A DNA stretch of 32,947 nucleotides from Brevundimonas diminuta ATCC 11568 (GTDB taxonomy: Bacteria > Pseudomonadota > Alphaproteobacteria > Caulobacterales > Caulobacteraceae), in assembly GCF_000204035.1 (NCBI RefSeq), contig NZ_GL883084.1:263031-295977 (forward strand). Reading direction: 5' to 3'. The notes beneath the pieces are model-generated. The model was not told the origin of the DNA, ran no database searches, and was given only the letters and a program-made list of their open reading frames with translations. Shown piece by piece: positions 1-32,947 of this stretch (its first letter is position 1; each line of letters opens with the position of its first letter). A program made the position numbers and the translations under genes.

Positions 1-266
1 CCGTCCCTTGGTTGATCCTTCTGCGGCTCAATCAAAGAAGAGTAGGTCGGAGGACCGCTCCGATTGTAGAATCCGTCGCTCATCGACGGCATGCCGGCTG
101 AGCCGATCGAGAACTCGGCCTGATGAGACCGTTCTGGTCGTTTGCCGCGCGCGAGTTCCGCCATTACGGCGCTGGTCACTTCGACAAGCGCGGTGCCATA
201 GAGCGCGACCATAGCGTCGATCGCTTCAGCCGGAGTGCGCGAAATGGCAGTTCGGGATCTGGACAT
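1..266 (-). CDS. Unrecognised protein, N-terminal part only (runs off left edge)
   Basis: An open frame reads from an ATG at 266 down to the window edge without a stop, giving 88 residues of an incomplete protein. I do not recognise it. The N-terminal half is helix-like (for example AEAIDAMVALYGTALVEV), followed by a Ser/Gly/Pro-rich stretch. The composition looks more protein-like than the Arg-rich plus-strand frames over the same bases. No good Shine-Dalgarno is visible ahead of the ATG, but an 11-bp palindrome (AGGTTGTACCT, 272-282) lies just upstream. The gene is supported only by frame quality, so the call is tentative. Confidence 0.35.
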   Translation of the reverse strand, partial: MSRSRTAISRTPAEAIDAMVALYGTALVEVTSAVMAELARGKRPERSHQAEFSIGSAGMPSMSDGFYNRSGPPTYSSLIEPQKDQPRD

Positions 267-602
267 CGGGTAGGTTGTACCTTGATAGGCGCTCCGATCA
301 CGCCGCTATATATATCTTGGCCCGGCTTCGGGGCCGCGCCGGATGATTGCGCTGGAAAGCCCAAGCCAGGTCCGGTGGCCGAGGCTGACCATATTTGGGC
401 CGCCCTCGTCTCCATTTCGAATGGGCTGGCATGCCCGGCGAATGGCGATTTTTCTTTACCGTCCTTCAGCCATAGCCGCAGCCGTTCGAGGTGCCAAAAG
501 CACCACCCCTGAATTTATGTGGAACAACCAGAACAAAAGGAGCCCTAAAGGCTTGCCTTGAACGCTGTCTGCATCACATTGATAGGCCACACAGGAGCTG
601 CC
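267..602. other. Intergenic stretch before the TIR operon
   Basis: No convincing gene is seen; the short plus-strand frames here are Arg/Pro/Ser-rich and match nothing I know. It contains the perfect 11-bp palindrome AGGTTGTACCT at 272-282 and an AT-rich tract (TATATATAT near 305-315) that is unusual for this GC-rich window and could be part of a promoter. The ribosome-binding site of the TIR gene (AGGAG, 593-597) is at its right end. Confidence 0.4.
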
Positions 603-1568
603 TTGCCGAGCGTATTCTTCTCATACTCGCATGCGGACGAAGGGTTGAGGGATCAGCTCGAAAAGCAGCTCGCCATGCTCAAGCGGCAAGGCGTGATCGA
701 GACCTGGCACGACCGCCGGATCGGCGCGGGCGAAGACATCGACCATGCCATCGACGATCACATCAACAGCGATGAGATTATCCTGCTTCTCGTCAGCCCG
801 GACTTCATCGCATCTGACTACTGCTACGAGATCGAGATGAAGCGGGGGCTGGAGCGCCACGCGGCAGGCAAAGCCGTCGTAATTCCGGTGATCCTCCGCG
901 CTTGCGACTGGCACCACGCGCCTTTTGGAAAGCTCAACGCCACCCCTCGCGACGGTAAGCCAGTTACCCAATGGCCGGATACCGACGAAGCCTTCCTCCA
1001 GGTGGCCAAAGCAGTTCGTCGGGCGGTCGAAAGCCTCTCGAAGAAGACGAGCACGCCAGCAGCTCAACCTCGTGTTCCAGCAGTTCCATTCGATGCGCCC
1101 ACCGTTGAAGCCGGGCCTCGTTCGAGCAATCTCCGGCTGGCGAAAACCTTCACCCAACGCGACAAAGACCAGTTCCAGGCTGAGGCGTTCGATTTCATCG
1201 CCCGCTTCTTCCAGAACTCCCTAGCCGAGTTAGGTGAGCGAAACTCAGGCATCGAAGGATCATTCCGCTTTTTGGATGCGAACCGTTTCTTCGCGACGAT
1301 CTACAAGAACGGAAAGGATGTGGCCCGCTGCACCATTTACATGGGGGGCGGCGCGTTCGGTGGAGGTATCAACTACGTTCAAGGCCACGCCTCAGATAGC
1401 AATTCCCTGAACGAGGCGCTCTCCATTCAAGCTGATGACCAAGCCATGTACCTCCGCCCGATGGGAATGGCTTTCATGGCCGGCGAGCGCGATCCGAAAC
1501 TGTCGCTTGAAGGCGGCGCTGAGTTCTTCTGGGACATGCTGATCCGTCCCCTACAACAAGGCTGGTGA
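603..1568 (+). CDS. TIR-domain protein, probable NAD-consuming defence effector
   Basis: A 321-residue cytosolic protein. Residues 1-80 begin with PSVFFSYSHADEG and continue through GAGEDI and LLLVSPDFIASDYC to an EIEM segment, the usual layout of a bacterial TIR (TIR_2) domain. Glu76 or Glu78 would be the catalytic glutamate used by NAD-cleaving TIR proteins. The domain ends near residue 145. A low-complexity Ala/Pro linker follows (about 150-180), then a C-terminal domain of about 140 residues that I do not recognise (motif MGGGAFGGGINYV), possibly a sensor or oligomerisation part. I chose the TTG at 603: AGGAG sits 5 bases upstream and the protein then starts exactly at the first TIR strand. 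Another TTG at 558 would add 15 residues with a poorly spaced site. The next gene starts one base after the stop. Antiphage function is inferred from the family. Confidence 0.85.
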   Translation: MPSVFFSYSHADEGLRDQLEKQLAMLKRQGVIETWHDRRIGAGEDIDHAIDDHINSDEIILLLVSPDFIASDYCYEIEMKRGLERHAAGKAVVIPVILRACDWHHAPFGKLNATPRDGKPVTQWPDTDEAFLQVAKAVRRAVESLSKKTSTPAAQPRVPAVPFDAPTVEAGPRSSNLRLAKTFTQRDKDQFQAEAFDFIARFFQNSLAELGERNSGIEGSFRFLDANRFFATIYKNGKDVARCTIYMGGGAFGGGINYVQGHASDSNSLNEALSIQADDQAMYLRPMGMAFMAGERDPKLSLEGGAEFFWDMLIRPLQQGW

Positions 1569-1569
1569 G

Positions 1570-2043
1570 ATGCTGTCGCCCGAAGAATTTACCGTCGGAA
1601 ACGTCGAGGAGGCACCTCCGGGAAGCATCGTGTTGCCTCGGGGAAAATACGAGTCAGTCGTATTGATCTGCGAAGGCGACGAGGAACCAGTGGCGGTGTT
1701 CCTCGGGGCAGAGGGCGGGTTTCGATTTTTCCCGGCGATAGGGACGGATCGTTGGGGAGGTATGATCGTCCCGGATGTCCGCATCGAGGTCGATGAGACA
1801 AGCCTCTACAATCCCGAAACGCATGGCATTCATCCGGGGATTATAGTGAGAGAAGGGACCAAACTCTTCATCCGGGGCACGGGGCAGGACACCTTTGGAC
1901 GTTCGTCGCCAGTCACCGTGAAGTCAGGACTTCCCGAGGGGAGCGGGGGTGCCGCCTTCACTAGATGGCAGGTCGTAGTCGGGCGAGGCGACGAAAAGCG
2001 GGCTCTTTACAAGGTTGATCTAGGCGACCCACCCAAAGAGTGA
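1570..2043 (+). CDS. Unrecognised 157-residue protein encoded with the TIR gene
   Basis: The protein has 157 residues, no signal peptide and no membrane segment. It is rich in Gly, Val and acidic residues and looks mainly beta-stranded (stretches such as YESVVLICEGDEEPVAVFL and RWQVVVGRGDEKRALYKVDL). I recognise no domain or catalytic motif. The ATG follows the TIR stop after a single base, so the two are surely co-transcribed and probably translationally coupled. The obvious hypothesis is a partner of the TIR protein: a regulator, a trigger sensor or an inhibitor that keeps the NADase off. That rests on gene order alone. Confidence 0.75.
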   Translation: MLSPEEFTVGNVEEAPPGSIVLPRGKYESVVLICEGDEEPVAVFLGAEGGFRFFPAIGTDRWGGMIVPDVRIEVDETSLYNPETHGIHPGIIVREGTKLFIRGTGQDTFGRSSPVTVKSGLPEGSGGAAFTRWQVVVGRGDEKRALYKVDLGDPPKE

Positions 2044-2378
2044 ACCTCAACATGCCGTCGCTCAAACCTGCGAACTAGCTCGGTCGCACTGATCAATGCT
2101 GATCCAGCGGCTTCAAGCCGCCTAGCCCACGAGGACCAAATAGTTCTCAGGATCATCCGCAGCGGCGCGCCATTTCCTCCGCAAGATCAGTGACTTGTGC
2201 CCTTCAGGGGCGGGGAAGCGCCTCCTCCGCTCGCCTGTAAAATGTGTCTCTGCCTGACAGAGCGCATTGCAAGATCAGTGGATTTTCTCCGGAATCAGTC
2301 TGGGGCTCTCTATTCGCGAGTCGACCGATTCCGCCTCGGAACGGCGGCAGCGCGTGTCATCGACGATCAGCCAGTGTG
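2044..2378. other. Intergenic stretch between convergent TIR and efflux operons
   Basis: No gene is supported. It contains a short palindrome (GCGGCTTCAAGCCGC, 2106-2120) that could fold as a weak hairpin after the TIR operon but has no T-tract. A 12-base direct repeat GCAAGATCAGTG lies at 2181-2192 and 2269-2280, and a small CTCTG/CAGAG hairpin near 2250-2264. No clear intrinsic terminator is seen for either operon. Confidence 0.4.
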
Positions 2379-3752
2379 TCACGAGGCAGGCAGTTGCTCC
2401 GTCCACCCTCCCCCTAGGGCTTGGTATAGAGCGACGGCGTTCAGCAACCGGCTTTCCTGAAGCTGGACCAGACTGAGCTCGACATTGAACAAGCCTCGCT
2501 GTGCGTCGAGTTCCTCAAGATAGGACGCATAGCCCGCCCGGTAACGGTTGCGGGCGTGGAAAAGGGCGTTCTCCAAGGCCACCCACTGGGCCTGCGCCTC
2601 CTCCGCCTGCCGTTCGAGCCGGGTGACGCCTTCCAGAGCGTTCTCGACCTCAGAAAAAGCGCCCAGGACGACGCCGCGGTAGCTGAACGCCGCCTGATCT
2701 CGCCGGGCTTCAGCGGCCTCAGCGCCCGCGGCGAGGCGGCCGCCGTCGAACAGCGGCGCGAGAATGCTGCCGCCCAGACTCCAGACCGTGGTCGGGTCCA
2801 GGGACTCCACCAGGAGCTCGCCCAGCGATCCAGTCAATCGAACCTGTGGCAGGAGCGCGGCCTGGGCGGAAGCGAAACTGGCGTCGGTCGCGATCAACTG
2901 GGCCTCGGCCTGGGCGACATCTGGGCGTCGCGCCAGCAGGGCGGAGGGCAGGCCCGGTGAGGGAGCCGGCAGAACAAGCTCCTCCAGCCGTCCGCGCTCG
3001 ACCCGGCCCGGCATATCCCCGATCAGCAGGCGCAGGGCGTTTTCCTGACGGCGGATCGCCAATTCAAGAGCCGGGATTTGTCGAGCCGCGGCACGTTGTT
3101 CAGATTCGGCCTGGGTCAGCTCGAGTCGAGACGTCTGGCCGGCGTCGGCGCGCCTGGTGGCCAGACGAAGCGCCTCGTCACGGGAGGTCAGCGTGCTCCG
3201 CGCGATCTCAAGCTGCGCATCCAGCGACAGCAGGGTCACATAGGCGCGGGCTGTTGCTGACGCGACCGAGAGGGCCCGGGCGTCGCGCCCGAACTCGCTC
3301 GCCTGAAGCGACGCCCGGGCCGCCGCGTCGGCGTTGCGAACTCGGCCCCAGAGATCAACCTCATAGGCGACCTGCAACTGCACCTGGCCGGTCGCCGCTT
3401 CGGACGGTTGTCCCAAGGCGCTGAGCGTTCGCGCCTGCTGGGCGCCGCCGGAGCCGTCCAGCGTGGGAAACAGTCCCGCCCGCGCCTGATCGGCCAGGGC
3501 CTCGGCCTCGCGCACGCGCGCCTCGGCGACGGCGAGATCGATGTTGCGGACCAGCGCCGCATCGACGGCCGCGGTCAGCGCCGGGTCGCCAAACGCGCGC
3601 CACCAGCCGGGTTCGACCGCATGGTCGCCTGACGCGGCCGCCTGCCACGCCATCGGCGGGATCACTGACGCTGAGTCAGGATGAGGCGAGGGCGTCGTTG
3701 CGCAGGCGGACACGGCGAGCGCGCATGCGCCGATCATGAGGAGCCGACGCAT
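2379..3752 (-). CDS. Outer-membrane efflux channel lipoprotein (NodT/OprM family)
   Basis: A 457-residue TolC-like channel that would carry drugs through the outer membrane. The N-terminus MRRLLMIGACALAVSAC is a lipoprotein signal with the lipobox LAVSAC, so Cys17 would be lipidated. The mature protein has two repeated outer-membrane-factor halves (roughly 60-240 and 260-450) with long coiled helices (for example LARRPDVAQAEAQLIATDAS), typical of NodT family members in length and pattern. It is the last gene of the efflux operon: its ATG shares one base with the stop of the HlyD-type adaptor. It should dock with that adaptor and the MFS pump to span the envelope. The exported compound cannot be read from the sequence. 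Confidence 0.93.
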   Translation of the reverse strand: MRRLLMIGACALAVSACATTPSPHPDSASVIPPMAWQAAASGDHAVEPGWWRAFGDPALTAAVDAALVRNIDLAVAEARVREAEALADQARAGLFPTLDGSGGAQQARTLSALGQPSEAATGQVQLQVAYEVDLWGRVRNADAAARASLQASEFGRDARALSVASATARAYVTLLSLDAQLEIARSTLTSRDEALRLATRRADAGQTSRLELTQAESEQRAAARQIPALELAIRRQENALRLLIGDMPGRVERGRLEELVLPAPSPGLPSALLARRPDVAQAEAQLIATDASFASAQAALLPQVRLTGSLGELLVESLDPTTVWSLGGSILAPLFDGGRLAAGAEAAEARRDQAAFSYRGVVLGAFSEVENALEGVTRLERQAEEAQAQWVALENALFHARNRYRAGYASYLEELDAQRGLFNVELSLVQLQESRLLNAVALYQALGGGWTEQLPAS

Positions 3753-4900
3753 CAGCGGTTCTCCCGCGCCGGCGACGCCGTGTCCACGCGCGCCACGACG
3801 GACATGCCGGGACGCAGCTTGGCGAGGCCTTCCTGCCCTGCGTCCAACACGATGCGGACGGGCAAGCGCTGCGCGACCTTGGTGAAGTTGCCGGTGGCGT
3901 TCTGAGCGGGCAGGACGGCGAACTCCGAACCCGTCGCGGGCGAAATATTCTGGACGCGGCCGTTCAGGCGACGATCCCCGAGCGCGTCGACGGTGACGGT
4001 GGCGGCCTGACCTTCGATCATACGGCCCGCCTGGCGCTCCTTGAAGTTGGCGATGACCCAGAACTGGGGAGGCACCAGGGACACGAGCTGACTGCCGGCC
4101 GTTACATACTGCCCCCGCCGCGCGCCGACCTGTCCAAGCTGCCCCGCTTCGGGCGCGGTGATGATGGTGTTGGCAAGGTCGATCTCCGCCAGCCGGACGG
4201 CGGCGCGAGCGGCTTCGACGGCGGCCTCAAGCCCTTCGCGCGAAACGCCGACCGAAGTGACATCCTGACGGGCTACCTCGCGAACCGCTTCGGCCTGCCG
4301 CACCGCTGCGCGAGCGCTCTGCAGCGCCGCCTCGGTCTGGTCCCGCTCTCGCAGGGACACCGAGCCGTCCGCTGCGAGGTCGGCCACGCGCGCCATGTCC
4401 GCCTGGGCGCGTTGAAGCTGAGCGCGGGCCGAAGCCAGCTCGGCGTCGCGGGCTCCGACGGTCGCCTGTCGCGAGGCTCCGGTCTGGGCTGAATTCGCCA
4501 ACTGGGCTTGAGCGCCGGCCAGATTCGCTTTGGCCTGCTCCAGTCGCTGCCGATAGACGCGGTCGTCGATGCGGAACAGCGGCCGGCCCGCCTCGACAGA
4601 CTGGAAATCGCTCGCGACAACCTCGACGATGTAGCCGCTCACCTGCGGGGAAATAACCGTCACTTGGCCCCGGACATAGGCGTTGTCGGTCCGCTCGACG
4701 GACGACGAGAACGGGGGCAGCTTCCAGGCAAAGAGGATCAGCAACACCGCCGCGAGGGCGAGCACAGCCGTGATGATCGCGGCGCGCGGCGTGAAGCGGC
4801 GCTTCTTTGACGCCTCAGGAGCGACGGGAGCGGCGGTCAGATTCTCATCCTCGGGCTGTCGCGGCGTGGCGGCGGGCGAGGGGGGCGGTTGGTCGGTCAT
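3752..4900 (-). CDS. HlyD/EmrA-type periplasmic adaptor of MFS efflux pump
   Basis: A 382-residue membrane-fusion protein linking the inner-membrane pump to the outer channel. A cytoplasmic Pro-rich leader is followed by one transmembrane segment (about residues 37-57). Then come a lipoyl/barrel-sandwich half starting VERTDNAYVRGQVTVISPQVSGYI, a long Ala/Arg/Gln-rich coiled-coil hairpin (about 125-235), the returning lipoyl half (ITAPEAGQLGQVGARRGQYV) and a beta-barrel domain containing VIANFKERQ. The TDNAYVRG signature and the domain order match EmrA-like proteins. It lies 9 bases after the pump gene and overlaps the channel gene by one base, so the three are made together. Confidence 0.94.
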   Translation of the reverse strand: MTDQPPPSPAATPRQPEDENLTAAPVAPEASKKRRFTPRAAIITAVLALAAVLLILFAWKLPPFSSSVERTDNAYVRGQVTVISPQVSGYIVEVVASDFQSVEAGRPLFRIDDRVYRQRLEQAKANLAGAQAQLANSAQTGASRQATVGARDAELASARAQLQRAQADMARVADLAADGSVSLRERDQTEAALQSARAAVRQAEAVREVARQDVTSVGVSREGLEAAVEAARAAVRLAEIDLANTIITAPEAGQLGQVGARRGQYVTAGSQLVSLVPPQFWVIANFKERQAGRMIEGQAATVTVDALGDRRLNGRVQNISPATGSEFAVLPAQNATGNFTKVAQRLPVRIVLDAGQEGLAKLRPGMSVVARVDTASPARENR

Positions 4901-4909
4901 GGGTTTCCG

Positions 4910-6604
4910 TCAGATGGCGACGGCGCCAGAGGCGCTGTCACTAGTCGTGGCCGCCGAACGGGCTTTCAGGCCCTGATTGACGAACATGAGGATATTGAGG
5001 ACGAGGAGCGCGATGGCGCCCCAGGCGATGACGAGGAAGACGTCGTTGAAGGCGAGTATATTGGCCTGCTGGATCAGTTGCTGAGCGAGGGTCGAGACGC
5101 CCTGGGCCGAGCGCAGCGCGGGATCGGCGATGGTCGATCCGTAGGCCCCCGCATACATTTGCAGGGTCTGGGCCACTGCGGGATTGGAGGCCACCACGCC
5201 ATCCGCCAGATAGGCGGCGTGGTGCTGGGTGCGTATGGTCTGAAAGGTCGCGAGCGCCGCCCCGCCGGCCATGCCGCCCACCATCTGGGTCACGCCGAAC
5301 ATCATGGCGAAGGTGATGAGCGAGCCCAGACCGCGGGCCATGAGTTGGCCAAGCCCAAGAACCAGAGCCGATCCCATGAACAGTGCCCCGGCGAAGCCCA
5401 TGAGCCCTTGGCTCACGAAAAGACTGGCCGGGCGAGTGTCGGCCGTCGCCCCGGAATCCATGAAGGCGGCGACGCTGATCAGAACCAGCGACAGCAGAAA
5501 CTGCACCGGCAGCAATTTGTTGGAGATCATCAGGCTGAAGGCGCCGAAGAGCACGCCGGCCACCGCCGCGGCCAACACCACGGCGTAGAGGGTTTGGGTC
5601 TGATCTGCTCCCATGCCCACGACCTGCACAAGGCCGGTCACCCCGAAGGGCTGCTCGATCAGCAGCACTCTCGCCAGCATGATGGAAAGGGCGAAGTTGA
5701 GAAAACCGAAGCTGAAGACCCAGCGGGTGTCGATGATCGGATGGGCCCGGTAGTGCTCGTGAACCGCGCCGGCGGACAACAGGGCGACGCAGGCCGCCAG
5801 GGCCCAACCGACCCATGGCGCCTCGGTCCACCAGTCAACACGGCCCACAGCCGCCACCGCCACGAGCAAAGCGAGGCCCGAGCCCAACAGGACGATCGTG
5901 ATCGCATCCCGCCATTCGAAGACATGCACGCGAATGCCGGGCGGCAGCCGCAACATCTGCACCGCTGCAAGGCAGGCGAGGGCCAGGCCGCTCTGCAGCA
6001 GATACAGGCTTCGCCAGCCGCCGACGTCCAGGAGTTCGGGAGAAACGATCCAGACGATCGGCCCCGCCAGCTGAGTTGTGCCTAGCCCCAGCAATAGCGC
6101 CGGCAGCTTCAGCGTCGCCTTCGGCGGCAGACACTGCATCATGTACATTACGGCCAGGGAGCCCATGGCGGCCCCAGCCATGCCGCTGATCGCGCGCACC
6201 GCCAGAGCCCCGGCGTAGTCGCCGATGAAGAGGTGGCTGAGGGTGGCGACCGCATAGAGCGCCAGGAAAACCTTGGTGAACGACGTCAGGCCGAACTGCT
6301 GGCGATATTTGATCAGCAGCAAGTTCATCGAGATGTTGAACATCGCATAGACCGCGCCAAGCCAGGCGCCCTGCCGGACATCCAGGCCGAAGGCTCCCTG
6401 GATGGCCGGAAGGTTGGCGCTCAGCGCAGCGGTGCCCATACCCCCGGTGACGCCCAGCAGAAGGCCGGTGAGGCCGAAGGCCACCCGGGTTCGAGGCGGC
6501 ATATGTGGTGTCGATGGCGACCCTGGAATCATGGGGCGTTCGTGGGGCGCCCAGTCAGGCGTCTCGCCAATGGGATCGCCTATCCGGCGGCGACTGGAGG
6601 CCAT
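4910..6604 (-). CDS. MFS multidrug transporter, DHA2 (EmrB) family
   Basis: A 564-residue inner-membrane protein with about 14 hydrophobic segments, the number expected of DHA2 drug:proton antiporters. The first helices carry the usual TM1-TM2 pattern (ALSANLPAIQGAFGL followed by GAWLGAVYAMFNISMNLLLI). A C-terminal segment (FNDVFLVIAWGAIALLVLNILM) closes the bundle. It should drive proton-coupled export through the adaptor and channel encoded next. The ATG at 6604 shares its A with the TGA of the TetR gene, which favours this start by coupling. Internal ATGs at 6532 and 6502 would remove a hydrophilic leader of 24-34 residues but have no visible ribosome-binding site. Confidence 0.93.
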   Translation of the reverse strand: MASSRRRIGDPIGETPDWAPHERPMIPGSPSTPHMPPRTRVAFGLTGLLLGVTGGMGTAALSANLPAIQGAFGLDVRQGAWLGAVYAMFNISMNLLLIKYRQQFGLTSFTKVFLALYAVATLSHLFIGDYAGALAVRAISGMAGAAMGSLAVMYMMQCLPPKATLKLPALLLGLGTTQLAGPIVWIVSPELLDVGGWRSLYLLQSGLALACLAAVQMLRLPPGIRVHVFEWRDAITIVLLGSGLALLVAVAAVGRVDWWTEAPWVGWALAACVALLSAGAVHEHYRAHPIIDTRWVFSFGFLNFALSIMLARVLLIEQPFGVTGLVQVVGMGADQTQTLYAVVLAAAVAGVLFGAFSLMISNKLLPVQFLLSLVLISVAAFMDSGATADTRPASLFVSQGLMGFAGALFMGSALVLGLGQLMARGLGSLITFAMMFGVTQMVGGMAGGAALATFQTIRTQHHAAYLADGVVASNPAVAQTLQMYAGAYGSTIADPALRSAQGVSTLAQQLIQQANILAFNDVFLVIAWGAIALLVLNILMFVNQGLKARSAATTSDSASGAVAI

Positions 6605-7155
6605 CAGTTTTGCGTCCGGATGCCGTTCAGCACCAGGTCAATCGCGCGGTCTGCCGCCTGATCGTCTCCCGGAGCATGACGTGCAGCTCCGGCCACCATC
6701 CTAATGATTATGATCACGTCTTTCAGCGTCAGATCAGGTCGCACCCAACCGGCTCTAATCGCGTCAGCCAAAGGTTGCTCCAACGCGGACTCGATATCTC
6801 TCTGGCGTTGCCGAAGCTCCGGATTGTCGGGCGCGATCGCACGCCAGGCGTCGGCGAGCACCGCCGAACCACGGCTCGCAAGTCCCACCTCCTTGATCAT
6901 CGAGATCAGAGCGCCGTTCGGTCGATCGGAGCGAGGCGCCAGGAGCGGGGCGATCTCCCGATCAAACAGAGCCAGGAGCAGCGCTGTCCGGTCCGGAAAA
7001 TGGCGGTATAGTGTCGCCCGACCAACGCCGGCTGCTTCCACAACCGCATCGAGGGCGACGTCTACGCCGTGAGTGGCGAAGACCTTTGCGGCCGCATCCA
7101 TTAACGCAGCCCGGTGGCGGACTACATCGCTGCGCATCTGACGAATATGAGACAT
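6604..7155 (-). CDS. TetR-family repressor of the efflux operon
   Basis: A 183-residue transcription factor. Residues 13-60 form the TetR DNA-binding domain (ALMDAAAKVFATHGVDVALD, then VVEAAGVGRATLYRHFPDR); the C-terminal helical domain should bind the inducer. It is first in the operon and its stop overlaps the pump start by one base. A perfect inverted repeat (7145-7167) covers the start codon and promoter, so it probably represses itself and the whole pump until a ligand binds. An alternative start at Met7 (7137) would place the operator fully upstream; neither ATG has a clear Shine-Dalgarno. Confidence 0.93.
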   Translation of the reverse strand: MSHIRQMRSDVVRHRAALMDAAAKVFATHGVDVALDAVVEAAGVGRATLYRHFPDRTALLLALFDREIAPLLAPRSDRPNGALISMIKEVGLASRGSAVLADAWRAIAPDNPELRQRQRDIESALEQPLADAIRAGWVRPDLTLKDVIIIIRMVAGAARHAPGDDQAADRAIDLVLNGIRTQN

Positions 7156-7167
7156 CTAGTCTCATAT
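7145..7167. promoter_or_regulatory. Palindromic TetR operator over the repressor start
   Basis: Two perfect 9-base arms, ATATGAGAC and GTCTCATAT, are separated by 5 bases. The palindrome overlaps the ATG at 7155 and the proposed -10 element, a standard place for a TetR autoregulatory site. The symmetry is directly visible; assignment to this TetR protein is inferred from position. Confidence 0.75.
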
Positions 7168-7191
7168 GGACGAATGTGTCCGTTTGGTCAA
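7163..7191 (-). promoter_or_regulatory. Candidate promoter of the efflux operon
   Basis: On the minus strand TTGACC (7191-7186) and CATATG (7168-7163) are spaced by 17 bases, a reasonable -35/-10 pair. Transcription would begin about 7 bases further on, at or next to the ATG at 7155, so the mRNA may be leaderless, which agrees with the missing Shine-Dalgarno. A second imperfect repeat GGAC/GTCC lies in the spacer. Confidence 0.5.
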
Positions 7192-7220
7192 TAAGTGCTT
7201 CGGTGACGGGACATGCCTCT

Positions 7221-7246
7221 TCAACGCCGTTCCGCCATGGCGTTGA
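7221..7246. repeat. Inverted repeat between efflux repressor and patatin gene
   Basis: Arms TCAACGCC and GGCGTTGA (8 bases each) are separated by 10 bases. It lies in the divergent intergenic region, about 80 bases before the patatin-like gene, and could be an operator or a leader hairpin. Confidence 0.45.
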
Positions 7247-7324
7247 TGCGCTGTCTGCAAGCGACACCGCGGCAGTTATGCGGTTGAGCCAGTGGCTGAA
7301 GTGAGTTTGACTGGGAGGATGAAC

Positions 7325-8536
7325 ATGTCGCACCGCCTCAAAGCTGCCGCCGTCAGCTTGCTGACGGTTCTGGCGCTGGGAGCGTGCGGCACCCTGCCAA
7401 GGGACACCGCGCCGATCCGATTGGCGGACACCGCCCTGAGCCGGGACGTTGATCCCCGCCTGGACCTGGAAGATGCCGCCGCCCTGGAGGCGCTGGGAGC
7501 GGCGATGGACCGGGCTGTGCTGGCGCACGGTCAGGCGCCGACAATCCTGGCCATCTCCGGCGGTGGCGCTGACGGCGCATACGGCGCGGGCGTCCTGACG
7601 GGTTGGAGCGAACGGGGAGATCGTCCGGCGTTCGATCTCGTCACGGGCGTCAGCACCGGAGCCCTCACGGCCCCCTTCGCTTTCCTCGGCAGCGATTGGG
7701 ACGACGAGCTCCGGGCCGCATACACCAGCGGCCAGACCGAAGGGCTCCTAAGCTGGCGCAGCCTGAACGCTCTGACGGCGCCCAGCCTGCTGAGTCCTCG
7801 CATTCTGTCCGACCTGGTGAACACGCACGTTACTCCCGAGCTCCTGAGGCGCGTCGCTGAAGAGCATGCCAGCGGCCGGCGCCTCCTTGTGGTGACGACG
7901 AACCTGGATGCGGAAGCGGCGGTCATCTGGGACATGGGGCAGATCGCGACGCAGGGCGATGCCAATGCACTCGCGCTGTTTCGCCAGGTCCTGCTTGCCT
8001 CGGCCAGCATTCCGGGTGTCTTCCCCCCGGTGCTGATCGCGACGGTCCAGAAGAACGGAACCATCGTGCGCGAGATGCACGTTGATGGGGGTGTCACGGT
8101 TCCTTTCCTGGCGAGCCCGGGCGGGCCGGTCACGGCGGCCCTGGAGCACTCAGGCAGGGACGACGGGGTTGCAGGTCGCGTCTTCATCATCATCAACGGT
8201 CAGGCGGGGCGGCAGAATGCGGTGACATCCGGCCGCATCTCCGCGATCCTGGGCCGCGCCTACATCACGTCGAGCAAGGCCGCCACGGCCCGAGAACTTG
8301 CCGCCGCGGTCACATTCGCCGGCGCGAACCACCTCGAATTGTTCATCACGGATATCCCCGAGGGGGCAGACTCGTCGAGCCTCGATTTCGACCAAGCCGC
8401 CATGACCTCGCTGTTCGAACTTGGCCACCGGAGAGGGCTGGAAGGAGATGCCTGGCGGGCGCCCGACGGCGGCCAAGCGGCGAGCGATGATGGGTCCGCC
8501 GAGCAGCTCCCGGGGCTGCCGGATGCGGCGCCGTAA
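7325..8536 (+). CDS. Patatin-like phospholipase lipoprotein
   Basis: A 403-residue predicted lipoprotein and acyl hydrolase. The signal peptide MSHRLKAAAVSLLTVLALGAC ends in the lipobox ALGAC with Cys21. The patatin fold shows the glycine-rich oxyanion segment SGGGADGAYGAG (78-89), the nucleophile elbow GVSTG (Ser110) and the DGG motif of the catalytic Asp (HVDGGVTVPF), so the Ser-Asp dyad is complete. Start choice: GGAGG at 7314-7318 is 6 bases before the ATG at 7325; it directly abuts the ATG at 7319, and the frame opening at 7292 lacks a site. The gene is divergent from the efflux repressor and may share its control. It would act on lipids at the envelope; the substrate is unknown. Confidence 0.9.
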   Translation: MSHRLKAAAVSLLTVLALGACGTLPRDTAPIRLADTALSRDVDPRLDLEDAAALEALGAAMDRAVLAHGQAPTILAISGGGADGAYGAGVLTGWSERGDRPAFDLVTGVSTGALTAPFAFLGSDWDDELRAAYTSGQTEGLLSWRSLNALTAPSLLSPRILSDLVNTHVTPELLRRVAEEHASGRRLLVVTTNLDAEAAVIWDMGQIATQGDANALALFRQVLLASASIPGVFPPVLIATVQKNGTIVREMHVDGGVTVPFLASPGGPVTAALEHSGRDDGVAGRVFIIINGQAGRQNAVTSGRISAILGRAYITSSKAATARELAAAVTFAGANHLELFITDIPEGADSSSLDFDQAAMTSLFELGHRRGLEGDAWRAPDGGQAASDDGSAEQLPGLPDAAP

Positions 8537-8606
8537 AGGCTGTGGCGAACAACGACGCGCGCCTCAACTTGACGCGCGCATCGGGAACGCCCCGCCGTCG
8601 CATCAC

Positions 8607-8840
8607 CTAAGCGCCGTAGCCGACAATCGCCTTGGTTTCGAGGAAGGCTTCGAAAGCGTAAGGGCCCCATTCGCGGCCGTTGCCTGACTGTTTGAAACCG
8701 CCGAAGGGGGCGTTCAGGTCCATCTGGGCGCCGTTCAGGACCACCTGGCCGGCGGACAGGCGCAGGCCGATCTCGCGGGCTTCTTCGACAGTCCCGGCCT
8801 CGACATAGGCGCCCAGGCCATAGGGCGTGTCTTCAGCCAA
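8607..8840 (-). pseudogene. Aldehyde dehydrogenase, C-terminal remnant
   Basis: About 75 residues at the end of a minus-strand frame match the C-terminus of an NAD(P)-dependent aldehyde dehydrogenase: EDTPYGLGAYVEAGTVEEA, then LSAGQVVLNGA, APFGGFKQSGNGREWG and AFLETKAIVGYG. These are family hallmarks of the last helix-strand region. The catalytic Cys and Glu, the NAD-binding fold and about 400 residues are absent. Upstream of roughly 8840 the frame no longer resembles the family although it stays open to 8915. The gene has therefore been cut by a rearrangement and cannot be functional. The intact relative should lie elsewhere if this is a duplication scar. Confidence 0.85.
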
Positions 8841-8868
8841 CGGCAACACGCCCGTCGTGATGTCTTCG

Positions 8869-8976
8869 GGAGAACAATACACCTGGGCGCGAGGGCAGCT
8901 CACGCTTCCGGGCAAGCGGCTCTACATCACTGGCCGGACACCTTTGCGCTACGACTTGAACCTGGCTTTCGGCTGA
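8869..8976 (+). pseudogene. Possible C-terminal tail of an outer-membrane protein
   Basis: A plus-strand frame ending at the TGA 8974-8976 reads YTWARGQLTLPGKRLYITGR followed by TPLRYDLNLAFG. Alternating polar and hydrophobic strands leading to a terminal aromatic-rich strand resemble the end of a TonB-dependent receptor or other beta-barrel. It starts exactly where the aldehyde dehydrogenase homology fades, as expected for two genes joined by a deletion. The fragment is short, so this is a weak call. Confidence 0.25.
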
Positions 8977-9181
8977 CCCCAATCTGGCGGCTCACCATTC
9001 GGTGGTGCCGACCGAGTCGGTCCGTCCGTTTTCAAGCCATAGGGCGTGCCTGTTCTTGGCACCGCGCAGACATGGTCCAAAAATTCTCGCGCGACCTGTA
9101 ACCTTGAAGAGTTGCAGAAGCACTGCAGCGTCGGTGTTACAGTTAACTTTTCTTAAAGCATTGAGTTTACCTAAGATTTCT

Positions 9182-9230
9182 TCAGGCTACGAATCTGAGG
9201 GTCGGACGTTCGAATCGTTCCGGGCGCGCC
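9182..9230 (+). pseudogene. tRNA-Arg(ACG) 3' half, attachment-site remnant
   Basis: The sequence folds as the 3' half of a tRNA. The anticodon stem TCAGG/TCTGA surrounds the loop CTACGAA with anticodon ACG (9189-9191). A variable loop GGGTC, a T-arm GGACG-TTCGAAT-CGTTC and an acceptor strand CGGGCGC with discriminator G and CC follow. No matching GCGCCCG acceptor strand or D-arm is present upstream, where the DNA is AT-rich. Such 3' halves are left at the end of elements that integrate into tRNA genes. It lies 130 bases before a serine recombinase. It cannot yield a tRNA alone. Confidence 0.8.
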
Positions 9231-9359
9231 GCGCTGGATGAGAAACCGAACAGTGCAGCACCTTGGCGTAGGGAAAGCCGTCGTCAACTCTCCGCCCCAC
9301 TCAGCATCTTGCTTTTTTCACGGTGAGCGAAACCCTGTACGTTTTGGACAGGACGATAG

Positions 9360-10652
9360 ATGATGCGTGCGGCAATCTACGCTCGATACTCGTCGGATTT
9401 GCAGAACCCTAGGTCCATCGAGGACCAGCTTTCAGTTTGCCGACGGCTCGCCGAGCGACATGGCTTCACGCTGGTCGCTTCGTTCGAAGACGCTGCTTTG
9501 TCTGGAGCTTCAGTAGCGAATAGGCCGGGCTTCGCCGCGCTCATGAAGGCAGCGGAAGAGCGAGCTTTCGACCTAGTTGTCTGCGAAGCGCTCGATCGCC
9601 TATCCAGATCGCAGGCCGATGTGAGCGCAGCGTTCGAAGATCTACGATTCTATGGGGTGGGGATCCACACCATTTCGGAGGGAGCCGTCTCAGAGCTCCA
9701 TATCGGCTTAACCGGCACGATGAATGCCCTCCAACTCCGCGAGATTGGGCGCAAGACGAAGCGCGGCCTACAAGGCGTGGCGAGTGCGGGCCGCCACACC
9801 GGTGGACGCGTCTACGGCTACTCCCTAGACCGGCGCCTCGACGATCGCGGGGAACTGATACGCGGTTTGCTTGCGATCAACCCCACCGAGGCCGAGATCG
9901 TTCGCCGGATCCTGAAAGCATATGCTGCCGGGCAATCCCCACGTAGCATTGCCTCTGACCTCAACGCCGAGTCCATCCCCGCTCCAGGGGGCAGCTACTG
10001 GAACGCCTCAACCATCAACGGCAACGCGCGACGCGGCAACGGCATCCTTCACAATGAGCTCTACCGAGGTGTCCTGGTCTTTGGGCGACAGACCTGGGTG
10101 AAGGACCGAAGGACCGGCAGGCGGCACGCTCGGGACGGAGACCCCTCCGAAATCATTCGGACGCCCGTCCCTCACCTTCGCATCGTATCGGATCGCCTTT
10201 GGCGCAGAGTGCGAAAGGCCCATACAGCGCTCGCTCGGGAGGCCGAGGAGGGTTCACACAGAACGGTCCGGCCAAAGCACCTGCTTTCTGGCCTCATGCG
10301 CTGCGGCGCGTGCGGAGGGCCCCTAATCCGCTCCGGTTCTGGGGTACGATTTATATGCTCCTGGCGCCGCGAGAGAGGCGTATGCGCAAACGGTCGTAGC
10401 GTGCCAGGCCTATTGGTCGAGGCAGCATACGCAGAAGGTCTTGAACGTCTGCCGGCCAACAAGGCTAGGGAGACGCTCAGGGTTCATCTTGCAAACCTTA
10501 GAGCCTCGGATGGCGGCGGACGACCGCCGCTAGAAGCCCTCCGTCTAGTCCGTGAACTCACCGCGTCCGTCGTCGTAACGCCCCTTGAGGAGCGGGGCCG
10601 CTTTGCATTCGACGTCCGGTGGCTGGATGAGACGGCACTCCCAACATTGTGA
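9360..10652 (+). CDS. Serine recombinase / integrase (resolvase-invertase family)
   Basis: A 430-residue DNA recombinase. Residues 3-150 are the catalytic resolvase domain: YARYS holds the nucleophile Ser11, followed by SIEDQ, DAALSGA, RPGF, CEALDRLSR and the QLREIGRKTKRGLQG helix. Residues about 155-290 fit the Recombinase domain (GRVYGY, then EAEIVRRILKAYAAGQSPRSIA). A zinc-ribbon CGACGGPL with later cysteines follows near 315-350, and a helical tail closes the protein. The size is at the small end for large serine integrases but the domain order is complete. AGGA lies 6 bases before the ATG at 9360; ATG 9363 is an alternative. It sits between two tRNA 3' halves, consistent with a mobile-element integrase. 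Confidence 0.93.
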   Translation: MMRAAIYARYSSDLQNPRSIEDQLSVCRRLAERHGFTLVASFEDAALSGASVANRPGFAALMKAAEERAFDLVVCEALDRLSRSQADVSAAFEDLRFYGVGIHTISEGAVSELHIGLTGTMNALQLREIGRKTKRGLQGVASAGRHTGGRVYGYSLDRRLDDRGELIRGLLAINPTEAEIVRRILKAYAAGQSPRSIASDLNAESIPAPGGSYWNASTINGNARRGNGILHNELYRGVLVFGRQTWVKDRRTGRRHARDGDPSEIIRTPVPHLRIVSDRLWRRVRKAHTALAREAEEGSHRTVRPKHLLSGLMRCGACGGPLIRSGSGVRFICSWRRERGVCANGRSVPGLLVEAAYAEGLERLPANKARETLRVHLANLRASDGGGRPPLEALRLVRELTASVVVTPLEERGRFAFDVRWLDETALPTL

Positions 10653-10738
10653 TTCCTCCCCTCCCCGCCTGGATTTGCGCGCCGAGCGCTTCCACATGGC
10701 TTCCACGGCTGGATTTCGCGCTTTGAATTTTGGGCAGC

Positions 10739-10770
10739 AAAAAGCCGCTAGACGATTGATCTAGCGGCTT
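10739..10770 (-). terminator. Intrinsic terminator downstream of tRNA-fMet fragment
   Basis: The 11-base stem AAGCCGCTAGA/TCTAGCGGCTT (10742-10770) has a 7-base loop. On the minus strand it is followed by a T run, just after the 3' end of the tRNA-fMet remnant, so it looks like that tRNA's own terminator. The plus-strand side is also T-rich (ATTTGTTT), so it could also stop transcripts from the recombinase gene. Confidence 0.8.
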
Positions 10771-10777
10771 ATTTGTT

Positions 10778-10825
10778 TGGGTGCGGGAGCAGGATTTGAA
10801 CCTGCGACCTTCAGGTTATGAGCCT
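10778..10825 (-). pseudogene. tRNA-fMet(CAT) 3' half, attachment-site remnant
   Basis: Read on the minus strand, AGGCTCATAACCTGAAGG gives the anticodon arm with CAT. It is followed by the T-arm GCAGGTTCAAATCCTGC and an acceptor end TCCCGCACCCA. This closely matches alphaproteobacterial initiator tRNA from the anticodon stem to CCA. Homology stops abruptly at 10825: the 5' half (D-arm and CGCGGGG acceptor) is not present to the right. With its terminator it forms a typical integration-site remnant. An antisense frame over it gives the well-known false protein string DLNLRPSGYEP. Confidence 0.85.
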
Positions 10826-11163
10826 TTAGGCCGATTCCTACGCCATGGTGTCCGGCGGTATCCGTTGACGCGCCCCGACCCTACGATCAAAACCGGCGCG
10901 CTGGACGAAGTTCGCCGTTTCCACGCTCCAACACGCCACAGCGTCCGCCAAATGATTCCGGCGCGCGCATCAGAGGGCAGTGGACCTGGGTCTGTTATCC
11001 CGAGCCCTGGAAAAGTTCAAATCGTCAGCTGGAGCCTGGCAGGAATGAGCCTCCAAATCGTGGATTGCCCCGGTGACGGACAACATGCACGGTTGTCGCC
11101 AGCACTATTCATCGGGCCTCTCCTCGCCCGCGCAATTTTCGCGCGAAACCAAAGAGAAGAGAC
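10826..11163. other. Intergenic stretch between tRNA remnant and HTH gene
   Basis: No gene is supported; overlapping open frames on both strands have unnatural composition. A GC-rich hairpin CGCGC-AATTTTC-GCGCG at 11129-11145 lies 18 bases before the HTH gene and could be an operator or a leader hairpin. An AGAGAAGAG purine run just before the ATG at 11164 serves as ribosome-binding site. Confidence 0.4.
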
Positions 11164-11415
11164 ATGTCGCAATCCAACCCGAGAGCCATCCAACTGCTGC
11201 GCACCGCTGAAGCAGCCGAACTGTTGGGCCTGTCCGGCAGGACGCTTGAAAAACACCGGACCTACGGAACGGGCCCCGTCTATCGCAAACTCGGCGGCAG
11301 AGTCGTCTACGATATCGCCGATCTCCAGGTTTGGGTCGACAAGGGGCGTCGCGCCTCAACCTCAGACTTTGGCACGGATACGGTCTACCCTGCCAAGCGC
11401 ATGACGCGGAAATAG
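11164..11415 (+). CDS. Small excisionase/AlpA-like helix-turn-helix protein
   Basis: An 83-residue DNA-binding protein. Residues 12-60 match the MerR-like HTH_17 type: LLRTAEAAELLGLSGRTLEK, then GTGPVYRKLGGRVVYDIADL and QVWVD. Proteins of this type act as excisionases or as small regulators in alphaproteobacterial integrative elements and plasmids. The Lys/Arg-rich tail (PAKRMTRK) is typical of the group. No transfer, replication or partition genes accompany it here, so it looks like a stranded piece of a mobile element whose end may be the nearby tRNA-fMet half. Confidence 0.8.
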   Translation: MSQSNPRAIQLLRTAEAAELLGLSGRTLEKHRTYGTGPVYRKLGGRVVYDIADLQVWVDKGRRASTSDFGTDTVYPAKRMTRK

Positions 11416-11784
11416 CCAAGTCAAAGCTGAGATGGCGCCCCGTGGTTTGGGTAAATCCAACCCGAACCACGGGCTATAATCTTCGCCCCTATCGGTCGGC
11501 GATTCGCAAATGCGCCAAGAGCATACGTAATCGGGCAGTACTGCGAAAAGGCCCCCTGAGGTTTTGATTGTTGAACCGCGCCGCCCTGGTAAGACGACGT
11601 TGGCGACAACGTGGTCAAGATGGTGCTTCTGAGTGAATTTTCCGCAATCATTAACGCGTGAAAGCGAACGGCGCAGTCGGGGCTAAAGACGTTCCGGTCT
11701 AACCTCGGCCCTGACCTGCATCCTGCGCAACACTCCAGAGAGATGACGATAGAGAGAAGTAATTAGGGAATGTATCACTTATAA
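11416..11784. other. Intergenic stretch with a long hairpin
   Basis: No gene is supported. The main feature is the inverted repeat at 11439-11473 (separate entry), followed directly by TATAAT (11475-11480) without a matching -35. The remainder up to the SDR stop is comparatively AT-rich, with no T-tract terminator evident for the SDR gene. Confidence 0.4.
11439..11473. repeat. Long inverted repeat / hairpin after HTH gene
   Basis: Arms CCCGTGGTTTGGGT and ACCCGAACCACGGG (14 bases, one mismatch) flank a 7-base loop. It begins 24 bases after the HTH gene stop. No T run follows, so it is either a factor-assisted terminator or a protein-binding site of the former mobile element. Confidence 0.65.
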
Positions 11785-12645
11785 TCAATAAAAACGGTTC
11801 AACACCGTTGGAGATCGAGCAAATACTTCTTCTGGTACGAAGTAGTCTGCTAATAATTCATCTGCCGGGTTGTGAGCATACGGTGAAAAGTCCGTTACGC
11901 CCTCTTCGCGAAGTACCTCTTCATCAATAAAGAAGTTGCCCGTGCAGGATCGCGACGGCTTCTTGAAAATCGCGTAGGCGGCGTCGGCTACAATCTCCGG
12001 TTTGCGCGGCGCCCCCCGCTCCGTGCCGATGACATTGCGGACTGCCGCCGTATCGATGGCGGTTAGGGGCCAGAGCGAATTCACGGCGATGCCGCTCTCA
12101 GCAAATTCACCAGCATGGCCCAAGGTGCACAGGCTCATGTTGAACTTGGCGATGGTGTAGGCCACGTGGGGCGCAAACCACTTCGCCTGCATATCGAGCG
12201 GCGGAGACAGGTTAAGGACATGGGGATTCTCTGCCGCGACCAAAAATGGCGCGGCGGCGCGGGTGCAGAAGAATGCTCCCCGACCGTTGATCTGATCCAT
12301 CAGGTCATAGCGCTTGGCATCGGTCGCGGCGGTGTCCGTAAGCGAAATCGCGCTGGCGTTATTCACCAGTATGTCGATCCCACCGAAGGTGTCGGCCGTT
12401 TTCTTCATAGCCGCCGCGATCTGATCTTCGAAACGAACGTCGCCGATAATGGCGAGACTCTTTCCACCCGCCGCCTCGATCTCCGCCGCAGCGGTGAAAA
12501 CCGTTCCTGGCAATTTGGGATGAGGCTCGGCGGTCTTTGCGAAGATCGCCACGTTGGCGCCGTCTCGCGCCGCTCTCAGCCCGATGGCCAGACCGATCCC
12601 GCGTGATCCGCCGGTGATAAATAGCGTCTTGCCCTTGAGATCCAT
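11785..12645 (-). CDS. SDR oxidoreductase, HSDL2-like
   Basis: A 286-residue short-chain dehydrogenase with the N-terminal NAD(P)-binding motif TGGSRGIG (11-18), NNAS (95-98), and catalytic Ser147, Tyr163 and Lys167 (YTIAK). The segment KTAEPHPKLPGTVFTAAAEI and the string NLSPPLDMQAKWFAPHVAYT are characteristic of the hydroxysteroid-dehydrogenase-like 2 (HSDL2) group, whose substrates are poorly defined but are thought to be lipid-like. It is transcribed divergently from a TetR gene 70 bases away, so that regulator probably controls it. Cytosolic. Confidence 0.9.
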   Translation of the reverse strand: MDLKGKTLFITGGSRGIGLAIGLRAARDGANVAIFAKTAEPHPKLPGTVFTAAAEIEAAGGKSLAIIGDVRFEDQIAAAMKKTADTFGGIDILVNNASAISLTDTAATDAKRYDLMDQINGRGAFFCTRAAAPFLVAAENPHVLNLSPPLDMQAKWFAPHVAYTIAKFNMSLCTLGHAGEFAESGIAVNSLWPLTAIDTAAVRNVIGTERGAPRKPEIVADAAYAIFKKPSRSCTGNFFIDEEVLREEGVTDFSPYAHNPADELLADYFVPEEVFARSPTVLNRFY

Positions 12646-12693
12646 AACGCCCCCTTCCTGTCCACTCTGGACACCTACTCTTCGTTCTATATG

Positions 12694-12708
12694 CTACCTA
12701 TCAGTAGG
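12694..12708. promoter_or_regulatory. Candidate TetR operator in divergent promoter
   Basis: CTACCTATCAGTAGG contains the palindrome CCTA-TCAG-TAGG and overlaps the ribosome-binding site of the TetR gene. It resembles a site in front of another TetR gene at 22811-22826. Short, so tentative. Confidence 0.35.
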
Positions 12709-12715
12709 AGACATC

Positions 12716-13333
12716 ATGGTCCAGCCGGAATCCCCCTGGAAGCCGAGACACGATCGTTCGAAGGAACGAGATGCCAAGCGCGAAGCGGTGCTGCTCGCGG
12801 CGGCGAGCGCATTCAATGAGAACGGCTTCCACAACACGTCGCTGGACGAGATTGCGGCTCGGCTGAATGTCTCTAAACCGACAGTCTACTATTATGGGGT
12901 CAGCAAGGAGGCCTTGCTTTCGGCTTGCTATCTCGCCGCGCTGGGTCTGCTCGACGATGTGACGCAGCGTACCGGACCGCAAACCGCGACAGGGGAATCC
13001 CGGCTCTGGATTCTGATCGTGGCTTATGCCGAAGCCATTCTATCGGTCTATGGCCGATGCCTTACACGAGTTCCCGACAATAGCCTCTCAGCGCCTTTGC
13101 GTGAGGAAGTTCGTCGCCTGAAACGCACGGTGGATGATCGCATCCGCGCTGTCCTGTCCGATGGCGCATCCGACGGATCTCTGAGGCCGACAGACCCCAA
13201 GCTAACCGCGTTCGCTATTGCCGGAGCCCTGAATGCGGCCGCTCTTTGGTTTGAGGACGACGGGCCTCATTCACCGAGGCAGATCGGCGAGCACTATGCA
13301 GATCTTTTCACAAACGCCTTGAGATCGACCTGA
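12716..13333 (+). CDS. TetR-family transcriptional regulator
   Basis: A 205-residue regulator. The HTH region is residues 22-65 (KREAVLLAAASAFNENGFHN, then LDEIAARLNVSKPTVYYYGV). The C-terminal helical domain is of the kind seen in acyl-CoA-responsive TetR proteins, but the ligand is not evident. The ATG at 12716 is preceded by AGGAG at 5 bases; the longer upstream frame to 12554 runs through the divergent promoter and the SDR coding sequence and is not real. It heads an operon with an SDR and an enoyl-CoA hydratase, and faces the HSDL2-like SDR. Confidence 0.92.
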   Translation: MVQPESPWKPRHDRSKERDAKREAVLLAAASAFNENGFHNTSLDEIAARLNVSKPTVYYYGVSKEALLSACYLAALGLLDDVTQRTGPQTATGESRLWILIVAYAEAILSVYGRCLTRVPDNSLSAPLREEVRRLKRTVDDRIRAVLSDGASDGSLRPTDPKLTAFAIAGALNAAALWFEDDGPHSPRQIGEHYADLFTNALRST

Positions 13334-13361
13334 CGGTCACCTCCCACATCTTGGAGCCGAT

Positions 13362-14153
13362 ATGAAACTGACTTCCTTTGATTTCCCAGTAGCGGCTGTC
13401 GTCACAGGCGGCGCCTCTGGGCTAGGAGAAGCTGCGGCTCGCTCCCTCGCCGCACGAGACGTCAAAGTTGCGATATTCGACATGAACGCCGAGCGGGGCG
13501 AACGCATTGCGGGGGAGATTGGTGGTGTTTTTTGCAGGGTGGACGTCACCTCCGACGCGGAAGTCGACGCGGCGTTCGAAACGGCGCGCGCTGTACATGG
13601 ACAAGAGCGGATCCTGATCAATTGCGCCGGTATCGTTTCCGGAGCCAAGACCGTTAGCCGTAACCGCGAGACCGGCGCCCTGTCTCATTTCCCACTCGAA
13701 ATTTTTGATCGGACGATCCGAGTAAACCTCATCGGGACGTACCGTTGCATCGCCAAAGCAGCCGTTGGAATGGCGACGCTCGCTCAGCTGGAGGATGGGG
13801 AGCGCGGGATTATAATCAACACGGCCTCCGTGGCCGCTACCGACGGCCAGATTGGCCAGGCAGCCTACGCGGCGTCAAAAGCGGGCGTCGTGGGCCTGAC
13901 GCTTCCGGCGGCTCGCGACCTCGCGGGCGAAGGAATTCGGGTCAACACCATTCTTCCCGGCATATTCCAGACGCCGATGATGGCCAGTCTTCCAGCAAAT
14001 GTTCAGGATTCCCTGGCCGCTAACATCCCATTTCCAAAGAGACTCGGCATTGGTGAGGACTACGCCTCGCTGGCGCTTCACATCGTCGAAAATGTCTATC
14101 TTAATGGCGAATCCTTCCGTCTAGACGGCGCGGTGCGCCTGGCTCCGCGCTGA
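13362..14153 (+). CDS. SDR 3-hydroxyacyl-CoA dehydrogenase, HSD10-like
   Basis: A 263-residue SDR. The cofactor motif TGGASGLG lies at 15-22, an acidic residue after strand 2 (FDMN) favours NAD, NCAG is at 87-90, and the catalytic residues are Ser156, Tyr169 and Lys173 (YAASK). The insertion ETGALSHFPLEIFDRTIRVN, the TASVAATDGQIGQAAY segment and the LPGIFQTPMM stretch are those of type II 3-hydroxyacyl-CoA dehydrogenase (17-beta-HSD10). It would oxidise 3-hydroxyacyl-CoA to 3-ketoacyl-CoA with NAD. GGAG precedes the ATG. It lies 28 bases after the TetR gene and 3 bases before the hydratase that would supply its substrate. Confidence 0.9.
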   Translation: MKLTSFDFPVAAVVTGGASGLGEAAARSLAARDVKVAIFDMNAERGERIAGEIGGVFCRVDVTSDAEVDAAFETARAVHGQERILINCAGIVSGAKTVSRNRETGALSHFPLEIFDRTIRVNLIGTYRCIAKAAVGMATLAQLEDGERGIIINTASVAATDGQIGQAAYAASKAGVVGLTLPAARDLAGEGIRVNTILPGIFQTPMMASLPANVQDSLAANIPFPKRLGIGEDYASLALHIVENVYLNGESFRLDGAVRLAPR

Positions 14154-14156
14154 CCG

Positions 14157-14936
14157 ATGGAACGATTTCAAACCCTCATTGTGGAGCAGGAAGCCGGCTA
14201 TCTGGTCGTCCGAATTCATCGACCCGAAGCGCTCAATGCGCTGAACAACCAGGTCATGGATGAACTCACCGCCGTATTATCCGCCGCAGAAGCGGACGAC
14301 GAAGTGCACGCCGTTGTGCTGACTGGATCCGATAAAGCGTTCGCAGCCGGCGCCGACATCAAGGAAATGGCGTCTAAAACCTACGCCGAGGCTTTTCGCG
14401 AGAATTTCGTGACCCGCAACTGGGAGGCTGCGGCGCGATTTCGCAAACCCATCATCGCCGCTGTCGCCGGCTTTTGCCTCGGCGGCGGTTGTGAACTCGC
14501 AATGATGTGCGACATCATCATCGCTGCCGAAACAGCCAAGTTCGGTCAGCCTGAAATCAACCTTGCAGTCACGCCGGGCGGCGGCGGCACTCAGCGCCTC
14601 ACTCGCGCGATAGGTAAGGCGAAGGCGATGGATATGGTGCTGACAGGGCGCATGATCGGCGCGGTCGAAGCGGAGCGCGCAGGTCTCGTCGCGCGCATTA
14701 CACCTCTTGATACCTATCTTGCAGAAGCCAAGAGCATCGCCGAGCGGATCGCGCGCCAGTCGCCCTTGGCGGTATTGATGAACAAGGAGATGGTCGATGC
14801 GGCTTTTGAAACAACGCTCGCCCAAGGCGTCCTGTTTGAACGACGCCTGTTTCACTCATTGTTCGCCTTTGACGATCAGACTGAAGGGATGGCGGCTTTC
14901 ATCGAGAAAAGAGCGCCCAACTTCGTCGGGCGGTGA
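14157..14936 (+). CDS. Enoyl-CoA hydratase (crotonase family)
   Basis: A 259-residue crotonase. HRPEALNALN starts the fold, AGADIKEM (65-71) gives one half of the oxyanion hole and GFCLGGGCELAM the other. Glu113 and Glu133 are the two catalytic glutamates of true enoyl-CoA hydratases, and TQRLTR follows as usual. The loop before it reads TPGGGG instead of the more common IPGAGG, which is minor. It would add water to trans-2-enoyl-CoA, giving the substrate of the SDR encoded 3 bases upstream. Operon: TetR - SDR - hydratase. Confidence 0.94.
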   Translation: MERFQTLIVEQEAGYLVVRIHRPEALNALNNQVMDELTAVLSAAEADDEVHAVVLTGSDKAFAAGADIKEMASKTYAEAFRENFVTRNWEAAARFRKPIIAAVAGFCLGGGCELAMMCDIIIAAETAKFGQPEINLAVTPGGGGTQRLTRAIGKAKAMDMVLTGRMIGAVEAERAGLVARITPLDTYLAEAKSIAERIARQSPLAVLMNKEMVDAAFETTLAQGVLFERRLFHSLFAFDDQTEGMAAFIEKRAPNFVGR

Positions 14937-15031
14937 GATTCGGCACCCGTTTCTCAGCGCCGAGTTACTCTCGATTAGATATATTCCTACACAAAACTCA
15001 TAACCGCCGCTTGTTGCGGTGAGGAGATCTC

Positions 15032-15796
15032 ATGAAAATACTCGTCCCGGTGAAACGGGTGATCGACTCCAACGTCAAGGCTCGCGTGAAAGCGGACCAG
15101 ACCGGCGTCGACCTCGCCAACGTCAAAATGAGCATGAACCCCTTCGACGAAATCGCCGTCGAAGAGGCTGTTCGGCTCAAGGAAGGCAAGGAGCATCACG
15201 CCGCAGGCACGGCGACCGAGATCGTCGTCGTCTCCATCGGCGCGACCCAGGCCCAGGAAACCATCCGCACCGCCCTGGCCATGGGCGCGGATCGCGGCGT
15301 CCTGGTGCAGTCGGACGCGGACCTGGAGCCCCTGGCGGTGGCCAAACTGCTGAAGGCCGTCGTGGACGAGGAGAAGCCCGACCTGGTGCTGATGGGCAAA
15401 CAGTCGATCGATGGCGACAACAACGCCGTGGGCCAGATGCTGGCCGCCCTGCTGGACTGGCCGCAAGCCACCTTCGCCGGCAAGCTGGCGATCGAAGACG
15501 GCAAGGCTGTGGTGACGCGTGAAGTCGACGGCGGCCTGCAGACGGTGGCGGCGACGCTGCCCGCCGTGGTGACGGCGGACCTGCGCCTGAACACGCCGCG
15601 CTACGCCTCCCTGCCCAACATCATGAAGGCCAAGAAGAAGGAGATCGCCGTCAAGGCGGTCGCCGACTACGGCGTCGACACGGCCGACCGCCTCAAGGTT
15701 CTGAAGGTGACGGAGCCGCCGAAGCGTTCGGCGGGCGTCAAGGTCGCCGATGCGGCCGAACTGGTTTCCAAGCTCAAAGACGCAGGGGTTCTGTAA
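15032..15796 (+). CDS. etfB: Electron transfer flavoprotein beta subunit
   Basis: A 254-residue ETF beta subunit. It starts [20 protein letters not shown] and shows [48 protein letters not shown], and the recognition-loop region [20 protein letters not shown] that docks with acyl-CoA dehydrogenases. It binds AMP and pairs with EtfA to accept electrons from dehydrogenases and pass them to ETF-ubiquinone oxidoreductase. GAGGAG lies 5 bases before the ATG, after a small hairpin (ACCGC/GCGGT). Strongly GC-rich third positions mark it as core-genome DNA compared with the genes just before. Confidence 0.97.
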
Positions 15797-16722
15797 TGGC
15801 CGTTCTCGTCATCGCAGATCACGACGGCTCGGCCGTTCGCGACACCACCCACAAGACCGTGACGGCCGCACTGGCGCTGTCGTCCGACGTGGACGTCTTG
15901 GTTCTGGGCAAAGGCGCGCAAGGCGTGGCCGACGCCGCCGCCAAGATCGCCGGCGTGCGCAAGGTGCTGCTGGCCGAAGGCGACGCCGTCGCCCACGGCC
16001 TGGCCGAGGCCGTCGAGGCCACCGTCCTGCCGCTGGCCGGGAACTACGACGCCATCCTGACCCCGGCCAACACCGACGGGAAGAACTTCGCCCCGCGCAT
16101 CGCCGCCAAGCTGGACACGGCGCCGATCTCGGACATCGTCGAGGTCGTCTCGGCCGATACCTTCGTGCGCCCGATCTATGCGGGCAACGCGCTGGAAACG
16201 GTGCAGTCGGCCGACGCCAAGAAGGTCATCACCGTGCGCCCGACGGCCTTCGCCGCCGCCGCCGAAGGCGGTTCGGCCCCGGTCGAGAGCGTCGCTGCGG
16301 GCGAAGCGCCCAAGACCGCCTTCGTGTCTGAAGAAATGGTCAAGTCGGACCGCCCCGAACTGGGCGCCGCCAAGATCGTCGTCTCGGGCGGCCGCGCCCT
16401 GGGCTCGGCCGAAGAGTTCGCCGCCATCATGGACCCCCTGGCCGACAAGCTGGGCGCTGCCGTCGGCGCCAGCCGCGCGGCGGTCGACGCGGGTTACGCC
16501 CCCAACGACTATCAGGTCGGCCAGACCGGCAAGGTCGTGGCGCCGGGCCTGTACATCGCCATCGGCATCTCGGGCGCCATCCAGCACCTGGCCGGGATGA
16601 AGGACTCCAAGGTGATCGTCGCGATCAACAAGGACGCCGACGCCCCGATCTTCCAGGTCGCCGACTACGGCCTGGTCGCCGACTACAAGACCGCCGTGCC
16701 GGAACTGATGAAGGAAGTATAG
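15796..16722 (+). CDS. etfA: Electron transfer flavoprotein alpha subunit
   Basis: A 308-residue ETF alpha subunit. The N-terminal domain begins [20 protein letters not shown]. The C-terminal FAD domain has [24 protein letters not shown], the FAD-binding segment [20 protein letters not shown], and [19 protein letters not shown]. The ATG shares one base with the stop of etfB (TAATG), ensuring equal synthesis. The window encodes at least three full acyl-CoA dehydrogenases plus two short homologues that would need this carrier. Confidence 0.97.
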
Positions 16723-16724
16723 TG

Positions 16725-17909
16725 ATGTCCGCCGATCCCGTCGTCATCGTCTCTTACGCCCGCACGCCGATGGGCGGGTTCCAGGGCGTTCTGTCCGACG
16801 CCAGGTCAACGGACCTGGGCGCGGTGGCGGTGAAGGCGGCGCTGGAGCGGGCCGGTCTGGACGCGGGCAGGGTCGAGCAGATCATCATAGGCTGCGTCCT
16901 GCCCGCAGGGCTGGGCCAGGCGCCGGCGCGTCAAGCCGGCATGGGCGCGGGCCTGCCCGTCTCGACCGAGGCGACCACCATCAACAAGATGTGCGGCTCA
17001 GGCATGCAGGCGGCCATGATGGCGCATGACGCCCTGGCCGCCGGTTCCGCCGACGTGGTTGTGGCGGGCGGCATGGAATCCATGACCAACGCCCCCTATC
17101 TGATGCAGAAGCACCGGGGCGGCGCCCGCATCGGCCACGACGTCATTTCCGACAGCATGTATCTGGACGGGCTGGAAGACGCCTATACCCCCGGCAAGCT
17201 GATGGGCCAGTTCGCCGAGGACACGGCCAAGGCCTATCAGTTCACCCGTGAACAGCAGGACGCCTACGCCATCGAAAGCGCGGGCCGGGCCAAGCGCGCG
17301 CAGGACAGCGGCGGCTTCGACGCCGAAATCACCCCGGTCGAGGTCAAGACGCGTAAAGGCGTGGTGACGGTGGACCGCGACGAACAGCCGACCAAGTCCG
17401 ACCCGTCCAAGATCCCCAACCTGCGCCCCGCCTTCGGCGCCGACGGCACCATCACCGCCGCCTCCGCCGCCTCGATCTCTGACGGGGCGGCGGCCCTGGT
17501 CATGATGCGCCAGTCGACGGCGGACGCTCTGGGCCTGACGCCGGTGGCGCGCGTGGTCAGCCATGCCGCCCACGCGCACGAGCCGCACCTGTTCACCACC
17601 GCACCGGTCTTCGCCTTGCAGAAGGCGCTGAAGAAGGCGGGCTGGACCGCCGACGACGTCGATCTGTGGGAGGTCAACGAGGCCTTCGCCATCGTGCCGA
17701 TGATCGCCATGCAGGAACTGGGCATCCCCCACGACAAGATCAACGTCAACGGCGGCGCCTGCGCCCTGGGCCACCCGCTCGGCGCATCGGGCGCCCGCGT
17801 CTTGACCACGCTGATGTCCGCCCTGAAAGCCCGCGGCAAGACCAAGGGCATGGCCGCCCTGTGCATCGGCGGCGGCGAAGCCACTGCGATGGGCGTGGAA
17901 CTGATCTAA
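16725..17909 (+). CDS. Acetyl-CoA acetyltransferase (thiolase)
   Basis: A 394-residue biosynthetic-type thiolase. The acyl-accepting Cys90 lies in NKMCGSGM, His350 in [13 protein letters not shown] and Cys380 in LCIGGGEA, so all catalytic residues are present; [12 protein letters not shown] is also family-typical. It either condenses two acetyl-CoA to acetoacetyl-CoA or performs the reverse last step of beta-oxidation. ATG 16725 follows directly after the etfA stop; a GTG at 16722 overlapping that stop is an alternative adding one residue. It completes a unit of etfB - etfA - thiolase. It ends 5 bases before the stop of the convergent acyl-CoA dehydrogenase. Confidence 0.95.
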
Positions 17910-17914
17910 TCGCG

Positions 17915-19042
17915 TCAGAGGGCGCGTGCAATCACCATCCGCTGGATATCGGACGTGCCCTCATAAATCTGACACACGCGCACGTCGCGGTAGATTTTGG
18001 CCAAGCCGAATTCTTCCAAATAGCCATAACCGCCCAGAGTTTGTATCGCCCCCGAACAGACCGCCTCCGCCGTCTCGGAGGCGATGAGTTTGGCCATGGA
18101 GGCTTCTTTCAAGCATGGTCGCCCTGCGTCTTTCGTCGACGCAGCATGAAGGACAAGTTGACGTGCCGCCTCTAGCCGTGCGGCGAGGTCAGCCAGTCGG
18201 AAACCGACGGCCTGATGATCCATGATCGGTTTGCCGAAAGCGACCCGTTCGCGAGCGTATTTGACGGCGACCTCCAAGGCTGATTGGGCCATGCCGACAC
18301 TTTGGGCGGCGATTCCGATCCGGCCAGTCTCAAGATTGGCGAGCGCGATACGGTAGCCCTCCCCTTCTCCGCCCAGTCGAAGTCCGTCGTTCAGAATCAG
18401 GTCCTCGAATTTCAGGGCGCAGGTGTCAGACGCGTGCTGCCCCATCTTATGTTCCACCTTATCGACCAGCAGGCCTTTGGCTCCCGATGGGACAAGGAAG
18501 GCCGTCAGGCCCTTCTTTCCCAACACCGGATTGGTAACGGCGAAGATGATCGTGAGACCGGCGGTCCGGCCGGAGGTGATGAACTGCTTCGCGCCGTTTA
18601 TCCGCCAATCGCCACCCTCCTGAATCGCGCGCGTTGTTAGGGCGGCGGCATCGGATCCGGCACCGGATTCCGTCAGTGCAAAGGCCCCTATCATCTCACC
18701 GCCGCACAAGCTTGGCAGGAAGGTGGCCTTCTGGCTTTCGGTCCCTTCACGCACGAGGGCCGCGACGACAGGGGCGTTATGGACGGATACAACGGTCGAA
18801 AGTCCACCATCGCCCGCGGCCAGTTCCATCAGCGCGAGGGCATAGGACACATAGTCTGCTTCAGCGCCGCCAAAGGCGGCGGGTGCAGTCATTCCCATCA
18901 TACCCAACGCCGCCAAGTCGCGAAATAGGTCGTCTGGATAGCGGCCTTCGACTTCCCAGGCCCTGGCGTTCGGGGTCACGCGGCCTTGCACGAACGTCTT
19001 CACTGCATCGCGGATCATCGTTTGGGTTTCGGACAGGATCAT
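17915..19042 (-). CDS. Acyl-CoA dehydrogenase (canonical, YEGT-type)
   Basis: A 375-residue flavoenzyme of normal short/medium-chain length. Visible motifs are FALTESGAGSDAAAL (FAD/substrate region), GAKQFITSG, the RVAFGKPIMDHQAVGFRLAD flavin-contact segment, and near the C-terminus IYEGTSDIQRMVIARAL, where Glu361 is the catalytic base. It oxidises acyl-CoA to 2-enoyl-CoA and passes electrons to EtfAB. It is the last gene of the minus-strand unit and overlaps the MFS transporter gene by 4 bases (ATGA), so the two are coupled. Unlike the dehydrogenases in the plus-strand operon it has the complete canonical active site and probably acts alone as a homotetramer. Confidence 0.95.
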   Translation of the reverse strand: MILSETQTMIRDAVKTFVQGRVTPNARAWEVEGRYPDDLFRDLAALGMMGMTAPAAFGGAEADYVSYALALMELAAGDGGLSTVVSVHNAPVVAALVREGTESQKATFLPSLCGGEMIGAFALTESGAGSDAAALTTRAIQEGGDWRINGAKQFITSGRTAGLTIIFAVTNPVLGKKGLTAFLVPSGAKGLLVDKVEHKMGQHASDTCALKFEDLILNDGLRLGGEGEGYRIALANLETGRIGIAAQSVGMAQSALEVAVKYARERVAFGKPIMDHQAVGFRLADLAARLEAARQLVLHAASTKDAGRPCLKEASMAKLIASETAEAVCSGAIQTLGGYGYLEEFGLAKIYRDVRVCQIYEGTSDIQRMVIARAL

Positions 19043-20349
19043 AGCTCACCTCCTAAGCGCGAGTAGCGCTCAGTCCGCAGGGCGCGGGCGACCAAGTAAT
19101 GCGCCAGAGCGGCCAGCAGAAAGACGGGAGTTAGGGCCAGCATGGCGACGATGAGGGCGTTGTCGCCATAGCGCGGCGCCGCGAGATCGCTGACGAAGCC
19201 AATGAACAGCGGGCCGCCGCCAAGGCCCACGAGATTGTTGATTAGCAGGAACAATGCTGACGCCACGGTACGATTGGCGGGCTTCGCTCCGTTCTGAACT
19301 ACCGCCAGCGCGGGCCCCATGAAGACGATATTGAGTGCGATAGGGATCGCAAACAGCAGGACAGACGGCGCCCAGCCAGGCACGATGACGGCCGCCACGA
19401 AAGCGGGGGCGGCCAGGACCAGGCTGGCGGCCGGCACGAGCCCGTAGGCGGCTGGATTACGGCGTGCCAGCCGGTCGGCCAGCCGGCCGCCGAACCAGAG
19501 GCCCAGCGCCATCGCCCCGGCGTTGATGAACCCCAGATACTGGGCGACTTCGCCCAGAGCCATGCCCTTGGTCCGCATCAAAAAGGACGGGAGCCAGTTC
19601 AGAAGGCCATAGGTCACGAACGCCGAAAGTCCTCCCGCCACCGCTACACGCCAAAGCGCCGGAGTCGTGAAGAACTCTCGCACGGCGACAGCCAGCGGCG
19701 CCTGGACTTCGATCGACTTCGTCTCGGTGTCGAGGCGGCCAGCTTTAGGTTCCTTGACCAGAAGCCAGAGCAACAGAGCGAAAAAGACGCCCGGCAGACT
19801 GACCACGTAAAAGGCCGCTCTCCAGCCGAACTCGACAGCCGCCCAGCCGCCAAGCGTCATTCCGAGCAATATGCCCAACGGGGCTCCAAGCGAGAAAAGG
19901 CCCAAGGCCTGGGCGCGCGCATGGGGCGGGAAATAGTCCGATATCAAGGAATAGGACGGAGGCGCGCCGCCCGCTTCCCCGATCCCGACCCCCATACGAG
20001 CAGCGGCCATCTGTGCGAAGTTCTGCGAAAAGCCGCAAGCGATCGAGCAGACGCTCCACACGATGCAGGAGGCCGCCATCGTCCGCACTCGCCCGAAGCG
20101 ATCAGCCAGCCAGCCGACGGGAATGCCGAAGATCGAATAGAAGAGGGCGAACGCCAGCCCCGTGAGCAGTCCCAGCTGCGTGTCCGACAACCCCATCTCC
20201 GCCTTGATCGGCTGAGCCAGGATCGAGACGATCTGCCGATCGAGGACATTGAAGGTGTAGATCAGGATCAGCAGGCCCAAGACGAAATTCGGCCGCTGGG
20301 TCAGACGCGCCAGGCCGAGAGGCGGCGCGGGGCGAAGAAAAGGCAGCAT
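19039..20349 (-). CDS. MFS transporter, Spinster-like
   Basis: A 436-residue inner-membrane protein with about 12 hydrophobic segments. Early motifs NVLDRQIVSILAQPIKAEMG and GWLADRFGRVRTMA, and GIGEAGGAPPSYSLISDYFP, are typical of the Spinster-like MFS group common in alphaproteobacteria and often found beside catabolic genes and TonB receptors. It is probably a symporter that brings the substrate, or an intermediate, from periplasm to cytosol. It lies 63 bases after the TonB receptor with a terminator-like hairpin in between, and overlaps the acyl-CoA dehydrogenase by 4 bases. Confidence 0.92.
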   Translation of the reverse strand: MLPFLRPAPPLGLARLTQRPNFVLGLLILIYTFNVLDRQIVSILAQPIKAEMGLSDTQLGLLTGLAFALFYSIFGIPVGWLADRFGRVRTMAASCIVWSVCSIACGFSQNFAQMAAARMGVGIGEAGGAPPSYSLISDYFPPHARAQALGLFSLGAPLGILLGMTLGGWAAVEFGWRAAFYVVSLPGVFFALLLWLLVKEPKAGRLDTETKSIEVQAPLAVAVREFFTTPALWRVAVAGGLSAFVTYGLLNWLPSFLMRTKGMALGEVAQYLGFINAGAMALGLWFGGRLADRLARRNPAAYGLVPAASLVLAAPAFVAAVIVPGWAPSVLLFAIPIALNIVFMGPALAVVQNGAKPANRTVASALFLLINNLVGLGGGPLFIGFVSDLAAPRYGDNALIVAMLALTPVFLLAALAHYLVARALRTERYSRLGGEL

Positions 20350-20365
20350 GGGCGGTCCTCAGAAA

Positions 20366-20393
20366 GACCGGCCCGCGCCAACGCGCGGGCCGG
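20366..20393 (-). terminator. Terminator-like hairpin between receptor and transporter genes
   Basis: The arms CCGGCCCGCG (20368-20377) and CGCGGGCCGG (20384-20393) form a perfect 10-base GC-rich stem with a 6-base loop. On the minus strand it is followed by TCTTTCT. It would stop or attenuate transcription after the receptor gene, giving more receptor than transporter and dehydrogenase mRNA. Confidence 0.65.
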
Positions 20394-20412
20394 AGTCGGA
20401 ACAGGAGCCGGT

Positions 20413-22743
20413 TTAGAACTCGACGCCCAGGGAGATGCCGTATGTGCGAGGTTGGCCGGCGACACGCACGACCGAGTCCTGAACCCGGATCACGCTGTGC
20501 CAGTAGTATTCATCGGTCAGATTGCGCCCCCAGACCGAAAACCGCCAACGACCATCGGCCGAGGTGACCCCTAGACGCGCGTCCACCAGGGTGTAGGCGT
20601 CGATGTCGAACAAGGGATCGCTGTCGAAGTCCGCAGTCGCGTCGCTGCGATAGGCGACGCTGCCGCCGACGAACGCCTCCATGCCGTTCGAAAGCGGCCA
20701 GCTATAGTCGACGTCGAGATTGGTCTGCAGTTTCGGCGCGAAGCTGAACGGCTTGCCGGCGAAGTCCCTTTGGGCCCCGAGCGCGTCGAATCCGATGAAC
20801 TCTTCGATCTCGGTGTCGAGATAGGCGAGCCCCCCATTGACGGTCAGGCCGGCCATAGGCAGCCACTGCAGTTCGATCTCGCCGCCCTTGGCATTGGCGC
20901 TGGGAATGTTCACCAAGGCCTGAAGCGGGCCAAAGACGGGATCGACGATCTTGGAGCGCGCCTGCTTGTCGATGTAGTCATAGTAGAAGACCGAAGCGTT
21001 CAACTGCATGGTCCGGTCAAACAAGGTCGCCTTCACGCCGGTTTCATACGCCGTCAGTTCTTCCTGGCGGACGGGATTGTATTGGGTGTCGAACGACCCG
21101 GCGACGGTGATCGAATTGCCGGCCTTGTATCCGCGGCTCGTCGACGCAAACAACCTGACATGGTCCGCCACTTCCCAGTTCAGCGCGACCCGCCAGGATA
21201 CGTTGTCCTCGTCCAGGGTCTTGCGCGGTTCGGTCGCCAGGAAGTCGGTCCCCAGCACCACGCAGCCATCGACCGGAATGAAGGCCGCCGGCGGCAGGCC
21301 ATTGGCGTCGCGGAAGAAGGCGCTGATGTTGGCGAAGGCCTGGATCGCCGCCGGTTCCGTCACATTGGTGCAGCCGACGAAGTCGAGCTCAGCCTTGGTG
21401 TAGCGAATGCCCGTCGTCAGGGTGAGGGAATCCGTCAAGCTCCAGTCGCCAGAGGCGAAGATCGCCGAAGACCTGATCTTGTTGTTCACCCGGCTGGAGG
21501 CGTCGCTGAACTTCACGCCGAAGCTGTTCTGGACGTTCGACGAACTCTCGATGTTCACCGTGGAATTTTCCTCGGTGTCGGCGCTCGAATAGGAAGCGCC
21601 CAGCACCCAGTTCAGGCGCTCGGTATCGCCGGACAACCGCAGTTCCTGTGAAAAGGCTTCGATGCGGCCGTCGAGCCCATACTGGCTGTTGTCGTTGCTC
21701 ATGCCGTCGCGGTCGATGTAGTCATCGGTGTCTAGCGACGAATAGGCCGTGATGGACGTGAGCGTCAGGCTGTCGTTGATGTCCCAGACCGCTTTAGCCG
21801 ACGCCTGCCAGAACCGGTCGTCGCGGAAGGGATCACGCCCGTCGCTCCAGTCCGCCGCCCGGGCGTTGTGGGGCGCGAGCGGATAATTGGCCACCTCTGG
21901 CAGAACGCGGGCGGGTGTCAACGGCTTGATGGCGATGAGTTGGGTCGCCTGAGGCTCAGAACGATCGACATAGCCGTTCAGGTTGAACGTGACCGACAGG
22001 TTGGCCGCCGGATCCCAGTCCAGCAAAGCCCGGGCGCTGGTCCGATTGGCCCCGCCCGTCGAGTCGTCGCGCGTATAGCTGTACTGCCAGTCGTCGCTCT
22101 GGACGCTCTGGACGGCCAGGCGTCCGCGGAGGGTTTCGCTGAGCGGGCCGCTGACATAACCCTCCAGTTCCGTGCGGTTGAACCGCCCATAGCTGACTTT
22201 GAAGCCGGCGGCGGGGTCCGCGGTGGGCGATGCCGGAATATAGTTGACCAGGCCCCCCGTCGCGTTCTGACCGAAAAGGGTGCCCTGAGGTCCGCGTAGG
22301 ACCTCCACGCGTTGAAGATCGATCATGGCGCCCTGGGTCATGGCCGGATAAGGCAGGGCCACCTCGTCCAGATAGACGCTGACCGCCGGCGCGGCCGCCA
22401 GACTGTAGTCGAAATAGCCCACGCCGCGCAGGGAATAGACCGGCGCATTCACGCCCGTGTCCGCAAAACTGAAGCCGGGCGCGACCTTCTGGAGATCGGC
22501 GACCGTCTCGATACCGCGATTTTCGAGTTGCTGAGACGATACGGCGGTGATCGCCAGAGGAATGGTGTTGACCGCCTGCTCGCGCTTCTGCGCCGTGACG
22601 ACAATGTCCTCGATGGTCGTCGCTGCTTGTGACGCCGGCTCGGCCGCCAAGGACGCGGGTGTCGTTTGCGCCAGCACGCCCGAGGCGAACAGGGCGCATG
22701 GCGCGACCGTCGCGAGATACAGAACGCCCTTTAGCTGCCTCAT
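20413..22743 (-). CDS. TonB-dependent outer-membrane receptor
   Basis: A 776-residue receptor. A signal peptide ends at ASGVLAQ (about residue 25). A TonB box-like EDIVVTAQKR (about 46-55) leads into the plug domain (VADLQKVAPGFSF, GPQGTLFGQNATGGLVNYI). A 22-strand barrel follows (for example FASTSRGYKAGNSI near the end), closing with RTYGISLGVEF and a terminal Phe. This is the common alphaproteobacterial type used for uptake of hydrophobic carbon sources such as steroids and terpenoids as well as siderophores; with acyl-CoA genes around it a carbon substrate is more likely. It is divergent from a TetR gene 185 bases away. Confidence 0.95.
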   Translation of the reverse strand: MRQLKGVLYLATVAPCALFASGVLAQTTPASLAAEPASQAATTIEDIVVTAQKREQAVNTIPLAITAVSSQQLENRGIETVADLQKVAPGFSFADTGVNAPVYSLRGVGYFDYSLAAAPAVSVYLDEVALPYPAMTQGAMIDLQRVEVLRGPQGTLFGQNATGGLVNYIPASPTADPAAGFKVSYGRFNRTELEGYVSGPLSETLRGRLAVQSVQSDDWQYSYTRDDSTGGANRTSARALLDWDPAANLSVTFNLNGYVDRSEPQATQLIAIKPLTPARVLPEVANYPLAPHNARAADWSDGRDPFRDDRFWQASAKAVWDINDSLTLTSITAYSSLDTDDYIDRDGMSNDNSQYGLDGRIEAFSQELRLSGDTERLNWVLGASYSSADTEENSTVNIESSSNVQNSFGVKFSDASSRVNNKIRSSAIFASGDWSLTDSLTLTTGIRYTKAELDFVGCTNVTEPAAIQAFANISAFFRDANGLPPAAFIPVDGCVVLGTDFLATEPRKTLDEDNVSWRVALNWEVADHVRLFASTSRGYKAGNSITVAGSFDTQYNPVRQEELTAYETGVKATLFDRTMQLNASVFYYDYIDKQARSKIVDPVFGPLQALVNIPSANAKGGEIELQWLPMAGLTVNGGLAYLDTEIEEFIGFDALGAQRDFAGKPFSFAPKLQTNLDVDYSWPLSNGMEAFVGGSVAYRSDATADFDSDPLFDIDAYTLVDARLGVTSADGRWRFSVWGRNLTDEYYWHSVIRVQDSVVRVAGQPRTYGISLGVEF

Positions 22744-22810
22744 CTCTTTATCCTCCCGATGCGCGCCGATTAAGGGTCTTGGATTATCCGAGCCCGCGCG
22801 TCATAACCGG

Positions 22811-22826
22811 CCTAACATTCGGTAGG
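22811..22826. promoter_or_regulatory. Candidate operator between TonB receptor and TetR gene
   Basis: CCTAACATTCGGTAGG is an imperfect palindrome (CCTA/TAGG plus an inner matching pair). It is followed by a T-tract flanked by AGGT and ACCT (22824-22836). It lies in the divergent promoter region, where a TetR regulator would control both directions. The half-sites CTAAC and GGTAG recur in the palindrome at 24786-24805. Confidence 0.4.
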
Positions 22827-22928
22827 TTTTTTTACCTGTCAAGCGTTCGATTTTCTTGTGCCGGGTCGGCCCGTCCGCCATGATGGGGGCGGCTCTTAGG
22901 ATCGCGGCACATTAGGCAAGGACTGACA

Positions 22929-23549
22929 ATGGCTTTCACGGCAAGCACCGCACCGCGCAAAGGCGAGTTGTCGAGCAGCCGGCTTCTTGAACTCGCGGCG
23001 GATCTCTTCCGCCAGAATGGTTACGCCGCGACGACCATGCGAGACATCGCCGACGCCGGAGGGATGAAGGCCGGAAGTCTCTATTATCACTTCAGTTCGA
23101 AGGACGAGATACTCGACGGCGTCTTAGAGCGCGGCATCGGTGAAGCCATACGGGGGTTCGAGGCGGCGATGGCCGCCCTGCCCGCCGACGCCGATTTCGA
23201 CGCGCGGATACGGGCAGCGACGACCGCCCACCTGAAAACGGTCTGGGAATACGGCACCTATACGGTGGCGAGCCGGCAACTGCTCAAGCACATCCCGGAA
23301 TCGCTGCACGCCAAACACATTGGCATGCGGCGCCGCTATGACGAGCTTTGGCGAAACCTGCTTCACGACGGCGTCGAGGCCGGCATCCTGGCGCGCGACG
23401 CCGATCTCGGGCTGACCCGGCTGTTCCTGCTGGGTTCGCTGAACTGGACCAGCGAATGGCTGGATCCTCAGAAGAAATCCTTCGAAGACCTCGGCGCGAT
23501 GGCGGCCGAGCTTTTCCTGAACGGCATGCGTGTGGCGCCCGCTAAATGA
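22929..23549 (+). CDS. TetR-family regulator of the catabolic operon
   Basis: A 206-residue regulator. The HTH domain covers residues 15-62 (LELAADLFRQNGYAATTMRD, then ADAGGMKAGSLYYHFSSKDE). The C-terminal half (LRRYD/WRNLLHDGVEAGIL-like helices and LFLLGSLNWTSEWLDP) resembles TetR proteins of the KstR2 kind that sense CoA thioesters in steroid catabolism; that resemblance is from memory of the fold and not proven. AAGGA lies 6 bases before the ATG. Its stop overlaps the MaoC gene by 4 bases (ATGA), so it heads the plus-strand operon. Confidence 0.9.
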   Translation: MAFTASTAPRKGELSSSRLLELAADLFRQNGYAATTMRDIADAGGMKAGSLYYHFSSKDEILDGVLERGIGEAIRGFEAAMAALPADADFDARIRAATTAHLKTVWEYGTYTVASRQLLKHIPESLHAKHIGMRRRYDELWRNLLHDGVEAGILARDADLGLTRLFLLGSLNWTSEWLDPQKKSFEDLGAMAAELFLNGMRVAPAK

Positions 23550-24412
23550 CGACCTCGGCTGAAGCTCTGTTCAACCTCTCCATTCCCGACGTCGAGGCGT
23601 CCTATGACAAGCGGGACACGATCCTCTATGCACTCGGCGTCGGCGTAGGAAGCGAGCCGACCTCTCCGGCTCACCTCGCCTACACTTATGAAGAGGGGCT
23701 GAAGCCGCTGCCGTCGCTGGCCGTGGTCCTGGGCCATCCGGGCTTCTGGCCGAGAGACCTCGACACCGGCCTTGATTGGCGGCGGATTGTTCACGGCGAA
23801 CAGACGTTGCGGCTTCATCGCCCCCTGCCGACCCATGGGCTCGTCAGATCGCAATCCCGCATCAAGGGGATTCAAGACAAGGGCGAGGGCAAAGGCGCGG
23901 TGATCGCCTATGAGCGCACCCTGTTCATCGACGGCGTGCTCTCCGCCACCATCGGCCAGACGCTCTTTTGTCGGGGCGACGGCGGGATAGGCTCCCTGGG
24001 AGAAAATGCGCCTACGATGGCAGCCACGCCCGAGCGCCCCCCGGACCGCAGCTACGAGCTTCGCACCCTGCCTCAGACGGCCTTGATTTATCGGCTGAGC
24101 GGCGACCTCAATCCGCTCCACGCAGACCCAAACGTCGCTCTTTCAGTCGGCTTCCCCAAGCCGATCCTGCATGGATTGGCCACCTATGGCGTCGCCGCCT
24201 TCAGCCTGCTGACGGCAACCGGCCTTCTGCCGGAAACGCTTCGCCGGCTGGATTGCCGGTTCAGAGCGCCGGTGTTTCCCGGCGACATGCTCACCACCGA
24301 CATCTGGCGCGAGAACGATCGCGTCCATTTTCAAGTGCGCGCCGTTGATCGGGATCTCGTCGTTCTTTCCCACGGCCTTGCGGAGTTCACCGATGTCGCA
24401 GACCAAACCTGA
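23546..24412 (+). CDS. MaoC-type enoyl-CoA hydratase 2 (double hot-dog)
   Basis: A 288-residue protein of the hydratase 2 type, as in the peroxisomal multifunctional enzyme. The N-terminal half is a degenerate hot-dog (YDKRDTILYALGVGVG, HGEQTLRLHRPLP). The C-terminal half carries the hydratase 2 motif YRLSGDLNPLHADPNVA with Asp187, Asn189 and His192, then GFPKPILHGLATYG. It would hydrate 2-enoyl-CoA to (3R)-hydroxyacyl-CoA, including bulky side chains such as bile-acid intermediates. It is translationally coupled to the TetR gene before it, and its end overlaps the next gene by 20 bases. Confidence 0.93.
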   Translation: MTTSAEALFNLSIPDVEASYDKRDTILYALGVGVGSEPTSPAHLAYTYEEGLKPLPSLAVVLGHPGFWPRDLDTGLDWRRIVHGEQTLRLHRPLPTHGLVRSQSRIKGIQDKGEGKGAVIAYERTLFIDGVLSATIGQTLFCRGDGGIGSLGENAPTMAATPERPPDRSYELRTLPQTALIYRLSGDLNPLHADPNVALSVGFPKPILHGLATYGVAAFSLLTATGLLPETLRRLDCRFRAPVFPGDMLTTDIWRENDRVHFQVRAVDRDLVVLSHGLAEFTDVADQT

Positions 24413-24758
24413 TCAAGAGTTCCGCGCCCACCTCGCGGAAGGCCGTTTCATGATCCAGCGAAGCGCCTCGAGCGGCGCCTATGTCTTCTATCCGAGGGTG
24501 GCCGAGCCGGGGACGGGCCGACAGGACCTGGAATGGGTCGAAGCGGGCGGCGGCGGCGAAATCTACGCCCTGACGATCGTGCATCCGCGCCTTCCGGAGG
24601 TTCCGTACAACGTCGCCCTCGTGGCGCTCGACGAAGGCCCGCGGCTCATGAGCCGGATTGAGGGCGTTGCGCCGGAAGCCCTCAAGATCGGTCAGCGCGT
24701 CGTCAGCCGAATCGCCGAATTGCAGGGCGGCCCCAATGTGGTCTTCGATCTGGCCTGA
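24393..24758 (+). CDS. OB-fold (DUF35-like) protein lacking zinc ribbon cysteines
   Basis: A 121-residue protein. After a short N-terminal helix (QEFRAHLAEGRFMIQRSASS) comes the region that in DUF35/ChsH2 proteins is a four-Cys zinc ribbon; here SASSGAYVFYPRVAEPGTG has no Cys at all. The OB-fold follows (LEWVEAGGGGEIYALTIVHP, YNVALVALDEGPRLMSRIEG). Proteins of this family pair with thiolase-like or hydratase enzymes acting on bulky acyl-CoA. The ATG at 24393 is 20 bases inside the end of the MaoC gene; the frame is also open upstream, but this start gives the family's usual N-terminus. No thiolase partner is encoded in this operon, so the MaoC protein may be its partner. Confidence 0.85.
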   Translation: MSQTKPDQEFRAHLAEGRFMIQRSASSGAYVFYPRVAEPGTGRQDLEWVEAGGGGEIYALTIVHPRLPEVPYNVALVALDEGPRLMSRIEGVAPEALKIGQRVVSRIAELQGGPNVVFDLA

Positions 24759-24785
24759 CGCCCCTTGCCAATACCGAACTTGCAT

Positions 24786-24805
24786 ACTACCAAACGTTTG
24801 TTAGT
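24786..24805. promoter_or_regulatory. Near-perfect palindrome, likely TetR operator
   Basis: ACTACCAAAC followed directly by GTTTGTTAGT forms a 20-base palindrome with one mismatched pair. It lies in the only sizeable gap of the operon (24759-24858), 54 bases before the GTG of the acyl-CoA dehydrogenase. This suggests an internal regulated promoter for the downstream genes. Confidence 0.65.
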
Positions 24806-24858
24806 TTCTTGCGCTGCCGCAGCGCGGGAACGGCTACGAGCGGCAGGAGGATGCAGAC

Positions 24859-25950
24859 GTGAACCAGGACAGCCGCAAGGGCGAGTTCCTGTCGATGGTG
24901 CAGGAATCGGCCCAGGCTTTCATCGCTGACCACCATACGCGTGATCGCTTGAGGACGCCTTCCGCGTCGCTGTGGGCCGGCTTGATCGACATGGGGTTGA
25001 CCGCCGCCCTCCTGCCGGAAGACGACGGCGGGGCGGACATTGGCGCGGTCGGGGCCGTCCGGCTGACACGCATTTTCGGCCGAGCCCTCCTGCCCGAACC
25101 TTATGTGCAGTTGGCTCTGGTTCCGTCCGTTCTCGCCGCTGCCTTGCCGCCGGGCGACGACCGCGACGGCGTGGTCACCGCCCTTACGACCGCAGGCGAC
25201 GCCTGCACCCTGTGCTGGCAGGAACAGGGCGACGCGATCGACGCCTGGCCCGTCCGCTCGCGGCTGACGGCAGACCGTCTCACCGGTGAAAAAGTGTTGT
25301 CGCCGTTGGCGGAACGTCTCTTCGTCACCGCCGAAGCGGACGGCGAGCCCGTCCTGGCGGCGATCCATTGCGGCGAAGCCGGCGTCAGCGTAAGAACCCG
25401 TGCGGATCTGGGCGGCGGCGCGATCGCCGACATGCACTTTCTTGAAACTCCGACCTCCGGAATAGCCCTCAAGGGAGCCGCCGCACAACGGGCGGTGCGG
25501 CGCGGCCTGGATATGGGCGCCCTTGCGACGGCGGCCCAACTGCTGGGCGTCGCGGAAGGGCTCAACGCCCTGACCCTCGATCATCTTGGGGTGAGACGGC
25601 AGTTCGGCCGGCCGCTGGGCAGTTTCCAGGCTTTGCAACACCGCGCCGTCGATCTGCACATGGCCGCCGCCCTCGGCCAGGCGTCGGTGGAACAGGCCGC
25701 CGAACTCTATGACGCCGATCCGGACGCAACCAAGACACGGGCAGCGATCAGCGCCGCGAAAGCCAGGGCATGCGAGGCCGCCGCTCTCGCGAGCCGCGAG
25801 GCGATCCAGCTTCATGGGGCGATAGGCTTCACGGAAGAATCCGACGTCAGCCTCTTCGTTCGGACCATTCTGGGTCTCACGCCCCGTTTTGGCGGCGCCT
25901 TGGCGCACCGACGACGGTTTCTCGCCATGGGAGGCGACATCGATGGCTGA
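24859..25950 (+). CDS. Acyl-CoA dehydrogenase, small-subunit type
   Basis: A 363-residue acyl-CoA dehydrogenase homologue. The helical N-terminal domain contains LIDMGLTAALLPEDDGGADI and a weakly conserved middle domain follows. The C-terminal domain has the flavin-contact segment RRQFGRPLGSFQALQHRAVD and IQLHGAIGFTEESDVSLFVR. The canonical C-terminal YEGT glutamate region is absent. It begins with GTG at 24859, with AGGAGG 8 bases upstream; an ATG just before runs into a stop. The start of the next dehydrogenase overlaps its end by 8 bases, the arrangement of heteromeric (alpha2beta2) enzymes like ChsE or the pimeloyl-CoA dehydrogenase large and small subunits. It probably forms such a complex with it. 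Confidence 0.88.
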   Translation: MNQDSRKGEFLSMVQESAQAFIADHHTRDRLRTPSASLWAGLIDMGLTAALLPEDDGGADIGAVGAVRLTRIFGRALLPEPYVQLALVPSVLAAALPPGDDRDGVVTALTTAGDACTLCWQEQGDAIDAWPVRSRLTADRLTGEKVLSPLAERLFVTAEADGEPVLAAIHCGEAGVSVRTRADLGGGAIADMHFLETPTSGIALKGAAAQRAVRRGLDMGALATAAQLLGVAEGLNALTLDHLGVRRQFGRPLGSFQALQHRAVDLHMAAALGQASVEQAAELYDADPDATKTRAAISAAKARACEAAALASREAIQLHGAIGFTEESDVSLFVRTILGLTPRFGGALAHRRRFLAMGGDIDG

Positions 25951-27100
25951 ACACTCGCCGGCGACATCCGACGAAGCCTTCCGCGAGCGCTTCCGTGACT
26001 GGCTTGAAAAGCATTATCCCGCAGCCTGGCGACAGGACTCCCTTCGTCCGTTTCGACGGCTGAGAGGCGACCAGGTCCGGGAATGGATCGACCTGCTCAA
26101 CGCCGGAGGCTGGCGCGCGCCAGCCTGGCCGGAAGTCTACGGCGGCCTGGGGCTGAGCTTCACGCAGCAGGTGATCTATGCCGAGGAGCTTGAACGCATC
26201 GGCGCAGCCCGCGTCATTGATCTCGGCGAGGTCCAACTCGGTCCGACCCTCATGCTCCACGGCTCGGAGACGCAGAAGGCGCAGTACCTTCCGAAGATCC
26301 TCTCGGGCGAGCATCTGTGGTGTCAGGGCTATTCGGAACCCGGAGCGGGCTCTGACCTAGCGTCTCTCACCACGACGGGTGTGATCGACGGTGACGACAT
26401 CGTCGTCACTGGCCAGAAAATCTGGACGACCCATGCCAATGAATCCACTCACATTTTTGTCCTCGTCCGGACAGCCCGGACGGAACGAAGACAGGAGGGC
26501 ATCACCTTCCTGCTGATGCCGATGGAGACGCCGGGTGTAACGGTGCGCCCCATCAACAACCTCGCGGGGGAGGACGAATTCTGCGAGGTGTTCTTCGATG
26601 AAGCGCGGATTCCCCTGACCCAGGTGGTCGGCGAGGTCGGCCAAGGATGGTCGGTGTCGAAATCGCTGCTCGGCTACGAGCGCGTCTGGATCGGAAGTCC
26701 CGGCCTTGCAGCTCGGGCGCTGACCCTTAGCCGCGCCCTGCTGGCGACCGGCGACGTCGACGGCGAACTGCTTGACCGTTACGCCCAATGCGCCACGGAC
26801 TTGCATGACGTCCGCGCCCTCTATCGCAAGATCTGCAGGGCGATCGGCGAGGGTCATGAGCCGGGCGCCGAGGTCTCCATGCTGAAGGTCCTGTCCTCGG
26901 AACTCCAACAGCGGGTCAGCGAACTCAACCTGGACCTCGGACAGGGCCGGGTCGCTGTCGACGGCGCGTCCGAGGTCGGAGGCGTCGCAGTAGACCTGGC
27001 CTGGCAGTATTACATGTCGCGTCCACAGGCGATCTTCGCCGGAACCAACGAAATTCAACGCAACCTGCTCGCCAGAGCGGTTCTGGGATTGCCGTCATGA
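25943..27100 (+). CDS. Acyl-CoA dehydrogenase, large-subunit type
   Basis: A 385-residue homologue. Motifs are WRAPAWPEVYGGLGLS, GYSEPGAGSDLASLTTTGVI (FAD/substrate), GQKIWTTHANESTHIFVLVR, GYERVWIGSPG, and the C-terminal FAGTNEIQRNLLARAVLGLP. The last motif has Ala where short-chain dehydrogenases carry the YEGT glutamate, so the base must come from another helix or from the partner. The ATG at 25943 has GGGAGG 8 bases upstream and overlaps the previous gene by 8 bases; the longer frame to 25889 is inside that gene. The stop overlaps the CoA-transferase start by 4 bases (ATGA). Confidence 0.92.
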   Translation: MAEHSPATSDEAFRERFRDWLEKHYPAAWRQDSLRPFRRLRGDQVREWIDLLNAGGWRAPAWPEVYGGLGLSFTQQVIYAEELERIGAARVIDLGEVQLGPTLMLHGSETQKAQYLPKILSGEHLWCQGYSEPGAGSDLASLTTTGVIDGDDIVVTGQKIWTTHANESTHIFVLVRTARTERRQEGITFLLMPMETPGVTVRPINNLAGEDEFCEVFFDEARIPLTQVVGEVGQGWSVSKSLLGYERVWIGSPGLAARALTLSRALLATGDVDGELLDRYAQCATDLHDVRALYRKICRAIGEGHEPGAEVSMLKVLSSELQQRVSELNLDLGQGRVAVDGASEVGGVAVDLAWQYYMSRPQAIFAGTNEIQRNLLARAVLGLPS

Positions 27101-28338
27101 CCGCAACTGAAATCGCGCCCCCGCCGCTGAGCGGGCTGAGGGTGCTGGACCTCACGCGGGTTGTCGCCGGCCCCTTCGCGGCCCAGACCCTGGGCGACCT
27201 GGGCGCCGATGTGATCAAGGTCGAGCGAAAGGGCGAAGGGGATGATGTCCGCCGTGTCGGTCCCCCGTGGATGAAGGACGCCGATGGCGAAGACCTAGAG
27301 GAGTCCACCTATTTCCAGAGCGTCAATCGCAACAAGCGCTCGATTGCGCTGGACTTCAGCGTTCCCGAAGGCGCGGACGCCCTGCGCCGGCTTGCCGCGA
27401 TCAGCGACATCCTGATCGAGAACTATCGGCCCGGCACCCTCTCCCGGTACGGGCTCGGTTACGAGGATCTTCGCGCGGTGAATCCCCGCCTGATCTATTG
27501 CGCGGTCTCCGGCTTCGGCCAGGACGGCCCCTACGCGGAACGCTCCGGCTATGACTATCTCATCCAGGGCATGGGCGGGGTCATGAGCGTGACCGGGCCA
27601 CGCGATGGAGAGGCGGGCGCCGGGCCGGTGCGGGTGGGCATTCCCCTCGTCGACATCTTCGCGGGAATGAACGCGACCATCGGAATTCTCGCCGCCCTGC
27701 AACATCGCCACCGGACCGGTCAGGGCCAGCTGGTCGACATCTCCTTGTTCGATTCTCAGGTTTCATCCCTGTTGAACACCGCCTCGGCCTGGCTGAACGC
27801 CGGAGCCGTCCTCGGCCGGACCGGCAACGACCATCCCAGCGCCGCGCCATACGGCGTCTATGAAGCGTCGGACGGCCACGTCATCATCGCCACCTTCAAT
27901 GATCGGGAATTCTACCGTCTGGCCGACGCCCTTGGGCGGTCGGAATGGAGAACCGACCCCCGGTTCGCCACGAACGGCGGACGCGTTGAGAACCGCGCCG
28001 CTATCAAGGCCGCCGTGGGAGATATCATCCGCACGCAACCTAGGGCCTTCTGGGTGGAGACCCTGAACGCCGCCAAGGTGTCCTGCGGACCGATCAACGC
28101 CATGTCTGACCTGGAACATGATCCTCACGTCGAGGCGCGGGCGATGATCGTCGCTCTCGACCATTCCAGCCTGGGATCCGTACGAACCATCGCCAGCCCG
28201 CTCAGGCTGTCCCGATCCCCGGTCGCCTATCGGCGGGCGCCGCCCCTGATGGGGGAACATACCCAAGAGGTTCTCGCCGGCCTGCTTGGTCTTGAGCCAG
28301 AAGCGATGATGGCGTTGAGCGACAAGGGAGCGATCTGA
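27097..28338 (+). CDS. CaiB/BaiF family (class III) CoA-transferase
   Basis: A 413-residue enzyme. The N-terminal Rossmann-like half shows LSGLRVLDLTRVVAGPFAAQ, LGADVIKVERKGEGDD, NKRSIALDF and the family signature DILIENYRPGTLSRYGLGY. Asp186 (PLVDIFAG) matches the catalytic aspartate that forms the aspartyl-CoA anhydride. GQLVDISLFDSQ and APYGVYEASDGHVIIA follow. It transfers CoA between carboxylates, a way to activate substrate without ATP. The BaiF/BaiK relatives act on bile acids, but this subfamily is broad. It lies between two dehydrogenase pairs, overlapping the gene before by 4 bases and directly abutting the one after. Confidence 0.94.
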   Translation: MTATEIAPPPLSGLRVLDLTRVVAGPFAAQTLGDLGADVIKVERKGEGDDVRRVGPPWMKDADGEDLEESTYFQSVNRNKRSIALDFSVPEGADALRRLAAISDILIENYRPGTLSRYGLGYEDLRAVNPRLIYCAVSGFGQDGPYAERSGYDYLIQGMGGVMSVTGPRDGEAGAGPVRVGIPLVDIFAGMNATIGILAALQHRHRTGQGQLVDISLFDSQVSSLLNTASAWLNAGAVLGRTGNDHPSAAPYGVYEASDGHVIIATFNDREFYRLADALGRSEWRTDPRFATNGGRVENRAAIKAAVGDIIRTQPRAFWVETLNAAKVSCGPINAMSDLEHDPHVEARAMIVALDHSSLGSVRTIASPLRLSRSPVAYRRAPPLMGEHTQEVLAGLLGLEPEAMMALSDKGAI

Positions 28339-29493
28339 ATGCAGGCTTCGCTGCAGTTCACCCAAGTCGCCCTTCCCCCTGGCGCAGAGACGCTCCGCGC
28401 CGAAGTTCGCGCCTTCCTGGCCGAGCATCAGGAGAGTTGGAGCGCCCGGTCCGTGGCCCAGTCCTGGGTCGGTTTCGATCGATCCTTCACCCGGGCGGTC
28501 GGGGCTCGCGGTTGGATCGGCATGACCTGGCCGAAGGCATACGGGGGTCAGGCGCGGTCGATGCTCGAACGCTATGTGGTCCTCGAGGAGATGATGGCCG
28601 TTGGCGCGCCCATCGGAGCGCATTCGACGGGCGACCGGCAAACTGGCCCTCTCCTGCTTCGACTCGGCACGGAAGCCCAGAAACAGGCCTTCCTTCCGCG
28701 CCTGGCGAGGGGCGAAATCTCGATCTGCGTGGGCCTCAGCGAACCGGATGCAGGCTCCGACCTCGCGGCGATCCGATCGCGCGCCGATCCCGTTCCGGGC
28801 GGGTGGCGGCTCAACGGGCGCAAGATATGGACCACCAACGCCCATCAGTCGGCCTATATGCTCGGTCTATTCCGCACCGAAGGGACGTCTGCCGACCGGC
28901 AGAAGGGGTTGTCGCAATTGCTGATCGACCTGTCGGCGCCCGGGATCGAGATCCGCGGCATTCGCGATCTTTCGGGACAGGCGCATTTCAACGAGGTGAC
29001 ATTCGATGATGTGTTCGTCTCTAACGAAGCGCTTGTGGGCGAAGCTGGCGCAGGCTGGGCCCAGGTGACCGCCGAACTGGCCTTCGAGCGCAGCGGGCCG
29101 GATCGGTTCATGAGCGCCTTTCCGCTGTTGGACCGCCTCGCGCGGCATCCGGCCTGCGCCGCCGACCGCGGGGTGAGAGCCCAGATCGGCCAGGCGCTGG
29201 CCGATGTGGCGGTGCTTCGCTTCATGTCCCTGTCGCTTGCCGAGAAACTTTCACACGGGGAGACACCGAACCTCGAGGCTGCGGTCGTCAAGGAATTGGG
29301 CGTGACGTTCGAACAGAGCGTACCGGAACTGGCCCGGACCGTTCTTGCGGCCTTGTCCGGACACGAGCCCCTGCCGGCGGACTTGGTGGAGCTTTTTCAG
29401 GCCACGCTGGAGATTTCCCCCACCTATTCCCTTCGCGGCGGCACGCGCGAAATCATGCAAGGCATCGTGGCGCGAGGGCTGGGCCTAAGATGA
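28339..29493 (+). CDS. Acyl-CoA dehydrogenase, large-subunit type (second pair)
   Basis: A 384-residue homologue starting the base after the CoA-transferase stop. It has GARGWIGMTWPKAYGGQARS, GLSEPDAGSDLAAIRSRADP (FAD/substrate motif), NGRKIWTTNAHQSAYMLGLF, and a C-terminal SLRGGTREIMQGIVARGLGL. In this last segment Gly replaces the catalytic YEGT glutamate; the TREIMQGIVAR form is typical of large subunits of heteromeric acyl-CoA dehydrogenases. Its end overlaps the next gene by 4 bases. It presumably forms a complex with that short homologue and passes electrons to EtfAB. Confidence 0.92.
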   Translation: MQASLQFTQVALPPGAETLRAEVRAFLAEHQESWSARSVAQSWVGFDRSFTRAVGARGWIGMTWPKAYGGQARSMLERYVVLEEMMAVGAPIGAHSTGDRQTGPLLLRLGTEAQKQAFLPRLARGEISICVGLSEPDAGSDLAAIRSRADPVPGGWRLNGRKIWTTNAHQSAYMLGLFRTEGTSADRQKGLSQLLIDLSAPGIEIRGIRDLSGQAHFNEVTFDDVFVSNEALVGEAGAGWAQVTAELAFERSGPDRFMSAFPLLDRLARHPACAADRGVRAQIGQALADVAVLRFMSLSLAEKLSHGETPNLEAAVVKELGVTFEQSVPELARTVLAALSGHEPLPADLVELFQATLEISPTYSLRGGTREIMQGIVARGLGLR

Positions 29494-30392
29494 GCGAACT
29501 GGACATTGGCGGACTGCTCGCGGATCAGATCCGGCGGCTCATGGAAGAGGCGGCGCCCGACCATCCGGATCGCGACGCCCTGTGGTCGAGACTTTTGGAA
29601 CTCGGCTTCGATCGGGCCTTGATCAGCGAAAGCTCGGGAGGGCAGGGGCTGGAGTGGAGCGATCTGGTCGCGCCCCTTGTCGCCTGGGGCGGCTATGCGG
29701 CGCCCGCGCCGCTCGCGGAGGCGCTGGTCGGAGGCTGGCTTCTCGACCAGGCCGGTTTTTCGGCGCCGGATGCGCCCGTCATCCTGACCGGAGGCGATAC
29801 CGTCCCGCAAGGCGCGTGGGCCCTGGCGTCTCGTCGCCTTGATGACGCCGATCTGTTGTCGCTGACCTCCCCTTCCGGCGGCACGGAGCAGCGGACCGTC
29901 GCTTCGGGGCTCGCCGAGGCCGCCCTCGCTGTGGCCACGGCCGCCCAGATCGCGGGCGCCCTTCAGCGTTCCTTGGAACTGAGCGTCGATCACGCCTCGA
30001 CGCGCACCCAGTTCGGCCGCCCGCTCGGCAAGTTCCAAGCGGTTCAGCGTCTTGCAGCGGAACTGGGGCTTGAAGCGACGGCGGCCCGCGCCGCCGTGGA
30101 TCTTGGCTTCTATCTTCTGCCTCACGATCCGGTCCTCGCAGCGAGCATCGCCAAAGGTCGGACGTCGCGCGCCGTCAGAGTCGGGACGGCCTGCGCGCAT
30201 CAGATCCACGGGGCCATCGGCGTCACCGAAGAATATCCCTTGCACCGCCTGACGATGGCGATGTGGCGATGGCGCGATGTCGCTGGCGGCGAAGCGGCCT
30301 GGGGCGACGCCCTAACCCGACGCTATCTGCCGACAGCCGACCGCCTCTGGCCCACGCTGGTCGCGGATTGGGATATGGGAGCTGCCGCGTGA
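29490..30392 (+). CDS. Shortened acyl-CoA dehydrogenase homologue (300 residues)
   Basis: At 300 residues it is 60-85 shorter than its relatives. The N-terminal helical part (LLELGFDRALISESSGGQGL) runs to about residue 90. The middle beta-domain is reduced to about 45 residues. The C-terminal domain is intact, with STRTQFGRPLGKFQAVQRLA (flavin contact) and HQIHGAIGVTEEYPLHRLTM. There is no canonical catalytic glutamate. It is likely a structural beta subunit supplying half of the FAD site to the 28339 protein, as known for steroid-degrading alpha2beta2 enzymes. The start overlaps the preceding stop by 4 bases and its own stop overlaps the GTG of the SDR. The frame is intact, so this is not a pseudogene. 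Confidence 0.87.
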   Translation: MSELDIGGLLADQIRRLMEEAAPDHPDRDALWSRLLELGFDRALISESSGGQGLEWSDLVAPLVAWGGYAAPAPLAEALVGGWLLDQAGFSAPDAPVILTGGDTVPQGAWALASRRLDDADLLSLTSPSGGTEQRTVASGLAEAALAVATAAQIAGALQRSLELSVDHASTRTQFGRPLGKFQAVQRLAAELGLEATAARAAVDLGFYLLPHDPVLAASIAKGRTSRAVRVGTACAHQIHGAIGVTEEYPLHRLTMAMWRWRDVAGGEAAWGDALTRRYLPTADRLWPTLVADWDMGAAA

Positions 30393-31123
30393 GCGTCGAA
30401 GGCAAACGGATCATCATCACCGGCGCCGGATCCGGGATCGGCGCCGCCACCGCCCGCCTGCTCGCGGAAGCCGGCGCTCGGCTCAGCCTGATCGATTTCG
30501 CGGGCGCAGAGACGCGGATATTAGGACAGGCGATCGGCGCCGAAGCGTTTCAAGCGGACGTGCGCGACGAGACGGCGACCGGGGCGGCGATCTCGGTCGC
30601 CATCCAGGCGCTCGGCGGCCTCGACGGCCTGGTCAATTGCGCGGGGGTCGCGACCACCCAAACGCTCGAAAACACCTCGCTGGACGATTGGCGGCGGCTC
30701 GTCGACACCAATCTGACGGGCGTTTTCCTGACCTGCCGCGCCGCCATCCCAGCCCTGCGGGCCTCGGGCCGAGGCGTCATCGTCAACCTGGCCTCGGCCA
30801 GCGGCCTGACCCCGTCGTTCGCCGGCGCCGCCTATAGCGCCAGCAAGGCCGGCGTCGTCATGTTGAGCAAGGCCCTCGCCCGGGAACTGGCCCCGACGAT
30901 CCGCGTCAACACCGTATGTCCCGGCGCCGTCCGTACGCCGATGTTCAGCCAGATGACCGGCGACGCGGCCGACGCCGACGCGGTGGTCGGCGCCGGCTAC
31001 GCCCTGGGTCGGATCGCCACACCCGAAGAGATCGCGAAAGCGATCCTGTTCCTGGTTGGCGACGACAGCGCCTATGTCACCGGCGTCGCCCTCGCCGTCG
31101 ATGGAGGCCGAAGCTTCCACTGA
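30389..31123 (+). CDS. SDR-family dehydrogenase
   Basis: A 244-residue classical SDR. TGAGSGIG (11-18) binds the cofactor, Asp36 after strand 2 (LSLIDF) points to NAD, NCAG follows at 83-86, and Ser136, Tyr149 and Lys153 (YSASK) form the active site. It ends with the usual YVTGVALAVDGGRSFH. It would oxidise a hydroxyl group on the CoA thioester or on the ring of the substrate. Start: GTG at 30389 overlaps the previous stop (GTGA) and gives the normal SDR N-terminus; the longer frame to 30263 lies inside the previous gene. It is the last gene of the operon and its TGA touches the stop of the opposite gene with no gap. Confidence 0.92.
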   Translation: MSVEGKRIIITGAGSGIGAATARLLAEAGARLSLIDFAGAETRILGQAIGAEAFQADVRDETATGAAISVAIQALGGLDGLVNCAGVATTQTLENTSLDDWRRLVDTNLTGVFLTCRAAIPALRASGRGVIVNLASASGLTPSFAGAAYSASKAGVVMLSKALARELAPTIRVNTVCPGAVRTPMFSQMTGDAADADAVVGAGYALGRIATPEEIAKAILFLVGDDSAYVTGVALAVDGGRSFH

Positions 31124-31897
31124 TCAGAGGTGGAAGCCGCCGTCCACGACGATGCTGTGGCCCGTGACATAGGCGGCCCGTGACGAGGCCAGAAACACCG
31201 CCGCGTCGCCGATTTCCTCCAGCTGGCCAAGCCGACCCAAGGGGACGGCCGCGATGGTCGCATCGACGAACTTCTCGTTGATCTGGCCCGCCGCCTTCAT
31301 CTTATCGAACAGACCGCCGTCCAGAACCCCCAGCGCCACGCCGTTCACGCGCACGCCGAACCGCCCCTCCTCGCGCGCGAACCCCTTCACCATCGACTCC
31401 ACCCCGGCCTTGGGCACGACGGAGAGTCCGTCCTTCAGAGGCCAACGGTAGAGGCCGGTGGTGTGGATCGCCACGGCGGACCCGCGCGACCGCCGCAGGG
31501 CGGGAATCGCCGCGTGCATCAGGGCGAAGAAGGCCAGGGTGTCGCCAGTGAGAAACTCGGCGAATTCCTCGGGAGTGACGGAGGACAGGAATTTGAACGG
31601 CAGCATTGGGCCGGCCGCATAGACCACCGTATGGATAGCCCCCGCCGTCCGCTCAACGTCGGCGACCAGCTCCGCAACAGCGACATGGTCTGTCAGATCG
31701 AGCGCGTGACAATCCGCCTTCCGACCGAAGTCGCGAACGGCGTCCGCAGTCGCCTCGGCGGCCGAACGGCTGGATCGATAGGTCAGGACCACATCCGCGC
31801 CATCGGCCGCCATCGCGCGCGCGACCGCGCCGCCGACCCCCCCGCCGCCGCCGATCACGAGGGCGACTCCAGTCTCGAAGGCCTTGTTGCGCGTCAT
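31124..31897 (-). CDS. SDR-family protein with Ser in place of catalytic Tyr
   Basis: A 257-residue SDR. The glycine-rich loop reads IGGGGGVGG (15-23), YAAG (93-96) replaces NNAG, and the C-terminus DAAVFLASSRAAYVTGHSIV is typical. At the active site the usual YxxxK reads SVVPK: Ser159 stands at the tyrosine position with Lys163 kept, and the catalytic Ser position reads HTTG (Thr146/Thr147). It may therefore use another residue, carry out a different reaction such as enoyl reduction, or be non-catalytic. ATG 31897 is right after the ligase gene, overlapping its stop by 4 bases; the longer frame runs inside that gene. Confidence 0.88.
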   Translation of the reverse strand: MTRNKAFETGVALVIGGGGGVGGAVARAMAADGADVVLTYRSSRSAAEATADAVRDFGRKADCHALDLTDHVAVAELVADVERTAGAIHTVVYAAGPMLPFKFLSSVTPEEFAEFLTGDTLAFFALMHAAIPALRRSRGSAVAIHTTGLYRWPLKDGLSVVPKAGVESMVKGFAREEGRFGVRVNGVALGVLDGGLFDKMKAAGQINEKFVDATIAAVPLGRLGQLEEIGDAAVFLASSRAAYVTGHSIVVDGGFHL

Positions 31898-32947
31898 TTC
31901 TGTATCTCCCCCTGGCGAAGCGCATCCCGCAACGCCGGCTTGTTGATCTTTCCGCTGGGCAGGGTGGGCAGGCTGTCGACGAAGACGACGCGCCGCGGAC
32001 GCTTGTATCCAGCGATGAGCGTGCGGCAGTGTTCGATGATGTCCGCTTCGCTGAGCGTGCTGCCGGGCCGCGTCACGACGGCCGAAAGCACCGCTTCGCC
32101 CCATTTGGCGTCAGGCGTCCCGATCACCGCCACCCCGGTGACGTCCGGATGCGCCAGGATGGCGTCCTCCACCTCGCGGGAATAGATGTTCTCGCCGCCC
32201 GAAATGATGACGTCCTTCTTGCGATCGACCAGATAGGCGTAGCCGTCGGCGTCCATATGGCCGACGTCGCCGGTGTGAAGCCAACCGTCCCGAAGCGTCG
32301 CCAGCGTCGCCGCGCTGTTGTTCCAATAGCCGCGCATCATCACGGGGCTGCGGATGCAGATCTCGCCGATTTCCCCTGCGGGAAGCTGGCGATGGGCGTC
32401 GTCCAGGATGGCGATCTCGCAGCCGATGAAGGCATGGCCGATCGAATAGAGTCGCCGGCGCGCCCTGGCGTCATCGGAAAGGGAATGGGCCGACACAGGC
32501 AGCAATGTGCCGATCCCTTCGGTCTGGCCGTACATCTGCTGAAAGATGGGACCGAAGGCGCGCAAGGCCCGATCCAGCAGCACGGGCGGCATCGGCGCCG
32601 CCGAATAGAGCAGGGTTCGAAGGCTCGAAATATCGCGCTTTTCGATATCGGGGCAGTCGAGCAACCCCTGAACGAGGGTCGGCGCCATGTGGGTGGCGGT
32701 GATGCGATGCGTCTCGATGTCCGCGAGGATGGCGGCCGGATCGTAGGTCCGGTGAAGATGGACGACCCCGCCCACCCATTGCTGGGCGAGGGCGATCGCC
32801 TTCGCGCCGATGTGGAACAGCGGCATCATCAGCAGAGTCCGATCCTGACCGGCCAGTTGCATCGCCGCGGCGATGATGGAGGCGGTCGCCACCTCCGCCT
32901 TGTGCTCCAACATGCAGCCCTTCGGCCTGCCGGTCGTGCCGCTGGTG
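31894..32947 (-). CDS. AMP-forming acyl-CoA synthetase, N-terminus off the right edge
   Basis: Partial: 350 residues are visible and the frame stays open to the edge. The first residues are the P-loop TSGTTGRPKG (A3 motif), which confirms the reading beyond the first ATG. Further motifs are MYGQTEG (A5), GWLHTGDVGHMDADGYAYLV (A7), DRKKDVIISGGENIYSREVE (A8) and PSGKINK with the catalytic Lys near the C-terminus (A10). It would activate a carboxylic acid with ATP and CoA, the entry step of this pathway. It is followed by the SDR at 31124 with a 4-base overlap. Roughly 150-180 N-terminal residues are expected outside the window. Confidence 0.95.
   Translation of the reverse strand, partial: TSGTTGRPKGCMLEHKAEVATASIIAAAMQLAGQDRTLLMMPLFHIGAKAIALAQQWVGGVVHLHRTYDPAAILADIETHRITATHMAPTLVQGLLDCPDIEKRDISSLRTLLYSAAPMPPVLLDRALRAFGPIFQQMYGQTEGIGTLLPVSAHSLSDDARARRRLYSIGHAFIGCEIAILDDAHRQLPAGEIGEICIRSPVMMRGYWNNSAATLATLRDGWLHTGDVGHMDADGYAYLVDRKKDVIISGGENIYSREVEDAILAHPDVTGVAVIGTPDAKWGEAVLSAVVTRPGSTLSEADIIEHCRTLIAGYKRPRRVVFVDSLPTLPSGKINKPALRDALRQGEIQK

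Follow-up and report, generated by a model that had tools for sequence, protein, structure and literature searches.

A large and little-noticed family of serine integrases appears to use the end of the gene for initiator tRNA as the insertion site for islands, and the serine recombinase in the DNA analysed here is, as judged from its sequence, a worn member of the large serine integrase group that sits at tRNA-fMet. The window, i.e. the whole stretch of 32,947 nucleotides that was analysed, comes from Brevundimonas diminuta ATCC 11568 (own genome, G000) and corresponds to G000:C3:263031-295977. As stated in the original prediction, the recombinase is located between two opposed tRNA 3' halves, and both the coordinates and the spacing given there proved correct (Table 1). 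We consider it likely that the stretch from 8.9 to 10.8 kb is the wreck left by several integrations, in which serine and tyrosine elements would have been stacked at tRNA-fMet before a fusion with tRNA-Arg DNA took place.

Table 1. Features in and around the disturbed region, with positions in the window and the evidence on which each assignment is based.
Feature	Position	Strand	Evidence
Aldehyde dehydrogenase (ALDH) C-terminal fragment; left edge of disturbed region	8619..8867	-	Pfam Aldedh positions 386-461
Putative remnant, end of element integrated in tRNA-Arg gene	9057..9181	+	Similarity to G033:C169
tRNA-Arg(ACG) 3' half, probably foreign type	9182..9230	+	48/49 nt to G026 tRNA-Arg; 39/48 to own tRNA-Arg
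GGCGCGCC, 8-bp word shared at fusion of Arg half and recombinase segment	9223..9230	.	Continuation in G023; other Arg 3' ends
Large serine recombinase, 430 aa, tRNA-fMet group	9360..10652	+	Pfam domains; alignment gaps; genus homologues at tRNA-fMet
Putative attL-side arm of tRNA-fMet tyrosine elements	10655..10775	-	Aligns past intact tRNA-fMet in G122, G092, G031
tRNA-fMet(CAT) 3' half, cut near anticodon loop, tyrosine-integrase type junction	10776..10825	-	50/50 nt to G000:C8:5540-5589
Putative end of tRNA-fMet island, part common to G005; continues to the right	10826..15488	+	99.87% to G005
HTH_17 helix-turn-helix gene at island end	11164..11415	+	PF12728

The genome-wide search for intact genes gave a divided answer, as the fMet half equals part of the own intact tRNA-fMet, whereas the Arg half is unlike the own tRNA-Arg. 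The fMet block (10778-10825, minus strand) is identical in 48/48 nt to positions 30-77 of the own gene, and the identity reaches 50/50 nt (10776-10825) if two bases past the tRNA end are counted. The Arg block agrees in 48/49 nt with a tRNA-Arg(ACG) from another species (G026), and as the match to the own gene (C3:527679) is only 39/48 nt the half is probably of outside origin, its source lying elsewhere than in the own tRNA-Arg; that it is a duplicate of the latter is ruled out by an identity of 81%. The best ungapped scores in the window were 48 for the fMet probe and 46 for the G026 Arg probe, as compared to 12 or less in shuffles (10 per probe) that permute 2-mers and keep the dinucleotide content roughly, whereas the own tRNA-Arg probe reached 21 versus 13 or less; a chance match is thereby ruled out for the fMet half (48 vs 12 or less). 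Counting against the assignment, ARAGORN found zero tRNA genes in the window, and cmscan over the whole window at E ≤ 1 listed no tRNA, the sole Rfam listing being mir-278, which we rejected as a real RNA. Applied to two 111-base stretches, the tRNA model yielded 14.0 bits (E 1.4) and 17.3 bits (E 0.17), i.e. values below the 29-bit cut-off, as expected because the blocks are halves and not whole genes.

The recombinase contains the Pfam domains PF00239 (Resolvase), PF07508 (Recombinase) and PF13408 (zinc ribbon), all over the cut-off, and the stretches YARYSSDLQN and EALDRLSRS, which we take to be parts of the catalytic domain, align with its relatives without gaps. Together with its twin in G023 (96%) it lacks about 90 aa between the zinc ribbon and the C-terminus, in two stretches of 64 and 24 aligned residues that, by alignment, are at the position expected for the coiled coil. 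This coiled-coil region is needed for direction control in large serine integrases; the window recombinase is probably either a leftover that no longer works or an enzyme whose control has loosened. The gene converges on the 3' end of tRNA-fMet, but its coding sequence stops before the tRNA, 125 bp from the fMet 3' half, and has lost the tRNA-encoded tail. In the tree described below, the window copy and the G023 twin group with eight other fMet-linked Brevundimonas copies with a local support of 100, FastTree flagging a long-branch join at this grouping.

The assignment to a tRNA-fMet group is based on a census of homologues. In the genus sample 131 genomes were searched and 30 homologous loci fetched, and in 21 of these (about 42% identity or more) the gene converges on the 3' part of tRNA-fMet, the tRNA being intact in 18 and cut in three (the window, G092 and G122). 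One further locus (L092, about 40% identity) converges on another CAT tRNA, and the eight most distant homologues (33-39%) have no tRNA at the gene end. A scan of named genomes yielded at least 578 relatives, the best 80 of which were analysed: 53 are located at tRNA-fMet (42 intact, 11 cut), three at another CAT tRNA (L186, L206 and L220), three run off the contig end and 21 have no tRNA at the gene end, so that an intact CAT tRNA is found at the gene end in 45 of these best 80. By sequence, the other CAT tRNA in L186, L206, L220 and L092 is of the elongator Met or Ile2 type, which suggests a target switch inside the family.

The integrase gene is directed towards the tRNA, and most members have final codons that correspond to the tRNA read in antisense. 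Among the 21 genus loci at tRNA-fMet, 15 have a coding sequence that, as read, extends into the tRNA and terminates there in GFEPATFRL or a tail close to it, the remaining six being the window, G023 and four that are broken or unread. As the integrase gene extends into the tRNA, these last codons are host-encoded once the element is integrated. These findings bear on the possibility that the recombinase is an unrelated passenger, its proximity to tRNA-fMet being a coincidence at an integration hotspot. The window gene, which is separated from the tRNA by a tyrosine-type arm and does not reach it, would suit such a passenger, but 21 of the 30 genus homologues and 53 of the best 80 named ones at tRNA-fMet, the coding sequences that run into the tRNA, and the far-end repeats and inverted arms described below render it very improbable, and on the two counts a chance passenger was rejected.

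The distribution of the target was followed on a FastTree tree of 102 rows, of which 25 are from the genus sample of 30 and 77 from the named set of 80; L076, L087, L091, L097 and L100 (duplicate or broken) and the three Brevundimonas among the named loci were omitted. The 68 fMet-labelled rows need 20 changes, the mean for shuffled labels being 28.7, i.e. the fMet label is clustered, yet it does not form a single clade. Many rows that lack a tRNA have a near-twin that possesses one. When 12 hand-picked pairs of this kind were compared, the DNA of 11 diverged inside the tRNA-derived core and that of one pair (L198/L162) ahead of it. Six near-twins of fMet integrases (L176, L225, L154, L177, L158 and L192) have a motif resembling CAACC(A/G)...TTGCG past the tRNA core, which varies in L158, L177 and L192; these ends may represent different targets, elements that are stacked, or junctions that resemble att sites. 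In L193 (Paramesorhizobium deserti) a 5'-truncated tRNA-fMet is found at the integrase end and a complete copy 115 bp beyond. Finally, in L020/L059 (G003:C102) a serine integrase without its N-terminal part is joined to what looks, by eye, like an RHS-type repeat gene.

Where far ends of the elements were found, they share 9-21 nt of the tRNA end, and as this repeated core is the end of the tRNA-fMet gene integration leaves the tRNA whole. In the genus a far end was found in 6 of the 21 stretches with a recombinase on the fMet side, G007 with its other tRNA being excluded from the count. Copies of 21 nt are located downstream of tRNA-fMet in G073 (4.4 kb), G016 (20.1 kb) and G115 (32.3 and 42.3 kb), and a terminator-like sequence is preceded by a 13-nt copy in G003 (5.5 kb) and G102 (27.6 kb) and by a 12-nt copy in G131 (22.5 kb). 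The 21-nt copy also occurs 7.9 kb from a second fMet gene in G115 and, with one mismatch, 6.6 kb from a second fMet gene in G073. The other 15 stretches, including the window, have no far end inside the fetched DNA. Among 11 named genomes a far end was identified in three, i.e. Gluconacetobacter diazotrophicus PA1 5 (about 15.5 kb), Paracoccus kondratievae (35.8 kb) and Ancylobacter tetraedralis (19.7 kb), and none near the gene in the other eight. G. diazotrophicus has two tRNA-end copies 66 bp apart, the nearer of which shares only 9 nt with the integrase-side tRNA end, CCCCCGCAATAC. Six of the nine joined attP sites have 12-bp inverted-repeat arms around the core that were matched in 2 to 72 of 2000 shuffles, the inverted repeat being no better than in shuffles for G003, G102 and P. 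kondratievae.

In the six joined genus sites the reading frame of the integrase is closed by a tail encoded by the element itself, which is of similar length throughout and alike within each class, e.g. GFEQNLTPLFSFTA and GFEQNLTPVLSFTV. As attP would be located inside the integrase gene, integration would swap this conserved element-encoded tail for a tRNA-encoded one, from which we infer that the swap may be of significance for the enzyme. As a tentative scheme, it is possible that the widespread, mostly alphaproteobacterial group has the initiator tRNA as its fixed target, that a core of up to 21 bp rebuilds the tRNA, that attP lies in the integrase gene, and that the exchange of a GFEQNLTPLFSFTA-like tail for the host's GFEPATFRL could signal to the enzyme that the element is integrated and help to set the direction of recombination.

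The same tRNA is the target of a separate family of elements with tyrosine integrases, which cut tRNA-fMet at the anticodon loop, so that their far end carries a 3' half that measures about 45-48 nt. Thus, two unrelated enzyme families would use one tRNA at different cut points. In four of six cases (G031, G023:C192, G122 and G092) the fMet 3' half adjoins a tyrosine integrase that is 86-100% identical to that of G031; the window and G005 have the half without an integrase. The arm next to the half in the window contains a terminator hairpin at about 10739-10771 and two GTGGAAGC repeats 11 bp apart (10699-10706 and 10688-10695), and likewise, in G031, G122 and G092, a terminator and a single or double GTGGAAGC repeat come after the intact tRNA of the opposite end. 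G122 and G092 display the complete order, with an intact tRNA first, then the tyrosine element, the 3' half and the serine integrase, and stacking of the two families may account for the element order seen in the window. In the named set all 11 cut tRNAs (G092 among them) begin at CTCATAACC, and the serine integrases beside them end in the tail described above. Past the half, nine of these loci (8/10 without G092) contain a relative of the tyrosine integrase with 33-97% identity, at 1.9 kb in L218 and otherwise within 0.4 kb; L174 and L208 have a cut tRNA and no tyrosine-integrase match in the locus. The terminator of the tyrosine elements, in some cases together with their arm-like repeats, was also observed past tRNA-fMet in G033:C31, G020, G028 and G009, with no full integrase near, and G020:C1 contains integrase fragments at 373-643.

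Islands inserted by tyrosine integrases in tRNA genes are a familiar kind, and insertion at tRNA ends is usually carried out by enzymes unrelated to the serine integrases, which are themselves valued tools. A group that uses tRNA-fMet, a gene that differs very little among these bacteria, would offer ready landing sites, and it would also account for the islands and broken tRNA pieces that amass behind rRNA operons here. Serine recombinases in tRNA genes are called rare in a source that describes Mycobacterium AICEs in tRNA-Leu and phage phiRSM1 in the 3' end of tRNA-Ser (PMC3218068). These systems likewise integrate in tRNA genes, but by that description they concern other tRNAs and other bacterial groups, whereas we find a large group at tRNA-fMet in what are, by record titles, mostly Alphaproteobacteria. 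For Mycobacterium abscessus, an overlap with tRNA or tmRNA genes is reported for 16 of the 23 attB sites of tyrosine type, and the cited passages name no tRNA for the six serine attB sites (PMC10654092). The streptococcal serine integrases of the rumA type are, according to the passages cited, site-specific and flanked by direct repeats of 2-21 bp, one of which is inside the integrase gene, just as observed here, but their target is a protein gene and not a tRNA that is restored on integration (PMC4701971); site-specific serine-recombinase IMEs, including the rumA type, are described in part of a review as disrupting dispensable genes (PMC5704250). Phage-related sequences in tRNA genes of Sinorhizobium meliloti nearly all have tyrosine integrases in the account cited (PMC11476347). 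Such islands share the tRNA as target, and the anticodon-loop cut with a 3' half at the far end, as observed in our data, fits the right and left neighbours of the recombinase, but they leave the serine recombinase itself unaccounted for. As both serine recombinases in tRNA genes and repeats within the integrase gene have been published, the kind is already known, and what appears new relative to the literature searched is the choice of tRNA-fMet, how large the group is and that the tRNA encodes the tail. No description of a tRNA-fMet serine-integrase family was found in that literature, and databases of the TIGER/Islander type may list such elements.

To the right of the fMet half, positions 10766-15488 are 99.87% identical over 4,725 bp to G005:C171:1-4724 from another species, up to the end of the G005 contig, and in G005 the same DNA ends in the fMet 3' half, which is then followed by a different terminator. 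As the same DNA is found at the fMet half in both genomes, the right side is an island that has inserted into tRNA-fMet in each of the two species. A homologue of its HTH_17 gene is located within the tyrosine element of G092 (56% identity over 68 aligned aa), and the cargo of the island comprises genes of fatty-acid type and a second etfBA pair (15029-16710), which is 94% identical to the copy at C5:2122047. No tyrosine integrase was detected near 10826 by a PF00589 search from C3:273855 to 634119 or in the 4.7 kb of G005, and no right boundary of the island was found. There is no far-end copy of the tRNA-fMet 3' end in about 19 kb to the left, and no tRNA was found in C3:295000-394999 (partly masked). 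The only intact tRNA-fMet of the assembly is located on an rRNA contig of 5,603 bp (C8) that ends just after the tRNA. As the ends of C3 and C5 resemble the flanks of C8, the latter probably adjoins the right end of C3, and the intact tRNA-fMet would be about 448 kb from the island. Contigs that break at the rRNA-linked tRNA-fMet might hint at an assembly or binning artefact, but such an origin is hardly credible, since the window is interior to a contig of 721,717 bp and its left and right parts recur independently, with the same junctions, in G005 and G023.

On the left side, positions 9057-9229 match, with 72% identity, the equivalent end of an island of 17 kb that is located in tRNA-Arg in G033:C169, and the 3' part of tRNA-Arg is present in two copies per contig, 11-40 kb apart, in G026, G021, G034, G003 and G033. 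Thus, tRNA-Arg as well as tRNA-fMet is a recurrent target in the genus, which supports this part of the original interpretation. The view that an ordinary tRNA-Arg 3' flank lies beside the recombinase had to be corrected. In the window the Arg half runs directly into GCGCTGG, whereas 8/8 other printed tRNA-Arg 3' ends continue with A (a pattern match in L008 is no tRNA and was excluded), and the recombinase segment of G023, which is 93% identical over 9223-10825, continues in an inverted repeat centred on GGCGCGCC with no tRNA. The palindrome in G023 and the unusual flank of the Arg half thus point to a fusion at the 8-bp word GGCGCGCC.

Two islands that abut, or one element that used both sites, had been considered as origins of this arrangement. 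The former holds insofar as there is an island on the right, shared with G005, and a G033-like tRNA-Arg end on the left, but it missed the serine group at tRNA-fMet; the latter found no support. Based on our findings we propose that a serine element in tRNA-fMet may have been struck by a tyrosine element, and that a deletion would have joined the tyrosine arm (10655-10775) to the end of the truncated serine integrase gene; the same fusion of arm and serine gene is present in G023, where the tRNA has remained intact. The tRNA would have been split at 10825 by a second element targeted to fMet, which today lies on the right and is near-identical in G005, the remnant of a tRNA-Arg element may have been joined at the left via recombination at GGCGCGCC, and a later rearrangement would have parted the island from any intact tRNA-fMet.

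Instead of such a stack, the window might represent the attP junction of a single circular element that was inserted at another chromosomal site, with the arm and the serine recombinase at one end and the HTH and catabolic genes at the other. The right part in G005 ends at an fMet flank and the left part in G023 starts at an intact fMet gene, which resembles the two ends of one element, and there is no intact fMet gene near the right side. Nevertheless, we regard this as rather unlikely, because G005 (66% complete) is without a close copy of the recombinase, its only Recombinase-domain match being distant, and because at the fMet 3' half of G023 a tyrosine integrase is found and not the HTH end.

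The disturbed region begins with the ALDH fragment, the rest of this gene being absent from the regions covered, i.e. tblastn with a full ALDH returned only residues 393-474 (window, C3:235002-394999 and contig ends). In the search for an empty site, the probe 7300-8900 gave scattered homology in 71 of 81 genomes and no clear orthologous site, and among the plasmid matches listed for 8600-11800 (20 of 311) all hit ALDH or HTH parts only. Further to the left, positions 558-1568 of the window encode, by reading, a TIR-domain-like protein in a low-GC stretch, which adjoins a tyrosine integrase located outside the window on its left side (C3:261757).
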